Source of the DNA: an uncultured Holophagaceae bacterium | Lineage (GTDB): Bacteria > Acidobacteriota > Holophagae > Holophagales > Holophagaceae | Direction: 5' to 3' | Length of the DNA: 64,000 nt | NCBI GenBank assembly: GCA_903937385.1 | Contig: CAIZZF010000004.1 | Span: 62,001 to 126,000, forward strand | Shown: positions 1-64,000 of the stretch, piece after piece | How positions within the stretch are numbered: position 1 is the first letter of the stretch | Layout of the letters: each line of letters begins with the position of its first letter | Notes under the pieces: model-generated | Seen by the model: only the letters and a program-made list of their open reading frames with translations | What the model was told of the DNA's origin: nothing | Databases searched by the model: none | Translations under genes and position numbers: made by a program

Positions 1-1
1 C

Positions 2-88
2 AAGTTCCAGATCCTGAACCAGTCCGGGATCAGCGCCCTGGGCCAGGCCAACTCCTCCGCTCAGTCGATCCTCGCCCTCCTCAGGTAG
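2..88 (+). CDS. fliC: Flagellin C-terminal end (partial)
   Basis: The last 28 codons of a gene that starts before the window. The peptide ends in ALGQANSSAQSILALLR, which matches the conserved D0 C-terminal helix of flagellins (typically an A-x-ANQ-x-xQ-x-VLxLLR pattern). This helix packs in the core of the flagellar filament. An intrinsic terminator follows 20 bases after the stop. Only the C-terminus is visible, so the filament type and copy number cannot be judged. Confidence 0.75.
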   Translation, partial: KFQILNQSGISALGQANSSAQSILALLR

Positions 89-108
89 CAGGATCCATCG
101 CATCTCCG

Positions 109-142
109 GGGGGCGGGTCAGTTCCGCCCCCTCGTTATTTTT
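109..142 (+). terminator. Rho-independent terminator after flagellin
   Basis: An 8-bp stem GGGGGCGG/CCGCCCCC (109-116 with 124-131) and a 7-base loop are followed by TCGTTATTTTT. It lies just past the flagellin stop and touches the stop codon of the convergent lrgB gene. Confidence 0.75.
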
Positions 143-833
143 AGGCTCTCACCAGCAGCCGGATCAACAGCGGCGCCAGCAGGGTGGTGGTGATGCCCGC
201 CAGGGTCATGGCCAGGCCGGCCATGGTGCCCTGCTGCGGGCCCTCCAGGAAGGCCATGGCGGTGCCCTGACCGTGGGAGCCTGTCCCCATGGCCAGCCCC
301 CGGGCGATGGGATCCTGCACCCCGACCCAGGTCAGCACCGCGCCCCCGAACACCGAGCCCAGGGTACCCGTGGCCACCACGAAGGCCGAGGCCAGGGCCT
401 GGCTGCCGCCGTGGAGCCGCACGACCTCGAGGGCGAAGGGGATGGTCACACTCTTCGGCAGCAGCGAGAGGACGACCTCGCACGGCAGGGCCGCGAAGGC
501 CGCCAGCCAGGCCACAGAGACCACGGACGTGAGCGTCCCGAGCCCAACCCCGGCCAGGATCGCGGGCGCATGGCGGCTCAGCAGCTCACGGTTCCGATAG
601 AGCGGCACCGCGAGTCCCACCGTGGCGGGACCCAGCAGCGACATCATGAGGCTCCGGGCAGGCAGGTAGGCCTGGTAGGGAATCTTCAGCAGGAGCAGGG
701 CGACGGCCACCAGCGTCGCCCCCAGGAGCACGACGTTCAGCAGGGGATGCCGGTACCTCATGTAGAGAGCCTTGGCCAGGAAGTAGGCCCCGAGGGTCAG
801 GCCGATGCCGAAGCCCGTCATCAGGATTCGCAT
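141..833 (-). CDS. lrgB: LrgB/CidB-family membrane protein
   Basis: 230 residues, very hydrophobic, with about six or more membrane segments. It carries the LrgB signature late in the protein (LAMGTGSHGQGTAMA). LrgB proteins work with the holin-like LrgA/CidA; family members affect murein hydrolase activity, and some transport pyruvate or glycolate. The start ATG at 833 is chosen because it overlaps the end of lrgA by 13 bases, giving a translationally coupled lrgA-lrgB pair. The substrate here is not deducible. Confidence 0.85.
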   Translation of the reverse strand: MRILMTGFGIGLTLGAYFLAKALYMRYRHPLLNVVLLGATLVAVALLLLKIPYQAYLPARSLMMSLLGPATVGLAVPLYRNRELLSRHAPAILAGVGLGTLTSVVSVAWLAAFAALPCEVVLSLLPKSVTIPFALEVVRLHGGSQALASAFVVATGTLGSVFGGAVLTWVGVQDPIARGLAMGTGSHGQGTAMAFLEGPQQGTMAGLAMTLAGITTTLLAPLLIRLLVRA

Positions 834-1192
834 GGCTGGTGCCTCCGCCGCAGCCACTGGCTGACATGCCCCGACACCACGAAGGTCAGGAAGGTGCTCC
901 CCGCGATGGCCAGGGCCAGCCGGAACCCGTACCGGTAGAAGACCCCGCCCCAGTTCATCAGGTCCACGGCCGCCGGAATGAAGAAGAACACCAGGTGCCT
1001 CAGCAGGAAGTCCGCCCCCTCCTGGATGAACGCCAGCTTCACCAGGCCTGAGCGCAGCGCCAGGTAGAGAAAGATCAGCCCCACGACATTGCCGGGGAGC
1101 GGCAGCCCCGTGAGCGCGGCGAACCGGCCCCCCAGCCAGACGAACAGGCTCAGCAGACCGATCTGGGCGATGACCTTGAGCACGCGGAGCAT
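821..1192 (-). CDS. lrgA: LrgA/CidA-family holin-like protein
   Basis: 123 residues with four predicted membrane helices. It has the LrgA core GLPLPGNVVGLIFLYLAL and the later FFFIPAAVDLMNW segment. The ATG at 1192 has AAGGG upstream; the longer open frame adds only charged non-membrane sequence. It precedes lrgB with a 13-base overlap, the standard lrgAB arrangement. It acts in the inner membrane, probably as partner of LrgB in export or pyruvate/glycolate transport. Confidence 0.85.
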   Translation of the reverse strand: MLRVLKVIAQIGLLSLFVWLGGRFAALTGLPLPGNVVGLIFLYLALRSGLVKLAFIQEGADFLLRHLVFFFIPAAVDLMNWGGVFYRYGFRLALAIAGSTFLTFVVSGHVSQWLRRRHQPCES

Positions 1193-1290
1193 GGGAGCCC
1201 TTGTAATTTCTGGGAAGACGGACCCTGATCGGGCGGGAAGCCGCAGCTCGCACTCGCCGGGAAGGTCCAAGTCTAGCGGTTCTTCGCGTT

Positions 1291-1319
1291 TTTCGAGGGC
1301 GCTTGAGGGATTGTAAAAT
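1291..1319 (+). promoter_or_regulatory. Possible promoter in lrgA / membrane-protein divergent region
   Basis: In the 169-base gap between the divergent lrgA and the gene at 1362, TAAAAT (1314-1319) is a reasonable -10 box. A weak TTTCGA (1291-1296) lies 17 bases upstream. On the other strand the same spot reads TACAAT, so the region could serve both directions. Confidence 0.3.
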
Positions 1320-1361
1320 GACCTTGTGGTAGGATTTGGGCGTCCCCTTCCAGGAGCTCCC

Positions 1362-1913
1362 ATGACCCGTTCCGGCGCCCCTCCCATGGTCCTTCCGCAA
1401 CCGCTGGGGCTGGCGGACAGCCGGTTCTACCTGGCGACCTGCGCTTTGGTGGTGGGCAACCTGGTGTTCCCCCTCCTGGTCCACCGGATTCCCGACGCGG
1501 GGCGGACCCTGCTGCCGATCCTCTTCTTCACCCTCATCGCCGGGTGGCGCTACGGCGCGAAGGTGGGCCTGCTGACGGGCCTGCTCTCCCCCCTGGCCAA
1601 CCATTTCCTGACGGGCCTGCCCCCGGCCGCGCTGCTCCGGGAGCTGCTGGTCCAGTCGGCGCTGCTGGGCGTGGTGGCGGCGCTGGTGGCCGCCCGCAGC
1701 CGCCGGCCGACCCTGGCGCTCCTGGCGCTGGTGGTGGGCGTGCATCAGGCGCTGGTGCTGTTCCCGCAGCTGCTGCAGGGCGGCGCCCAGGCCTGCTTCG
1801 AGACCTTCCAGCTGCGGCTGCCGGGCCTCCTGCTCCAGATCCTCGCCGGCACGGCCCTGCTCCGGTGCCTGCCCACGCGGCCCCAGAGCCTGGATGGAAG
1901 CCGTGTGGGATGA
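1362..1913 (+). CDS. Small integral membrane protein, possibly ECF transporter S component
   Basis: 183 residues with five to six hydrophobic segments and very little soluble sequence. Size and pattern (polar N-terminus, FFTLIAGWRYGAKVGLLTGLLSPLANH, paired helices) resemble substrate-binding S components of energy-coupling-factor transporters, but no T or A component is nearby. The ATG at 1362 follows AGGAG at the correct distance. It overlaps the next gene by 20 bases and sits upstream of a LarA-family gene, suggesting one operon. It could also be an unrelated small membrane protein. Confidence 0.55.
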   Translation: MTRSGAPPMVLPQPLGLADSRFYLATCALVVGNLVFPLLVHRIPDAGRTLLPILFFTLIAGWRYGAKVGLLTGLLSPLANHFLTGLPPAALLRELLVQSALLGVVAALVAARSRRPTLALLALVVGVHQALVLFPQLLQGGAQACFETFQLRLPGLLLQILAGTALLRCLPTRPQSLDGSRVG

Positions 1914-2325
1914 GGCCCGCCGGGCCCCCGAGCTGGGCCTGCCCGCGCACCTGACCCTGCAGCTCTTCGAGGGAGACGAGGTGATCTTTGCCAGCAGCAA
2001 GCACTGGCTGCTGCCCCTCTTCGACCTGAAGGACTTCTTCGCCCAGGGCGGTCATGATCCCGCCCGGACCCGGCTGGTGGACCGTGTCACCGGGCGCGCC
2101 GCGGCCCTGATGGTGGCCCGGCTCGGCATCAAGGAGGTCCACACCCTGGTCCTCAGCCGCCGCGCTCTGCCGGTGCTGGAGCAGCACGGGATCTGCTATA
2201 CCTGCCACGAGCTGGTGGACCACATCCTCTGCACCACCGAGACGCTGTTCGACCAGGACCAGGACCTTGACGCGGTCTGGTCCCATCTTCAGGAACGCAG
2301 GCTGCGAGCGGCTTCGGCCGTATGA
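1894..2325 (+). CDS. DUF1893 (TM1506-like) protein
   Basis: 143 residues resembling the DUF1893/TM1506 family: LQLFEGDEVIFASSKHWLLPL near the N-terminus, then DRVTGRAAALMVARLGIKEVHTLVLS and a VLEQHGICYTCHELV segment. TM1506 has a cytidine-deaminase-like fold, but the family's function is not established. The central GRAAA-x-G-x-KEV region is the best family match. It overlaps the preceding membrane-protein gene by 20 bases and the following larA-like gene through ATGA, so the three are probably co-translated. Confidence 0.7.
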   Translation: MEAVWDEARRAPELGLPAHLTLQLFEGDEVIFASSKHWLLPLFDLKDFFAQGGHDPARTRLVDRVTGRAAALMVARLGIKEVHTLVLSRRALPVLEQHGICYTCHELVDHILCTTETLFDQDQDLDAVWSHLQERRLRAASAV

Positions 2326-3605
2326 ATGGGGCAACGATGAAGACGGTGAAGCTCGCCTACGGAAAGCTCGGTCTGGAGCTGCCGGTCCCCGACGATGCCC
2401 AGGTCATCGAGCCGAAGCACCTGGAGGCCCTGGCAGACGAGGCGGGCGCGGTCTTCGCCGCGCTGCGGAACCCCATCGGCACACCACCCCTGAAGGACCT
2501 GGTCAAGGCCACGGACACAGTTTCCATCGTCATCTCGGACATCACCCGGCCCACTCCCAACCACAAGCTGGTGCCCTGGCTGCTGCAGGAGCTGAGCCAC
2601 GTGCCGCAGACCCAGTTCGTGATCATCAATGGCCTGGGCAGCCACCGCGCCAATACCCGCGACGAGCTCATCCAGATGCTCGGGCAGGAGATCGTCGACA
2701 CCATCCGCATCGAGAACCATGACGCCTTCGACGACACCAAGCTGGTCCGCGTGGGCCGCAACACCTACGGCTCCGAGGTGTTCTTCAACAAGACCTACGT
2801 GGAGTCCACCTTCAAGATCGTGACGGGCTTCATCGAGCCGCACTTCTTCGCGGGCTTCTCCGGCGGCCCCAAGGGCATCCAGCCGGGCATCGCGGGCATC
2901 AAGACCATCCTGGACTTCCACAACGCCGAGATGATCGGCCACCCCAACAGCACCTGGGGGCTAATGGAGGGCAACATCCTCCAGGACTCCGCCACCCAGA
3001 ACTGCCTGATGGCGAAGCCGCACTTCATGCTCAACGTCACCCTGAACGGAGCCAAGGAGATCACCGCCGTGTTCGCGGGCGACGTGGTCCAGGCCCACCG
3101 CGTGGGCTGCGCGTTCGTCCGGGAGAACGCGATGTACGCGGTGGACGCGGAGTTCGACATCGTCATCACCACCAACTCCGGCTACCCCCTGGACCAGAAC
3201 CTCTACCAGACCGTGAAGGGCATGAGCGCCGCGGCGCTGATCGTCAAGAAGGGTGGAGCCATCCTGAGCGCCTCCGAGTGCTCGGACGGCGTACCCAACC
3301 ATGGCAATTACGCGAAGATCCTCCAGATGCGTGAGACGCCGGAAGAGCTGCTGGCGATGATCGAGGATCCGTCCTTCAGCATGTTCGACCAGTGGCAGGT
3401 GCAGGTGCAGTCCATCATCCAGCTCAAGGCGGACTGCTACCTCTTCTCGCTGCTGGACGACGAGACGGTGAAGAAGGCCAAGTTCAAGCCCAGCCACGAC
3501 CTGGTGGCGACCCTGACCGAGAAGCTGGCCCATTACGGACCCCAGGCCCGGGTGGCCGTGCTGCCCTACGGCCCCCTGACCATCCCCTACGTCAGGAAGC
3601 CTTAG
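2322..3605 (+). CDS. larA: LarA-family nickel-pincer racemase
   Basis: 427 residues from the ATG that overlaps the previous stop (ATGA); an alternative ATG at 2337 has GGGG upstream. LarA enzymes racemise lactate or related 2-hydroxy acids using a nickel-pincer nucleotide. Key residues are visible: H108 in GSHRANTRDE, H174 and K184 in EPHFFAGFSGGPKGIQPG, and H200 in LDFHNAE. Counted from 2322, these numbers coincide with those of the Lactobacillus plantarum enzyme. The superfamily acts on several 2-hydroxy acids, so lactate is only the default substrate. Cofactor genes larB, larC and larE are not in the window. Confidence 0.85.
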   Translation: MNGATMKTVKLAYGKLGLELPVPDDAQVIEPKHLEALADEAGAVFAALRNPIGTPPLKDLVKATDTVSIVISDITRPTPNHKLVPWLLQELSHVPQTQFVIINGLGSHRANTRDELIQMLGQEIVDTIRIENHDAFDDTKLVRVGRNTYGSEVFFNKTYVESTFKIVTGFIEPHFFAGFSGGPKGIQPGIAGIKTILDFHNAEMIGHPNSTWGLMEGNILQDSATQNCLMAKPHFMLNVTLNGAKEITAVFAGDVVQAHRVGCAFVRENAMYAVDAEFDIVITTNSGYPLDQNLYQTVKGMSAAALIVKKGGAILSASECSDGVPNHGNYAKILQMRETPEELLAMIEDPSFSMFDQWQVQVQSIIQLKADCYLFSLLDDETVKKAKFKPSHDLVATLTEKLAHYGPQARVAVLPYGPLTIPYVRKP

Positions 3606-4036
3606 CCCTCCTGGCCCTGGAAGGGGCAGACGTCCAGCATGCGGTTGCCCTGGCCGGGGATCACCATGCGCACGCCGCCCCGGGGGTTCTCCACATCGCC
3701 CGCCCGCCGCGGGATCAGGTGGATGTGGCTGTGGAAGACGGTCTGGCCTGCGACGGCGCCCACATTCATGCCGACGTTGAAGCCCGCCACCGAGGGGTCG
3801 GCGGCGAGGATCTCCGTGCGCAGCTGGTGGAGCAGCTCGGCACAGGCCTCGCGCTCCTCCGCACTAAGGCTGAAGTAGTCCACCACGTGGCGGCGGGGCA
3901 GGATCAGCGTATGCAGAGGCGTCACCGGAAACCTGTCCCGGAGGGCAAAAGCGAGGGCATTGCAGGCGACGGCGAGGGCCGGATCCAGGCCGCAGAAGCG
4001 GCAGGGTCGGGCCTCCTCAGGCAGGCGTGGCGGCAT
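3602..4036 (-). CDS. HIT-family nucleotide hydrolase
   Basis: 144 residues with the histidine-triad motif HSHIHLIPRR near the C-terminus, preceded by FNVGMNVGAVAGQTV. HIT proteins hydrolyse or transfer nucleoside monophosphates from dinucleoside polyphosphates or aminoacyl-adenylates. An N-terminal C-x2-C pair (CRFC) may bind zinc, as in many bacterial HIT proteins. The ATG at 4036 is preceded by GGGAGGG. Its stop overlaps the convergent larA stop by three bases (3602-3605). Confidence 0.9.
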   Translation of the reverse strand: MPPRLPEEARPCRFCGLDPALAVACNALAFALRDRFPVTPLHTLILPRRHVVDYFSLSAEEREACAELLHQLRTEILAADPSVAGFNVGMNVGAVAGQTVFHSHIHLIPRRAGDVENPRGGVRMVIPGQGNRMLDVCPFQGQEG

Positions 4037-4164
4037 GTGACGACCCTCCCTCGGCCCCGAAAGCGGGCCCCCGAGACTCCCATCATGACGCGCGGAGCAG
4101 GAGGGCGGGAAGCTAAGGAGACCAATCCTTGGCACCTGTCCCCGCGACCTATAAAGTTCAAGCT

Positions 4165-5145
4165 ATGTCTGAGTCGCGCGTGGTGCTCCTGAAGATCGTC
4201 GGCATGTTCCTGGTCATCCTGGCGGGCTGGCTGGCGCGGCGGCGGAACCTCCTGCCGGAGAGCACCAGCACGGTCCTGAGCCGCGTGGTGGTGGACTGGG
4301 CCTTCCCGGCCCTGGTCTTCACCCAGATGCTCCGGATGGTAGATGCCCAGGTGCTGCGCCAGGACTGGCTGCTGCCGCTGCTGCCCATCCCGCTGGTACT
4401 CGTGGCCTACCTGGTGGGTCTGGGCGTGGCGCCGCTCTTCGGCCACCGGGAGCACCGCAACACCGTGCTCTTCCTGATCACCAGCCCCAACTGGGTGTTC
4501 CTGCCGCTGCCCATCGCCGAGGCCCTCTATGGCGGCGAGGGCGTGCGCATCGTCCTGCTCTGCAACATCGGCGCCCAGCTCACCCTGTGGTCCATCGGGG
4601 TCTGGATCCTCCACGGGAAGATCGGCGAGGCCCTCCGCAACCTCAGCACCAACATCGGCCTCTGGGCCACGGCAGGCGGCATCGCCCTGGCCCTGGTCTT
4701 CCCGGGCCTCCGGTCCCTCGGCAGCCTGCACAGCAGCCCCGCCACCCTGCCCGGCATGTCCGGCGCTGCGGTGTTCGACGCCCTGAACATGGTGGGCAGC
4801 CTCACCATCCCCCTGTCCCTCCTGGCCATCGGCGCCCAGCTGGGCAATGTCCCCATCACCTTCCGCAAGCTGCCTCTCTCGCTGGCCGGGGTCCTGCTCG
4901 CCCGGCTCCTGGTGGCCCCCCTCGCCACCGTGGCGCTGGGGATGGTCCTGGCCCGGCTGGGCTTCCACCTGCCGCAGATCACCCGCATGGTGGTGGTGCT
5001 GGTGGCGGCCATGCCTGTCGCCATCGTGTGCAGCGTCATCGCCGAGCGCTACGGCGGTGATGCCGGCCTGGCGGCCCAGGCCGTGGCCCTCTCGACCCTG
5101 TTCAGCATCCTCACGGTACCCGCCCTGTTCTTCCTGGTGTCCTGA
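4165..5145 (+). CDS. AEC-family (auxin efflux carrier) transporter
   Basis: 326 residues with about ten membrane segments in two halves joined by a loop around residues 190-215. The N-terminal half ([20 protein letters not shown]) is typical of AEC family transporters, which in bacteria include malonate, malate and other organic acid permeases. The ATG at 4165 is preferred over an upstream in-frame start because the extra residues precede the first membrane helix and match no family member. Substrate not deducible; divergently oriented to the HIT gene. Confidence 0.85.
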
Positions 5146-5212
5146 GCGCAGACCGACCGCCCGGCAGCGCCGGACACTTGGGATAAACTGGAGCTTCGCT
5201 TCAGGAGCTCTC

Positions 5213-5710
<498 letters not shown>

Positions 5711-5878
5711 GAGCTGTCGGCTATCGGCTGTCAGCTCAAGAGGGGAGTGGATGGTCCACCGGTCCAGCCATTTCCGGCTGATTGATGGCTGACCGCCAAT
5801 GAGCAGCAATGGATGGGTCGAGCTGTCGGCAATCAGTTGAGAGCCGACAGCTGATAGCTGACAGCCAGGAGCGGGCAG
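5711..5878 (+). repeat. Intergenic inverted-repeat element (GCTGTCAGCT family, copy 1)
   Basis: The stretch opens with GAGCTGTCGGCTATCGGCTG and continues to CAGCTC (5711-5737). It closes near 5841-5867 with the inverted counterpart containing GAGCCGACAGCTGATAGCTG. The two ends are near-palindromic to each other, giving a MITE-like or large-hairpin structure of about 160 bases without coding potential. The same words recur at 22337-22357 and 46787-46970. Confidence 0.65.
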
Positions 5879-5879
5879 C

Positions 5880-7127
5880 CTATTCAATCCGATCCATCTT
5901 CCGCAGCTCGGGGACTCTCCAGGCGGTGCCGGCCACCACCAGCAGGGTCATGCAGCCGCCGAAGACGACGGAGGGGACCAGACCCAGGAGGCGCGCGGCG
6001 ACGCCGCTCTCGAAGGCGCCGATCTCGTTGCTGGAGCCGATGAAGACCTGGTTCACAGCGGACACGCGGCCCAGCATGTGCTCGGGCGTCACCATCTGCA
6101 GCAGGGTGGAGCGGAGCACAACACTCACGTTGTCCACCGCGCCACTGGCGGCCAGCAGCAGGAGGCTCAGCACGAAGCTGTGGCTGAGGGCGAAGGCGAT
6201 CATGGCGGCGCCGAAGCCCGCCACGCAGAGCAGCAGGGTGCGCCCCGCCTGACGCATGGGCGGAAGGTGGGCCATGGTGAAGCCCATGAGCACGGACCCC
6301 ACGGCGGGCGCCGCCCGCAGGGCGCCGAGCCCCTGGGGGCCGGTGTGGAGGATCTCCTTGGCGAAGACCGGCAGCACCGCCACGGCCCCGCCGAAGAGCA
6401 CGGCGAACAGGTCCAGGCTGATGGCCCCCAGCAGCAACCGCTGGGAGAACACGAAGCGCAGGCCCTCGCCCAGGCTGGTGAAGATGGACCCGACCCGGGG
6501 CTTCGCAGGCCGGGGCGTGTAGCGGATGAAGAGCAGGCCCAGGAACCCGCTCGTGATGAGGGCCATCACCAGGAAGTGGGCCGCCACGGGACCACGCCAG
6601 GCGTAGACCAGACCGCCCAGGGCGGGGCCCAGGACCATGCCCGTGTGGAAGACCGCCACCCGCCAGGTGGAGCCGTTCGCATAGTGGGCCTTGGGCAGCA
6701 GGTCCGTCCCCAGGGCGGTGTTGGCGGGCCGGTAGTAGGCCCGCACCACCCCCGTGAGGAAGATGATCCCGTAGATGGGCCAGACTGCCGATGCCAGCGG
6801 CCCGGTCGGGAAGCGCCAGCTGAAGCCCCAGAGCAGGGCCGAGCAGAGGGCGAGGCTGAGCGTGGTGACCATGCAGATGCGCAGACGGTTCACGCGATCC
6901 GCGGCGTGGCCGCCAAAGAGGGCCAGCGCGAGGAAGGGCAGCGCCTCGGAGAGACCCACCAGGCCCAGGGCCAGCGGGTCTCCGGTGCGGTTGTAGACCT
7001 GCCAGCCCACCACCACGCCCTGCATCTGCATGCCCAGCGTGGCGAGCCCCAGGGAGGCGATGAACCAGCGGTAGTTCCCGCTCCTCAGTGCCGCATAGGG
7101 ATCGTGGGGCTCGATGGCAGCATCCAT
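5880..7127 (-). CDS. MFS transporter, EntS/MFS_3-like exporter
   Basis: 415 residues with 12 predicted membrane segments. The N-terminal half contains SEALPFLALALFGGHAADRVNRLR, the loop 2-3 motif of the major facilitator superfamily, and the family resembles EntS-type exporters. The second half contains SVVLRSTLLQMVTPEHMLGRVSA, typical of that group. It starts only six bases after the MacB-like permease and is probably the last gene of that operon. Likely an inner-membrane efflux protein; no substrate can be assigned. Confidence 0.85.
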   Translation of the reverse strand: MDAAIEPHDPYAALRSGNYRWFIASLGLATLGMQMQGVVVGWQVYNRTGDPLALGLVGLSEALPFLALALFGGHAADRVNRLRICMVTTLSLALCSALLWGFSWRFPTGPLASAVWPIYGIIFLTGVVRAYYRPANTALGTDLLPKAHYANGSTWRVAVFHTGMVLGPALGGLVYAWRGPVAAHFLVMALITSGFLGLLFIRYTPRPAKPRVGSIFTSLGEGLRFVFSQRLLLGAISLDLFAVLFGGAVAVLPVFAKEILHTGPQGLGALRAAPAVGSVLMGFTMAHLPPMRQAGRTLLLCVAGFGAAMIAFALSHSFVLSLLLLAASGAVDNVSVVLRSTLLQMVTPEHMLGRVSAVNQVFIGSSNEIGAFESGVAARLLGLVPSVVFGGCMTLLVVAGTAWRVPELRKMDRIE

Positions 7128-7133
7128 CGAAGG

Positions 7134-8351
7134 CTACTCGTACCTCAGGGCATCAATCACGTTCAGCCTGGCGGCCTTCATCGCGGGGAGGAAGCCCGCT
7201 GCCACGCCCACCATCGCCGAGAAGCCGATGCCCAGCCCCACGGCCCAGGACTCAGTCACCGCAGGCACCTGGAACTTCTGGAGGATGAACACGGCCGAGT
7301 AGGCGAAGCCCACGCCGATGACGCCGCCGAGCAGGGAGAGCACGATGGCCTCGATGAGGAACTGCCACAGGATGCTGTGCTGCGTGGCGCCCAGGGCCCG
7401 GCGAATGCCGATCTCCCGGGTGCGCTCAGTGACGCTCACCAGCATGATGTTGGAGATGCCGATGCCGCCGACCACCAGGGAGATGCTGGCCGCCACCGCG
7501 AGCAGCGCCGTGAGGATGCCCGCCTGCTGGCTCTGCATCTGCACGATGTCATCCTGCTTCCGGATCTGGAAGGGGTTGTCGTCCTTGGGGGGCGTCTTCA
7601 TGCGCTGCCGCAGCAGGGCCGTGATCTCGGCCTCGGCCATCTCCGCCTTGCCCTCCTGGGCGCTCACCATGATCTGCTGGATCTTGTCGCGGCCCATGAT
7701 CTTGCGCATGACCGTAGTATAGGGGGCAACGATCAGGTCATCCTGGTCGCCCATGAGCCCGGCGCCCTTCTTCTCGAGCACGCCGATGACCAGGAAGGGC
7801 AGTGCACCCACGCGCACCGTGACGCCCACGGGGTCCTCTCCGTTGGGGAAGAGGTTGTCCTTGACGGTCTGCCCCAGCACGCAGACCTTGGCCATGCCAC
7901 GCACCTCGCTGTCGGTGAAGAAGCGGCCCGCTTCCACGTCCCAGCCGCGGATCTGCAGGAAGTTCGGGTTGGAGCCCTGGATCTGGCTCACGTAGTAGCT
8001 GTTCTGGTAGATGAGGGGGCGGGAGGTCCGGACCAGCTGGCTGGCGGCCACCACGCTGCTGCCGGCCAGCTCCTGCTCGATGAGCGAGACGTCGCTCTCC
8101 AGCAGGATGTCGGCGCTGCCCATGGCCGAGGGGCCGAAGCGGTTGCTGCCCTGGCCCGGAAAAATTTGCAGCATGTTGGAGCCCATGTTCTGGATCAGGG
8201 CGATGGAAGCGCGCTTGGAGCCCTCGCCGATGCCGATCATGGCGATGACCGCCCCAACACCCACGATGATCCCGAGCATGGTCAGGAAGGCGCGCATCTT
8301 GTTCCGCGTGATGGCGAATAGGGCGAGCTTGAGGAACTCCAGGAAGCGCAT
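7134..8351 (-). CDS. MacB-like ABC transporter permease (FtsX family)
   Basis: 405 residues: an N-terminal membrane helix (RNKMRAFLTMLGIIVGVGAVIAMI), a periplasmic MacB_PCD-type domain of about 220 residues, then three C-terminal helices with the FtsX signature TERTREIGIRRALGA. It has no ATPase domain, unlike E. coli MacB where the ATPase is fused at the N-terminus. The ATG at 8351 is preceded by GGGAGG. It lies 12 bases after the MacA-like adaptor gene and should form a tripartite efflux pump with it; the energising ATPase must be elsewhere. Confidence 0.88.
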   Translation of the reverse strand: MRFLEFLKLALFAITRNKMRAFLTMLGIIVGVGAVIAMIGIGEGSKRASIALIQNMGSNMLQIFPGQGSNRFGPSAMGSADILLESDVSLIEQELAGSSVVAASQLVRTSRPLIYQNSYYVSQIQGSNPNFLQIRGWDVEAGRFFTDSEVRGMAKVCVLGQTVKDNLFPNGEDPVGVTVRVGALPFLVIGVLEKKGAGLMGDQDDLIVAPYTTVMRKIMGRDKIQQIMVSAQEGKAEMAEAEITALLRQRMKTPPKDDNPFQIRKQDDIVQMQSQQAGILTALLAVAASISLVVGGIGISNIMLVSVTERTREIGIRRALGATQHSILWQFLIEAIVLSLLGGVIGVGFAYSAVFILQKFQVPAVTESWAVGLGIGFSAMVGVAAGFLPAMKAARLNVIDALRYE

Positions 8352-8363
8352 GAATCCTCCCGG

Positions 8364-9998
8364 CTAGCGCCGTCCGCCTTGGCCAGCCGGCGTGCCGCCG
8401 AGGGGAGCCGGGCTGCCTGCGCCCGCCTGCTTGGTGTTCTCCACCCCGACCAGGATCTGCATGCCCTCCTGGAGGCCCTCACCGGTGACTTCCGTGAACT
8501 GGCCGTCGGTCACGCCGGCCTTGACCACGATGGCCTTGGGCTTGCCATTCTCGAGAATCCAGATCCGATCCTCGCGCCGGGCGACCATGCCGCCCTTGCC
8601 GCCGGTCCCGGTCTGGGCACCCGCGTTGGGCCGCTGGGGACCGCCCATGGTCACGGGCTGGCCAAGGCGGGGGCCGTCGGTCTTCTTTTCATCCTTGATG
8701 AAGGCCGCCGGGTTGAAGCGCAGGGAGGCGTTGGGTACCCGGAGCACGTCCCGGCGCTGGTTGGTGACGATGGTGACGTTGGCTGTCATGCCGGGCCGCA
8801 GGGCGAGATCGCCCAGGAACTTAGGTCCACCCAGCTGGCTGGCGCCGCCGGGAATGCGGGCGAGCAGCTTGGGATCGCCCTTGGGCGCCTGGGAGGTGAA
8901 GGACATGACCTTGCCCGCCGGAGCCTGGCCGCGGCCGGGCTGGGCCTGGCCTTGGCCCTGAGCGGCCTGACGCTCCTTGAAGCGCTTCAGGAAGTCAGCT
9001 TTGGTGGTGCCGGCGGGGAGGCGATCCTTCATGCGCTCCCAGGCCTTCTCCGGATCCGGTGCGCCCTCCCGACCCCCGGGGGCGCCCTGGCCCCGACCCT
9101 CGGGCTTGCCCGGGGCCGCGGCGGCAGCCGGGCCGCCATGGCGACCCGCGCCGGCCTCGGCCTTGGCGGGCTCACCGTCCGCATTGGGAAGGGGCTCGTT
9201 GGGCACGACCATCTCGACCACGTAGTTCACGACATTCTGGGTGGTGATCGGTTCCTGGCGGACCAGGCTCACCATGGCGGAGAACTGCTTGTCCGGGAGG
9301 CTGTCCACCGTGAACAGCGCACGCTGCCCCACCTTCACATCGTCGATGTCGGATTCGCCGATGTTCACCTGGACCTTCATCTGGGAGAGGTCCTGCGCGA
9401 TCTGGAACAGATTCGGCGTGCTGAAGCTGGCGGCCACGGTCTGGCCCACGTCCGCGAGGCGGGAGATCACGACTCCGTCCACCGGCGCGGTGATGTTGCA
9501 GTAGCCGAGGTTGGCCTTGGCCCGGTCGAGGGAGGCCTTGGCATTCTCGAAGGTCGTCACCGAGGTCTGGAAGGACACCTGCTTGGCCTCGAGGTCCTGG
9601 TCCGCCAGCAGCTTCTCAGCCGCCAGCCGCTTGGCCCGCTCGTACTGGCGACGGGCGTCGTCCATGTTGGTCCTGGCCCGCTCCAGCCCAGCTTCGGCAT
9701 CCTTCAGCTGAGTCTCCCAGATGGTCGGGTCGATCTGCGCGATGAGCTGATCCTTCTTCACAATGCTGTTGTAGTCCACATAGAGGGCCGAGATCACGCC
9801 GGACACCTGGGTGCCCACCGCCACCTGCACCACAGGACTCACGGCCCCGGTGGCGTTGATGCGCTGGGTGACGTTGCCCCGCTCCACCTTGGCTTGCCGC
9901 CACTTGATCTCTTCCTTGGGCCGGGTGAGGACGTAGGCGGTCCCTCCCGCCACCAGTGCGACGCCAACCCCAATGCCAATCCAGGTGTTCCGCTTCAT
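8364..9998 (-). CDS. MacA-like periplasmic adaptor with a long G/P/A/Q-rich insertion
   Basis: 544 residues, longer than typical MacA (about 370). Order: signal-anchor helix (1-25), barrel-sandwich half (40-95), coiled-coil hairpin (95-165), second half of the lipoyl-like domain (GYCNITAPVDGVVISRL, about 165-190), and beta-barrel (200-270). Residues about 273-395 then form an inserted low-complexity stretch rich in Gly, Pro, Ala and Gln around a charged helical core (EKAWERMKDRL). LALRPGMTANVTIVTNQ resumes the adaptor fold. It links an inner-membrane permease to an outer-membrane channel. First gene of the adaptor-permease-MFS set. Confidence 0.87.
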   Translation of the reverse strand: MKRNTWIGIGVGVALVAGGTAYVLTRPKEEIKWRQAKVERGNVTQRINATGAVSPVVQVAVGTQVSGVISALYVDYNSIVKKDQLIAQIDPTIWETQLKDAEAGLERARTNMDDARRQYERAKRLAAEKLLADQDLEAKQVSFQTSVTTFENAKASLDRAKANLGYCNITAPVDGVVISRLADVGQTVAASFSTPNLFQIAQDLSQMKVQVNIGESDIDDVKVGQRALFTVDSLPDKQFSAMVSLVRQEPITTQNVVNYVVEMVVPNEPLPNADGEPAKAEAGAGRHGGPAAAAAPGKPEGRGQGAPGGREGAPDPEKAWERMKDRLPAGTTKADFLKRFKERQAAQGQGQAQPGRGQAPAGKVMSFTSQAPKGDPKLLARIPGGASQLGGPKFLGDLALRPGMTANVTIVTNQRRDVLRVPNASLRFNPAAFIKDEKKTDGPRLGQPVTMGGPQRPNAGAQTGTGGKGGMVARREDRIWILENGKPKAIVVKAGVTDGQFTEVTGEGLQEGMQILVGVENTKQAGAGSPAPLGGTPAGQGGRR

Positions 9999-10108
9999 GG
10001 TGCCGCACTCCGCATCTCAAGGGGCCGAACCGAGCCCAGCCTTCAAGCTTCGCATAACGATGTATGGACCACCACTTCAGGCTGAAGGTTGATCACGAAT
10101 TTCAGCTG

Positions 10109-11608
10109 TCAGCGCAGCAGTCCGAGGCCTTCGACCAAGGCCCGACGGGCGAAGCCATCGGCGAGGAAGGCCTGCAGGAAGCCACCCGCCATGACGATGG
10201 CCGCACAGACCAGGACACTGGCGCCCGCCAGAGGGGCATGGACCGCTGGCCGATCCGAAGCGAGGCGCTCGGCCTCGACCCCGGGGGACTGGAGGAACAG
10301 GGCCACCAGGAACCGCAGGTAGTAGTAGGCGCTCACCAGGCTCGCCAGCACGCCGAGGATGGCCATGCCCACATGGCCCGTCGCCACCAGCTCGCGGAAG
10401 ATCATGTACTTGCCGTAGAAGCCGCCCATGGGGGGAATGCCCGCCAGGCTGAGCATGATGATGGCGGCCGAGACCCCCATGGCCGGACGCTTCCAACCCA
10501 GGCCCCGCAGGTCATCGAAGGTGGTCTTCTCGCCCACGAGCCCGAAGGCCGTCAGCAGGCCGAAGGCGCCCATGTTCATGGCCAGGTAGATGACCAGGTA
10601 GAAGAGCACGCCGTTGAAGGCGGCAGGCGTGCCCGCCACGAAGCCGAGCATCAGGTAGCCCGCGTGGCTGATGCTGGAGTAGGCCAGCATGCGCTTGACG
10701 TTGGTCTGGACCAGGGCGGTGAGGTTCCCGAGCACCAGCGTGGCCACGGCCAGCACGGCCAAAACCGCCTGCATCTTCACCCCTACGACACCCAACTCCC
10801 GGAAGGCGACCGGGAAGATGCGGAGCAGGGCGATGAACGCCACGCCCTTGGTCGCCACAGACATGAAGCCCGCGATGGGGTGGGGTGAGGCCTCATAGGC
10901 ATCCGGCGTCCACTGGTGGAAGGGCACGGCCGAGACCTTGAACAGGAAGCCCAGCAGCAGCAGGGCCGCGCCCACCAGCACCAGAGGATCCGTTCCGAGC
11001 CCCTTGGCCGCGAGGACGGGGGCCGCGATGGCCAAGTCCAGGGTGCCGCTGAGGCCGTAGATGAGCACGCCGCCCATGAGGAAGCAGCTGGAGGCCACGG
11101 CGCCGGTCAGGAAGTACTTCATGCCGCCCTCGGCGCTCTCGGAGCGGGCGCGCACGGTGCCGACCAGGGCGTAGAGCGGGATGCTGAAGAGCTCGAGCCC
11201 CAGGAACAGCGCTACGAAGTGGGTCGTTGAGGCGAAGAGGATCATGCCCGACACGGAGAAGAGCAGCAGCGCGAGGGTCTCGCCCTTCACCCAACCCTCC
11301 TGGTGGAAGTGGTCCCACCCCTGGAGAATGGTCAGGGCCGCGGCCACCACCACGAAGATGCCCGTGAACTGGGCCAGGCGATCCATGTGCAGCTGATAGA
11401 AGGCAGGCTGGGAGCCGGTGGTCCAGAGGTCCGTCAGGTACCAGAAGGTGGCGCCCACTGCGAGCAAGGCCGTGCCATACATGGCGGCGCGGATCCACTT
11501 GGTGGTGGCCTGATCCTTGTCCAGGGACATGATGGCGACCAGGCAGGCACCGACCACCGGATAGAGCAGCGGCAGGAGGGCCGCCCACTGGCTGGGAGTG
11601 AGGTTCAT
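10109..11608 (-). CDS. nuoN: NADH-quinone oxidoreductase subunit N
   Basis: 499 residues with about 14 membrane helices of the proton-pumping Mrp-antiporter type. It shows the conserved block KVSAVPFHQWTPDAYEASP, with the mid-membrane Lys and His, and later FGLVGEKTTFDDLRGLG. It is one of the three antiporter-like subunits of Complex I. Its start overlaps the nuoM stop (ATGA). It is the last gene of the nuoHIJKLMN run; about 110 bases without a gene separate it from the MacA-like gene. Confidence 0.95.
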   Translation of the reverse strand: MNLTPSQWAALLPLLYPVVGACLVAIMSLDKDQATTKWIRAAMYGTALLAVGATFWYLTDLWTTGSQPAFYQLHMDRLAQFTGIFVVVAAALTILQGWDHFHQEGWVKGETLALLLFSVSGMILFASTTHFVALFLGLELFSIPLYALVGTVRARSESAEGGMKYFLTGAVASSCFLMGGVLIYGLSGTLDLAIAAPVLAAKGLGTDPLVLVGAALLLLGFLFKVSAVPFHQWTPDAYEASPHPIAGFMSVATKGVAFIALLRIFPVAFRELGVVGVKMQAVLAVLAVATLVLGNLTALVQTNVKRMLAYSSISHAGYLMLGFVAGTPAAFNGVLFYLVIYLAMNMGAFGLLTAFGLVGEKTTFDDLRGLGWKRPAMGVSAAIIMLSLAGIPPMGGFYGKYMIFRELVATGHVGMAILGVLASLVSAYYYLRFLVALFLQSPGVEAERLASDRPAVHAPLAGASVLVCAAIVMAGGFLQAFLADGFARRALVEGLGLLR

Positions 11609-13221
11609 CGGTGCACCTCATGGGCGGCGGGTTCGGCGGCGTGGCCCTCATGGCCGGCCTCGTGGGCCGCAGGGGCCTGGTGCACGGCGGGCTTCAGCAC
11701 AAAGGTCCGAACCGGCGGTGCATTGGCCTCCCGGAGCAGGTTGGCCACGGGTGCCTCGCTGACGGCCACGAAGGTCCGCGGGTGGATGCCCATCCAGAGG
11801 ATCAGCACCACCAGGGGCAGCATCACGGCCACTTCCCGGGCATTCAGGTCGCTGTGCAGGTGGTGGGTGCCGCTGTCCTCGTCCTTGTTCTCGGGGCCCC
11901 AGAAGACCCGCTTGAACATCCAGAGCATGTAGACCGCACCGAGCAGGACACCGGAGGTGGCCAGGGAGGCATAGAGACGGCCCCAGCCGAAGCCGGAGAG
12001 GAAGGCGCCGTTCAGGATCCAGAACTCGCCCACGAACCCGTTCGTGAGGGGCAGGCCGATGGAGCTGAGGGTCACGATGAGGAAGAAGGCGGTGAACACG
12101 GGCATCTTCACGGCCACGCCGCCGAAGTCCGCGATCATGCGGGTGTGGGCCCGGTCATAGACCATGCCCACCAGCAGGAAGAGCGCGCCGGTGCTGATGC
12201 CGTGGTTGAGCATCTGGAGCATGGCGCCCTGGGTGCCGATGACGGTGAAGGAGGCCAGTCCCAGCATCACGAAGCCCATGTGGCTCACGGAGGAGTAGGC
12301 CACCAGCTTCTTGATATCGCGCTGAACCATGGCCACGAGGGCCCCGTAGACGATGGCGATGACGCTCAGCAGGGCCAGGGGCTTGGCGTAGTGCATCGCC
12401 GCCGCCGGGAAGATCGGGATGGCGAAGCGGAGGAAGCCGTATCCGCCCAGCTTCAGCAGCACGCCGGCCAGGATGACCGAGCCTGCCGTGGGGGCCTGGA
12501 CGTGGGCGTCCGGCAGCCAGGTGTGCAGCGGGAAGAGCGGCACCTTGATGGCGAAGGCCACGGCGAAGGAGATGAAGAGCCAGCACTGGACGCTGAAGGG
12601 CAGCGCCGAAGCGGCCTGGCCCATGAGGATGGGGTTGAAGCCGCCGGCCTTGTTGGCCAGGTAGAGCAGGGCCACCAGCCAGAGCAGCGAGCCGCTCAGG
12701 GTGTAGAGGAAGAACTTGTTGGCGGCGTAACGGCGCTCATCGCCGCCCCAGACCCCGATCATGAAATACATCGGGATCAGCATGGCTTCCCAGAACAGGT
12801 AGAAGAAGAACAGGTCCTGGGCCATCAGGGCGCCCAGCATGCCCGTCTCCAGCAGCAGGAACAGGGCGGCGAAGGTGCCGATGCGGTCCTTCAGGCTGTT
12901 CCAGGTGCCCAGCATGGTGAGTGGCACCAGGAAGGTGGTCAGCAGCACCAGCCAGAGGTTCAGGCCGTCCACGGCCAGGTGGTAGTCCACCGGCAGGCCC
13001 ACCAGGGTGAACCAGGGAGCCCGCTCGATGAAGATCGTCGCGCCTGTGCCGCTGTGACCCAGCAGCCAGGCCAGGCTCAGGACGAAGACCGCCAGGGCCC
13101 CCATGAAACCGAGCATCCGGGAGAGGCGCCCGAGCGAGTGGGGCAGCGCCATGATCAGGAAGCCGAGGAGCGTCGGCGCGAAGACCAGGAAGGTGAGGGG
13201 ATGGGAGTTCAGCCAGGTCAT
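11605..13221 (-). CDS. nuoM: NADH-quinone oxidoreductase subunit M
   Basis: 538 residues and about 14 membrane helices. The signature AIKVPLFPLHTWLPDAHVQA holds the proton-channel residues, followed by QRDIKKLVAYSSVSHMGFV. The C-terminus beyond the last helix (about residues 500-538) is an Ala/His-rich tail (QAPAAHEAGHEGHAAEPAAH), an uncommon addition that could bind metal. It is coupled to nuoN by an ATGA overlap and lies nine bases after nuoL. Confidence 0.95.
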   Translation of the reverse strand: MTWLNSHPLTFLVFAPTLLGFLIMALPHSLGRLSRMLGFMGALAVFVLSLAWLLGHSGTGATIFIERAPWFTLVGLPVDYHLAVDGLNLWLVLLTTFLVPLTMLGTWNSLKDRIGTFAALFLLLETGMLGALMAQDLFFFYLFWEAMLIPMYFMIGVWGGDERRYAANKFFLYTLSGSLLWLVALLYLANKAGGFNPILMGQAASALPFSVQCWLFISFAVAFAIKVPLFPLHTWLPDAHVQAPTAGSVILAGVLLKLGGYGFLRFAIPIFPAAAMHYAKPLALLSVIAIVYGALVAMVQRDIKKLVAYSSVSHMGFVMLGLASFTVIGTQGAMLQMLNHGISTGALFLLVGMVYDRAHTRMIADFGGVAVKMPVFTAFFLIVTLSSIGLPLTNGFVGEFWILNGAFLSGFGWGRLYASLATSGVLLGAVYMLWMFKRVFWGPENKDEDSGTHHLHSDLNAREVAVMLPLVVLILWMGIHPRTFVAVSEAPVANLLREANAPPVRTFVLKPAVHQAPAAHEAGHEGHAAEPAAHEVHR

Positions 13222-13229
13222 CGCCCCAC

Positions 13230-15134
13230 CTACTTCAGGAAGACATAGAGGAGGACCGCGGCACCCAGCGCCATGCTAAGCGCGTAGTTGCGCACCCGGC
13301 CGGTCTGGAAGAGGGCGGTGAAGTCCCCGAAGACCCGGGCCAGCGCACCCGGCAGGTTCACCCCCACGCCGTCGATGATGATCACGTCGAAGAGCTTCCA
13401 GAGCACATTGCCGAACCAGCGGATGGGGCCGAGCAGGAAGCGCTCCACGCCTTCGTCCACGTAGTACTTGTTCAGCAGCAGGTCATGGACAAAGGGATGC
13501 CGGGCGGCAAAAGCGATCTCGGCGGCGGGTCCGTTCTTGTATTTGAACCAGCCCAGGAAGCCCATGCCCAGGCCCAGGCCCGTGGAGATGCAGGCCAGCA
13601 GAATCGCGGGACCCTCATGGTGCCCGTGGGCGCCGTGGACCTGGCCGAAGGTGAGGGCCGGCTTCAGGAACTCGCCGATGGCGAAGTGGCCGCCGAAGGC
13701 TTCGGGAATGCCCCAGACGCCCCAGAGCAGGGAGCCCGCGGCCAGGACCATCAGGGGGACGGTCATGGTGAAGGGGCTCTCGTGGGCGTGGTCGTAGGCG
13801 TGGTGGTCCCGGGGCTTGCCCCAGAAGGTGAGGGCCATGAGGCGCCACATGTAGAAGCTGGTGCAGGAGGCGCCGATGACACCGATGACCCAGAGGGCCG
13901 GGGACTTCAGGTAGGCCAGGTAGAGGATCTCGTCCTTGCTGAAGAAGCCGCTGGTGCCCGGGAAGCCCATGATGGCCAGGGTGCCGATCAGCATCGTGAT
14001 GAAGGTGATTTTCGTCTTGGCCTTGAGGCCGCCCATCTTGAAGAGGTCCTGCTCGTGGTGCATGGCGTGGATCACGCTGCCGGCCCCGAGGAAGAGGAGA
14101 GCCTTGAACCAGGCGTGGGTGAAGACGTGGAAGAAGCCCGCGGCGAAGCCCGAGGCGCCGAGGCCCAGGAACATGTAGCCCAGCTGGGAGACCGTGGAGT
14201 AGGCCAGCACCTTCTTGATGTCGCGCTGCACCAGGCCGATGGTGGCGGCGAAGAGGGCCGTGGCGGCACCCACCCAGGCGACCACGTCCATGGTGATGGG
14301 GGCCAGGGAGAACACCGGCGCCAGACGGCAGATCATGTAGATGCCGCTGGTCACCATGGTGGCCGCGTGGATGAGGGCGCTGACGGGCGTCGGGCCCGCC
14401 ATGGCGTCCGGCAGCCAGAGGTAGAGGGGCAGCTGGGCGCTCTTGCCCGTGGCGCCCACGAACAGCATCAGGGTGGCGAAGGTCAGGACGCCGAAGCCCA
14501 CTTCCGGGGCCAGGTGCCCGGCCTTGGTGAGGATGTCCGAGACCGTCAGGGTGCCGAAGGCGGCGAAGAGCACCATCATGCCGATGGACACGCCCAGGTC
14601 ACCCACCCGGTTGGTGAGGAAGGCCTTGAGGCCCGCATCCGGCGCGAAGTCAGTCTCGAAGAAGTAGCCGATGAGCAGGTAGGAGCAGAGGCCCACACCC
14701 TCCCAGCCCACGAACATGAGCACCAGGCTCGAGCCCAGCACCAGCGTGAGCATGAAGAACACGAACAGGTTCAGGTAGCTGAAGAACCGCGCGTAGCCCT
14801 CGTCCTCGTGCATGTAGCCCACGGAGTAGAGGTGGATCAGGAAGCCGATGCCCGTGATCACCAGCATCATGGTGCCGCTCAGGGGATCGATCACCATGCC
14901 GAAGGGTACGCTGAGGGAGCCGGTGGCCATCCACTCGCCGTAGTTGAGGACCAGGCGGTGGTCGCCCGTGGCCTTCATGGCCAGGAACGCGGAGGCAGCC
15001 AGCAGCAGGGAGCCAAAGACGACGCCCAGGCCGACGAAGGTGACGGCACTCTTCCCGGCACGCTTGCCCAGGAGGCCATTGAAGGCCGCGCCCATCAGGG
15101 GGAGGATCGGAATGAGCCAGTAATACTTGTTCAT
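13230..15134 (-). CDS. nuoL: NADH-quinone oxidoreductase subunit L
   Basis: 634 residues, the largest antiporter-like Complex I subunit. The signature ATGKSAQLPLYLWLPDAMAG and QRDIKKVLAYSTVSQLGYMF are clear. The C-terminal region (about 500-600) corresponds to the long lateral helix that spans subunits M and N, after a His-rich loop near residues 430-440 (RDHHAYDHAHE). It starts eight bases after nuoK on the same strand. Confidence 0.96.
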   Translation of the reverse strand: MNKYYWLIPILPLMGAAFNGLLGKRAGKSAVTFVGLGVVFGSLLLAASAFLAMKATGDHRLVLNYGEWMATGSLSVPFGMVIDPLSGTMMLVITGIGFLIHLYSVGYMHEDEGYARFFSYLNLFVFFMLTLVLGSSLVLMFVGWEGVGLCSYLLIGYFFETDFAPDAGLKAFLTNRVGDLGVSIGMMVLFAAFGTLTVSDILTKAGHLAPEVGFGVLTFATLMLFVGATGKSAQLPLYLWLPDAMAGPTPVSALIHAATMVTSGIYMICRLAPVFSLAPITMDVVAWVGAATALFAATIGLVQRDIKKVLAYSTVSQLGYMFLGLGASGFAAGFFHVFTHAWFKALLFLGAGSVIHAMHHEQDLFKMGGLKAKTKITFITMLIGTLAIMGFPGTSGFFSKDEILYLAYLKSPALWVIGVIGASCTSFYMWRLMALTFWGKPRDHHAYDHAHESPFTMTVPLMVLAAGSLLWGVWGIPEAFGGHFAIGEFLKPALTFGQVHGAHGHHEGPAILLACISTGLGLGMGFLGWFKYKNGPAAEIAFAARHPFVHDLLLNKYYVDEGVERFLLGPIRWFGNVLWKLFDVIIIDGVGVNLPGALARVFGDFTALFQTGRVRNYALSMALGAAVLLYVFLK

Positions 15135-15141
15135 CGCATCC

Positions 15142-15471
15142 TCACTGCTTCAGGCCCGCGGCCCGGTCCGAGTCGGTGGTGCCCCGGTGACGGTAGAGGC
15201 CGATGACCAGCGCCAGGCCGATGGCCGCTTCGCAGGCGGCCACGGCGATGATGAAGAGGTAGAACACCGTGGCCTGGGCATCCCCGCCGCGGAAGCGGGC
15301 AAAGGCCAGCAGAGCCACGTTGGCCGCGTTGAGCATCAGCTCCACGCCCATGAACTGCATGAGCAGGGTTCGGCGCAGCAGCACTGTGGCCAGGCCGATG
15401 GCAAACAGGAGAAGGGCCACGACCAGGTATCCCTGGAGGCCGCCGTTGAGGATCGCATCCATGCCGGTCAT
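15142..15471 (-). CDS. nuoK: NADH-quinone oxidoreductase subunit K
   Basis: 109 residues with three membrane helices, the usual length. The conserved segment MQFMGVELMLNAANVALLAF contains the buried glutamate used in proton transfer, and the second buried Glu lies in AACEAAIGLAL. ATG at 15471, with a second in-frame ATG three codons later. Tightly packed between nuoJ and nuoL. Confidence 0.95.
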   Translation of the reverse strand: MTGMDAILNGGLQGYLVVALLLFAIGLATVLLRRTLLMQFMGVELMLNAANVALLAFARFRGGDAQATVFYLFIIAVAACEAAIGLALVIGLYRHRGTTDSDRAAGLKQ

Positions 15472-15481
15472 CGGTGGCTCC

Positions 15482-15976
15482 TCACAGGTCCCTCTTGGTC
15501 AGCGCGACAGCCCCGACCATGGCCGCCAGCAGCAGGATGCCCGCCACCTCGAAGCCCAGCAGGTGCTCAGCAAAGAGGGTGGTCCCAACTTTCTGCAGGG
15601 TCATGGCCCCCGGCATCGGCTCACCACTCCTGGCCAGATCCTTGAGGCCGGCGGAGGTCAGGACGAGCTTCACGGCGCCGAAGGCGAGGGCGGCCACCAG
15701 GGCCACCGAGACCCAGCGCTGCACAGGGCGGGCGGTCTGGGCCGCCTCCTCCTCGTGACTGTTGAGCATCATGATCACGAAGAGCACCAGCACCATGATG
15801 GCGCCGCTGTAGACGATGATCTGGAGCGCGGCGGCCACGGGATTGGCCAGCAGCAGGAAGAGCCCGGCGACACCGAAGAAGGTGGCCACCATGCAGAGGC
15901 CCGCCACGATGACGTTCTTCTGCAGCAGCATGCCCAGGGCACCGAGCAGCGTGACGAAGGCGAAGGTGATGAACAT
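15482..15976 (-). CDS. nuoJ: NADH-quinone oxidoreductase subunit J
   Basis: 164 residues, five membrane helices. The family hallmark NPVAAALQIIVYSGAIMVLVLF is present; it forms the pi-bulged helix near the quinone-coupling site. The C-terminus ends with KRDL after a last helix. It lies between nuoI and nuoK with about ten bases on either side, as usual for this subunit. Confidence 0.95.
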   Translation of the reverse strand: MFITFAFVTLLGALGMLLQKNVIVAGLCMVATFFGVAGLFLLLANPVAAALQIIVYSGAIMVLVLFVIMMLNSHEEEAAQTARPVQRWVSVALVAALAFGAVKLVLTSAGLKDLARSGEPMPGAMTLQKVGTTLFAEHLLGFEVAGILLLAAMVGAVALTKRDL

Positions 15977-15985
15977 GGCCTCTCC

Positions 15986-16549
15986 TTACATCGCGATCGT
16001 GCGGCGGGGCACGGAGGGGGTGGGATCCTGGGTGATCTGCTCCTTGCCGTCAGCCTCGGCATAGGTGTTCATGAGGTTCCACTTGCCGAATTGCATGGAG
16101 AGCCGATCGTAGGCGGCCACTTCATACTCCTTGCGGAGCCAGATGGCATCCTTGGGGCAGGCCTCTTCGCACATGCCGCAGTAGATGCAGCGCAGCATGT
16201 CGATGGAGAACTTGGCCGGACGCTTCTCCTGGAAGCCCTGGGACAGGTTCAGGTCGCTGAACTCCTCGGCCTCGATGCTGATGCAGCGGGCGGGGCAGGC
16301 CTCCTGGCACATGAAGCAGGCCACGCACTTGATGGCGCCGTCCTCGAACCGCTTCAGCTCGTGGAGGCCCCGGTAGCCCGCGGGAATCTCGCGCTTCATG
16401 TCCGGATACTGGACGGTGTAGCGCTTGGCGGTGGACGTGAACAGGTTGCGGATGAAGTGACCGAAGGTGATCGACATGCCCTGCAGGACCGGCCACACGT
16501 AGGTGCGGTCCAGCCAGGTCAGCTCCACTTTCTTGACGATGACGCCCAT
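15986..16549 (-). CDS. nuoI: NADH-quinone oxidoreductase subunit I (2x 4Fe-4S)
   Basis: 187 residues with two ferredoxin motifs, CVACFMCQEACP and CIYCGMCEEACP, binding clusters N6a and N6b that pass electrons to the quinone site. The N-terminal amphipathic helix (GMSITFGHFIRNLF) docks it on the membrane. An extended C-terminal tail after the second motif is usual for this family. Sits ten bases after nuoH. Confidence 0.96.
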   Translation of the reverse strand: MGVIVKKVELTWLDRTYVWPVLQGMSITFGHFIRNLFTSTAKRYTVQYPDMKREIPAGYRGLHELKRFEDGAIKCVACFMCQEACPARCISIEAEEFSDLNLSQGFQEKRPAKFSIDMLRCIYCGMCEEACPKDAIWLRKEYEVAAYDRLSMQFGKWNLMNTYAEADGKEQITQDPTPSVPRRTIAM

Positions 16550-16559
16550 GGCCCCCTCC

Positions 16560-17621
16560 TCAGTGTCCCTGGCTCATGCGCCAGGCGTGGAAGACAAGAT
16601 TGGCCATGGAGAGCGGGAGCAGGATCTTCCAGCCCAGATGCATGAGCTGGTCATAGCGGAAGCGCGGCAGCGTCCAGCGGATCCAGACGAAGACCCAGGC
16701 GAAGAACAGCATCTTGGCCAGGAAGCTCGCCACGGACAGCAGCACCGGGGGATCGGCCATGAAAGGCACCTGCCAGCCGCCGAAGTAGAGCGTGGCGATA
16801 AGGGCCGAGGCGGTCATCAGGTGCGAGTACTCGGCCAGGGCCAGCAGGCTGAACTTCATGCTGCCGTATTCGGTGTTGAAGCCCGCCACGATCTCACTCT
16901 CGCCCTCGGCGAAGTCGAAGGGCAGCCGGTTCGTCTCGGCGAACATGCAGGTAAAGAAGACCAGGAAGCCCAGGGGCTGGCGGGCCACATACCAGGTCCA
17001 GGGCAGGTGCCCCTGGGCCTTGATCACTTCGGCGGGGTCGTAGCCGCCTGACACCATGAAGACGGCCACCACGGCCATGCTGATGCCGATCTCGTAGCTC
17101 ACCATGGTGGCGGAGGCACGCATGCCGCCGAGGATCGACCACTTGTTGTTGCTGGACCAGGCGGCCAGCAGCACGCCGTAAACGGCCAGGCCGCCGATGG
17201 CGAGGGGATAGAGCAGGCCCATGCCGTTGCCGGGATCCAGCACGGAGAGGTGGTAGGTTACGCCGTCGCAGACGAAGCTCTTGCCGACGGGGATCACCGC
17301 GAAGCCCATGAGCGCGGGCACGAAGGCGAGGAAGGGCGCCAGCCAGAAGAGGCCCTTGTTGGCCGCCTCGGGGACCAGGTCCTCCTTGAAGAAGAACTTG
17401 ATGCCGTCCGCCAGCAGCTGGGACAGGCCCAGGATGGGCCACCGTCCGAACAGCAACGCCCGGTTGGGGCCGATGCGGTCCTGGATCATGGCCGAGCCTC
17501 GGCGTTCCACCCAGGTCCAGACCGAGGCCAGGAGGAACACACTAAGGAAAACGACCACGACCTTTCCTACCATCCAGACGATGGCAGGCGTGGTGTGCAG
17601 CAGGCTCGCAAGCTTGTCCAT
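16560..17621 (-). CDS. nuoH: NADH-quinone oxidoreductase subunit H
   Basis: 353 residues with about eight membrane helices. The quinone-chamber loops are evident: VWTWVERRGSAMIQDRIGPN and ETNRLPFDFAEGESEIVAGFNTE (cited in parts: ETNRLPFDFAEGE and IVAGFNTEYG). The ATG at 17621 is chosen because GGGAAG precedes it; a longer frame begins at 17660 but adds only Gly/Pro-rich sequence. First gene of the H-I-J-K-L-M-N run. The peripheral-arm genes nuoA-G are not adjacent and must lie elsewhere. Confidence 0.95.
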   Translation of the reverse strand: MDKLASLLHTTPAIVWMVGKVVVVFLSVFLLASVWTWVERRGSAMIQDRIGPNRALLFGRWPILGLSQLLADGIKFFFKEDLVPEAANKGLFWLAPFLAFVPALMGFAVIPVGKSFVCDGVTYHLSVLDPGNGMGLLYPLAIGGLAVYGVLLAAWSSNNKWSILGGMRASATMVSYEIGISMAVVAVFMVSGGYDPAEVIKAQGHLPWTWYVARQPLGFLVFFTCMFAETNRLPFDFAEGESEIVAGFNTEYGSMKFSLLALAEYSHLMTASALIATLYFGGWQVPFMADPPVLLSVASFLAKMLFFAWVFVWIRWTLPRFRYDQLMHLGWKILLPLSMANLVFHAWRMSQGH

Positions 17622-17745
17622 GGGCGGCTTCCCGGCAGGGCCACCCGCGGGGAGACCCAACCCTTCAACCCTATCAGACCCGCCCCGTTCCTGACACGGA
17701 GGGAAACAACCAGTTGGGGCCCGATGCGACCTGGGTCACAGCCGG

Positions 17746-17769
17746 GGGCCAAAGCTGGCGCTTTGGCCC
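17746..17769. repeat. Perfect 10-bp inverted repeat upstream of nuoH
   Basis: GGGCCAAAGC (17746-17755), loop TGGC, GCTTTGGCCC (17760-17769). It lies in the 228-base gap between glnS and nuoH, downstream of the glnS terminator in the direction of transcription. No T-tract follows on the minus strand, so it could be an operator or mRNA leader hairpin for the nuo operon rather than a terminator. Confidence 0.6.
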
Positions 17770-17777
17770 ATAAGGAG

Positions 17778-17797
17778 AAAAAACAGACCCAAGGTCT
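17778..17797 (-). terminator. Rho-independent terminator of glnS
   Basis: On the minus strand AGACC-TTG-GGTCT-GTTTTTT follows glnS by about 50 bases. Between them are two more hairpins: GGAATCG...CGATTCC directly after the stop (17829-17850 region), and a GC-only palindrome near 17800-17815. The tract of six T residues makes this the most likely 3' end of the glnS message and insulates nuoH. Confidence 0.75.
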
Positions 17798-17849
17798 CCG
17801 CGCGGCGCAGCCGCGCTCACAAGGAATCGTGGGCGCAGCCCGCGATTCC

Positions 17850-19553
<1,704 letters not shown>

Positions 19554-19606
19554 GATTTGATCCGTTCTCTTCCACGATACCGACTAAAGGGCCCTTCCCA
19601 TCAGGC

Positions 19607-20422
19607 TCAGCCCAGCCCGGCGGCGACCTGGGTGGCGCGCTCGATGCCGCGGGCGACGACGGAGCGGATGCGGCCGTCCTCCAGGACCATCAGGCCGGCG
19701 ATGGTGCAGCCGGCGGGGGTAGTGACTTCGTCCTTGAGGGCGGCGGGGTGGCGGCCGGTCTCCAGCACCATGGAGGCGGCGCCCAGGGTCATCTGGGCGG
19801 CCAGCTCCACGGCCACGGCCCGGGGCAGGCCGCACTGCACGCCACCTTCTGCGAGGGACTCCAGGATGACGAACATGAAGGCCGGGCCGCTGGCGCTGAG
19901 GCCAGTGACCGCGTCCATGTGCTTTTCGTCCAGGTCCATGACCCGGCCCAGGGGCTCGAAGAGGACCCGGGCCTGGGCCAGCTGGGCCTCGGTGACACCC
20001 TTGCCCGGGGCCAGCACCGTCATGCCGCGCCGGATGGAGCAGGGGGTGTTGGGCATCGCCCGGATCAGTGGCGTGCCGGAGGGCACGTGCTCTGCCAGGA
20101 ACGCCAGCGTCGTGCCCGCGGCGATGGACACCACCAGGGGCCGGTGGTCGAGGGCCCCGGCGGCCGTCAGCCCGGCCAGCAGCTCCTTCAGCTCCCGGGG
20201 CTTGACGCAGAGCAGGATGACCTCGGCGGCCTTGGCGGTGGCCTCCACTTCATTGGAGAGCTGGATGCCGAGGGCCCCGGCCCGGGCCTTCCCGGCCGCG
20301 GGATGAACATCGGCAGCCTGGATGTGGGCCGCCGGGTAGCCCGAGGCCTCCACCAGACCGGCGCTGATGGCCTGGCCCATGGTGCCGAAGCCGAGGATGG
20401 CGAGCTTGGGGTGTTGGCTCAT
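19607..20422 (-). CDS. proC: Pyrroline-5-carboxylate reductase
   Basis: 271 residues. An N-terminal Rossmann motif (ILGFGTMGQAISAGLV) binds NAD(P)H, and the C-terminal dimerisation region contains DAVTGLSASGPAFMF and DEVTTPAGCTIAGL, both diagnostic for ProC. It catalyses the last step of proline synthesis. ATG at 20422 follows AGGAG. Fourteen bases separate it from the small unknown gene behind gltX. Confidence 0.95.
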   Translation of the reverse strand: MSQHPKLAILGFGTMGQAISAGLVEASGYPAAHIQAADVHPAAGKARAGALGIQLSNEVEATAKAAEVILLCVKPRELKELLAGLTAAGALDHRPLVVSIAAGTTLAFLAEHVPSGTPLIRAMPNTPCSIRRGMTVLAPGKGVTEAQLAQARVLFEPLGRVMDLDEKHMDAVTGLSASGPAFMFVILESLAEGGVQCGLPRAVAVELAAQMTLGAASMVLETGRHPAALKDEVTTPAGCTIAGLMVLEDGRIRSVVARGIERATQVAAGLG

Positions 20423-20436
20423 GGGGGCTCCTGGGA

Positions 20437-20781
20437 TCACTGGTCGCGGCTCTGGCCGAGGGTCCACCAGGCGCAGTCCTCGAGGTTCGAGACCACGAAG
20501 CCCTGGCGGAGCTCGGAGATGCGCTGGAACTGGGTGAAGGCGTTCGTGTGGAAGCCCGTGGTGACCTCGCCCGGGCCGGAGCGCACGCCGAAGAAGAAGT
20601 CCGAGTGCTCGAGCCCCAGCCGGTGGAGCGTCTCCTGCAGGGCCGCCCGGTGGTCGATGCCCTCGGGGATGCCCTGGATCACCTGGACCGTGTCACCGGC
20701 GATGAGGGTGGGCGCGTAGGCCACGGTGCCCTGATCCTCCAGCACCGCAAGGGTGATCTGGGTGAACTCGTTCAGGTCCAT
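20437..20781 (-). CDS. Conserved-looking unknown protein in gltX-proC operon
   Basis: 114 residues, soluble, no signal peptide or membrane segment. I do not recognise the family. The start ATG overlaps the gltX stop (TGATG), so it is translationally coupled to gltX. The C-terminal half is rich in aromatic residues (HSDFFFGVRSG, FTQFQRISELRQGFV, DCAWWTL), suggesting a compact alpha/beta domain. Position between gltX and proC does not by itself indicate function. A real gene is likely because codon usage and coupling fit its neighbours. Confidence 0.7.
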   Translation of the reverse strand: MDLNEFTQITLAVLEDQGTVAYAPTLIAGDTVQVIQGIPEGIDHRAALQETLHRLGLEHSDFFFGVRSGPGEVTTGFHTNAFTQFQRISELRQGFVVSNLEDCAWWTLGQSRDQ

Positions 20782-22253
20782 CAGAGCCACCGTTCCAGGC
20801 GCGCCGCGACCTCGTCCCGACCCACCAGCATGAGGGTGTCGTAGATGCCTGGGCTCACGGGCTTGCCGCAGAGGGCCACGCGCAGGGCCTGGGCCAGGTC
20901 CTTGGTCTTGAGGCCGTGCCGCTCGAGGATGGCCGCGAAGGCCGACTCCAGGCTGTCATGGCTATAGTCCACGAGCTCGCGGACCTCACGCAGGGCAGGC
21001 TGTACGGCAGGCGTCAGAAACTTCTCCACCGCCTTCTCGTCGAAGCTGGCAGGCCGCTCGAAGGCGAAGCGCAGGGCCTCGGCCATGTCCGTGAGGGACT
21101 TGCCCTTCTGGGTGGCCTGGATGGCCTGGGCTTTCCAGGCGTCCGGCTTCTCTTCCCAAGCGGCGGGCAGGAAGGGCCGGAGGTGGGGCTCCAGCTCCTG
21201 CCAGGGGGACCGCTGGATGAGCTTCTGGTTGATCCACTGCAGCTTGTCCATGTCGAAGCGGGCGGCACTCTTCTGGCAGTCGTCCAGGTCGAAGAGCTGG
21301 ATCATCTGCGTATCCGTGAGCAATTCTTCCTCGGCGCTCTCCACGGCCTTGCCGTCGATCTTGGGGGTCCAGGACAGGCGCGCCAGGGCCAGCCGCACGG
21401 CCGATGGCAGCAGGCCCATGGCCTGGTATTCCGTGATGCTGGTGGCCCCATGGCGCTTGCTGAGCTTGGCGCCATCCGCGCCCAGGATCATGGGCACGTG
21501 GGCGAAGGCCGGCAGGTCGTAGCCAAGCGCCTCGAAGAGCGGGATCTGCTTGGGGGTGTTGTTCAGGTGGTCGTCGCCCCGGATGACGTGGGTCACCTCC
21601 ATGTGGGTGTCGTCCACCACCACGCAGAAGTTGTAGGTGGGCACGCCGATGACCCCGGGTCCGTCGCCGGTGCGGGCGATGATCCAGTCATCCAGGCTGT
21701 CGGCGGGGAAGCGGGTGTCGCCCTTGATGAGGTCCGCCACGACGATGTCGCCGGTCTCGGGCATGCGGAAGCGGACGGCCGCGGGCTGGCTGGCGTCATG
21801 GTGCGCCTCGGCGCAGCCCCGGCCAGCATCCAGGCCCCGGTTGTACTGGAAGACCTTGCCGGCGGCCTCCACGGTCTTGCGGCGGGCGTCCAGGGTCTCC
21901 CGGTCGCAGCGGCAGCGGTAGGCCAGGCCCTTGTCCAGCAGCTCCTGGATCTTGGCGCGGTAGCGGTCCATGCGCTGCATCTGGCGGTAGGGGCCGTGAG
22001 CGCCGGTCCAGGCGCTGGGATCCCCCACCACTGGCCCCTCGTCCCAGTCCAGGCCGCACCAGGCCATGCCTTCTTCGATGATGCGGATGTTGTCATCGGT
22101 GCTGCGGGAGAGGTCCGTGTCCTCGATGCGCAGGATGAAGCGGCCCCCGTGCCGGCGGGCGTAGAGCCAGCAGAACAGCGCCGTCCGCACCCCGCCGATG
22201 TGCAGCATGCCGGTGGGGGACGGGGCGAAGCGGGTGACAACCTGGCGGGACAT
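20781..22253 (-). CDS. gltX: Glutamyl-tRNA synthetase
   Basis: 490 residues. HIGH-type motif in RFAPSPTGMLHIGGVRT at the N-terminus and KMSKS-type KLSKRHGATS in the middle. A helical anticodon-binding C-terminal domain follows. ATG at 22253 (MSRQVV) is preferred over an upstream in-frame ATG because GGAG precedes it and the family starts there. First gene of gltX-unknown-proC; insulated from mglA upstream by a terminator. Confidence 0.96.
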   Translation of the reverse strand: MSRQVVTRFAPSPTGMLHIGGVRTALFCWLYARRHGGRFILRIEDTDLSRSTDDNIRIIEEGMAWCGLDWDEGPVVGDPSAWTGAHGPYRQMQRMDRYRAKIQELLDKGLAYRCRCDRETLDARRKTVEAAGKVFQYNRGLDAGRGCAEAHHDASQPAAVRFRMPETGDIVVADLIKGDTRFPADSLDDWIIARTGDGPGVIGVPTYNFCVVVDDTHMEVTHVIRGDDHLNNTPKQIPLFEALGYDLPAFAHVPMILGADGAKLSKRHGATSITEYQAMGLLPSAVRLALARLSWTPKIDGKAVESAEEELLTDTQMIQLFDLDDCQKSAARFDMDKLQWINQKLIQRSPWQELEPHLRPFLPAAWEEKPDAWKAQAIQATQKGKSLTDMAEALRFAFERPASFDEKAVEKFLTPAVQPALREVRELVDYSHDSLESAFAAILERHGLKTKDLAQALRVALCGKPVSPGIYDTLMLVGRDEVAARLERWL

Positions 22254-22297
22254 GGGGACTCCGGCTTCCAGGGGACGGCGGTGGGCCATCGGCTGGA

Positions 22298-22327
22298 GGA
22301 AAAGCATCGGGCGCCCAGGGCGCCCGA
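22298..22327 (-). terminator. Rho-independent terminator of the MglA-like gene
   Basis: A perfect 10-bp stem TCGGGCGCCC/GGGCGCCCGA (22307-22327, one-base loop) is followed on the minus strand by TGCTTTTCC. It sits between the MglA-like gene and gltX and would end the former transcript. Confidence 0.7.
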
Positions 22328-22336
22328 CAGACCGCT

Positions 22337-22357
22337 GAGAGCTGACGGCTGACAGCC
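22337..22357. repeat. Solo unit of the GCTGTCAGCT-family repeat
   Basis: GAGAGCTGACGGCTGACAGC followed by C, abutting the stop codon of the MglA-like gene. It shares its core with the elements at 5711-5878 and 46787-46970 but lacks a second inverted end. Confidence 0.55.
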
Positions 22358-23232
22358 TATCTAATATACAGCTTCAGCTTGATTTCGACGGGGTTCTCGC
22401 CATTGAAGAGGCTCTTGTCGAGGACCACGGGCACCTCGACCACGCTGCTGTGGGGCATGTGGTGGACCTGGGCGGCCACATGGGGGACGGTCACGGTCTC
22501 GGCCGGGATCTCATCAATCTCCTCCAACAGCTCCCCGGCGGAGAGCTCCTCGACTTCCAGGGGCCGGGTGGACTCCTGCACGGGCGGCCGGGGGGGCGGC
22601 GGTGGGGCGCCCAGGGCGGCCTGGGGCTCCTCCACGACACCGCCGCCATACTTCTCGGCGAGGCTCTTCAGGACCAGCTTGGCCACCCCCGTGAGGGTCT
22701 CCCGGACCCCCTCGCCCCGCATGGCGCAGGCGGGGAAGGTGGGCACCCCGAAGATGTTGACCTCCCGCTCCAGGGTCTCGATGGGCAGGGCGTTGGGCGT
22801 ATCCCGCTTGTTCCACTGGATCACGTGGGGGATCTTCGCCAGATCCGCCCCCTGGTCCTTGAGGTTGACGATGAGGTTCTGGAAGCTCTCCTTGTTGCTC
22901 TCCAGCGCCGGGGCCTGGGAGTCCGCCACAAAGACAACGGCGTCGGCGCCGCGCAGGACCAGCTTCCGGGTGGCGTCATAGAAGACCTGACCGGGCACCG
23001 TGTAGAGCTGGATCCGGGTCTTCATCCCCCGGATGGTGCCGAGGTCGATGGGCAGGAAGTCAAAGAAGAGCGTGCGGTCCGTCTGCGTGGCCAGGGAGAG
23101 CATCTTGCCCCGGCCGTCCCCGGGCAGGGTGTCGTAGACATGCTGGAGATTGGTTGTCTTCCCGCACAAGCCGGGACCGTAGTAGACAATCTTGGCCGTC
23201 AATTCCTTGGTGGCCGCATTGAAAAGCACCAT
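22357..23232 (-). CDS. mglA: MglA-like small GTPase with C-terminal extension
   Basis: 291 residues. The first about 195 match MglA-type Ras-like GTPases: P-loop GPGLCGKTT (19-27), G3 variant TVPGQ (78-82), and G4 NKRD (141-144). VPGQ in place of DxxG is usual in this family. MglA proteins control polarity and motility with the GAP MglB. Here about 95 extra residues follow: a Pro-rich linker (APPPPPRPPVQE) then an acidic and hydrophobic tail ending EIKLKLYIR. Canonical MglA stops near 195. No mglB lies adjacent. ATG at 23232; upstream in-frame codons lack family similarity. Confidence 0.88.
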   Translation of the reverse strand: MVLFNAATKELTAKIVYYGPGLCGKTTNLQHVYDTLPGDGRGKMLSLATQTDRTLFFDFLPIDLGTIRGMKTRIQLYTVPGQVFYDATRKLVLRGADAVVFVADSQAPALESNKESFQNLIVNLKDQGADLAKIPHVIQWNKRDTPNALPIETLEREVNIFGVPTFPACAMRGEGVRETLTGVAKLVLKSLAEKYGGGVVEEPQAALGAPPPPPRPPVQESTRPLEVEELSAGELLEEIDEIPAETVTVPHVAAQVHHMPHSSVVEVPVVLDKSLFNGENPVEIKLKLYIR

Positions 23233-23357
23233 GCCTGCACCTTCGAGTCTTGGGGAAGATTGGCGGGTCCGCCCCGACGCGTCAAGGAAGAACCCGGCCG
23301 AAACCTGGCTTGGATGCGCTACACTTCCGGCCATCCCATCTACCGCGAGGATTTCCT

Positions 23358-24470
23358 ATGGCAAAGCTGCTGGTACATGAAACCGCGGGCGTCCGAGAGT
23401 TCGAGATAGTCGACAACGAGGTCCACATGGGCCGCGAGCTGGACAACACCCTCCGCCTCCCCGATCCCAGCATCAGCCGCCACCACTGCGTCCTCCGCAA
23501 AGTCGGCGAAGGCTATGAGATCCAAGACTTGCAGAGCAGCAACGGGGTGCTGGTCAACGGCAACCGGGTGCAGTCCTCCCCCCTGAGGGACGGGGACCGG
23601 GTCACCCTGGGCCAGGTCCAGATGACCTTCCGCGACCCCCAGCTCGAGGCCAGCCCCAACACCACCGCCGTGAGCGTCCAGGTGCCCCAGGGCACCGTGC
23701 GCATGTCCGCCGAGGAGCTCGCGGCCATCCACTCCGGGAAGCCCCCCGTCGAGGCCGGGTCCCAGCCGTTGAGCCAGGATCAGATCGCCACGGGCCAGGT
23801 GGTGAGCCAGGCCCCGCCGCCGGTTCCCCCGGTGGCACCCGCCCCCCTGCCCAGCCCGGCCCTGCCCCCACGAGTCGCCTCGACGGGTTCACTCCTGCCG
23901 CCCATCCCCGACGACGCCATCCCCACCGGGGAGCGCGGGGACTTCGTCAGCCGCCTGGTGGCAACCCTCATCGACTACTCCCCCATGCTGGCCATCCAGA
24001 TCCTCTCCCTCCTCCTGCTGCCCAGCACCCTGGGCACCCGGGGCATGGGGGCGGGGCTCGGGGCCATTGCCGCCCTTGGCTGCCTCTCCTTCCTGCTCCT
24101 CGTCGCCTATGTCTTCCTCGTGCCCTGGTGCTGGATTACCTACGGCGCCACCCCCGGCAAGAAGCTCATGAAGCTGAGAGTGGTCCCGGAGGGCAACCCC
24201 ACGGGCAGGCTCGACGTGGGGATGGCCGCGCTCCGAATGATCGGCTACCTGGTGAACGGGCTCATCGCCTGGGTGATCACCCTGCCCTTCACAGCCATGT
24301 TCGTCCTCGGGGCCATGGCCACCGGGGGCCTGGGCGGGAACCTGATCCTGATGAGAATCGTCAACTTCGGCGCCAGCATCCTGCCCTACCTGCTCATCCT
24401 GTTCACCGCCGAACGAAAGGGCCTCCACGATATGATCAGCAAGTCCGTGGTGATCAAGGTCGACCGCTGA
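23358..24470 (+). CDS. FHA domain - proline linker - RDD membrane protein
   Basis: 370 residues. An N-terminal FHA phosphothreonine-binding domain (about 1-90) has the core GRELDNTLRLPDPSISRHHC and SSNGVLVNG. A linker of about 90 residues rich in Pro, Ala and Gln follows. A C-terminal RDD-like domain has three to four membrane helices (from about 200: GDFVSRLVATLIDYSPML, ending LHDMISKSVVIKV). It probably docks phosphorylated partners at the inner membrane. ATG at 23358 begins the FHA fold directly. Divergent from the MglA-like gene, upstream of dcd. Confidence 0.85.
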   Translation: MAKLLVHETAGVREFEIVDNEVHMGRELDNTLRLPDPSISRHHCVLRKVGEGYEIQDLQSSNGVLVNGNRVQSSPLRDGDRVTLGQVQMTFRDPQLEASPNTTAVSVQVPQGTVRMSAEELAAIHSGKPPVEAGSQPLSQDQIATGQVVSQAPPPVPPVAPAPLPSPALPPRVASTGSLLPPIPDDAIPTGERGDFVSRLVATLIDYSPMLAIQILSLLLLPSTLGTRGMGAGLGAIAALGCLSFLLLVAYVFLVPWCWITYGATPGKKLMKLRVVPEGNPTGRLDVGMAALRMIGYLVNGLIAWVITLPFTAMFVLGAMATGGLGGNLILMRIVNFGASILPYLLILFTAERKGLHDMISKSVVIKVDR

Positions 24471-24530
24471 CGTGCCTCTGACCACCCGCACCGGCGCCCT
24501 CCCGACGGCCGCCTTTCCCGAGGGGCCCGC

Positions 24531-25058
24531 ATGATCCTCACCGGTCGGCAGATCCAGGAGGCCCGGACCCAGGGCCAGCTGCGCATCGAGCCCTGGCGCG
24601 ACGAACAGCTCAACCCCAACAGCTACAACCTGCGCCTCGGCGAGGACCTGGCCGTCTATACCGAGCACGAGCTCGACATGGCCCGGCCCAACGGCATCGA
24701 GTTCCTCAAGATCCCCCCCGAGGGCCTGCTGCTGCGGCCGGGGCGGCTCTACCTGGGCCGCACCCTGGAGTACACCGAGACCCAGGGCATGGTCCCCATG
24801 CTGGAGGGGCGCAGCAGCGTCGGCCGCCTGGGCCTCTTCGTGCACGTCACCGCCGGCTTCGGCGACATCGGCTTCTGCGGCTACTGGACCCTGGAGATCA
24901 GCTGCATCCAGCCCGTGCGGATCTATGCCGGCGTGGCCATCTGCCAGATCTTCTACCACACCGTCAGCGGCGCCTACGACAGCTACGACTCCGGCAAGTA
25001 CCAGCGCAACTCAGGCATCCAGCCCTCGATGCTGTGGAAGGACTTCATCAAGGACTAA
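24531..25058 (+). CDS. dcd: dCTP deaminase
   Basis: 175 residues, full length. Catalytic and binding region LEGRSSVGRLGLFVHVTAG, with the catalytic Glu in YWTLEISC and a C-terminal YDSGKYQRNSG. It converts dCTP to dUTP for thymidylate synthesis; some members go on to dUMP, which cannot be told here. Located between two FHA-domain genes with no obvious functional link. Convergent with the cyclase gene, six bases between stops. Confidence 0.95.
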   Translation: MILTGRQIQEARTQGQLRIEPWRDEQLNPNSYNLRLGEDLAVYTEHELDMARPNGIEFLKIPPEGLLLRPGRLYLGRTLEYTETQGMVPMLEGRSSVGRLGLFVHVTAGFGDIGFCGYWTLEISCIQPVRIYAGVAICQIFYHTVSGAYDSYDSGKYQRNSGIQPSMLWKDFIKD

Positions 25059-25064
25059 GAGTGC

Positions 25065-26675
<1,611 letters not shown>

Positions 26676-26767
26676 GGCGGGTCCGGAGTGGGAAGGGGGT
26701 GAGTTTAGCACGCGCTACTGACGTCATCGGCCGGGGGCGGTAATCTGTGAGGTTCACCGGAGGCCCG

Positions 26768-28147
26768 TTGACCAAAGTCGGATTCATGTCCCTGGGATGC
26801 CCCAAGAACCTCGTGGATAGCGAGGTGATGCTGGGGCACCTGCGGCTCAAGGGCTACGAGATCACCCCGGTGCTGGCGGAGGCCCAGATCCTGGTGGTGA
26901 ACACCTGCGGCTTCATCGACGCCGCCAAGCAGGAGAGCGTCGAGGCCATCCTCCAGGCCGCTGCCATGAAGAAGGACGGCGTCTGCGAGAAACTCATCGT
27001 GGCGGGCTGCCTGGTGGAGCGCTACCGGGACGAGCTCATGGCCGGGATGCCGGAGATCGACGCCTGCCTGGGCACCCGGGACATCGAGCAGATCGCCGAG
27101 GTCATCGGCGCCGGGGCCTCCTTCGAGCTGAACCCCAATCCCGACTACCTCTACTCCGAGGCCAGCCCTCGGCTGCTCACCACCCCCAAGGCCAGCGCCT
27201 ACCTGAAGATCAGCGAAGGCTGCGACCACGCCTGCGCCTTCTGCGTGATCCCCCTGCTCCGGGGCGCCCAGCGCAGCCGCCGCATCGAGAGCGTGGTGGC
27301 CGAGGCCGAGAACCTGGTGGCCCAGGGCGTCCTGGAGATCAGCCTGGTGGGCCAGGACACCACAGACTACGGCCGGGACTTCGGCGACCCCGATGCCCTG
27401 GAGAAGCTGGTGCGGGCCCTGGGCCAGGTGGCGGGCCTGCGCTGGTTCCGCATCCACTACGCCTACCCCAACCGCCTCACGGACGGTCTCCTGCACGCCA
27501 TGGCCGAGACCCCCAACTGCGCCCGCTACCTGGACATGCCCCTGCAGCACGCCGACGCCGCCATCCTCAAGGCCATGGCCCGAGGCGGCAGCCGCAAGCA
27601 GTTCCTGAAGCTGCTGGAGAAGGTGCGGCGCCTGGTGCCGGGCATCGCCATCCGCTCGAACTTCATTGTGGGGTTCCCCGGCGAGGACGAGGCCGCTTTC
27701 GCCGAGCTGAAAGCCTTCGTGCAGGAGGCCCGCTTCGACCACGTGGGCGTCTTCACCTACAGCCCCGAGGAGGGCACCACGGCCCACGCCCTGGGGGATC
27801 CCGTGCCCAAGCGCACCAAGGAGGCCCGCAAGCGGCGCCTGCTGGAGCTGCAGCAGAAGATCGCCCGGGAGAAGAACCAGGAGAAGGTGGGCCAGGTCAT
27901 CGACGTGCTGGTCGAGGGCGCCCACGAAGAGACGGACCTGATCATCAAGGGCCGCCACCAGGGCCAGGCCCCAGAGATCGATGGCGCCGTGCTGCTGGTG
28001 GACGGCACACCCCAGCCCAACACCATCCAGCGCGTCCGCATCGTCAAAGCCCACGCCTACGACCTCATCGGCGAAGTCGAAGAGGGCGGCCTCGAAGCCA
28101 GCACCGCCGCCTACGAAGCCGCGTTCAGGGGCAGAACGAAAGTCTGA
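26768..28147 (+). CDS. rimO: Ribosomal protein uS12 methylthiotransferase
   Basis: 459 residues. An N-terminal MTTase domain has three cluster cysteines (MSLGCPKNLVDSE, VVNTCGF, VAGCLVERY). The radical-SAM motif CDHACAFCVIP lies near residue 160, and a C-terminal TRAM domain ends the protein. It adds methylthio to an aspartate of ribosomal protein S12. The TTG at 26768 is chosen because GGAGG lies six bases upstream and the product then begins MTKVGFMSLGCPKN, as in the family; an upstream GTG in frame lacks a ribosome site. Confidence 0.96.
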   Translation: MTKVGFMSLGCPKNLVDSEVMLGHLRLKGYEITPVLAEAQILVVNTCGFIDAAKQESVEAILQAAAMKKDGVCEKLIVAGCLVERYRDELMAGMPEIDACLGTRDIEQIAEVIGAGASFELNPNPDYLYSEASPRLLTTPKASAYLKISEGCDHACAFCVIPLLRGAQRSRRIESVVAEAENLVAQGVLEISLVGQDTTDYGRDFGDPDALEKLVRALGQVAGLRWFRIHYAYPNRLTDGLLHAMAETPNCARYLDMPLQHADAAILKAMARGGSRKQFLKLLEKVRRLVPGIAIRSNFIVGFPGEDEAAFAELKAFVQEARFDHVGVFTYSPEEGTTAHALGDPVPKRTKEARKRRLLELQQKIAREKNQEKVGQVIDVLVEGAHEETDLIIKGRHQGQAPEIDGAVLLVDGTPQPNTIQRVRIVKAHAYDLIGEVEEGGLEASTAAYEAAFRGRTKV

Positions 28148-28432
28148 AACCAACGCCGAGACCACTGAGCGAAAGGATAAACTGATCCAACGCCAAAACG
28201 CAAAGACGCGAAGAAGGGCCTGTGGAGACGCTCCCGATTCGTGTCCCTTTTATGCCCTTTGTGTTCTTTGTGGTTAATTCTGCTATTGCTTTACCGGTGT
28301 TCTGCGGTGGCTAAAACAGGTCCTTCCATGACCCGCGTCAGTCCATCCCCTTCATCCCTGTGGAAAAGCATTTTGCCGGGGATGGACGGGGATGAACGGT
28401 GATGGGAAGCAGGCCCCGGTTATCCTCTTGGG
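28148..28432. repeat. Noncoding repeat-like intergenic stretch after rimO
   Basis: 285 bases with no credible gene and lower GC than the neighbours. It holds words seen in short dispersed intergenic repeats of many bacteria: CGCAAAGACGCGAAG near 28197, the inverted-type CCCTTTGTGTTCTTTGTGG near 28254-28272, and a CATCCCC...GGGGATG inverted arrangement at 28343-28398. The pieces face each other and could fold into long hairpins. No transposase is present. No promoter for the following ABC gene is obvious. Confidence 0.5.
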
Positions 28433-29107
28433 ATGCTTGAGCTTCGCGCCATCACCCGCGCTTACGAACTCGGCGGCGAGCGCGCCGGGGTGTTCGACGT
28501 GTCGCTGTCGGTGCCGAAGGGCTGCCTGGCGGTGCTGGCAGGGCCCAGTGGCAGCGGCAAGACCACCCTGCTGCAGCTGGCGGGGCTGCTGGACACGCCG
28601 GACGAGGGCGAGGTCCTGCTGGAGGGGAAGAATGTCTCTGCCCTGCCCGAGACGGCCCGCTGCCGCCTGCGGCTGCGCCGGCTGGGCTTCGTGTTCCAGG
28701 CTGCGAACCTGGTGCCCGTGCTGTCGGCCCTCGAGAACGTGATGCTGCCCCTGCAGCTACAGGGGTCAGGAGAAATGGAGGCGAGACGCCGCGCCGAGGC
28801 GGCCCTCCTGCGCGTGGGCCTCGCGGACCGCCTGCACCACCGGCCGGGCCAGCTCAGCGGCGGGCAGCAGCAGCGCACGGCCATCGCCCGGGCCCTGGCC
28901 CCGGAGCCCCTGCTGGTGCTGGCGGACGAGCCCACCGCAGCCCTGGATCACGCCCACGGTGGCCCCCTCATGGACCTCATGGCCGAGCTGGCCGCGGAGC
29001 AGGGCGTCACCTTCCTGGTGGCCAGCCACGACCCCGCCGTCATCGCCCGCGCCCACCGCGTCTTCCGCCTGGCCGACGGCCGCCTGGTGGGGGAGGACGC
29101 ACCATGA
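28433..29107 (+). CDS. ABC transporter ATP-binding protein (LolD/MacB type)
   Basis: 224 residues, a complete nucleotide-binding domain: Walker A GPSGSGKTT (about 39-47), signature LSGGQQQRTAIARAL (about 140-154), Walker B LLVLADEPT and switch His in VASHDP. Size and the SGGQQQR variant place it with the LolD/MacB/FtsE group that partners FtsX-fold permeases. It overlaps the permease gene by ATGA (29104-29107), so the two form one mechanotransmission-type ABC unit. It might also serve the ATPase-less MacAB pair at 7-10 kb, though that is speculative. Confidence 0.92.
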   Translation: MLELRAITRAYELGGERAGVFDVSLSVPKGCLAVLAGPSGSGKTTLLQLAGLLDTPDEGEVLLEGKNVSALPETARCRLRLRRLGFVFQAANLVPVLSALENVMLPLQLQGSGEMEARRRAEAALLRVGLADRLHHRPGQLSGGQQQRTAIARALAPEPLLVLADEPTAALDHAHGGPLMDLMAELAAEQGVTFLVASHDPAVIARAHRVFRLADGRLVGEDAP

Positions 29108-30348
29108 TCCTCGCCCGGCTGGCCCTGCGGAACCTGCTGCGCCAGAGGCGCCGCACGGCACTCACGCTGCTGGTGGTGGTGGCGGGTTTCCTGGCCCTGA
29201 GCCTGGCCGGGGGTTTCATGGCCCAGACCTTCCAGGGCCTCTCCGACGGCGCCATCCGCGGCGGCCTCGGCCACCTCCAGATCCTGCCCCCGGGTGCCCT
29301 GGACGGCGACGAGGCCCAGAGCCTGGAGAAGGCCCTGCCGGACGGCGAGGCCCTGGCCGCAACCCTGCGGCGGGACCCGGCCGTGGCCGAGGTGCTGCCC
29401 CGCATCAGCTTCATGGGTCTGCTCTCCAACGGCCCCAAGAGCGTGGCCTTCCTGGGCACGGCAGTGGATCCCGTGCTGGAGCCCCGCCACATGGCCAGCG
29501 CCGAGGCCCTGAAGGATGGCGCCAAAGCCCCGGGCGGTGCGGGCTCCCGCTGGCTAGGGGCGGATCCAGCGGCCCGTGAGGTGATCCTCGGCGTGGGCCT
29601 GGCCCGGGCTCTGGGCGCCTCCGTCGGCAGCTCCCTCACGCTGATGTCCACCACTCGCGACGGCGCCCTCAACGCGGTGGATGTCGAGGTGGTCGGCCTC
29701 CAGGACCTGGGCCTCCGCGAGCTCAACGACCGCTTTCTCGCGGTCAGCCTCGCCACCGCGGGGCAGCTGCTGGACGCAGGCCCGGCCCGGTCGCGGCTGT
29801 CCCTCATCCTGAAGCGCCCCGGCGATGTGGAGGCCGAGCAAGCGCGGCTCCAGGCCCAGCTGCCGGGCACGGTGGTGAAACCCTGGTTCGAGCTGGCCTC
29901 CTTCTACCGGCAGGTGAAGCTGCTCTACTTCGCCATCTTCGGCTTCATGGGGCTGGTGCTGTTCTTCGTGGTGCTGCTGGCCACGGTCAACACGCTGCTC
30001 ATGTCCGTCATGGAGCGGGTGCGGGAGTTCGGCGTGCTGCGGGCCATGGGTCTCCAGCCCCGGCAGCTGCTGGCCCTGCTCCAGTGGGAGGGCGCCTTCC
30101 TGGGCCTGTTCGGCAGCGCCCTGGGCCTGGCCGCGACCCTGCTTCTGCGGGCCGGGCTCAACGCCCTGCACCTGCAGATGCCCGCCCCGCCGGGCACCAG
30201 CCACGGCTACGAGCTGAACATCCACCTGGTGCCCGCGGTGTATCTCTTCGTGGCCCTGGGCCTCCAGGCCACCCTCCAGGTCAGCGCCCTCTTCCCCGGC
30301 CTCAAGGCCGCGCGGCTGCGGATTGTGGAAGCCCTGCGTCATATCTAG
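29104..30348 (+). CDS. ABC transporter permease, FtsX/LolE type
   Basis: 414 residues: N-terminal membrane helix (RTALTLLVVVAGFLALSLAGG), a large periplasmic domain to about residue 270, and three C-terminal helices with the FtsX signature MERVREFGVLRAMGL. Translationally coupled to the ATPase gene. Such pairs move lipoproteins, lipids or drugs across or out of the inner membrane. A single permease gene suggests a homodimer. No lipoprotein chaperone gene (lolA/lolB) is nearby. Confidence 0.9.
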   Translation: MILARLALRNLLRQRRRTALTLLVVVAGFLALSLAGGFMAQTFQGLSDGAIRGGLGHLQILPPGALDGDEAQSLEKALPDGEALAATLRRDPAVAEVLPRISFMGLLSNGPKSVAFLGTAVDPVLEPRHMASAEALKDGAKAPGGAGSRWLGADPAAREVILGVGLARALGASVGSSLTLMSTTRDGALNAVDVEVVGLQDLGLRELNDRFLAVSLATAGQLLDAGPARSRLSLILKRPGDVEAEQARLQAQLPGTVVKPWFELASFYRQVKLLYFAIFGFMGLVLFFVVLLATVNTLLMSVMERVREFGVLRAMGLQPRQLLALLQWEGAFLGLFGSALGLAATLLLRAGLNALHLQMPAPPGTSHGYELNIHLVPAVYLFVALGLQATLQVSALFPGLKAARLRIVEALRHI

Positions 30349-30490
30349 GGCCTGGGCAGAACCCATCGCCAGGAAAGAGAGAACCACGCTCGCTGAGAAC
30401 GGACAAGAAAGCAGAGGGTCGCTGAGGGAGGCAGCCACCTACCCTTCTCTGCGGACCTCTGTCCCCTCGACCGTTCTCAGCGAGAGTTGT
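30349..30490. repeat. Intergenic inverted-repeat stretch between permease and pgpA
   Basis: Noncoding, with facing words: CGCTGAGAACGGACAAG near 30391 and CGACCGTTCTCAGCG near 30468-30482 form an inverted pair (core GCTGAGAACGG/CCGTTCTCAGC). CAGAGGGTCGCTGAGGG lies in between. It resembles the repeats at 28148-28432 and 31160-31273 in organisation, though the sequences differ. Confidence 0.5.
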
Positions 30491-30555
30491 TAATTGGACC
30501 TTGGGATCTGAAGGTTCAAATGGGGCAGCGCCGATGCATGGCCTACCATGGGCGG

Positions 30556-31137
30556 ATGGACTCGAACGCACCCACCAGCGCCGCTGGCCCCAGGGCTCCC
30601 CGCCTCGCCTGGTGGCTGGCCACGGGGCTCGGCAGCGGCTACCTCCGGCCCGCGCCGGGCACCTGGGGCAGCCTGGCGGGGCTGCTCGCCTGGGTGCTGC
30701 TGGTGCGCGGCCTGGGCATCCTCGCCGCCCCCTGGACCGCCGGGGTGCTGCTGGCGGCGCCCCTGGCCTTGACCCTGGTGGCCGTCTGGGCGGCGGACAC
30801 GGTGGTGAAAGAGACCGGCCTGAAGGACCCGTCCTGGATCGTGATCGACGAGTGGGCGGGCGTCTGGTTCGCCCTGACGCCGCTGCTGTTCACCGTGACG
30901 GTGCAGCCCCAGCCCTGGCTGCTGTGGGCTGCGCGGCTGACGGCGCCGTTCCTGCTGTTCCGGCTCTTCGACATCTGGAAGCCCGGCCCCGTGGACACGG
31001 CCCAGCGCCTGCCCGGTGGCTGGGGCGTGGTGCTGGACGATGTGCTGGCGGGAATCCTCGCAGCGCTGATCGCCTGGCCCCTGGACCAGTGGCTCGGCGC
31101 CCAGTCCCTCGCCCACCCCGGCCGCTGGGGCGGGTGA
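30556..31137 (+). CDS. pgpA: Phosphatidylglycerophosphatase A
   Basis: 193 residues from ATG 30556; an in-frame ATG at 30538 is equally possible because no clear ribosome site decides. PgpA hallmarks: GSGYLRPAPGTWGSLAGL at the N-terminus, DPSWIVIDEWAGVW in the middle (acidic metal-binding residues), and LFDIWKPGPV with GGWGVVLDDVLAGI near the end. Four membrane helices. It removes the phosphate from phosphatidylglycerophosphate to give phosphatidylglycerol. Flanked on both sides by repeat-rich spacers, so probably monocistronic. Confidence 0.92.
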   Translation: MDSNAPTSAAGPRAPRLAWWLATGLGSGYLRPAPGTWGSLAGLLAWVLLVRGLGILAAPWTAGVLLAAPLALTLVAVWAADTVVKETGLKDPSWIVIDEWAGVWFALTPLLFTVTVQPQPWLLWAARLTAPFLLFRLFDIWKPGPVDTAQRLPGGWGVVLDDVLAGILAALIAWPLDQWLGAQSLAHPGRWGG

Positions 31138-31159
31138 AGCCACCTCAGGAAAAGAAACA

Positions 31160-31273
31160 GATCCACCACGAAGATCCCGTGCCGGCGTGCCGGCGCGCGG
31201 GTTGGGATCTTCGTGGCGGATCAGTTTTCATTCCAACCCCGGCGCCGAGACGCCCGGCATGGGATCTTCGTGG
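31160..31273. repeat. Long hairpin repeat after pgpA
   Basis: GATCCACCACGAAGATCCC (31160-31178) pairs with GGGATCTTCGTGGCGGATC (31204-31222) in a 19-bp stem with one mismatch; the loop is GC-rich. A second copy of GGGATCTTCGTGG occurs at 31261-31273 followed by TTAAAGC. It sits between the convergent pgpA and helicase genes and may double as a terminator, though it has no clear T-tract. Confidence 0.65.
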
Positions 31274-31283
31274 TTAAAGCAGG

Positions 31284-33029
31284 TCATCCCCTGGTGTCAT
31301 CGAGCAGCTGCTTCCACACGTTGGGCTCGCTGAGGCGGCCGGACTCATCGAAGTGGCGGCTCTCGATGAGGTAGCGGTAGCCCTGCTCGGTGAGGAAGAG
31401 CTGTCGGTTGCGGGCGAACTCCTGCTCGGTGGTGTCGCGGCTGATGAGGCTGTAGAAGTAGCTCAGGTTCTTGTCGCCCTTGGGCCGGAGAATGCGGCCC
31501 AGGCGCTGGGCTTCTTCCTGCCGGGACCCGAAGGTGCCGCTCACCTGGATGGCCACGGAGGCATCCGGCAGGTCGATGGCGAAGTTGGCCACCTTGCTCA
31601 CGATGAGGATGCGCAGCTGGCCCTCGCGGAACTGCCGGAACAGCACCTCGCGCTCCTTCTCCGGGGTCTGTCCCGTGAGCACCGGGGCGCCCAGGCGCTC
31701 GCCGATGATCCGCAGCTGCTCCAGGTACTGGCCGATGATCAGGATGTTGTCCTTGGGATGGCCCGCCAGCAGCTCGTCCACCACGGCCAGCTTGAGGCTG
31801 TTCTCGGAGGCGATGCGGAAGCGCTGCCGCTGGTCCGCCACGGCGTATTCCATGCGCTCGTCCGTGGGCTGGGGGACGCGGATCTCCAGGCAGTGGGCCG
31901 TGGCGATGAAGCCGTCCTTCTCCAGCATCTTCCAGGGCACATCCACCCGCTTGGGGCCGATGAGGCTGAAGACGTCCTCCTCCTTGCCGTCCTCTCGCAC
32001 CAGCGTGGCCGTGAGGCCCAGGCGCCGCTTGGCCTGCAGCTCCGCCACGGCCCGGAAGATGGGCGCAGGCAGCATATGCACCTCGTCGTAGATCACCAGG
32101 CCCCAGTTGGCGGCCTCGAAGATCTTGAAGTGCTCGAAGGGGCCAGACTTGCTGCGGCGGTAGGTGAGGATCTGGTAGGTGGCGATGGTGACCGGCTTGA
32201 TCTCCTTGACGTCGCCCATGTAGAGACCCACCTGGTCCTCGGTGAGGGTGGTCTTGTCGAGCAGCTCCTGCTTCCACTGCTTCACGGCGGTGCCGTTGGT
32301 GGTGAGCACCAGGGTATGGGTCTGGAGACTGCCCATGCAGCCGATGCCGATGACAGTCTTGCCGGCTCCACAGGGCAATACCAGCACACCCGCGCCGCCT
32401 TCGGGCCCGCCGCCCGCGTGGAAGACATCCACGGCGGCCTGCTGGTAGGGCCGGAGGCCGAAGGGCTTGCCGTTCTGCTTCAGGTTGGGCGCCATGCCGA
32501 AGGCCAGGGGATCGCCCGGCTTGTAGCCCGCCATGTCCTGGACCGGATGGCCCAGCCGGATGAGCTGCAGCTTCACCTCGCCGCGCATGCCCGTCTGCAG
32601 GTAGATCCCCCGCTCGTCCGGGTAGGGCTCGGCCAGGAGGCCCTGCAGGGACTTCTGGTTCTCCAGCTCCCAGAACAGGCCGCGGTCGTCCATCTCCAGG
32701 GCCAGCCGGTCGCCCTTGGCCACCAGGCGCAGCTTGCCGTAGCGGGTGCCGTGGTCCTCGATCTCCTGCAGCAGGTTCTGGGGCACGGGATACTTGGACC
32801 AGGTGTTCAAGGTCTCGATCATCTCCGCGCAGCTCACACCCGAGGCGCTGGCGTTCCAGAGGCTCAGCGGCGTGATGCGGTAGGTGTGGATGTGTTCCGG
32901 GCTCTTCACCAGCTCCGCGAAGCGCGCCAGCTCGTCCCGCACCTGCTCAAACACAGGATTCGCCACCTCGAGGAGCAGCGTGCGATCGCTCTGGACGATC
33001 AGGGGATTCTCGGGGCGGATGGCAATCAC
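31284..33029 (-). CDS. XPB/ERCC3-type DNA repair helicase
   Basis: 581 residues, superfamily 2 helicase. An N-terminal helicase-C_3-like or damage-recognition region (about 1-190) is followed by Walker A PCGAGKT, a DEVH box (IYDEVHML), motif III-like LTATLVREDG and motif VI QRLGRILRPKG. This order matches bacterial XPB homologues. The substrate is presumably damaged DNA. The GTG at 33029 is the only start that keeps the N-terminal fold. A PF13625-type helicase-associated protein lies at 40939-42912 on the opposite strand, across the exported-protein island. Confidence 0.9.
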   Translation of the reverse strand: MIAIRPENPLIVQSDRTLLLEVANPVFEQVRDELARFAELVKSPEHIHTYRITPLSLWNASASGVSCAEMIETLNTWSKYPVPQNLLQEIEDHGTRYGKLRLVAKGDRLALEMDDRGLFWELENQKSLQGLLAEPYPDERGIYLQTGMRGEVKLQLIRLGHPVQDMAGYKPGDPLAFGMAPNLKQNGKPFGLRPYQQAAVDVFHAGGGPEGGAGVLVLPCGAGKTVIGIGCMGSLQTHTLVLTTNGTAVKQWKQELLDKTTLTEDQVGLYMGDVKEIKPVTIATYQILTYRRSKSGPFEHFKIFEAANWGLVIYDEVHMLPAPIFRAVAELQAKRRLGLTATLVREDGKEEDVFSLIGPKRVDVPWKMLEKDGFIATAHCLEIRVPQPTDERMEYAVADQRQRFRIASENSLKLAVVDELLAGHPKDNILIIGQYLEQLRIIGERLGAPVLTGQTPEKEREVLFRQFREGQLRILIVSKVANFAIDLPDASVAIQVSGTFGSRQEEAQRLGRILRPKGDKNLSYFYSLISRDTTEQEFARNRQLFLTEQGYRYLIESRHFDESGRLSEPNVWKQLLDDTRG

Positions 33030-33261
33030 GGGGGGGCAGGCCTAAACCTTTGAGCGTAGAGGGGTATCCGGATGCGGTCAACGAAGATGCCCGGCCCCAT
33101 GCTGCCCAGGGGCCTCGAGGCCTTGCAGAGAAGCGGACTCCCGGGGCATTTGACTAGAAATGCATGGGTTTCCCTGAGTGCGAAGCGGTCTATGATCTCC
33201 AGATCCCCTGGCGCCGGTCCAACCTTCCTGGATCGTCCCGCGGATCCCCTCTGGAGTCGCC

Positions 33262-36200
33262 ATGGGCCTCACAACTTCCCGAATCCTGGCTGTCCTGGCG
33301 CTCCTGGCGACCCTGCCCCTGGGCGCCCAGGACGATGCCTACAAGGCTCAGTACCAGGTCAACTACAAGCGCTTCACCCGCGGTGACGATCTCAAGATCC
33401 AGGATGAGGCCTGGGGCAGGCTGGAGTGGTTCCGGGAGCGCATGGGCGGCGACCTGGGTCCCGAATTCTCGCGCCATCTGCTCGCTGAGGCTGAGAAGGA
33501 GCGGACCAAGTATCCGGAGCTCTTTAAGTCCGCCTTTGGTCCCGAGCTCCCGGCGGCCATCCCCTCCGCGGCCTGGACCAGCCTCGGTCCCACCACCGCC
33601 GCCTTCACCCAGAACGGCTCCACCCTCTTCAAGGTGGACAGCGGCCGCCTGCGCAACATCCTGGTGGACACCGCCGATAGCACGGGCAACACCGTCTATG
33701 TCCTAGCCAGCGGTGGGGGCCTCTGGAAGACCACCAACTTCCTGAGCGCGCTCCCCGCCTGGACCGCCCTCACGGACTTCATTGGCAGCAACATGTCCGG
33801 GGCCGCCACCTTCGGCCGGGTGACCAGCACCCTCTATGTGGGAGCAGGAGATCCCTTCGACCTGGGGGTGGGCGGCTTCGTCGTCAAGTCCTCCAACGGC
33901 GGCACCACCTGGACTGCGGGGGTCCATCTGGGCGCCGCCGCCAAGATCTATGACCTCAAGGTGGATACCAGCCAGAGCAACGACATCGTCCTGGTGGGCA
34001 CGGATGTGGGCCTGTACCGCTCCACCGATGGCGGCACGACCTACAGTGCCGTCGCCGGCATCCCGGCCACCTCCAAGGCCTGGAGCCTGGTCAGGTCCAA
34101 TGCCGGCTGGCTGGTCGCCACCCAGACCACCGCCACCAGCAAGGCGGGCTTCGTCTTCCTCAGCACCGACCAGGGCGCCACCTGGACGGCGGTGGGTGCC
34201 ACCCCCTTTGCCCCCGCCGGCCGCATCACCCTGGCGGTGGGCCAGCCCGGGGACAGCGTGGTCTATGGCTATGCCGCCACGCCCGATGGCTCCGCCCAGA
34301 TGGACCTCCTCCGCTCTCTCGACGGGGGCACTACCTGGACCCCCCTGAACATCACCGCCAAGCTGCCCACCAACGCCAATACCGACAACCCCAACATGGA
34401 CCTGATGCACAGCCAGGCATGGTACAACCACATGATCCTGGTGGATCCCACCGATGCGGCCCGCAACACCGTCTACCTGGGTGGCAACCTGTCCTCTGCC
34501 AAGACCGTGAACGGGGGCAGCACCTGGACCCTCATCTCGAACTGGATGGCCCAGTTCAACCTGCCCTACGTTCATGCGGATCTCCACTGCGCCGCCTTCT
34601 CCACCTTTGGCGGCACCTCGCGGCTCTACTTCGGCACCGACGGCGGGATCTCCACCAGCACCGACGGCGGCACCACCTGGGACGACACCAAGAACAAGGG
34701 CCTGGTGAACCACCTCGTCTACGCCCTGGCGGCCAACCCCGGGGTGGCCGGCAGCGCCCTGGTGGGCCTGCAGGACAACGGCACCCGCATCCGCGTGGGC
34801 ACCACCGGCACCTTCAATGCGGTCCGGGGCGGTGACGGCTTCGGCGTGGCCTGGGCCCAGGCTGTGAACACGACCTCAGCGGCCTCCCTGTCCTCCTACG
34901 TCTACAACGCCATCCGGCGGGCCACCACCAGCCCTGTCACAGACCAGAGCCAGTGGAGCAGCTTCACTTCAGGCTTGGGTTCCACGTCCTCCACCGACAA
35001 CGGCGCCAGCTACTACTTCGTCACGCCGCTGGTCGCGCCACCCGCCGGGGCAGACCCCTCGGGCCAGGTGTTCTTCACCTACGGCAACGGCCTCACCGGC
35101 ACCAACAGCAAGAAGATCTTCCAGAGCACCTCCTCAGGCTGGAGCAGCATCTACACGGCCCCCCTCGTGGGCGCCACAGCTGGCATCTACGTTCGGGCGG
35201 TCAGCCACGGCATCGGCGTGAGCCCTGCCAGCCTCCAGACCATCGCCGCAGCGGGCAACGGAGGCTATGTCCTGCTCACCAGCAATGGGGGCAGCACCTG
35301 GACGCCCGTGTTCCTAGGGGCCCTCAACACAGACGGAACGCAGGCTGCGAACAGCCTGGTCACGGGCTGGCAGGGCTACAACGCCAACATTGCCTGGGCG
35401 AACAACAGCCTGCTCTATGTCTGCTCCGAGTCCCCGTTCGCCGGCTCCGTTCGGGTGGCCAAGTCCGCCAACGGAGGCAGCTCCTGGGCCGCCGCGGGAA
35501 CCGGGCTTCCCGACGTTCCCGTCACCAAGCTGGCGGTGGATCCGGGGGACACCAGCGGCAACACCGTCTATGCTGCCACCTGGCTGGGCGTCTACCGCAC
35601 CACCAACGGCGGCAGCTCATGGGCTGTGTTCGGCACGGGCCTCCCCCAGGGCCGCGCCACGGATATCTGGGTCGCCCCGGACGGCAGCAGCATCCGCGTG
35701 GCCACCTGGGGCCGGGGGGTGTGGGAGATCGCCGTCCCCGTGGCACCCAGCATCCTGACCGCGCCCGCCAACGTGACTGCGATCGAGGGCCACCGCGCCA
35801 CCTTCACGGTTCGGGCTCTCGGCAGCGGCACCCTCAACTACCAGTGGAAGAAGAACGGCAGCGCCATTTCCGGCGCCACGGACAGCACCTACATCACCCC
35901 TACCCTGGCCCTGGCCGATAACAGCGCCACCTTCAGCTGCGATGTGACCAACAGCGTGAGCTCGGTCTCCTCCACGTCCGCCACCCTCACGATCCTGGCC
36001 CTGGGCACCGGCACCACCGTCTCCAGCAGCACAGCGACGTTCGTCCCCGATGCGACCACCTCTGGGACTGGAACTGTCGTGGCAGGAGCCGCCGTCGAGG
36101 TTCCGTTCACGGTTTCAGGTATCGCAGGCACCATCGGGGAAGTGACGGTGTCCCTGTATCTCACGCACACCTACGTGGGGGACCTGATCATCACCCTCGT

Positions 36201-36660
36201 GGCTCCGGACAACAGCACCGTCGTCATCAGCAATAACGCTGGCGGGGGCTCCGGCGCCACCAACACGGCCGCCCTGGGAACCGCCTGCGGCACCTATGCG
36301 GTCTTCTCGGACACCGGGACGACCTCCATCGACACGCAGGTAACTCCCCCGGCCATCGTCGGGACCTTCCGCCCCTCCTTCCCCCTTGATGCCTTCACTG
36401 GGAAGTCCCCCAACGGCACCTGGAAGCTCCGGTTCCAGGACGTCGGCCCCGGGGACACCGGCACCTTCCAGTGCGGCGTCCTCTCCATCAAGCCCCTGGC
36501 GGGCGGGGTCTCGCTCGACGTCAATGCCGACGGGATCATCGATCTTCGCGACCTGCTCTACCTCGCGAAGTACTACGGCACCACCAATGCCACCTGCGAC
36601 CTCAACAAGGACGGGACGGTAAACGACGCCGACCTCGCCCTGCTGCTCGCCGGACTGTGA
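33262..36660 (+). CDS. Secreted BNR-repeat / Ig-like / P-domain protein with C-terminal dockerin
   Basis: 1132 residues. Signal peptide (about 1-22, ending LPLGAQ). Residues about 70-825 form a beta-propeller-like region with at least nine Asp-box motifs of the S-x-DGG-x-TW type (STDGGTTWDD, SLDGGTTWTP, SANGGSSW and others), as in sialidase/VPS10-like folds. An Ig-like domain (about 829-915) and a proprotein-convertase P-like domain (about 923-1080) follow. The C-terminus (1086-1132) is a type I-like dockerin with two calcium loops, DVNADGIIDLRD and DLNKDGTVNDAD. No catalytic nucleophile is evident. ATG at 33262 with GGAG upstream. A possible cohesin-like lipoprotein gene follows 11 bases later. 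Confidence 0.88.
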   Translation: MGLTTSRILAVLALLATLPLGAQDDAYKAQYQVNYKRFTRGDDLKIQDEAWGRLEWFRERMGGDLGPEFSRHLLAEAEKERTKYPELFKSAFGPELPAAIPSAAWTSLGPTTAAFTQNGSTLFKVDSGRLRNILVDTADSTGNTVYVLASGGGLWKTTNFLSALPAWTALTDFIGSNMSGAATFGRVTSTLYVGAGDPFDLGVGGFVVKSSNGGTTWTAGVHLGAAAKIYDLKVDTSQSNDIVLVGTDVGLYRSTDGGTTYSAVAGIPATSKAWSLVRSNAGWLVATQTTATSKAGFVFLSTDQGATWTAVGATPFAPAGRITLAVGQPGDSVVYGYAATPDGSAQMDLLRSLDGGTTWTPLNITAKLPTNANTDNPNMDLMHSQAWYNHMILVDPTDAARNTVYLGGNLSSAKTVNGGSTWTLISNWMAQFNLPYVHADLHCAAFSTFGGTSRLYFGTDGGISTSTDGGTTWDDTKNKGLVNHLVYALAANPGVAGSALVGLQDNGTRIRVGTTGTFNAVRGGDGFGVAWAQAVNTTSAASLSSYVYNAIRRATTSPVTDQSQWSSFTSGLGSTSSTDNGASYYFVTPLVAPPAGADPSGQVFFTYGNGLTGTNSKKIFQSTSSGWSSIYTAPLVGATAGIYVRAVSHGIGVSPASLQTIAAAGNGGYVLLTSNGGSTWTPVFLGALNTDGTQAANSLVTGWQGYNANIAWANNSLLYVCSESPFAGSVRVAKSANGGSSWAAAGTGLPDVPVTKLAVDPGDTSGNTVYAATWLGVYRTTNGGSSWAVFGTGLPQGRATDIWVAPDGSSIRVATWGRGVWEIAVPVAPSILTAPANVTAIEGHRATFTVRALGSGTLNYQWKKNGSAISGATDSTYITPTLALADNSATFSCDVTNSVSSVSSTSATLTILALGTGTTVSSSTATFVPDATTSGTGTVVAGAAVEVPFTVSGIAGTIGEVTVSLYLTHTYVGDLIITLVAPDNSTVVISNNAGGGSGATNTAALGTACGTYAVFSDTGTTSIDTQVTPPAIVGTFRPSFPLDAFTGKSPNGTWKLRFQDVGPGDTGTFQCGVLSIKPLAGGVSLDVNADGIIDLRDLLYLAKYYGTTNATCDLNKDGTVNDADLALLLAGL

Positions 36661-36671
36661 GGGAGATGACC

Positions 36672-37484
36672 ATGTCCCCGATGAAGAAGATCCTCTCTGG
36701 CTGCTTTCTCCTGGCTTTGGCCGCTCTCACCGCCTGCGGCGGCGGGGGCGGTGGCAGCGCCCCTCCCCCCACACCGACCTATACCGTCACCTTCGTGGCC
36801 GGCACGGGAGGCACCCTGACCGGCACCGCCAGCCAGAGCGTCACCTCCGGCGGCAGCACCAGCGCCGTCACAGCGGTCCCCAACGCAGGCTATGCCTTCA
36901 CCAGCTGGACCGGCGCGGGCTTCACCACCAGCACCACCAATCCCCTGGTGGTCTCCAGCGTGGCCCAGACCCTGGCCATCACCGCGAACTTCAGCCTGGT
37001 CACCGCCACGGCCCTCGCCTACACGGATCCCACCACCGGCACCTACCTGCTGAAGAAGAATGCTGCCCTCTCCACGGCCACTCATCTGGTCCTGGAGCTG
37101 GTGGGTCCTGCGGCCACCGCGGGCTCGGGCGTCTCTGCCAGCTTCACCGCCGATACCACCAAGGTCACCTGGGCCAACGTCGCCAGCTCTGATGCGGCGG
37201 CCACCTACCTCCAGACCGGGGGGACCTTCAACCTGGGAACGGGCACGCCCATCCTCAAGGGCAAGGTCACCGGCGGCGTCCTCCAGGTGACGGCCGCCCA
37301 GAAGGGCACCGCCAGCCCCGTCTCCCTGAACGCGGCGCTGCTCCGGATCGCCCTGGACCTCAAGACTGGGCAGACTCCCGGGACCGTCACCCTGACGCCC
37401 GATGCCACCAAGTGCCAGGTCATCGACAGTGCCGGTGCCATCCAGACCATCATCGTGACGGCCGGCACCCTCACCGCGCAGTAA
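36672..37484 (+). CDS. Lipoprotein with InlB-like repeat and putative cohesin-like domain
   Basis: 270 residues. Lipoprotein signal with lipobox LTAC (Cys22), then six Gly. Residues about 34-105 resemble the InlB/Listeria-Bacteroides-type repeat (YTVTFVAGTGGTLTG, AGYAFTSWTG). Residues about 110-268 are an all-beta domain: THLVLELVGP, SASFTADTTKVTW, LLRIALDLKTGQTPGTVTL. This order of a long first strand, the T-x-KVTW turn and a closing LRIALDLK/TVTL pair is reminiscent of cohesins, although similarity is not strong enough to prove it. It follows the dockerin gene by 11 bases and would anchor that protein to the cell surface. GGGAG precedes the ATG at 36672. Confidence 0.7.
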   Translation: MSPMKKILSGCFLLALAALTACGGGGGGSAPPPTPTYTVTFVAGTGGTLTGTASQSVTSGGSTSAVTAVPNAGYAFTSWTGAGFTTSTTNPLVVSSVAQTLAITANFSLVTATALAYTDPTTGTYLLKKNAALSTATHLVLELVGPAATAGSGVSASFTADTTKVTWANVASSDAAATYLQTGGTFNLGTGTPILKGKVTGGVLQVTAAQKGTASPVSLNAALLRIALDLKTGQTPGTVTLTPDATKCQVIDSAGAIQTIIVTAGTLTAQ

Positions 37485-37498
37485 GTCGTCGTTTTCAT

Positions 37499-37530
37499 CA
37501 GGGGCTGATCCGCTCGCGGGTCAGCCCCTG
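37499..37530 (+). terminator. Terminator hairpin after lipoprotein gene
   Basis: A perfect 10-bp stem CAGGGGCTGA (37499-37508) with TCAGCCCCTG (37521-37530) and a 12-base loop. The tail ACCTTTG is a weak T-tract. It separates the dockerin/lipoprotein pair from the next gene. Confidence 0.6.
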
Positions 37531-37614
37531 ACCTTTGTCGGAAACGTTTGACCAGGCTCAGGTTAGGGCGCGTGGGGAGATTTGCCTTGCGAGCCTTGTC
37601 ATAATGAATGCGTC

Positions 37615-40600
37615 ATGCGCTCCACCTGCCCCGTGGTTCCGATTGCGCTCGCCCTGCTGACCCTGCTGACCCTGCTGACCCTGGCGGCCTGTGGCGGAGG
37701 GGGCGGCGGGAGCGGCTCCACCCCTTCGCCCGGACCCACCCTCAGCGCGATCAGCCCCAACCATGGCCCGCCTGGCACCCGGGTGGCCCTCAGCGGGAGC
37801 GGCCTCGGGAACGTCACCGCCGTCGCCTTCAATGGCGCCAGCGCCTTCTCCTTCACTCTGGTGGGGAGCACCCAGATCGACGCGGTGGTCCCGGGCAACG
37901 CCACCACCGGCCCCGTTCAAGTCAGTGGCGCCACCGGAAGCGCAGTCTCGCCCACCTTCACGGTGGAGCCCTTCGTGGCCCCGACCCTCACCGGTTTTGC
38001 GCCCTCGAGCCTCTCGGCGGGCCGACTGACCACCCTGACAGGGACCCACCTTGTGGGCACAACCCAGGTGTTGTTCCACGATGCCAGCGCCACCAGCTTC
38101 ACCGTCCTCAGTGACACCCAGGTCCAGGCCGTGGCCCCCGCCGGGCTGACGGCTGGCACCATCTCTGTCACCACACCCGGTGGCACGGCCGTCAGTACCG
38201 ATGCCTACACGCTGGAAGCTGCCCTGGTCCAGGTGCTGATGAACTCCGACTTCGAGCAGGCCTCGCCCCTGATCTGGCAGGGAGACACCAGCATCATCCA
38301 GGACGCCCCGGGCTCGACTGATCCAGGCGTGGTCGCCCGCAGCGGCAGCCTGTTCGCGTGGCTGGGAGGCTACGGCTTCGCCGCCTCGGATCAGATCACC
38401 CAGGACTTCTACATCCCGGCCACGGCCCAGTCCGCCACCCTCACCTTCTACCTGAAAATCATCACCGCCGAGCCGACTACCGCCGCCACGGATACCCTCA
38501 CTGTCGCCGCCCTCGACACCACTGGCGCCAGCCTGGGCATCCTGCTCACCCGCTCCAACCTGAACGCCTCCGACTACACCGCCTGCACCGCCGACCTGCT
38601 CCCCTACAAGGGGCGGACGGTGCGCCTGTCCTTCAAGAGCCAAGAGGACGCCCAACGCGCCACCAGCTTCTTGCTCGATGATGTGGTGGCCAACCTCACC
38701 GTGCCTGCGGCCACGGACCTCAAGCCCCTGATCACCAGCTTCACGCCCACCTCAGGGCTGGCGGGCGAGACCAGCGTCCGGATCACCGGCGGAAATTTCT
38801 TTGGCCTGACCAGCGTAAGTGTCGGTGGCCTCGGCGCCAGCTACACCCTCACGGATGGGACCAGCCTCAGCGCCACGGTCCCGGGCAACGCCACCATCGG
38901 CAGCACCCCGATCAGCCTCACCAACCTCCAGGGCACAGGCCTCTCCACAGGCAGTTTTTCCGTGCTTTATGGAACGCCGACCGTCACCGGAGTGAACCCC
39001 ACCCAGGGCCCCGTGGGCACCCCCGTCGTCCTCACAGGCACCTACCTGGGCTACAGCAACACGACCCTCACCCTGAATGGCCTGGCCCTTACGCCCACCA
39101 GCAGGAGCGCCACCCAGATCACCTTCACGGTGCCCCCAGGTGCCACCAGCGGCAGCCTGGTTCTCACCTCGCCCGGCGGCACGGTGACCCGGACCTTTAC
39201 CGTCAACACAGCGACCTCCGCCCTGGACCTCCACATCGAGAAGGTGCAGTTCACCCAGAGCGTGCAGACCCTGGACAACGCGGTAGCCATCGTGGCGGGA
39301 AAGAAGGGCCTGGTCCGGGTCTTCGTCCTGGCCAACCAGGTGAATGCCGCCGCCCCCGCGGTCCGGATCACCCTGCTCAACAATGGCGCGGCCGTCGCAG
39401 GCTACCCGAAGACCGTGGCAGCCCCCGGCAGCGGCGTTCCCCTCAGCCTGGACCCATCCCTCGCCTCCAATAGCTGGAACCTGGCGGTTCCCGCCACGGA
39501 CCTCACCACGCCCCTGGGCACCGGCTATGGCCTCCTGGCGGAAGTGGACCCAGCCGGGGCCGTGGCCGAAGCTGACGAGACCAACAACTCGCTCGCCATC
39601 ACCCTGCGGGGCGCCGCAGTGCCGGCCTTCAAGACCACGATTTTCCCCGTGGTGCTGACCAGCGGCACCGGCGATGTCACCCCAGCCAACAAGGATGCCT
39701 GGGCGGCCCGGCTCGCCAAGATGTATCCATTGGCCAGCGTGGACGTGGCCGTCGGGGCCGCCTTCACGGGCTCGGTCTCCACCCTCAGCTCGGACGGCAC
39801 AGGCTGGAGCACGCTGCTGAGCGACCTTGCCACCAAGCACCAGGCCGACGGCGCCTCAGATCGCTACTACTTCGGGGCCCTGAGTGTGAGCTACGGCTCC
39901 GGGGTCGCCGGCCTCGGCTACGTCCCCTCCTCCCCGTCCACCGCCTTCTCGTCCCGAACCGCCCTCGGCTGGGACAAGACAGGCTTATCCGATGGAGGCA
40001 ACTTCCCCGAAGTCTTTGCCCATGAAACGGGCCACAACATGGGCTCCAGACATAGCCCCTGCCCGACCTCCGGCTCGAATGTCCCGTCCGGCATCGACCC
40101 GGCCTACCCCTACGCCGGGGGACTCATCGGCCAGTGGGGCTACGACACCGTCCTGGACCAGTGGAAGTCACCGCTGACCTTCAAGGACATCATGGCCTAC
40201 TGCAGCCCCGTCTGGATCAGTGACTACACCTACCAGAAGGTGTTCGACTTCCGGGGCGGCACCGGCGGCTTCCTCGCGGGTGGCACCGAGGACACACCCC
40301 TGGCGGCGCCTCTGGCCACCCTCAGGGAGTGCCTGCTGGTCCGCGGCCTCGTCCACGAGGATGGCCAGGTGGAGCTGCTCCCCGCCTTCCGAACCCGAGC
40401 CCTGCCCACCGCGGCACCAACCGCAGGGGACTACACCCTCACCGGCCTTGACGCGCAGGGCGCAGTCCTCTTCACGGCACCGCTCACCCTGACGGAGGTG
40501 GGCTGCTCACCCAAGGGGCACGAGCGCCACTTCGTGGTGGCCCTGCCGCTGGAGGCGCCGCTGCTAGAGGCCGTCACGGGCCTGAGCGTGCTGCAGGCCG

Positions 40601-40875
40601 GCCAGGTCCTGACTGGCCGCCGTGGTCTCCCGAAAACCCTGCAGGGAAGCGCGGCGCCACCGGAGGCACGGCGCCTCGCCCCGGACCGGATCCAGGTCAG
40701 GTGGGACGCGACCCTGCACCCGGCCGCCCTGGTCCGGGACGCGGATACGGGAGAAGTGATCGCCATTCTGGGGGGCGGCAGCCAGACGCTCCTCACGTCG
40801 GCGAAGCGTGTCGAGGTGGTGCTGAGCGATGGCGTGAGCGGGCCGACCCACCGCCTGGAAACCCCCGCCGAGTAG
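37615..40875 (+). CDS. TIG-repeat lipoprotein with metzincin-type zinc protease domain
   Basis: 1086 residues. A lipoprotein signal ends at Cys26 (LAAC), followed by Gly/Ser linker. Two IPT/TIG-like domains (about 40-205), a jelly-roll-like segment (about 207-370), two more TIG-like domains (372-535), a CARDB-like domain (about 540-665, ending AEADETNNSLAIT), then a zinc-protease domain. HETGHNMGSRH at 803-813 is a metzincin HExxHxxGxxH motif, and DIMAYCSP about 55 residues later is a plausible Met-turn. A C-terminal beta-rich region (about 880-1086) closes the protein. Surface-anchored protease, substrate unknown. ATG at 37615. Third gene of the exported-protein island. Confidence 0.85.
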   Translation: MRSTCPVVPIALALLTLLTLLTLAACGGGGGGSGSTPSPGPTLSAISPNHGPPGTRVALSGSGLGNVTAVAFNGASAFSFTLVGSTQIDAVVPGNATTGPVQVSGATGSAVSPTFTVEPFVAPTLTGFAPSSLSAGRLTTLTGTHLVGTTQVLFHDASATSFTVLSDTQVQAVAPAGLTAGTISVTTPGGTAVSTDAYTLEAALVQVLMNSDFEQASPLIWQGDTSIIQDAPGSTDPGVVARSGSLFAWLGGYGFAASDQITQDFYIPATAQSATLTFYLKIITAEPTTAATDTLTVAALDTTGASLGILLTRSNLNASDYTACTADLLPYKGRTVRLSFKSQEDAQRATSFLLDDVVANLTVPAATDLKPLITSFTPTSGLAGETSVRITGGNFFGLTSVSVGGLGASYTLTDGTSLSATVPGNATIGSTPISLTNLQGTGLSTGSFSVLYGTPTVTGVNPTQGPVGTPVVLTGTYLGYSNTTLTLNGLALTPTSRSATQITFTVPPGATSGSLVLTSPGGTVTRTFTVNTATSALDLHIEKVQFTQSVQTLDNAVAIVAGKKGLVRVFVLANQVNAAAPAVRITLLNNGAAVAGYPKTVAAPGSGVPLSLDPSLASNSWNLAVPATDLTTPLGTGYGLLAEVDPAGAVAEADETNNSLAITLRGAAVPAFKTTIFPVVLTSGTGDVTPANKDAWAARLAKMYPLASVDVAVGAAFTGSVSTLSSDGTGWSTLLSDLATKHQADGASDRYYFGALSVSYGSGVAGLGYVPSSPSTAFSSRTALGWDKTGLSDGGNFPEVFAHETGHNMGSRHSPCPTSGSNVPSGIDPAYPYAGGLIGQWGYDTVLDQWKSPLTFKDIMAYCSPVWISDYTYQKVFDFRGGTGGFLAGGTEDTPLAAPLATLRECLLVRGLVHEDGQVELLPAFRTRALPTAAPTAGDYTLTGLDAQGAVLFTAPLTLTEVGCSPKGHERHFVVALPLEAPLLEAVTGLSVLQAGQVLTGRRGLPKTLQGSAAPPEARRLAPDRIQVRWDATLHPAALVRDADTGEVIAILGGGSQTLLTSAKRVEVVLSDGVSGPTHRLETPAE
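37654..37680 (+). repeat. Three perfect 9-base tandem repeats in signal peptide
   Basis: CTGCTGACC occurs three times in tandem within codons 14-22 of the zinc-protease gene, encoding Leu-Leu-Thr repeats in the hydrophobic core of the lipoprotein signal. Copy-number change by slippage would keep the frame and only alter the length of the hydrophobic segment. Confidence 0.8.
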
Positions 40876-40938
40876 GCCCCACAGCGGCTTCTCGCCTACG
40901 CCGACCCGGGCATCCAGCATGGCCCCCAGTTTTCGCGC

Positions 40939-42912
40939 GTGAGCAAAAAGCCGTTTCGTGAGAGACTGTTCGATCGTCTGTACACGGTCCTCTGGGTGCC
41001 TATGCCGCTCACGCACTTCCAGCTCCTCTCGAACTGCTCTGATGAGCAGCTCCGGACCATCTGCGAACGTCGTCACCTGCCCATCCCCATCCGCTGGGAG
41101 GAGGGCGCCGAAGGCCGGATGCGCCTCCTGAAGACCATGGTCTTTCACCTGGAGGACCACAAGCGGCTGTCCGGCACCCTGGCCGACCTCGACAGCGAGT
41201 CCCTGGTGGCCCTCAAGCACCTGGCCGCCGAGGGCGCCCTGCCCGCCCCGGCGCTCCTCCAGGCTCTGAGTGACCTCGGGCTGGTCCTGCCCGACGGCCC
41301 CGCCTGGGTCGTGGCCGAGCGGGTGGCGGACGCCCTGGACGACTTCGATGACGGCGACTTCAGCTTCCAGGCTCCGCCGGAAGTGAAGCTGCGCCACGCG
41401 GAACCCTTCCGCTTCTCCCTGGCTCTCACCAGCGTCCTCCTGCGCTGCGTCGCCGGGCTGCGCGTGCTCAAGGGCGGCCTGCCCGCCAAGAAGGAGCTGG
41501 GCCTGCTCATGCAGCGCAACGCCATGCTGCATGAGGAACAGGACGCCACGCTGCTCTTCACGCTGCTGCACCGGCTGGGCCTGCTCTGGAACCGCGACGG
41601 CCGGGTGGAGACCCTGCTACCCGCCGTGACCAGCCATCCCCCCCGCTGGGTGGCGGAGCGCGCCTTCGCCAGCCTGCTCGAGCACGACCTCAAGGCCTGG
41701 GGCATGCCCCCGGCCGAGGACCGCCTCTTCCTCATGCAGCACCTGCTGGAGCGCCGGGGTCAGACCCTGGCCGTCCAGCCCTTCCTGGCCTTCCTCGAAA
41801 CCCTGCATCCCCTGGATGAGGAGCGCACCCGTACGGTGTTCCTGCCCTTCCTCGGCCGCATGGGCATCATCCATGGCGATGGCGCCCTCGCGCACCTCCG
41901 GCTCACGGAGCACGGGGAGGCCCTGGCCCACGAATACCTGCTGCGGGACCTCAAGGGCACCGCGGCCCACTGGCTGCCCCTGGAGCAGGAACAGCCCATG
42001 ATCATGCAGCCCACCCTGGAGCTGCTGACGCCCCTGCTGCAGAATCCCCACCGGCTGCTCCAGCTCGCCCAGCTGGCCGAGGTGGAAGCCCTGGACGCCA
42101 TGGGCACCTTCCGGGTGAGCCACGTCACCCTGGTGCGCGCCCTGGACTCCGGCGTGCCCCTCGAAGAGCTCGGCCAGCGCCTCGGCGCCGCCACCCAGAC
42201 CCTGCCCCAGCCCCTGCTCCAGCTGCTGGAGGATCTCTCCCGCCGGGTGGGCGAGGTGGAGGTGCACCAGGGCGTGAAGCTCATCCGGGCCCGCACGGCG
42301 CAGCTGGCAGACGAGCTCAAGCTCCGGCCCGAGCTGGGACCCCTGAAGCTGGCCTCGATCTCCGACACGGTGGTGGAAGTCCGCGGCGACGGCAACGCCC
42401 ACGCCCTGCTCAAGCAGGCGGGCTTCATGCCCAAGCCCGGCCGCTTCCTGGCCCTCAGCGTGGACTCGGACGAGAAGCTCTATCTGTGGGCCTTAGCGGC
42501 CCTGGCCTTCGTGGATGAGAAGGGCATGAACCACCACCTGGAGCCCGTGCAGCAGATGGTCCGGTCGGCCCTGCAGCGCCTCCACGACGAGGACCCGTCT
42601 CTCTACCAGGAAGTCCAGCGCCGGATCCCGATGCTGCACCTGGGCGGCGAGGACCAGCTGGCCGAAGAGGTCCAGCGCATCCTGGAATACGCCGCAGGCC
42701 ACACCCTCATGGTAGAGCTCACCTACCTGCCCCCGGCGGCCCACCGCACGCAGCTGCGCCGGGTGTCACCCCGCACCATCCACGAGGACCACCTGCTGGC
42801 CTTCTGCCACCTGCACCAGGAAGAGATGGCCTTCCGGGTCACCCGCATCCAGGGCGTCAAGCTCCTGAACGAGCGCGGCTGGACCCCGGCCAATCACAGC
42901 CAGGCGGGATAA
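40939..42912 (+). CDS. Helicase-associated protein (PF13625-like) with WYL-like C-terminus
   Basis: 657 residues, cytoplasmic, mainly helical. Residues about 350-500 (PMIMQPTLELLTPLLQNP through DTVVEVRGDG) resemble the helicase-C_3 region of XPB-associated proteins. The last about 65 residues (LMVELTYLPPAAHRTQLRRV, ending VTRIQGVKLLNE) look WYL-like. Proteins of this type often accompany bacterial XPB helicase. The XPB-like gene is nearby at 31284-33029 but on the other strand with three exported-protein genes between. The start is a GTG at 40939 without a strong ribosome site; an ATG at 41002 is an alternative. Confidence 0.78.
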   Translation: MSKKPFRERLFDRLYTVLWVPMPLTHFQLLSNCSDEQLRTICERRHLPIPIRWEEGAEGRMRLLKTMVFHLEDHKRLSGTLADLDSESLVALKHLAAEGALPAPALLQALSDLGLVLPDGPAWVVAERVADALDDFDDGDFSFQAPPEVKLRHAEPFRFSLALTSVLLRCVAGLRVLKGGLPAKKELGLLMQRNAMLHEEQDATLLFTLLHRLGLLWNRDGRVETLLPAVTSHPPRWVAERAFASLLEHDLKAWGMPPAEDRLFLMQHLLERRGQTLAVQPFLAFLETLHPLDEERTRTVFLPFLGRMGIIHGDGALAHLRLTEHGEALAHEYLLRDLKGTAAHWLPLEQEQPMIMQPTLELLTPLLQNPHRLLQLAQLAEVEALDAMGTFRVSHVTLVRALDSGVPLEELGQRLGAATQTLPQPLLQLLEDLSRRVGEVEVHQGVKLIRARTAQLADELKLRPELGPLKLASISDTVVEVRGDGNAHALLKQAGFMPKPGRFLALSVDSDEKLYLWALAALAFVDEKGMNHHLEPVQQMVRSALQRLHDEDPSLYQEVQRRIPMLHLGGEDQLAEEVQRILEYAAGHTLMVELTYLPPAAHRTQLRRVSPRTIHEDHLLAFCHLHQEEMAFRVTRIQGVKLLNERGWTPANHSQAG

Positions 42913-42916
42913 TGAT

Positions 42917-43062
42917 CTCCGGGGGTTCCGCGCTGCGCGCACACCCCCGGACCCCCGCGCAGATCCCGGCGGAGCCGTGCTCTGCTTTGACTCTCCGGGA
43001 GTTCCACTGCGCGCACACCCCCGGACCCCCGCGCAGATCCCGGCAAAGCCGTGCTCTGCTTC
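42917..43062 (+). repeat. Two 70-76-bp tandem direct repeats
   Basis: Copy A spans 42917-42992 and copy B 42993-43062. Over 53 aligned bases beginning GCGCGCACACCCCCGGACCC they differ at two positions. The unit also contains a CTCCGGG...CCCGG palindrome-like core. Noncoding, between the convergent helicase-associated gene and a small minus-strand gene. Confidence 0.85.
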
Positions 43063-43081
43063 CACCTTCCGGAAGAGCAAC

Positions 43082-43369
43082 CTAGCCGACGAGTTCCTTG
43101 AGCCGCTTGTCCACGACCTCGGCCAGCTTCTCGACGACTTCGCGGTTCTCGTTGCGCGCGGACTGGATCTCCTTCTCCAGCTTCCGCTCGGTCTGCATGA
43201 CGGATTTCTGGATCTGGGACAGCACGCCCTTGATGTCATCCAGGTCGTTGAGCAGGTTGTTGAGACGCGGATCGGGCGGCCGGCTGTTGCCGAACACGCC
43301 AAGTCCCGCCAGGACCGTAGATAGGGCCGCGAGCACGAGGATCAGGAGGAGCAGGGGATTGCTGGCCAT
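43082..43369 (-). CDS. Small membrane-anchored coiled-coil protein
   Basis: 95 residues. One N-terminal hydrophobic helix (LLLLILVLAALSTVLAGLGV), then a charged helical region (QIQKSVMQTERKLEKEIQSA and onward) with heptad-like spacing, predicted to form a coiled coil to the C-terminus. No recognised family. AAGG precedes the ATG at 43369. It is oriented with the anti-sigma-like gene upstream, 45 bases away, but a link to that pair is only positional. Such proteins often act as scaffolds or membrane anchors. Confidence 0.65.
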   Translation of the reverse strand: MASNPLLLLILVLAALSTVLAGLGVFGNSRPPDPRLNNLLNDLDDIKGVLSQIQKSVMQTERKLEKEIQSARNENREVVEKLAEVVDKRLKELVG

Positions 43370-43414
43370 GGGCACACCTTGCCCCGAGTCTAGCCAGGAA
43401 CATGCCGAACGACC

Positions 43415-43930
43415 CTACGGGTTCTGCTTGACCCGCTGGTAGTCCTCGCTGACGCCCTTCAGGGGCTTCTCGACGGGGATGACCAGGTAGGGTTCGGCCT
43501 TCGGGCTGCTCTTGCGGGAAGCCAGCTGCAGTTTCTGCTGGACCTCTTCCTTGGCCTGCCGCTCCCGGGCCACCTCGGTGGCATGGCTGGCTGCGAGCCG
43601 GGTCAGCTCCTGCTCCTGCCGCTGGGTCTGGACTGCCAGCTCGTCGGCCCGCTGCTTCTGCTGGATGCCCCAGTTGCCAAGGCCGGCCAGGGCTGCCAGG
43701 AGGGGCAGAGCCGCGGCGGCCAGCAGGCCCCAGCTGGGCCGGCGGCGCTGGGTGCGGCTGCGGCGCAGGGCCTCCCGGCGCAGGTCGTCGGCAAGCGCCT
43801 TGAGTTCTGGGGTGGGTTCCACCGCCTGGATCTCTGCAGAGGCTCCGAGACCCAGCAGGTCGCGAAGCTCGGCCCGCAGCTGGACATCCTCGGCGGGTTC
43901 AAAGCGCCGAGCGGGATCAGACCAGGACAT
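43415..43930 (-). CDS. Putative anti-sigma factor, membrane-anchored
   Basis: 171 residues: cytoplasmic N-terminal region (about 1-65), one membrane helix (WGLLAAAALPLLAALAGLG, about 67-85), then a coiled-coil segment (QRADELAVQTQRQEQELTRL) and a short periplasmic end. It directly follows and overlaps the ECF sigma gene by 14 bases, the usual position of an anti-sigma factor. The N-terminus lacks the His/Cys zinc motif of ZAS-type anti-sigmas, so it may belong to a different group. Function inferred mainly from position. Confidence 0.65.
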   Translation of the reverse strand: MSWSDPARRFEPAEDVQLRAELRDLLGLGASAEIQAVEPTPELKALADDLRREALRRSRTQRRRPSWGLLAAAALPLLAALAGLGNWGIQQKQRADELAVQTQRQEQELTRLAASHATEVARERQAKEEVQQKLQLASRKSSPKAEPYLVIPVEKPLKGVSEDYQRVKQNP

Positions 43931-44432
43931 GCACGCCTCCTGCGGGATTGAGCTGTTCTTTGAGCTGGGCCTTGGCCCGGTGGATGCGGGTCTTCACGGT
44001 GGCCTCGGGAATGTCGAGAATCTCCGCGATCTCCCGGATGGACAGGCCCTCCACCACGAAGAGCCAGAGGGCTTCCCGGAAGGTGGGTGAAAGCAGCCGC
44101 ATCCGTTCCCGGACCTCCTGGTTGAGCACCATGTCCTCGGCATAAGCCGCCTGGCCGGGCTCAGCCACAGCTTCCAGGCTGATGTTCTGGTTCTTCATGG
44201 GGCGCCGCTCAGTAAGGGACAGGGTGCGGACCGTGCCGTAAAGGAAGGCCGTGGGGTGCTCCACCGGGACCTCCCGCTGCATGAGGATGACGAAGGCCTC
44301 CTGGGCGATGTCCTCCGGGAAGTTCGCTCCGTAGCGGCGGGCATAGCTCACGAGCCTTGGATAAAGCTCAGCGAAGGCGGCATGAAAGGCCTCCTGGGTG
44401 CCGAACGGGATTTCCTGGGGGGACTGCGTCAT
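43917..44432 (-). CDS. ECF sigma factor (RpoE-like)
   Basis: 171 residues. Region 2 is visible in FPEDIAQEAFVILMQ, with a short linker, and region 4 in LSPTFREALWLFVVEGLSIREIAEILDIPEATVKTRIHRA (parts: LSIREIAEILDIPEATVKTR). This is a two-domain extracytoplasmic-function sigma factor that redirects RNA polymerase to stress or envelope promoters. The next gene, overlapping by 14 bases, is a candidate anti-sigma factor. A GGAACTT element upstream suggests autoregulation. The regulon is not deducible from the window. Confidence 0.9.
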   Translation of the reverse strand: MTQSPQEIPFGTQEAFHAAFAELYPRLVSYARRYGANFPEDIAQEAFVILMQREVPVEHPTAFLYGTVRTLSLTERRPMKNQNISLEAVAEPGQAAYAEDMVLNQEVRERMRLLSPTFREALWLFVVEGLSIREIAEILDIPEATVKTRIHRAKAQLKEQLNPAGGVHVLV

Positions 44433-44448
44433 TCACACTCCGATGCCC

Positions 44449-44477
44449 AATGATGCCCCAGGTGGGCCGGAAGTTCC
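44449..44477 (-). promoter_or_regulatory. Candidate autoregulated ECF promoter
   Basis: On the minus strand GGAACTT (44477-44471), typical of ECF -35 elements, is followed after 16 bases by ATCATT (44454-44449). The sigma gene ATG lies 17 bases further on. The -35 sits in a perfect palindrome CCGGAAGTTCCGG. Confidence 0.45.
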
Positions 44478-44549
44478 GGACCAGCCCCTCCGGGAAGGAA
44501 TCCGAGGGCTCCTCATTCCATTTCCCCGGCAGGCCCCCTAGGCTAAGGC

Positions 44550-45365
44550 ATGGACCATCCGCTGCAAGCCTGGCGCGACACCCTCGGCGACCTGGGGGTA
44601 CTGGGCTTGGTCCGCGAGGCACCCGCCGCGCCGGTGCCGCCTGCCGTCCCCGAGCGCCGGGCCCAGGCCCAGGCCGCGCCCATCGTCACCCCCGTGCCGC
44701 CCCGCCAGGGGCCCCCGGCCTATGTCCCACCCACGGCCCCCGGCGCCTGCCCCTCGGCCGAGGTCGTGGCCGGCTGTGGCAGCCTTGAGACACTGCAGCA
44801 GGCCGTCTCCGGCTGCCTCGCCTGCCCCCTCGGGGGGGGCCGCATCAAGCTCGTCTTTGGCGAGGGAGATCCCCAGGCCCGCCTGCTGTTCGTGGGTGAA
44901 GGCCCCGGCCGGGACGAGGACCTGCAGGGCCGTCCCTTCGTGGGGAAGGCGGGCGAGCTGCTGGACAAGATGATCGGCGCGCTGGGCCTGAAGCGCGAGC
45001 AGACCTACATCACCAACGTGGTCATGTGCCGCCCTCCGGACAACCGCGTACCCGCACCCGAAGAGGCCCGCGCCTGCCTGGGCTACCTGCGGCGCAAGCT
45101 CGAGCTGATCCAGCCCGCCGTCATCGTGACCCTCGGCGCCACGCCGCTGCGCGAGCTGCTGGGCGTCAGCGAAGGCATCACCCGGGTGCGGGGGCAGTGG
45201 CGCCGCCTGCAGGTGGGGGACCGGGAGATCCCGGTCATGCCCACCTTCCACCCGGCCTACGTGCTTCGGCAATACACCCAGGACGTGCGCCGGGCCGTGT
45301 GGGAGGACCTCCAGGCGGCGAAGGCCTGGCTGGACCGGCCCGACGGGCCCACCGCCGGGCGCTGA
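44550..45365 (+). CDS. Uracil-DNA glycosylase, family 4 (4Fe-4S)
   Basis: 271 residues. A Pro/Ala-rich N-terminal extension of about 75 residues precedes the catalytic domain. Motifs: GEGPGRDEDLQGRPFVGKAG (active-site loop, about 116-135), C-x2-C of CLACPLG, VVMCRPPDNR and a fourth Cys in EARACLGY (iron-sulfur cluster ligands), and HPAYVLR (leucine-intercalation loop). It excises uracil from DNA. The Pro/Ala-rich extension is common in soil-bacterial homologues. Divergent from the ECF sigma operon. Confidence 0.93.
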   Translation: MDHPLQAWRDTLGDLGVLGLVREAPAAPVPPAVPERRAQAQAAPIVTPVPPRQGPPAYVPPTAPGACPSAEVVAGCGSLETLQQAVSGCLACPLGGGRIKLVFGEGDPQARLLFVGEGPGRDEDLQGRPFVGKAGELLDKMIGALGLKREQTYITNVVMCRPPDNRVPAPEEARACLGYLRRKLELIQPAVIVTLGATPLRELLGVSEGITRVRGQWRRLQVGDREIPVMPTFHPAYVLRQYTQDVRRAVWEDLQAAKAWLDRPDGPTAGR

Positions 45366-45419
45366 GGGCCCGCCGCTGACTGTGTCATGCTAGGCGGAGC
45401 CTTGCTTTCGGGGACCCCC

Positions 45420-46784
45420 ATGCGCCTTGTGAACGTGTTCTTCATCGTCCTGCTGCTGCTCGTCCTGATGGTGCTCGGCAACCTGTACCTGACGAACCAT
45501 GACCTGCTCATGCGGGAAGTGGTGGTATTCGGCGAGAGCATCAAGCTGCAGAGCGTCATCCTCATCACCTTCCTGCTCGGGTTCCTGCTGAACGTCCTCT
45601 ACACCGGCATCATGGAAGTGGTGCGGCTGGTGCGGGGCCTCAACGACTCCGCCGACACCCGCCTGGTGAAGCGCATCTCCGAGCGCGCCCAGGATGCCCG
45701 GGACCTGGTTGCCCACGGCCTGCCCAGGGAAGCGCGGGAGATCCTGGAGGGCATCCTCGAGCAGCGCAAGGACTACATCCCCGCCCGGCTGCTGCTCGGC
45801 GAGATCCTCCTCAAGGGCGGCGGCCCGGAGGAGGCCGTGAAGGTGTTCGAGTCCATCTGCCGCGATGACCGCGATCAGGTCGAGGCCCGCTACCAGCTGG
45901 CCGAGGCCCTGATGGCCGTCCGGAATCCCGAGGCCTCCGCCGCCGTGCTGAAGAAGCTGGCCGCGGACCACCCCAAGAAGGCCCTGCGGGCTTGGCGGCG
46001 GCTGCGGGCCATCCACATGGAGGGACGGCGCTGGGAGGAAGCCAACGAGGCTCACAAGAAGCTGCTGGCCCACTTCGCCGCGGAGCTCACGCAGGGAGAG
46101 CGGGCCCAGGGCTCGGCCCTGGCCTACCAGGTGGGCATCGCCAAGGTCGAGGCCGACCAGTTCAAGGATGCCGCCCAGATCTTCCAGCAGGTCATCAAGG
46201 ATGAGCCCGACTTCGTGCCGGCCTACCTCAGCCTGGGCCGCTGCATGATCCTCCAGGACCAGGAGGCCCAGGGCCTCGAGATCTGGCTCGAGGGCTTCCG
46301 CAAGACCGGCGAGGGCACCTTCCTGCAGGAGGCGGAGGACTACTTCATCCAGCTGGGCCGCCCCGAGGACGGCCTCGCCCTCCTGCGGCGCGTCGCCGCC
46401 ACCTCCAGGCACGCCACCACCGCCAAGTTCTTCCTGGGCAAGATGCTCTACCGCCTGGAGATCCTGGACGAGGCCCTGGACCTGTTCCAGGAGGTCCGCA
46501 GCCAGGTCGTCTACAGCCCGATCCTGTTCTTCTTCATGGCCAAGATCCACAGCCGCCGCGGCCGCATCGACGCGGCCCTGAACGAGTACCGCCAGCTGCT
46601 CCGCAACCTGGGCATCCTCAAGCTGCGCTTCGAGTGCGCCGTCTGCGGCCACCGGATCCAGGACTACGCCGACCGGTGCGACAGCTGCGGCAGCTGGAAC
46701 AGCCACCACTTCATGTTCAAGGAAAGCGACCTCCCCGAAGGCCCCATCCGAGCCGAGAGCGGCAACTGGATGGCGATGCTTTAG
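45420..46784 (+). CDS. lapB: LapA-LapB fusion: LPS assembly/turnover TPR protein
   Basis: 454 residues. The N-terminus (about 1-75) has two membrane helices with the LapA (DUF1049) look: GNLYLTNHDLLMREVVVFG and then LITFLLGFLLNVLYTGIMEV. About 300 residues of TPR helices follow. The C-terminus is a rubredoxin-like metal site CAVCGHRIQDYADRCDSCG (Cys pairs). In E. coli LapB controls LpxC proteolysis by FtsH and lapA is a separate neighbouring gene; here both appear in one chain. ATG at 45420. Followed by a strong bidirectional terminator. Confidence 0.85.
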   Translation: MRLVNVFFIVLLLLVLMVLGNLYLTNHDLLMREVVVFGESIKLQSVILITFLLGFLLNVLYTGIMEVVRLVRGLNDSADTRLVKRISERAQDARDLVAHGLPREAREILEGILEQRKDYIPARLLLGEILLKGGGPEEAVKVFESICRDDRDQVEARYQLAEALMAVRNPEASAAVLKKLAADHPKKALRAWRRLRAIHMEGRRWEEANEAHKKLLAHFAAELTQGERAQGSALAYQVGIAKVEADQFKDAAQIFQQVIKDEPDFVPAYLSLGRCMILQDQEAQGLEIWLEGFRKTGEGTFLQEAEDYFIQLGRPEDGLALLRRVAATSRHATTAKFFLGKMLYRLEILDEALDLFQEVRSQVVYSPILFFFMAKIHSRRGRIDAALNEYRQLLRNLGILKLRFECAVCGHRIQDYADRCDSCGSWNSHHFMFKESDLPEGPIRAESGNWMAML

Positions 46785-46786
46785 GG

Positions 46787-46970
46787 CTGTCAGCTGTCAG
46801 CTGTCGGCCAAGAAGGTTGTGGCAGCGCCCGGTGTGTCGGGCTCTGCCGTTGATCGCTGAGAGCCGATAGCCGAGAGCCCTAAACCGTCAGCTCTCACTA
46901 GCACAGGGGGCGCCGCCGGCGCCCCCTGTTACTTTAACTGAAAGCTGATAGCTGACAGCAGATAGCGCCT
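46787..46970. repeat. GCTGTCAGCT-family repeat, copies 2 and 3
   Basis: Immediately after lapB: GGGCTGTCAGCTGTCAGCTG (46786-46805 region) faces GAGAGCCGATAGCCGAGAGC near 46857-46876, an inverted pair. A further unit AAAGCTGATAGCTGACAGCA lies at 46941-46960, next to the stop of the minus-strand gene. Same family as 5711-5878 and 22337-22357. Confidence 0.6.
46904..46937 (+). terminator. Bidirectional intrinsic terminator
   Basis: A perfect 11-bp stem CAGGGGGCGCC (46904-46914), loop GCC, GGCGCCCCCTG (46918-46928), then TTACTTTAA. It separates the convergent lapB and the minus-strand gene at 46971, inside the repeat region. Confidence 0.75.
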
Positions 46971-47456
46971 TCAGGCGATCGCCTGTCGAATATCGGACAG
47001 GAGGCGCTTGAGCTCCAGCTCGGACAGCTGGAGGGGCACCTGCTGCTTGACTTCGTCCTTGCGGTAGAAGGCGATCCGCTTCACCACGATCTTGTTCTTG
47101 CCGATGCTGATCTCATTGAACTGGATCTGGGTGTCGTCCTTGTAGGGGGGCAGGCTGCGGAGCTGGATGTACATCCCCCGCCGATCGTGGTCCACAATCT
47201 CCAGGCGCTCCTTGAGGTAGTTCACCTGCTCCGAGAGCTTCTCCGCCTTGTTCTTGAGCTTGGCGAAGCTGAGCTTCTTGGGGATGTTCCGCTCGAGCAC
47301 CATCTCGCCCAGCTGCACGCCAGTGTCGCTGCGGCGGAGGAAGCCCTCCACGGTGCCATCCAGCTCGAGATCGGCCTGATGAAAGGTCTCGTAGCCCTGG
47401 AATTCGCCGGGAAGGACCGAATCGTCGTAGCGCTTGGCTTTGCGGGAAAGCTTCAT
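46971..47456 (-). CDS. Uncharacterised soluble protein with central coiled coil
   Basis: 161 residues, no signal peptide or membrane helix. I do not recognise it. Positively charged N-terminus (MKLSRKAKRYDDS), a short beta region, a helical coiled-coil stretch (KLKNKAEKLSEQVNYLKERL, about 66-85), then mixed beta/alpha structure ending in ELKRLLSDIRQAI. The gene stands alone, downstream of a possible sigma-54-like promoter. Codon usage matches its neighbours, so it is probably a real gene. Confidence 0.65.
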   Translation of the reverse strand: MKLSRKAKRYDDSVLPGEFQGYETFHQADLELDGTVEGFLRRSDTGVQLGEMVLERNIPKKLSFAKLKNKAEKLSEQVNYLKERLEIVDHDRRGMYIQLRSLPPYKDDTQIQFNEISIGKNKIVVKRIAFYRKDEVKQQVPLQLSELELKRLLSDIRQAIA

Positions 47457-47487
47457 GGACCACCTCAGAGGGACTTCCCTCCCTCAG

Positions 47488-47503
47488 AGCCAGAGTCGTG
47501 CCA
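47488..47503 (-). promoter_or_regulatory. Weak candidate sigma-54 promoter
   Basis: On the minus strand TGGCACGACTCTGGCT matches the -24 TGGCAC element exactly. At -12, TGGCT appears in place of TTGCT or TTGCA. It lies 32 bases upstream of the ATG at 47456. Flagellar and envelope genes in related bacteria often use sigma-54, but one mismatch in a short motif makes this uncertain. Confidence 0.3.
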
Positions 47504-47644
47504 GGAAATTTCTACCGCGACCCTTTTGACCCAGGCCTTGAATTGCCACGATTTCCCTACAGATACGGCCCTGCCAGTCCTGCCTAGAACCCCCCCTGGG
47601 AGGCCCATGACTGTCCACTTATGGCCAATCTCGACGAAACCTGT

Positions 47645-48631
47645 TCAGTTTTCGACAGACCCCACCTTGGGCCAGCGCACGCGATAGATCATGCGGTCCA
47701 GGGCCCGGCTGTAGGGACTCCAGGATCCGCCCCCGCTCTCTTCGGCCACGGCGCGGAACATCACTTCCAGCTTGCCGTCCAGGTCGTCCAGGTAGTGGAC
47801 CAGCAGGGCCTCAGGCGTCTTCGGCAGGACCGGGGAGCCGAACTCCAGGCGGCCATGGTGGCTCAGGACGATGTGCAGGATCTGGAGCCGCAGCCCCTCG
47901 GGGAACCCGGGGATCCGGCCCGCCGCCCGGCTGATCCACTCCGCCTCGAGGGAGATGTGGCCCAGCAGATTGCCCGCGTCGGTGTAGCCGATGCTGCGCT
48001 GGTAGCTCAGCTCGGCGGTCTTGCCCACGTCGTGGAGCAGGGCCCCGGCCAGGACCAGGTCCCGGTTGAGCAGGGGGTAGTGGGCGCAGGCCCGCTCCGC
48101 CATGCCAAGGACCGAGAGGCTGTGTTCCAGCAGCCCGCCCAGGTAGGCGTGGTGCATGGACTTGGCGGCGGGGGCCAGGGCGAAGGCGGCCCTCAGGTCG
48201 GCGTCGTCCACGAAGAGGGCCGTCAGGAGACCGCGGATCCAGGGATCCCGAATGGAGGCGAGGCAGCCGTCCAGCTCGGCCAGCATCTCCGGCACCGGGC
48301 GCGCACTCACCGGGAAGAAGGCCGAGAAGTCCCCAACCTCGGCATCCGGGGCAAAGCGAATCTTGTCCACCCGGAGCTGCAGGCGGCCATTGAAGCTGGT
48401 CACGGAGCCCTTCACGCGGACGAAGGCGTCGGCGCGGATGGCTTCCAGGTCGCCCTCCACGGCCCGCAGGTCCCAGAGGAAGCCCTTGAGGTCGCCAGAG
48501 GCGTCCGCCAGCTTCAGCTCCAGGTACTCGGTGCCCTTGACGCTGACTTTGTAGGCGGCCTCCTGGGCCAGGAGAAAGCCCTGGAAGGCATCACCCTCCT
48601 TGAGGGTTCGGATCACAGGCTGGTCGGACAT
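47645..48631 (-). CDS. OB-fold plus HD-domain nuclease, YhaM-like
   Basis: 328 residues. The N-terminal OB-type domain (about 10-110, VKGSVTSFNGRLQLRVDKI) probably binds nucleic acid. The HD phosphohydrolase domain (about 155-300) has MHHAYLGGLLEHSLSV, ALLHDVGKTAEL and VLSHHG, the metal-binding His/Asp set. This arrangement matches YhaM/CBF1-type 3'-5' exoribonucleases. ATG at 48631. It follows the S4 protein by 61 bases and is the last gene of the foldase operon region on the minus strand. Confidence 0.85.
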   Translation of the reverse strand: MSDQPVIRTLKEGDAFQGFLLAQEAAYKVSVKGTEYLELKLADASGDLKGFLWDLRAVEGDLEAIRADAFVRVKGSVTSFNGRLQLRVDKIRFAPDAEVGDFSAFFPVSARPVPEMLAELDGCLASIRDPWIRGLLTALFVDDADLRAAFALAPAAKSMHHAYLGGLLEHSLSVLGMAERACAHYPLLNRDLVLAGALLHDVGKTAELSYQRSIGYTDAGNLLGHISLEAEWISRAAGRIPGFPEGLRLQILHIVLSHHGRLEFGSPVLPKTPEALLVHYLDDLDGKLEVMFRAVAEESGGGSWSPYSRALDRMIYRVRWPKVGSVEN

Positions 48632-48692
48632 TGAATCTCCATGCACCCGCCACGATAAGCCCGGCGACACGACAGCGGCTGTCGAGCGGGTT

Positions 48693-49016
48693 CTAGTGGT
48701 TGCGGGGGACCTTGGGCGGTGGCGCGAAGGGATCTTCGTCCCCGTAGCCGAGTTCCATGGGCATCCGCTTGTCCTCAAGCACCTCGAAGATCGACCACTG
48801 ATCGGCCTTCTTGGTGTTGCCTTCCGGCAGGGACAGCACCCGGACCTTCAGCTGCCGGTTGTAGAGCGGGAACTCCAGCTCGTCCTGGGGGTTCACTTCC
48901 TGGCTCGCCTTGCGGGGCACACCGTTGACCCGCACCATCCCCTCGTCGCAGAGCTGGTTGGCCAGTTCGCGACGCTTGATCAGCAGGCTCTTCTTGAGGA
49001 AGGCATCGAGACGCAT
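48693..49016 (-). CDS. S4-domain RNA-binding protein
   Basis: 107 residues. S4 domain across about 1-60: MRLDAFLKKSLLIKRRELAN, then DEGMVRVNGVPRKASQEV. The short C-terminal tail is Pro-rich. Resembles HslR/RqcP-type proteins that bind stalled 50S-peptidyl-tRNA complexes, or ribosome-associated S4 proteins in general. It lies four bases from the SurA-like gene, so it belongs to the same operon. Confidence 0.82.
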   Translation of the reverse strand: MRLDAFLKKSLLIKRRELANQLCDEGMVRVNGVPRKASQEVNPQDELEFPLYNRQLKVRVLSLPEGNTKKADQWSIFEVLEDKRMPMELGYGDEDPFAPPPKVPRNH

Positions 49017-49020
49017 GCCA

Positions 49021-50037
49021 TCACCCCTTGAGGATTTCGTCCTTGGGTACCAGGTAGCGGATGTTGGCGCGCATGCGCAGGCTCGCCAGGAACTGCTCGA
49101 TGGCGTTCTGGGCCTTTGGCTCCTGGAGCTTCTCCAGGATCTTGGCCTTCACTTCGGCGAAGGCCTTGACGGGAGCGTCTTCCAGGGCGAGCAGCTGGAT
49201 CAGGTAGAGGTCCTTGTCCGTCTCGAGGGGCTCGGAGACCTGGTCGGTCTTGAGCTTCACTGCCGCATCTTCGATGCTCGGGCGGAGGAAGCCCTTGTTC
49301 ATCCAGCCCAGGTCGCCCCCGGTGGCCTTGCTGGGGCTGGTGGAATGGAGGCGGGCGAGTTCCTCGAAGGGCTTACCGGCCTTCAGCTCCGCCTGGATGG
49401 CCCCGAGCTGCTTGCGGGATTCCGCCTGCTCCGCAGCCGTGGCCCCCTTGGCCAGGACCAGCTCCCGGATCCGGAAGCGGCTCGGCAGGCGGTACTCGTC
49501 CTTGTGGTCCTCGTAGTAGGCGCGCAGCTCGTTGTCCTCCACGGCCACCTTGGAGTAGACCTCCCGCTGGAGGACGAACTGCTGGACCGCCTGCTGCTTC
49601 TGGCGCTTCATGAACTCTGGCAGGCCGATGCCGAGGCTGGTCTTGAGGGCCCGCTCCAGATCCGCATCCGTGGCGAAGTTGTTCTCCTTCTTGATGCCGT
49701 CGATGGTGGAGCGCACATACTCCTCGGTGACGGGCGAGCCCAGCTCGGCGCCCTTGTCCTCCAGGAGGAAGGCGTCCACCAGGCCCTGCAGGGTCTTCTC
49801 CCGGGCGTCCTTCAGCTTCTCGTCCAGCTCCTTGCCGGCGAACTGCCGGTAGAGGGCGGCGTTCTGCTGCTCCACGGACTGGGCCAGGGTGCGCCGGGTG
49901 ATGATGTGCTTGTTGACCACCACCAGGATCTCGTCCCGGACATCGGCCTTCACATCAGGCTTGGCCTCGGGCTTGGTGTCGGCCACCAGGGCCGGAACAG
50001 CCAGCAGCAGGGCGAGCGCGGGAGCGAAGAGCCTCAC
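49021..50037 (-). CDS. surA: SurA-like periplasmic peptidyl-prolyl isomerase
   Basis: 338 residues. Signal peptide (about 1-19), an N-terminal SurA-like helical chaperone domain (about 35-180), and a parvulin-type rotamase domain (about 185-290) with FRIRELVLAKG, FEELARLHSTSPSKATGGDLGW. It helps outer-membrane proteins fold in the periplasm. The start is GTG at 50037, overlapping the upstream gene's stop (GTGA). One parvulin domain rather than the two of E. coli SurA. Confidence 0.85.
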   Translation of the reverse strand: MRLFAPALALLLAVPALVADTKPEAKPDVKADVRDEILVVVNKHIITRRTLAQSVEQQNAALYRQFAGKELDEKLKDAREKTLQGLVDAFLLEDKGAELGSPVTEEYVRSTIDGIKKENNFATDADLERALKTSLGIGLPEFMKRQKQQAVQQFVLQREVYSKVAVEDNELRAYYEDHKDEYRLPSRFRIRELVLAKGATAAEQAESRKQLGAIQAELKAGKPFEELARLHSTSPSKATGGDLGWMNKGFLRPSIEDAAVKLKTDQVSEPLETDKDLYLIQLLALEDAPVKAFAEVKAKILEKLQEPKAQNAIEQFLASLRMRANIRYLVPKDEILKG

Positions 50038-51029
50038 TTGCCACCTGCCTTGGCGGGCTCAGCGGCCTTCGGCGCCTCAGGCTTGACCAGCTCGAAGGGG
50101 ATCTCCTTCCGCAGGCGGTCCATCAGCTCATTCCAGACCTGCACCTGGCGCTCCTGGCGAGCCTGTTTCTCGGCGGTCTCCTTGGCTTCCTCGAAGGGCA
50201 CCTGGCGGCCCGGCTTGCGGCCCTCGACCTTGACCAGGTGGTAGCCGAACTGGGTCTTCACCGGGGCGCCGACTTTGCCGATGGGCTGCGTGCGGGCAGC
50301 GGCCCCGAACTCCGGGACCCAGCCGGAGGGATCGGCGTCCGCGTAGAGGCCGCCGTTCTCCTTGCTGCCGGGATCGTCGCTGTATTTCTTCGCCAGTTCC
50401 TCGAACTTGGCGCCCTTCTTCAGCTCGGCCTGGATCTTGGCGACGCGGGCCTTGGCATCGGCCTCGCTGAGACCCGGCTGGCCCTCGCCCTTCTTCACGG
50501 ACACCAGGATGTGGCGCACGCTGGCGAGCGCAGGCTGCTTGAAGCGGTCCGGGTGGGCGTCGTAGTAGGCCTTCACGTCCGCCTCGCCGACGATCAGTTT
50601 CTGCTGGAGGCCCGGGCCTTCCTTGGTGAGGAACTCCCGCGCCAGGAGGTCATCCTTGGCCCGCGCCAGAGCCAGGTTGTACTCCGGGGTCTTGTCCAGC
50701 TCCATCAGCTTGCCCTTGGCGGCCAGCAGCTTGCTTTCGGCCATGCGCTTCACGAACTCTTCCTTGCCGCCCTGGACCATGAGGACCTGCATCTGCTCCT
50801 GCTGGCCCAGCAGGCGGAAGGCGGACTGGAAGTCCGCCTCGGTGACGGGCTGGCCGCCCACCCGGGCGAGAATCACGTCCTCAGGCTTGGGGGCCGGAGC
50901 AGGGGCCGGAGCGGGAGCCGGCGTCGAGGCCTGAGCCTGGACGGGGGCCGCTGCGGGAGCCGGCGCCTTGGCGGGTTCCTGGGCGGTGAGGCCGAGGGCG
51001 ATCAGGGAGAGGAGAGAGGCACGGAGCAT
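50034..51029 (-). CDS. Parvulin-type peptidyl-prolyl isomerase (PpiC/PrsA-like)
   Basis: 331 residues. Signal peptide (about 1-17), a Pro/Ala-rich linker (about 18-48), a SurA-N-like helical region (about 50-160), and a rotamase domain (about 160-270) with SVRHILVSVKKGEG, AKKYSDDPGSKENGG and FGYHLVKVEG. The Lys/Pro/Ala-rich C-terminus (VKPEAPKAAEPAKAGGK) is unusual. Coupled to the SurA-like gene by a four-base overlap, so the two foldases are made together. AAGGA precedes ATG 51029. Confidence 0.9.
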   Translation of the reverse strand: MLRASLLSLIALGLTAQEPAKAPAPAAAPVQAQASTPAPAPAPAPAPKPEDVILARVGGQPVTEADFQSAFRLLGQQEQMQVLMVQGGKEEFVKRMAESKLLAAKGKLMELDKTPEYNLALARAKDDLLAREFLTKEGPGLQQKLIVGEADVKAYYDAHPDRFKQPALASVRHILVSVKKGEGQPGLSEADAKARVAKIQAELKKGAKFEELAKKYSDDPGSKENGGLYADADPSGWVPEFGAAARTQPIGKVGAPVKTQFGYHLVKVEGRKPGRQVPFEEAKETAEKQARQERQVQVWNELMDRLRKEIPFELVKPEAPKAAEPAKAGGK

Positions 51030-51055
51030 GGGTGTCCTTGGGTGCAGGGGGGCGC

Positions 51056-51736
51056 TTAGCGGCGCCGTCCGCCGAGAAGGTTCATCAGGGAGATGAAGAT
51101 GTTGTAGAGGCTGACGAAGAGCGCCAGGGCGAACCCCGCGGGGTCACCCAGGTCGTCGGTGCGGAGCATGGCGGAGGTGTCCCACAACAGCTTGGCAGAG
51201 CAGGCGATGACCGCCACGCCGCTGATGATCATGCTGAGGGCCTGGAGGTGGAAGATCGCCGCCGCCAGGCTGCCGAAGAACATCACGGCGATGCCGACGA
51301 TGACGAAGTTCCGCAGGAAGCTGAAGTCCCGCTTGGAGACGAACGCCGTGGTCGTGAGGGTCAGGAAGACCACGCCGGTGAGGCCGAAGGCCGTGAACAC
51401 GGGTGTGTAGCCCGCGCCCTGGGCCACTACCAGGGCCACGATGCCTGCGATCACCCCGGACACGAAGGTGAAGAGACCGTAGGCGACGCGATTCAGGGGC
51501 TGCCGGCGGCTCACCGAAGAGGCGAACATCAGGGTCCCGAACTGGACCCCAAAGAGCACCCACCCCAGGAAGCGGCCCGCCACGGGGACCAGGGCCATGG
51601 CCACAAAGGGGGCGCTGAGGGCGCCCAGGGCCGCCACGCCGAAGCCACCCATGAGCCAGAGGTAGACACTTCGGACAAAATCAATACGGGACTGGGCCCC
51701 GGCCGAGGCTCCCTGCCATGACTGCTGATAATCCAT
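51056..51736 (-). CDS. BAX inhibitor-1 / YccA-family membrane protein
   Basis: 226 residues with seven membrane helices. Family pattern in VAYGLFTFVSGVIAGIVALV and the C-terminal SLYNIFISLMNLLGGRRR, a typical BI-1 ending with basic residues. Bacterial members such as YccA modulate FtsH or leak calcium, but specific roles are poorly known. The ATG at 51736 follows GGAG; the gene stands just upstream of the foldase pair on the same strand. Confidence 0.9.
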   Translation of the reverse strand: MDYQQSWQGASAGAQSRIDFVRSVYLWLMGGFGVAALGALSAPFVAMALVPVAGRFLGWVLFGVQFGTLMFASSVSRRQPLNRVAYGLFTFVSGVIAGIVALVVAQGAGYTPVFTAFGLTGVVFLTLTTTAFVSKRDFSFLRNFVIVGIAVMFFGSLAAAIFHLQALSMIISGVAVIACSAKLLWDTSAMLRTDDLGDPAGFALALFVSLYNIFISLMNLLGGRRR

Positions 51737-51828
51737 GCAAAGCTCCAAGGGGGACCCACGAGTGGATCCCCCTCAGATCCTAACATTCCCCCCCGCCTAA
51801 GATCTGCGCCGACCACCCCCGAGGTTCC

Positions 51829-52983
51829 GTGATTTCTTTTGCCTGGCAGAACCGCCTAGAGAACCAAGCCGAGGAGCGCCGGGCCCTGGGCCGGGCCAGG
51901 TCCATCCAGCCCGCCTCGGGCCTCGACTTCTGCTCCAACGACTACCTGGGGCTGCGCTCCGACCCCCGCCTGGCCGAGGCCGCCGCCGCTGCCGCCCGCG
52001 CCTTCGGGGCCGGGGCCGGGGCCGCCCGGCTGCTCCGGGGCGACAGCCCCCTCCACCAGGAGCTGGAAGCCACCCTGGCCCAGTGGAAGGGCACCGAGGC
52101 CTGCCTCCTCTTCAACACCGGGTTCCAAACCAACGCCACCCTCCTCCCCGCCCTGCTGGGTCGGGGCGATGCCGTCTTCTCCGACGCCCTGAACCACGCC
52201 TCGCTGGTGGATGGCTGCCGCCTGGCCCGGGCCGGCGGGACCCACGTCGGCATCTACCGCCACGGGGACATCGGCGACCTGGACGAGCAGCTCTCAGCTT
52301 GGCGCACCGAGGCCCCCGCCGGGGCCGTGGCCCTCGTGGCCACGGACGCCGTGTTCAGCATGGACGGGGACGCCGCCGACCTGCCCGCCCTCGTCGAGAT
52401 CTGTGACCGCCACGGGGCCCTCCTCCTTATCGATGAAGCCCACGCCACAGGTCTACTCGGCAGCGACGGCGCCGGACTGGCCCAGCACCAGGGAGTCCAC
52501 GGCCGGGTGGCCCTGGTCATGGGCACCCTCGGCAAGGGCATCGGCGCCTTCGGGGCCTTCGTCTGCTGCCCGGAAGCCCTCCGGGAGCATCTGCTGAACA
52601 CTGCCCGGGGCTTCATCTTCTCGACCGCCCTGCCCCCGCCCGTGGTCGGCGCGGCCCTGGCGGGCATCCGCATCGCCCGGGCCGAGCCCTGGCGCCGAGA
52701 GCGGGCCCTGGCCCTGGCCGGGCGCCTGCGCCAGGCCCTCGGCCAGCCGGACCAGCCCTCGGCCATCGTCCCCGTCCCGGTCGGCGCGGACGCCGAGGCC
52801 GTCCGCATCGCCCAGACCCTCCAGGACCGGGGCTTCGACGTCCGCGCCGTGCGCCCCCCCACGGTGCCCGTGGGCTCCGCCCGCCTGCGGATCACCACCG
52901 GGGCCCACCTGGCCGATGCGCCGGTGGAGGATCTGATCCTGGCCCTGGCCGAGTGCCTGCCCCACGCAGGCGACAATACTTGA
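51829..52983 (+). CDS. bioF: 8-amino-7-oxononanoate synthase
   Basis: 384 residues, PLP-dependent alpha-oxoamine synthase. Motifs: FCSNDYLGLRSDPRL (about 35-49), GAARLLRGDSPLHQELE, the PLP-binding DEAHATGLLG and the catalytic Lys in MGTLGKGIGAFG. It condenses pimeloyl-ACP/CoA with alanine in biotin synthesis. BioF and KBL (2-amino-3-oxobutyrate ligase) share this fold, so the substrate is inferred from overall resemblance. GTG start at 51829 with GAGG upstream. No other bio gene is adjacent. Confidence 0.82.
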   Translation: MISFAWQNRLENQAEERRALGRARSIQPASGLDFCSNDYLGLRSDPRLAEAAAAAARAFGAGAGAARLLRGDSPLHQELEATLAQWKGTEACLLFNTGFQTNATLLPALLGRGDAVFSDALNHASLVDGCRLARAGGTHVGIYRHGDIGDLDEQLSAWRTEAPAGAVALVATDAVFSMDGDAADLPALVEICDRHGALLLIDEAHATGLLGSDGAGLAQHQGVHGRVALVMGTLGKGIGAFGAFVCCPEALREHLLNTARGFIFSTALPPPVVGAALAGIRIARAEPWRRERALALAGRLRQALGQPDQPSAIVPVPVGADAEAVRIAQTLQDRGFDVRAVRPPTVPVGSARLRITTGAHLADAPVEDLILALAECLPHAGDNT

Positions 52984-53026
52984 CCCAGACATTCACAATA
53001 CGTAACCTCTGCCCGGGAGTCCCATT

Positions 53027-53674
53027 TTGAAGCAGACCCAAGGTGAGAAGTCCGAACGGAGCCGGAACGGGATCCTGGAAGCGGCCCTGAACCTGTTCTC
53101 GCACCAGGGCTACCGCGGCACCAGCATCCGGGAGATCGCGGAGGCGGCGGGGCTCTCCACGGGCAACGTCTACCACCACTTCCCCGACAAGGAGGCCCTG
53201 TTCCGGACCCTCCTCGATCAGTACTGGGCCGCCATCGACCAGCCTGACTTCCCCTTCAACAAGGCCCTGGCGGCGGGCGCCTTCCCCGATGACCTGAACG
53301 CCCTGGCCAAGGCGGCCGAGGAGAGCGTCCGCGACTACCGGCGCCACGTGGCCCTCATCTATGTGGACGTGGTCGAGTTCGACGGCACCCACATCCGGAA
53401 GTTCTACTCTGGGATGTCCAACCGCTTCGCCACGTTCCTGAACGCCCGCTTCCCCGGCGACAGCCTCAAGGACCGGCTCGCGCCCGGGACCGATCCCACC
53501 TTGGCGCTGATGCTGGTGAGCCGGATCTTCCTGCAGTATTTTGCCGTGGAGATGCTGTTCGGCGTCCCTGACCAGCTTGGCCATGAAACCCCCCTGGCGA
53601 TCCGGGAGATCTCGGAAATCCTGCGGCGTGGGCTCTTCAATTCAGGTGCCGAAAAGGGAGAAAAAGGCGTTTAA
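53027..53674 (+). CDS. TetR/AcrR-family transcriptional regulator
   Basis: 215 residues. The N-terminal HTH is clear: ILEAALNLFSHQGYRGTSIR, then EIAEAAGLSTGNVYHHFPDK. The C-terminal ligand-binding domain is divergent. TTG start at 53027 with GGGAG eight bases upstream. It precedes, by 154 bases of AT-rich sequence, a gene set for CoA-thioester catabolism and import, and is the obvious candidate regulator. By analogy with FadR- and PaaR-type TetR proteins, the ligand may be an acyl-CoA; that is inference. Confidence 0.9.
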   Translation: MKQTQGEKSERSRNGILEAALNLFSHQGYRGTSIREIAEAAGLSTGNVYHHFPDKEALFRTLLDQYWAAIDQPDFPFNKALAAGAFPDDLNALAKAAEESVRDYRRHVALIYVDVVEFDGTHIRKFYSGMSNRFATFLNARFPGDSLKDRLAPGTDPTLALMLVSRIFLQYFAVEMLFGVPDQLGHETPLAIREISEILRRGLFNSGAEKGEKGV

Positions 53675-53725
53675 GTTATTTATTTTCAATAAAAAACATT
53701 TTTGACATAGAACTCGATTTTCAGC

Positions 53726-53778
53726 TTGACAGGGGTTGCGGGAAGCGGACAATTCTTAAAACATACCGACCATTCGTT
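53726..53778 (+). promoter_or_regulatory. Candidate promoter and operator before the catabolic gene set
   Basis: The 154-base gap after the TetR gene is strongly AT-rich compared with the rest of the window. TTGACA (53726-53731) and, 17 bases on, ACAATT (53749-53754) form a passable -35/-10. About ten bases downstream ACCGACCATTCGTT (53765-53778) resembles half-symmetric operators of the ACCGA...TCGGT kind bound by some acyl-CoA-responsive TetR proteins. A second TTGACA lies at 53702. Confidence 0.45.
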
Positions 53779-53828
53779 TTCCATCCACGCCTTGCCCGAC
53801 CCATGTCTCTACCCTTCAAGAGGACCCG

Positions 53829-54821
<993 letters not shown>

Positions 54822-54875
54822 GCGCGGCTGCAGAGCCCCGCCTCCACCCTTCCTCATCAGCTGAAAGGTTCCCCC

Positions 54876-56117
54876 ATGAGCAAAGCCAGCATCATCGGCG
54901 CCTACAACACAGAGTTCGGCGCCTTCGTGAAGAAGGACAAGGCCACGGGCCTGATCACCGACACCAAGACCTACTACGACCTGCTGATCGAGGCCGGCCG
55001 CGGCGCCATCGCCGACGCGGGCCTGGAAGCCAAGGACATCGACGCCATCTATGTGGGCTCCTGCTCGCCTGGCTCCTTCATCAACCAGGAGCACGTCGCC
55101 CCCATCGCCGCCGAGATCGACCCGGCCCTGCGCTTCAAGCCCATGACCCGCTGCGAGTGCGCCTGCGCCTCCAGCTCGGTGGCGCTCTATGACGCCATCT
55201 ACGCCGTCGAGGCCGGTCGCGCGAAGAACGTCCTGGTCATCGGCGTGGAGAAGATGAACCTCCTGCCCACGCCGCAGATGACCCACGTGCTGGCCTGCTC
55301 CTCGCACTGGCCCACGGAGGGCTCGCGCGGCATGTCCTTCCCCATGCTGTTCGCCGAGTACGCCAAGGGCTACCAGGCCCACTACAACATCCCCACGGAG
55401 GAGTTCGAGCGGATGCTGTGGACCGCCGGCGCGCTCTGCTACAAGAACGGCGCCGAGAACCCCCTGGCCCACGTGAAGAATGGCCCCGCCTCGGTGGAGG
55501 CGATCATGGCCCTCAACGAGCTGGACGCCAAGGGCCGCTGCAAGAACATGATGATCGCTGCCCCCCTGCGCCTGCACGACTGCTCCCTGGTCACGGACGG
55601 CGCCGCCGCCCTGGTCATCACCCAGACCGCGAACGTGAGCAACAAGAAGCGGGCCGTGGAGATCGCCGGCATCGGCCACTCCGTGGAGCGCCTGCCCGAG
55701 AACGTGCGCCCGAACATGTATGAGCTGATGGGCGGCAAGAACGCCGTGGCCAAGGCCTACAAGGAAGCGGGCATCACTGCCGCCGACATCGACCTGGCCG
55801 AGGTGCACGACTGCTTCACCATCAACCAGATCATCTCCACCGAGGCCCTGGGCCTCTCCGCGGACGGCCGGGCCGGCTACGACTACCTGGACGGCCGGTT
55901 CACCCGGGACGACAAGGTGGCCATCAACCTCTCGGGCGGCCTCAAGTCCAAGGGCCACCCCGTGGGCGCCACTGGCGCCTCCATGCACGCCCTCATCTAC
56001 AAACAGATCATCGGGGAGGCCATCGGGGTCAAGGCCAGGAAGGCTGACATCGGGGTGGCCTTCAACGTCGGCGGCTCCGCGGTCACCAACTGCGTCACGG
56101 TCCTGAGAAAGCTCTAG
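54876..56117 (+). CDS. SCP2-type thiolase
   Basis: 413 residues. The likely nucleophile Cys97 lies in ECACASSSVAL. HDCFTINQI (His311, Cys313) and GGLKSKGHPVGATG (His361) are the SCP2/BbsB-type thiolase motifs. The C-terminal Cys motif of classical thiolases is replaced by NVGGSAVTNCV. Enzymes of this class cleave 3-oxoacyl-CoA esters, often bulky or branched ones. Its neighbours (KAS III-like, unknown protein, SDR) suggest a short beta-oxidation-like module. AAAGG before ATG 54876. Confidence 0.9.
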   Translation: MSKASIIGAYNTEFGAFVKKDKATGLITDTKTYYDLLIEAGRGAIADAGLEAKDIDAIYVGSCSPGSFINQEHVAPIAAEIDPALRFKPMTRCECACASSSVALYDAIYAVEAGRAKNVLVIGVEKMNLLPTPQMTHVLACSSHWPTEGSRGMSFPMLFAEYAKGYQAHYNIPTEEFERMLWTAGALCYKNGAENPLAHVKNGPASVEAIMALNELDAKGRCKNMMIAAPLRLHDCSLVTDGAAALVITQTANVSNKKRAVEIAGIGHSVERLPENVRPNMYELMGGKNAVAKAYKEAGITAADIDLAEVHDCFTINQIISTEALGLSADGRAGYDYLDGRFTRDDKVAINLSGGLKSKGHPVGATGASMHALIYKQIIGEAIGVKARKADIGVAFNVGGSAVTNCVTVLRKL

Positions 56118-56145
56118 TCGCGGCGCTGCCGAGGAAAGGACCCCC

Positions 56146-56463
56146 ATGCCAAGCCTTCTGTACAACGACATGCAGTTCACCGTAGAGCCCAGCGGCAACC
56201 GCTGGGACATCTCCTACAAGCTGCCCAGCGGGGGCAGCGCCCTCGCGGGCGCAGGACTGTTCCCGGGCCTGTCCGAGGCCGATGCGGCCGTCCGGGCCCT
56301 GGCCCTGGTCAAGACCATCTTCCCGGTCGGTATCAAGTCCGTGGGCCCCGATGTCACCCACCCCAACCGGATTGGCGACCTCAAGATCGTCGGCCCGGAT
56401 GTCACCCACCCCAACTTCATCTACTGGGACAAGGACAGCGTCTCCAGCCCCAAGACGCTCTGA
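56146..56463 (+). CDS. Unknown 105-residue protein with internal VGPDVTHPN repeat
   Basis: 105 residues, no Cys, no signal peptide, no membrane helix. The segment VGPDVTHPN occurs at 66-74 and again at 82-90, a 16-residue period suggesting paired beta hairpins. The N-terminal half reads as a beta-alpha unit (FTVEPSGNRWDISYKL, then SEADAAVRALALVK). No family recognised. It lies 28 bases after the thiolase and 58 before the SDR, with AAAGGA before its ATG. DUF35-type zinc partners of SCP2 thiolases are of similar size, but this protein has no cysteines and so is not one. Confidence 0.8.
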   Translation: MPSLLYNDMQFTVEPSGNRWDISYKLPSGGSALAGAGLFPGLSEADAAVRALALVKTIFPVGIKSVGPDVTHPNRIGDLKIVGPDVTHPNFIYWDKDSVSSPKTL

Positions 56464-56521
56464 GCACCGCGCCCCGGACTGTTGCATAAACCAAGAATCA
56501 GGATCAATCAGAGGAGTCCCC

Positions 56522-57316
56522 ATGGAAATCAAAGGAAGCGTGGCCCTGGTAACGGGTGGCGGGAATGGCATCGGCGAGGCCGTGGTGAAGCACCTGGCCA
56601 AGGCCGGCGCCAAGGTGGTCGTCGTTGACATGGTGCAGAAGAACATTGACCGGGTGGTCAAGGACATCAAGGCCATGGGCGGCGAGGCCTTGGGCATCCA
56701 GGCCAACGTCACCAGCGAAGCCGATACCGCCCGCTACATCAAAGGCACGATTGAGGCCTTCGGCCAGCTCAATATCGCCGTGTCCTGCGCGGGCATCATC
56801 CGCGACGGGACGATGCTCAGCCTCGACAAGGAGACCGGCAAGGTCTCCAAGAAGCTGGGCCTGGACAAGTGGCAGGCGGTCATCGACACCAACCTCACCG
56901 GCACCTTCCTTACCATGCGGGATGCCGCCGAGGCCATGGTCAACGGGGGCTGGCAGGGCCTGCTGGTGCCGATCTCCTCCGTGAACAAGGTCGGCCAGGT
57001 TGGACAAATCAACTATTCGTCCGCCAAGGTGGCCGACGCCCTCATGCCCAAGATCATCGTGGGCGAGTTCCTGATGCGGGGCATCCGCAACATCCGCTGC
57101 GTGGCCATCGCCCCAGGCTACACCGCCACCCCCATGCTGACCGGCATGAACCAGGACGCCCTGAAGGCCATCCTGGAGGACGTGCACCTGGGCCGCCTCG
57201 TGGCCCCCGAGGAGATCGCGTCCCTCATCAGCTATTGCGTTGAGAACGAGGCGCTGAACGCGACTACCATCGAGATCACCGGCGGCCTCTGCTACCCCAA
57301 GGGCATCGCCAAGTAG
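56522..57316 (+). CDS. Short-chain dehydrogenase/reductase
   Basis: 264 residues, classical SDR. The cofactor motif TGGGNGIGEA (11-20) has the TGxxxGxG pattern. Catalytic Ser152/153, Tyr165 and Lys169 are in ISSVNKVGQVGQINYSSAK; Asn124 completes the tetrad. The NNAG-like position reads SCAG, an uncommon variant. Probably oxidises a 3-hydroxyacyl-CoA or related alcohol to the substrate of the neighbouring thiolase. AGAGGAG precedes ATG 56522. An uncommon insertion of about ten residues (DKETGKVSKKLG) follows the SCAG region. Confidence 0.88.
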   Translation: MEIKGSVALVTGGGNGIGEAVVKHLAKAGAKVVVVDMVQKNIDRVVKDIKAMGGEALGIQANVTSEADTARYIKGTIEAFGQLNIAVSCAGIIRDGTMLSLDKETGKVSKKLGLDKWQAVIDTNLTGTFLTMRDAAEAMVNGGWQGLLVPISSVNKVGQVGQINYSSAKVADALMPKIIVGEFLMRGIRNIRCVAIAPGYTATPMLTGMNQDALKAILEDVHLGRLVAPEEIASLISYCVENEALNATTIEITGGLCYPKGIAK

Positions 57317-57465
57317 TCCTTTTTGATGTTTTGATGGAATCGGTCCTCGCGACCTCTTTTGAACGGGTGTAACATTCCCGCAAACTTCACCACCCCAACC
57401 CCACTCCCCCCCAACCCGATGGCGTCAGGTCCAAGGACCATCGCCATCTCCTTAAAGGACAGGCC

Positions 57466-58758
57466 ATGAAAATTCGTTTCGCTGTCGTAGCAGCCGCCAC
57501 GGCCCTTACGGCTCTCCCTTCCTGGGGCGCAGATTTCCAGGTCGGCACCGGCACCACGTTCTCCATCGCGGGCTTCCTGGCCGTGGGCATCAAGAATGCC
57601 ACCGTCGACAACTCCAACCGCACCGGGCTCAAGTCCGAGACCCGCATCGATGACAACACCTCCCGTATCGCCTTCAACGGGTCCTCCAAGATCGCTGACG
57701 GCTGGAATGCTGTCTTCTCCATCAACTCCCGGTTCACCACTGACGTGCGGCCCGGCGACACGGTTCTCAGCGGCAACACCCTCACCGTTGGCCAGGCCAG
57801 TGGCTGGGCGGATGACGACACCTGGGCCGGCATCTCCTCTCCCTACGGCCGCATCATCATGGGCAAGAGCTCCTTCTACTGGGGCGACACCGTGGGCCTG
57901 CCCCACATCGCTCCCTCCCTTGATGCCCCCGGCGAGAACTACCGGGTCTGGGACGTCCAGGGCCTGTCCACCTTCACCATCCTTGATCAGGCTTCCTCCG
58001 TGGCCAAGGGCAACCTGATGCTCAATAACTACACCCTGGGCATCACCCGCTCCCGCAACGTCATCCGTTTCGACTCAATCAACTACAGCGGCGTGGACTT
58101 TGCCGTGGCATGGACCAAGAACGCCACGGGCGGTGAGCTCTGGTGGCCTGGTGTCGGCGGCCAGGTGGCCGGCTATTCCAAGAACTACGAGGAAGGCGGC
58201 ACCACCTACGCCCGTGTCCGTTACAACGGCAATGGCATCTCCCTCATCGCCAGCATGCTGGACCAGAAGCTCATGGGCGGCGTCTACGCCCCGACCCTCT
58301 ACAACGGCCCCCTGGACACCAAGGCCTACCGCCTGGGCGCTTCCTACAAGCTGCCCCTCGGCCTGAAGATTGGCGTGGTGTATGACAGCACCACCATTTC
58401 CAACGGCATCGCCGTTGCGGCCTTCGGCGCTACCCCGGGCGATGCCAAGCGCGACGCCTTCGAGATCCCCGTGTCCTACGCGTGGGGCGACCACATGGTC
58501 CACTTCACCTACGCCAAGGCCGGCAACGTCTCGGGTGCCACCGCCTCCGGCGCCAACCAGATGAACTTCGTGTATGACTACGCGCTGAACAAGAAGACCT
58601 TCATCGCCTTCATCTACACCAAGCTCAAGAACGACACCAATGGCCACTACAACCCGTTCCTCACCAACTACTCCTTCGGCGGCTCCCAGTCCAACCCGGC
58701 TGGTGTCAACGGCGAGGGCTTCACTCAGTATGGTGTGAACCTCCAGTTCTGGTTCTAG
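57466..58758 (+). CDS. Outer-membrane general porin (Gram-negative porin family)
   Basis: 430 residues. Signal peptide (about 1-21, ending PSWG), then beta-rich barrel sequence with loop 3-like region near residues 115-165, and a terminal Phe (LQFWF), the outer-membrane sorting signal recognised by BamA. The pattern (SRIAFNGSSKIADGWNAVFS, then WAGISSPYGRIIMGKSSFY) resembles porins of Betaproteobacteria. It sits between the SDR and the ABC transporter genes, suggesting a role in substrate entry. AAAGGA precedes ATG 57466. Confidence 0.85.
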   Translation: MKIRFAVVAAATALTALPSWGADFQVGTGTTFSIAGFLAVGIKNATVDNSNRTGLKSETRIDDNTSRIAFNGSSKIADGWNAVFSINSRFTTDVRPGDTVLSGNTLTVGQASGWADDDTWAGISSPYGRIIMGKSSFYWGDTVGLPHIAPSLDAPGENYRVWDVQGLSTFTILDQASSVAKGNLMLNNYTLGITRSRNVIRFDSINYSGVDFAVAWTKNATGGELWWPGVGGQVAGYSKNYEEGGTTYARVRYNGNGISLIASMLDQKLMGGVYAPTLYNGPLDTKAYRLGASYKLPLGLKIGVVYDSTTISNGIAVAAFGATPGDAKRDAFEIPVSYAWGDHMVHFTYAKAGNVSGATASGANQMNFVYDYALNKKTFIAFIYTKLKNDTNGHYNPFLTNYSFGGSQSNPAGVNGEGFTQYGVNLQFWF

Positions 58759-58768
58759 CCCCCACGAA

Positions 58769-58796
58769 CCCTGCCGGGGCCTTGGTCCCGGCAGGG
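58769..58796 (+). terminator. Terminator hairpin 1 after porin
   Basis: Perfect 10-bp stem CCCTGCCGGG (58769-58778) with CCCGGCAGGG (58787-58796) and an eight-base loop. The tail GCTTCTTGG has a short T-tract. It lies ten bases after the porin stop. Confidence 0.65.
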
Positions 58797-58825
58797 GCTT
58801 CTTGGCGAATGACGCACGGCATTCG

Positions 58826-58863
58826 AAGGGGGCGACGGCTTGAGTTGGCCGCCGCCCCTTTTG
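58826..58863 (+). terminator. Terminator hairpin 2 after porin
   Basis: AAGGGGGCGACGGC (58826-58839) pairs with GGCCGCCGCCCCTT (58847-58860) with one bulge and one mismatch; TTTTGTT follows. Two terminators in a row suggest that the porin transcript ends here and livK has its own promoter, which I could not identify. Confidence 0.7.
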
Positions 58864-58971
58864 TTCCCCGGTGGAAATCCGGGAATGGCTTTCCATCGGG
58901 TCGCTGAAGCGGTCCCTGGGGAACGGCCGCATGAATTCCAGCACCAACTCATGGCAACCCAAGGAGGCAAC

Positions 58972-60156
58972 ATGCAGAAAAACCGCAAGTTCATGGCCGG
59001 TCTGGCCCTGTCGCTGCTCTTCGGCGCGAGCGCCGCCGTCGCCCAGGACATCAAGATCGCGCACGTCTATGACAAGACGGGTGTGCTCGAAGCCTACGCC
59101 AAGCAGACCCAGACAGGCCTGCTGATGGGCCTGGAATACGCCACCAACGGCACGATGATGGTCAACGGCCACAAGATCGTGCTCGTCGAGAAGGACACCC
59201 AGGGCAAGCCCGACGTCGCCAAGTCCCAGCTGGCCTCGGCCTATGCCGACGACAAGGTGGCTCTCGCCATCGGCCCCACCAGCTCCGGCGCCGCCCTGGC
59301 CATGCTGCCCGTGGCCGAGGAGTACAAGAAGATCCTGCTGGTCGAGCCCGCCGTGGCCGACTCCATCACCGGCGACAAGTGGAACCGCTTCATCTTCCGC
59401 ACGGGCCGCAACTCCTCCCAGGACGCCATCTCGAACGCCGTGGCCCTCGACAAGGCCGGCGTCAACATCGCCACCCTGGCCCAGGACTACGCCTTCGGCA
59501 AGGACTTCGTGAAGGCCTTCCGTGGCGCCATCAAGAACGCCAAGCTGGTGCACGAGGAATACCTGCCCGCCACCACCACCGACTTCACCGCCGGTGCGCA
59601 GCGCATCTTCGACAAGCTCAAGGACCTCAAGGGCCGGAAGATCATCTTCATCAACTGGGCTGGCGGCGGCAACCCGTTCAAGATCGCCGACCTGAACCCC
59701 GGCCGCTACGGCATCGAGATCGCCACCGGCGGCAACATCCTGCCGGCCCTGGCCGCCTACAAGGCCTTCCCCGGCCTCGAGGGCGCCGCCTACTACTACT
59801 ACGAGATTCCCAAGAATCCCGTGAACAAGTGGCTGGTCGCCGAGCACCAGAAGCGCTTCAACACGCCTCCTGACTTCTTCACCGCGGGTGGCATGAGCGC
59901 CGGCATGGCCGTCGTCGAAGCCCTCAAGAAGACCAAGGGCGACGCCAGCACCGAGAAGCTGATCGCCACCATGGAGGGCATGTCCTTCGAGACCCCCAAG
60001 GGCAAGATGACCTTCCGCAAGGAAGACCACCAGGCCATGCAGCCCATGTACCACTTCAAGATCAAGGTTGATCCCAAGGTGGCCTGGGCCATTCCCGAGC
60101 TGGTCCGCGAGATTCCCATCTCCGAGATGCAGATTCCCATCACCAACAAGCGCTGA
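58972..60156 (+). CDS. livK: Branched-chain-amino-acid-type ABC transporter substrate-binding protein
   Basis: 394 residues. Signal peptide (about 1-24, ending AAVAQ), then a type I periplasmic binding fold (IAHVYDKTGVLEAYAKQT, ALAIGPTSSGAALAMLPVA). Relatives bind branched amino acids, but many bind aromatic acids or amides. Strong AAGGAGG before ATG 58972. Start of livKGFHM. Given the catabolic neighbours, an aromatic or aliphatic carboxylic acid is a likely ligand; this is inference. Confidence 0.88.
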   Translation: MQKNRKFMAGLALSLLFGASAAVAQDIKIAHVYDKTGVLEAYAKQTQTGLLMGLEYATNGTMMVNGHKIVLVEKDTQGKPDVAKSQLASAYADDKVALAIGPTSSGAALAMLPVAEEYKKILLVEPAVADSITGDKWNRFIFRTGRNSSQDAISNAVALDKAGVNIATLAQDYAFGKDFVKAFRGAIKNAKLVHEEYLPATTTDFTAGAQRIFDKLKDLKGRKIIFINWAGGGNPFKIADLNPGRYGIEIATGGNILPALAAYKAFPGLEGAAYYYYEIPKNPVNKWLVAEHQKRFNTPPDFFTAGGMSAGMAVVEALKKTKGDASTEKLIATMEGMSFETPKGKMTFRKEDHQAMQPMYHFKIKVDPKVAWAIPELVREIPISEMQIPITNKR

Positions 60157-60245
60157 ACCTGACGTCGCTGGCCGCGCGTCCGCCCCGGTGGGCGCGCGGC
60201 CCGTTGCTTCCGGCACCCCTCCTCTTTGAATCCCCACGAGAACCC

Positions 60246-61004
60246 ATGCCGTTCGCCCTCGAGACCCAAGAACTCACCATCCGCTTCGGCGGCCATGTGG
60301 CTGTGAACGCCGTGTCCTGCGCCTTCGAGCCGGGCACGCTCACCGCCATCGTCGGCCCCAATGGCGCCGGCAAGACCACCTACTTCAACCTGATCTCAGG
60401 GCAGCTCAAGGCCAGCGCCGGCCGCGTGTTCCTGCACGGGCAGGACATCAGCAGCCTCTCGGCGCCCCAGCGGAGCCTCCGCGGCATCGGCCGCGCTTTC
60501 CAGCTGACCAACCTCTTCCCGAACCTCAGCGTGCTGGAGAACATCCGCCTCGCCGTGCAGTCGCGGGCCGGGCTGGGCCACAACCTCTGGAGCATCTGGA
60601 GCAGCCACCGGGCCCTCATCACCCGTGCCGAGGAGGTGCTGGAGACCGTCGCCCTCACGGCCAAGCGGGACATGGCCGCCAGCGCCCTGCCCCACGGCGA
60701 CCAGCGCAAGCTCGAGGTCGCCATCCTCATGGCCCTGGAGCCGGATGTGTTCATGTTCGATGAGCCCACCGCGGGCATGAGCGTGGATGAAGTGCCCGTC
60801 ATCCTGGACCTGATCCGGGGCCTCAAGACCCAGAGCGACAAGACCATCCTGCTCGTGGAGCACAAGATGGATGTCGTCCGGGAGCTGTCGGACCGCATCA
60901 TCGTCCTGCACAACGGCGCCCTGGTCGCCGATGGGGAACCGGCGGCGGTGATCGCCTCGCCCATCGTCCAGGAAGCCTATCTGGGTGTCGAGGTGGCGAA
61001 ATGA
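60246..61004 (+). CDS. livG: ABC transporter ATP-binding protein LivG-type
   Basis: 252 residues. Walker A GPNGAGKTT (about 38-46), Q-loop, Walker B VFMFDEPTAG and H-loop LVEHKMDVV. The signature motif reads ALPHGDQRKLEVAILMAL, a divergent LSGGQ typical of LivG (PHGxQ). It pairs with LivF to power the LivHM permease. Overlaps livF by ATGA. Confidence 0.93.
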   Translation: MPFALETQELTIRFGGHVAVNAVSCAFEPGTLTAIVGPNGAGKTTYFNLISGQLKASAGRVFLHGQDISSLSAPQRSLRGIGRAFQLTNLFPNLSVLENIRLAVQSRAGLGHNLWSIWSSHRALITRAEEVLETVALTAKRDMAASALPHGDQRKLEVAILMALEPDVFMFDEPTAGMSVDEVPVILDLIRGLKTQSDKTILLVEHKMDVVRELSDRIIVLHNGALVADGEPAAVIASPIVQEAYLGVEVAK

Positions 61005-61738
61005 GCGAACCCCTGCTGCAGCTCCAGGGTGTCCATACCCACATCGGTGCCTACCACATCCTGCAGGGCGTCGACCTCACCGTACCCAAGGGCGAGCTGA
61101 CCGTCCTGCTGGGCCGCAACGGCGCCGGCAAGACCACCACCCTGCGCACCATCATGGGCCTGTGGCAGGTATCCGCGGGCTCCGTCACCTTCGAGGGCGA
61201 GAACATCGGGCTCCTGGCCACCCCGGACATCGCTCAGCGGGGCATCGCCTACGTGCCCGAGAACATGGGCATCTTCTCGGACCTCACCGTGGCCGAGAAC
61301 ATGATCCTCGCCGCCCGCAACGCCAAGCGCGCCGAGGACATGGACGCCAAGCGCCTGGAGTGGGTCTTCGGGCTCTTCCCGGCCATGAAGCGCTTCTGGC
61401 AGCACCCTGCGGGGCTGCTATCCGGCGGTCAGAAGCAGATGCTGGCCGTGGCCCGCGCCATCGTCGAGCCCCGGAAGCTGCTGCTCATCGACGAGCCCAG
61501 CAAGGGCCTGGCCCCGGCCATCATCCAGAACATGATCACGGCCTTCCAGGAGCTCAAGCGGACGGACACCACGATCCTCCTGGTGGAGCAGAACTTCAAC
61601 TTCGCGCGGCAGCTCGGCGATCAGGTGGCGGTCATGGACGGCGGCCAGATCGTGCACTCGGGCACCATGGCCGACCTCGCCGGTGACGAGGGCCTGCAGC
61701 AGCGCCTGCTGGGCCTGTCCCTCGCGTCGCATCAGTGA
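61001..61738 (+). CDS. livF: ABC transporter ATP-binding protein LivF-type
   Basis: 245 residues. Walker A GRNGAGKTTT, signature LLSGGQKQMLAVARAI, Walker B LLLIDEPSKGLAP, switch His in LLVEQNFNF. The GLAP after Walker B is typical of LivF. Coupled to livG (ATGA overlap) and followed, 13 bases later, by livH. Confidence 0.94.
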   Translation: MSEPLLQLQGVHTHIGAYHILQGVDLTVPKGELTVLLGRNGAGKTTTLRTIMGLWQVSAGSVTFEGENIGLLATPDIAQRGIAYVPENMGIFSDLTVAENMILAARNAKRAEDMDAKRLEWVFGLFPAMKRFWQHPAGLLSGGQKQMLAVARAIVEPRKLLLIDEPSKGLAPAIIQNMITAFQELKRTDTTILLVEQNFNFARQLGDQVAVMDGGQIVHSGTMADLAGDEGLQQRLLGLSLASHQ

Positions 61739-61751
61739 TGAAGGAGTCTCG

Positions 61752-62768
61752 ATGAATTCCCCTGCAACCACGGCCATCGAGCCCCTGCCGACGGTCAAGC
61801 CGGACCGCCTGCCGCTGATGCTCCTGCCGGTGCTGGCGCTGGTGGCGCTGCCCCTGATCGGCTCGGCCTCGACCTGGGTGACGCTCACCTTCGCGGGCCT
61901 CGCCATGGGCATGATCATCTTCATCATCGCCTCGGGCCTCACCCTCGTGTTCGGCCTCATGGACGTGCTCAACTTCGGCCATGGCGTGTTCATCACCCTG
62001 GGCGCCTTCATGGCCACCTCGGTGCTGGGCCTCATGACCGGCTGGACCACCAGCACCAGCCTGCTGCTCAACCTGGTGGCAGTCCTCGCGGCCATGCTCG
62101 TGGCCATGAGCGTGGCCGGCGGCGTCGGCGCGGTCTTCGAGCGGGTCATCATCCGACCGGTCTACGGCCAGCCCCTGAAGCAGATCCTCATCACGATGGG
62201 TGGCATGATCGTGGGCGAGGAGCTCATCAAGGTGGTCTGGGGTCCCGAGGCCCGGCCCCTGCTGCTGCCCACGGCCTTCCAGGGCTCCATCCTGATGGGT
62301 GAGGCCGCCGTGGAGAAGTACCGCCTGATCTCGGTGGTGCTGGGCCTGATCGTCTTCGCCATCATGACCTGGGTGCTCACCCACACCAAAGTCGGTCTCC
62401 TGATCCGGGCGGGCGTCCACGACCGGGAGATGGTCGAGAGCCTCGGCTACCGCATCCGCCGCCTCTTCATTGGCGTCTTCGTCGTCGGTTCCGCCCTGGC
62501 GGGCCTTGGCGGCGTCATGTGGGGCCTCTACCAGCAAAGCGTCATCCCGCAACTCGGCTCCCAGGTCAACGTCCTCCTCTTCATCGTCATCATCATCGGG
62601 GGCATGGGGTCCGTCACCGGGTGCTTCATCGGCGCGATGCTGGTGGGCCTGCTCGCCAACTACACCGGCTTCCTGGCGCCCAAGGTGGCCCTCTTCTCCA
62701 ACATCCTGCTCATGGTGATCGTCCTCCTGTGGCGACCCGAGGGGCTCTATCCCGTGGGGAAGAAGTGA
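61752..62768 (+). CDS. livH: Branched-chain-type ABC permease LivH
   Basis: 338 residues, about eight membrane helices. A polar N-terminus of about 22 residues precedes the first helix. The LivH pattern GLTLVFGLMDVLNFGHGVFI is present, as is GGMGSVTGCFIGAMLVGLL near the end. AAGGAG lies before ATG 61752. Overlaps livM by one base (TGATG). Confidence 0.93.
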   Translation: MNSPATTAIEPLPTVKPDRLPLMLLPVLALVALPLIGSASTWVTLTFAGLAMGMIIFIIASGLTLVFGLMDVLNFGHGVFITLGAFMATSVLGLMTGWTTSTSLLLNLVAVLAAMLVAMSVAGGVGAVFERVIIRPVYGQPLKQILITMGGMIVGEELIKVVWGPEARPLLLPTAFQGSILMGEAAVEKYRLISVVLGLIVFAIMTWVLTHTKVGLLIRAGVHDREMVESLGYRIRRLFIGVFVVGSALAGLGGVMWGLYQQSVIPQLGSQVNVLLFIVIIIGGMGSVTGCFIGAMLVGLLANYTGFLAPKVALFSNILLMVIVLLWRPEGLYPVGKK

Positions 62769-63856
62769 TGCTGAACCACCTCCTCTCCGGCGATCTGCCC
62801 CGCAGCCGAGTCCTGGCCGTGGTGCTCGTCATCATCCTGGCCGGCCTCCTGCTCACGCCCTTCATCTTTCCGGGGGCCAAGGCCCTCAACGTGGCCGCGA
62901 AGATCTGCTACTTCATCGTGCTGGTGGCCAGCTTCGACCTGCTGCTGGGCTACACCGGCATCGTGTCCTTCGCCCACACCATGTTCTTCGGCATCGGCGC
63001 CTACGGCATCGCCATCGCCCTCACCCGCATGGGCCCCACCTGGAAGGGTGTGGCGGTCGGGGTCGCGGCGGCCCTGCTCATCTCCCTGATCCTCTCCCTG
63101 GTCATCGGGCTCTTCAGCCTCCGGGTGAAGGCCATGTTCTACGCCATGATCACCCTGGCCGTGGCCAGCGCCTTCATGACCATGGCCTCGCAGTTCTCTG
63201 ACATCACGGGCGGCGAGGACGGCCTCAGCTTCAAGGTGCCGGAGCTGCTGACGCCCGGCTTCTCGCTGCGGGAAGCCCCGTTCCTGGGCGTCTCCCTGGA
63301 CGGCAAGCTGATCACCTTCTACCTGCTGATCGCCGTGACGGTGGTGCTGTTCCTGCTGATGCTGCGCATCGTCAACTCGCCCTTCGGCCGCGTGCTGCAG
63401 GCCATCCGCGAGAACGAGTTCCGCGCCGAGGCCCTGGGCTACCGCACCGTGTCCTACCGGACCTCCTCCAACGTGCTCTCGGCCATGTTCGCCACCCTCG
63501 CGGGCGCCCTGATGGCCCTGTGGATGCGCTACAACGGCCCGGACACGTCGCTGTCCTTCGAGATCATGATCGACCTCCTGCTCATGGTCGTCATCGGCGG
63601 CATGGGCACCCTCTATGGCGCCGTGGTGGGCGCCGCCATCTTCATCGTGGCCCAGAACTACCTGCAAGAGCTGATGAAGCTGGCCAGCAGCGCCTCCGTC
63701 AAGATCCCCCTGCTGCGGGACCTGGTCCATCCGGACCGCTGGCTGCTGTGGCTGGGCCTGCTGTTCATCCTGAGTGTCTACAAGTTCCCCACGGGCATCG
63801 TGGGCAAGCTCCGCCTCAGCGCCTGGCGGAAGCGCACGGCCCAGCCAGGAGCCTGA
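62768..63856 (+). CDS. livM: Branched-chain-type ABC permease LivM
   Basis: 362 residues with about ten membrane helices. LivM signatures: DLLLGYTGIVSFAHTMFFGI, the cytoplasmic coupling helix LQAIRENEFRAEALGYRT, and GGMGTLYGAVVGAA. ATG at 62768 overlaps the livH stop. Completes the importer. The alpha/beta hydrolase gene follows 11 bases later, so the catabolic set probably continues past the window. Confidence 0.93.
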   Translation: MLNHLLSGDLPRSRVLAVVLVIILAGLLLTPFIFPGAKALNVAAKICYFIVLVASFDLLLGYTGIVSFAHTMFFGIGAYGIAIALTRMGPTWKGVAVGVAAALLISLILSLVIGLFSLRVKAMFYAMITLAVASAFMTMASQFSDITGGEDGLSFKVPELLTPGFSLREAPFLGVSLDGKLITFYLLIAVTVVLFLLMLRIVNSPFGRVLQAIRENEFRAEALGYRTVSYRTSSNVLSAMFATLAGALMALWMRYNGPDTSLSFEIMIDLLLMVVIGGMGTLYGAVVGAAIFIVAQNYLQELMKLASSASVKIPLLRDLVHPDRWLLWLGLLFILSVYKFPTGIVGKLRLSAWRKRTAQPGA

Positions 63857-63867
63857 GGAGGCCTGCC

Positions 63868-64000
63868 ATGCCCCACCTGAAGGTCAATGGCGTCGAGCTG
63901 TTCTACGAGTTCAAGGGTCGGGAGGACGGCGAGCTGCTGATCCTCAACAACGGCGTCTTCATGAACACCGCCTCCTGGGCCTTCCAGCTGCCGGCCCTCT
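63868..64000 (+). CDS. Alpha/beta hydrolase (partial, runs off window)
   Basis: First 44 codons only. The product begins MPHLKVNGVELFYEFKG, continuing LLILNNGVFMNTASW: the first two strands and oxyanion-loop region of an alpha/beta hydrolase, where the usual HG is here NNG. GAGGAGG precedes the ATG. Eleven bases after livM. It could be an enol-lactone or ester hydrolase of the pathway; the catalytic triad lies outside the window. Confidence 0.6.
   Translation, partial: MPHLKVNGVELFYEFKGREDGELLILNNGVFMNTASWAFQLPAL

Follow-up and report, generated by a model that had tools for sequence, protein, structure and literature searches.

A dockerin at the end of an exported protein raises the question of its partner. 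This question is posed by the window analysed here, a stretch of 64,000 nucleotides from an uncultured Holophagaceae bacterium, in which the gene for a large dockerin-ended protein is followed directly by a lipoprotein gene. The reading that we consider likely is that the two genes encode a cognate plug-and-socket pair, in which a lipidated cohesin would hold the exported propeller protein at the outer membrane, and that the same latch is reused across the Holophagaceae. An acidobacterial host had been supposed in the original prediction for this locus, and the nearest named relatives, Holophagaceae and Geothrix, bear this out.

The dockerin gene and the adjoining lipoprotein gene

The features of the locus, with the evidence for each, are as follows:

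33262-36660, plus strand: exported dockerin-ended protein of 1132 aa, with signal peptide, BNR/sortilin-like propeller repeats, Ig domain, P-domain and dockerin (ORF list, Pfam)
36136-36471, plus strand: P_proprotein (proprotein convertase P-domain), residues 959-1070 (Pfam, 48.6 bits)
36517-36645, plus strand: type I dockerin, residues 1086-1128 (Pfam PF00404)
36517-36552, plus strand: calcium loop 1, DVNADGIIDLRD (sequence)
36598-36633, plus strand: calcium loop 2, DLNKDGTVNDAD (sequence)
36660-36665, plus strand: AGGGAG ribosome-binding site (Shine-Dalgarno), overlapping the dockerin stop codon (sequence)
36672-37484, plus strand: predicted cohesin lipoprotein of 270 aa (sequence, Pfam, AlphaFold2, Foldseek, VIA-align)
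36735-36737, plus strand: lipobox cysteine, Cys22 (LTAC, then six G; sequence)
36780-36998, plus strand: Flg_new_2 (InlB B-repeat-like) spacer, residues 37-109, between lipid anchor and cohesin (Pfam, 42.6 bits)
36999-37481, plus strand: cohesin-fold domain, the C-terminal ~160 residues (last 163), with no Pfam or NCBIfam match (AlphaFold2, Foldseek, VIA-align)

The product of the first gene has a Sec-type signal peptide (MGLTTSRILAVLALLATLPLGAQ) at its N-terminus, and its Pfam matches besides the dockerin are to P-domain, Ig/I-set and Sortilin/BNR families. The C-terminal match to Dockerin_1 (PF00404) reaches 30.4 bits, above the cut-off of 22.9 (E 4.6e-7), and a profile built on the dockerins of the family (profile A5) matches solved dockerins. 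The protein had been described as an exported one of 1132 residues ending in two intact calcium loops with type I spacing, and this description holds: both 12-residue, EF-hand-like loops are intact and correctly placed. Symmetric cellulosomal dockerins display a dual binding mode. Positions 10-11 of the loops read LR in one half of the window dockerin and DA in the other, and this difference between the halves argues for a single binding mode over a dual one.

The second gene starts at 36672, 11 bases past the TGA of the dockerin gene, or alternatively at an in-frame ATG at 36666. The overlap of the AGGGAG motif with the stop codon of the dockerin gene suggests that translation of the two genes may be coupled. 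As first noted, the gene encodes a lipoprotein, with a signal peptide and a lipobox cysteine, predicted to be acylated, that is followed by a glycine run. The same features recur in related partner lipoproteins, about 76 of 77 of which carry a lipobox (67 detected by script and about nine more by eye), usually with a glycine run next to it, and all 77 of which carry a single cohesin-fold domain. The stretch between cysteine and cohesin is more variable, extending over 8-24 residues in most relatives, over ~90-100 residues where one spacer domain is present, and over 242-311 residues in two cases.

Predicted fold of the lipoprotein C-terminal domain

Family models and sequence searches leave the C-terminal domain of the lipoprotein without a name. 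Neither a cohesin model nor any other family matched it in Pfam and NCBIfam scans, and searches of PDB sequences with phmmer, or with hmmsearch using 3-row and 45-row profiles, did not recognise it. The cohesin model PF00963 gave no match in the genome of origin even at E 10, and none among 45 diverse members of the domain family; a family-wide scan with PF00963 likewise failed to find these C-terminal domains.

The predicted structure is more informative. An AlphaFold2 model built from a 12-row alignment (mean pLDDT 91.3, pTM 0.88) has the jelly-roll beta-sandwich of the cohesin superfamily. In a Foldseek search against the PDB, all best-ranked entries were cohesins (E 3e-5), many of them solved together with dockerins, and the leading entries include Clostridium acetobutylicum CohA2, an Acetivibrio scaffoldin, and C. 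perfringens and Archaeoglobus modules. With VIA-align, the best match was to the type II cohesin 4u3s (Z 13.2 over 141 residues), and the leading matches have Z values of 10-13; cohesins alone make up the list down to Z 8.7, the first non-cohesin chain appearing at 8.6. A paralogue from another clade, 37% identical and folded in another context, also matched cohesins. The domain is thus, by its modelled fold, a cohesin, in line with the cohesin-like beta-sandwich of about 160 residues proposed for it at the outset.

Sequence identity between the domain and solved cohesins is ~7-18%, and cohesins resemble some carbohydrate-binding modules. Both points would suit a jelly-roll domain that binds a glycan or a protein other than the dockerin, with the two genes being neighbours for other reasons. 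We regard this as very unlikely, given that the leading fold matches are exclusively cohesins and that nearly every locus assessed has the domain beside a dockerin gene, as detailed below.

Gene pairing and matching subtypes across the Holophagaceae

The genome of origin contains three dockerin genes at Pfam level, and each is followed by a gene for a lipoprotein ending in a cohesin-fold domain. A survey of 77 Holophagaceae genomes gave 123 matches to the domain, spread over 66 genomes, and 79 Pfam-level dockerins in 54 genomes; no genome of this set contained a dockerin without also containing a cohesin-fold domain. A cohesin-fold domain lies downstream on the same strand for 66 of the 79 dockerins, typically 100-150 bp past the end of the dockerin match. 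Since about 2e-4 such pairings per dockerin would be expected by chance (a rough estimate based on the size of the genomes and the number of copies), chance is ruled out as the cause of this association.

The other 57 domain matches were sorted by reading each neighbourhood. Forty of them follow a large gene with a dockerin-like C-terminal tail, judged by eye on the loop pattern, that is too divergent for the Pfam threshold. In three, the gene order is reversed, with the cohesin before the dockerin (L127, L128 and L130), and six open a triplet of cohesin, M4 peptidase-dockerin and cohesin. A further four are situated at the end of a contig or were not retrieved, leaving 119 assessable matches, and the last four have no dockerin neighbour. 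The domain thus comes after a dockerin-ended gene in 106 of 119 cases and, with the reversed and triplet-opening arrangements, adjoins a dockerin gene in 115. In a sample of 396 genomes from the phylum, the domain was found outside Holophagaceae in two draft genomes only, both times beside a dockerin gene, and no lipoprotein neighbour of this kind was present at the dockerin loci inspected in other acidobacterial families. The pairing therefore looks specific to Holophagaceae and these two outlying drafts. The linkage of dockerin and lipoprotein genes seen at this locus is thus backed across the family. The original prediction also considered such a pair unusual; the gene pair does exist, but rather than a one-off it is one of a set that spans the family and carries cargo of several types.

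In the dockerin-bearing proteins that were scanned with Pfam, two kinds of cargo were seen: BNR/sortilin-like propellers combined with Ig, TIG, PKD or P-domains, and peptidases belonging to the M4, C10 and S53 families. With this cargo, one cohesin per lipoprotein and no PF00963 scaffoldin in the genome of origin, the arrangement is that of a co-encoded cohesin-dockerin pair outside a cellulosome. The locus in the window lies between a gene for an XPB-like helicase on one side and one for a WYL-domain protein on the other. Compared with the corresponding locus of a relative (L039), the flanking genes are 97-98% identical and the cohesin 74%, whereas the cargo protein is only 32% identical, so that the cargo changes fast, or is replaced, at a site that is itself conserved.

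A maximum-likelihood tree of 77 cohesins showed that the partners also match in type. Fifteen cohesins split off on a branch with support 100/100, and the dockerins paired with them throughout have an intact loop 1 and a decayed loop 2 that lacks the first calcium ligands. One-loop and two-loop dockerins were typed by tree clade together with the alignment; a split by regular expression mislabelled several rows. Pfam assigned all five scanned partners of this clade to the M4 peptidases. Where an M4 peptidase ends in a two-loop dockerin (L049 and L071), however, its cohesin belongs to the other clade, and cohesin type therefore tracks dockerin type and not cargo. Linkage and matching subtypes together support contact between the two proteins but fall short of proof, since adjacent genes are inherited together.

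These data also bear on the specificity of the pairs. Cohesins and dockerins of one cell could be interchangeable, the gene pairs merely serving to balance amounts. Some dockerin genes (L099-L101) have no adjoining cohesin, in genomes that still carry cohesins elsewhere, many two-loop dockerins are alike, and four cohesins stand without a dockerin neighbour, all of which would fit such exchange. Free exchange would nevertheless require neither that pairs stay together at nearly every locus nor that subtypes match within pairs, and we hold it to be rather unlikely compared with one-to-one recognition between the products of neighbouring genes.

A natural variant of the arrangement was used for modelling. 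At two loci, L045 and L046, only a TAG in a shared reading frame separates the dockerin gene from the lipoprotein gene, so that read-through would yield a single chain with both modules. The AlphaFold2 model of the L045 read-through fusion, with the TAG taken as Gly, gave pLDDT 81.3 and pTM 0.64, a value too close to the roughly estimated ~0.58-0.60 for an unplaced dockerin to carry weight on docking; the hydrophobic signal peptide between the modules may also disturb the model.

A candidate surface latch and its relation to known systems

In the mechanism that we propose, the large protein would be exported and its C-terminal dockerin would fold on calcium. The small protein would be lipidated at Cys22, with a short stalk leading to its one cohesin at the C-terminus, and the anchored cohesin would capture the dockerin encoded by the neighbouring gene of the same operon. 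The captured protein, with its propeller, Ig and P-domain regions, would then be kept on the outer membrane, probably on its outer face. The Holophagaceae would use such a latch repeatedly, giving each cargo, whether propeller protein or secreted peptidase, a lipoprotein of its own. Each gene pair in Geothrix-type bacteria, where the analysis found no cellulosome, thus probably tethers its own cargo, a propeller protein or a protease, to the surface of the cell.

Alternatively, the lipoprotein could bind the dockerin within the periplasm and serve the large protein as a chaperone or as a pilot for its export. Sec-type signals are present on both proteins, lipoproteins often face the periplasm, and two secretins are encoded in the genome of origin. 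The cargo, however, is of extracellular kinds (M4, C10 and S53 peptidases, and propellers with Ig/PKD arrays), and the stalk varies widely in length, which makes a periplasmic role quite improbable relative to anchoring at the surface.

Cohesin-dockerin pairs outside cellulosomes have precedents. For ORF2375 and ORF2376 of Archaeoglobus fulgidus, strong and specific binding is reported in the account given in PMC9705933, citing Voronov-Goldman 2011. This pair resembles the one described here in that a dockerin and a cohesin protein are encoded by consecutively numbered ORFs in an organism without a cellulosome, and an A. fulgidus cohesin structure (2xdh) is among the fold matches of the lipoprotein domain (VIA Z 10.2). 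It differs in being archaeal, whereas in Holophagaceae the cohesin is carried on a lipoprotein, and many private pairs with protease and propeller cargo occur within a bacterial family. Noncellulosomal cohesin and dockerin proteins have also been described in ANME archaea (PMC9012536) and syntrophic sulfate reducers (PMC10553843). They too are surface-related, with some cohesin and dockerin domains adjacent, but standard domain models sufficed to detect them, and those of ANME include scaffoldins with several cohesins, whereas the cohesins of Holophagaceae are single and lipid-anchored and escape these models. The cohesin modules of Clostridium perfringens (2jh2, 2vo8 and 2w1n), matched in fold by the lipoprotein domain in both Foldseek and VIA-align, are likewise noncellulosomal but are part of secreted glycoside hydrolases rather than of a dedicated lipoprotein anchor. 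The anchoring scaffoldins of cellulosomes (e.g. SdbA and OlpA) are comparable in that a cohesin anchored at the cell surface receives a dockerin protein. In Holophagaceae, however, no scaffoldin and no plant-polysaccharide cargo were seen, and each anchor has one cohesin and each cargo gene one anchor. Relative to known noncellulosomal pairs, what sets the Holophagaceae system apart is a cohesin family that domain models do not recognise, carried one domain at a time on a dedicated lipoprotein. Its dockerin partners are encoded almost strictly alongside it throughout a bacterial family, bring proteases and propellers as cargo, and include a type with a single loop. The literature searched contained no paper that connects a cohesin lipoprotein with the dockerins of either Geothrix or Acidobacteria.

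A broader version of this proposal, to which we assign roughly equal chances of being right or wrong, holds that each Holophagaceae cell has several mutually orthogonal latches, drawing on a cohesin family unseen by current models and a second, one-loop dockerin type, and that the anchoring cassette is exchangeable, moving between proteases and adhesin-like propellers. Since current models miss this cohesin family, an unrecognised partner may also lie beside other dockerins that are now regarded as orphans. For protein display and assembly, the family would also be a source of many natural, possibly orthogonal cohesin-dockerin pairs that originate in a bacterium with two membranes. Geothrix and its relatives are known for extracellular electron transfer, and the latch, if true, would explain how these bacteria keep large exported proteins on the cell.

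Gene following the window pair

The gene next after that for the cohesin-fold lipoprotein in the window also encodes a lipoprotein:

37582-40875, + strand, lipoprotein combining four TIG domains with a zinc peptidase domain that is reprolysin-like (M12-type; HETGHNMGSRHS)

This gene occupies the equivalent position in five relatives (loci L038-L042), but it was not found at the corresponding site in L036, L037 and L043.

Other cohesin and dockerin arrangements

Gene triplets, in the order cohesin lipoprotein, peptidase with a dockerin retaining only its first loop intact, cohesin lipoprotein, are found at loci L083, L085-L088 and L096. At two further loci, a pair in reversed order is adjoined by a gene whose C-terminal cysteine pattern, judged by eye only, is SPASM-like:

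L127, 2793-4187, SPASM-like gene
L128, 135-1517, SPASM-like gene

Its product is perhaps a radical SAM maturase. Two genomes of the genus (L103, G042:C243; L104, G046:C403) encode a different long protein, in which ordinary PF00963 cohesins occur together with a dockerin-like stretch; this is apparently a second, standard cohesin system. Outside Holophagaceae, one pair per genome occurs in two drafts from other acidobacterial families (L123 in G177, L124 in G312), which may reflect transfer or else assembly contamination.

Dockerin genes without an adjoining lipoprotein

At L099, L100 and L101, all from one genus, the WYL-domain gene, which in the window comes only two genes later, lies directly 3′ of the dockerin gene. 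The lipoprotein gene is absent from these loci, and the dockerin encoded at them would therefore need a cohesin encoded elsewhere.
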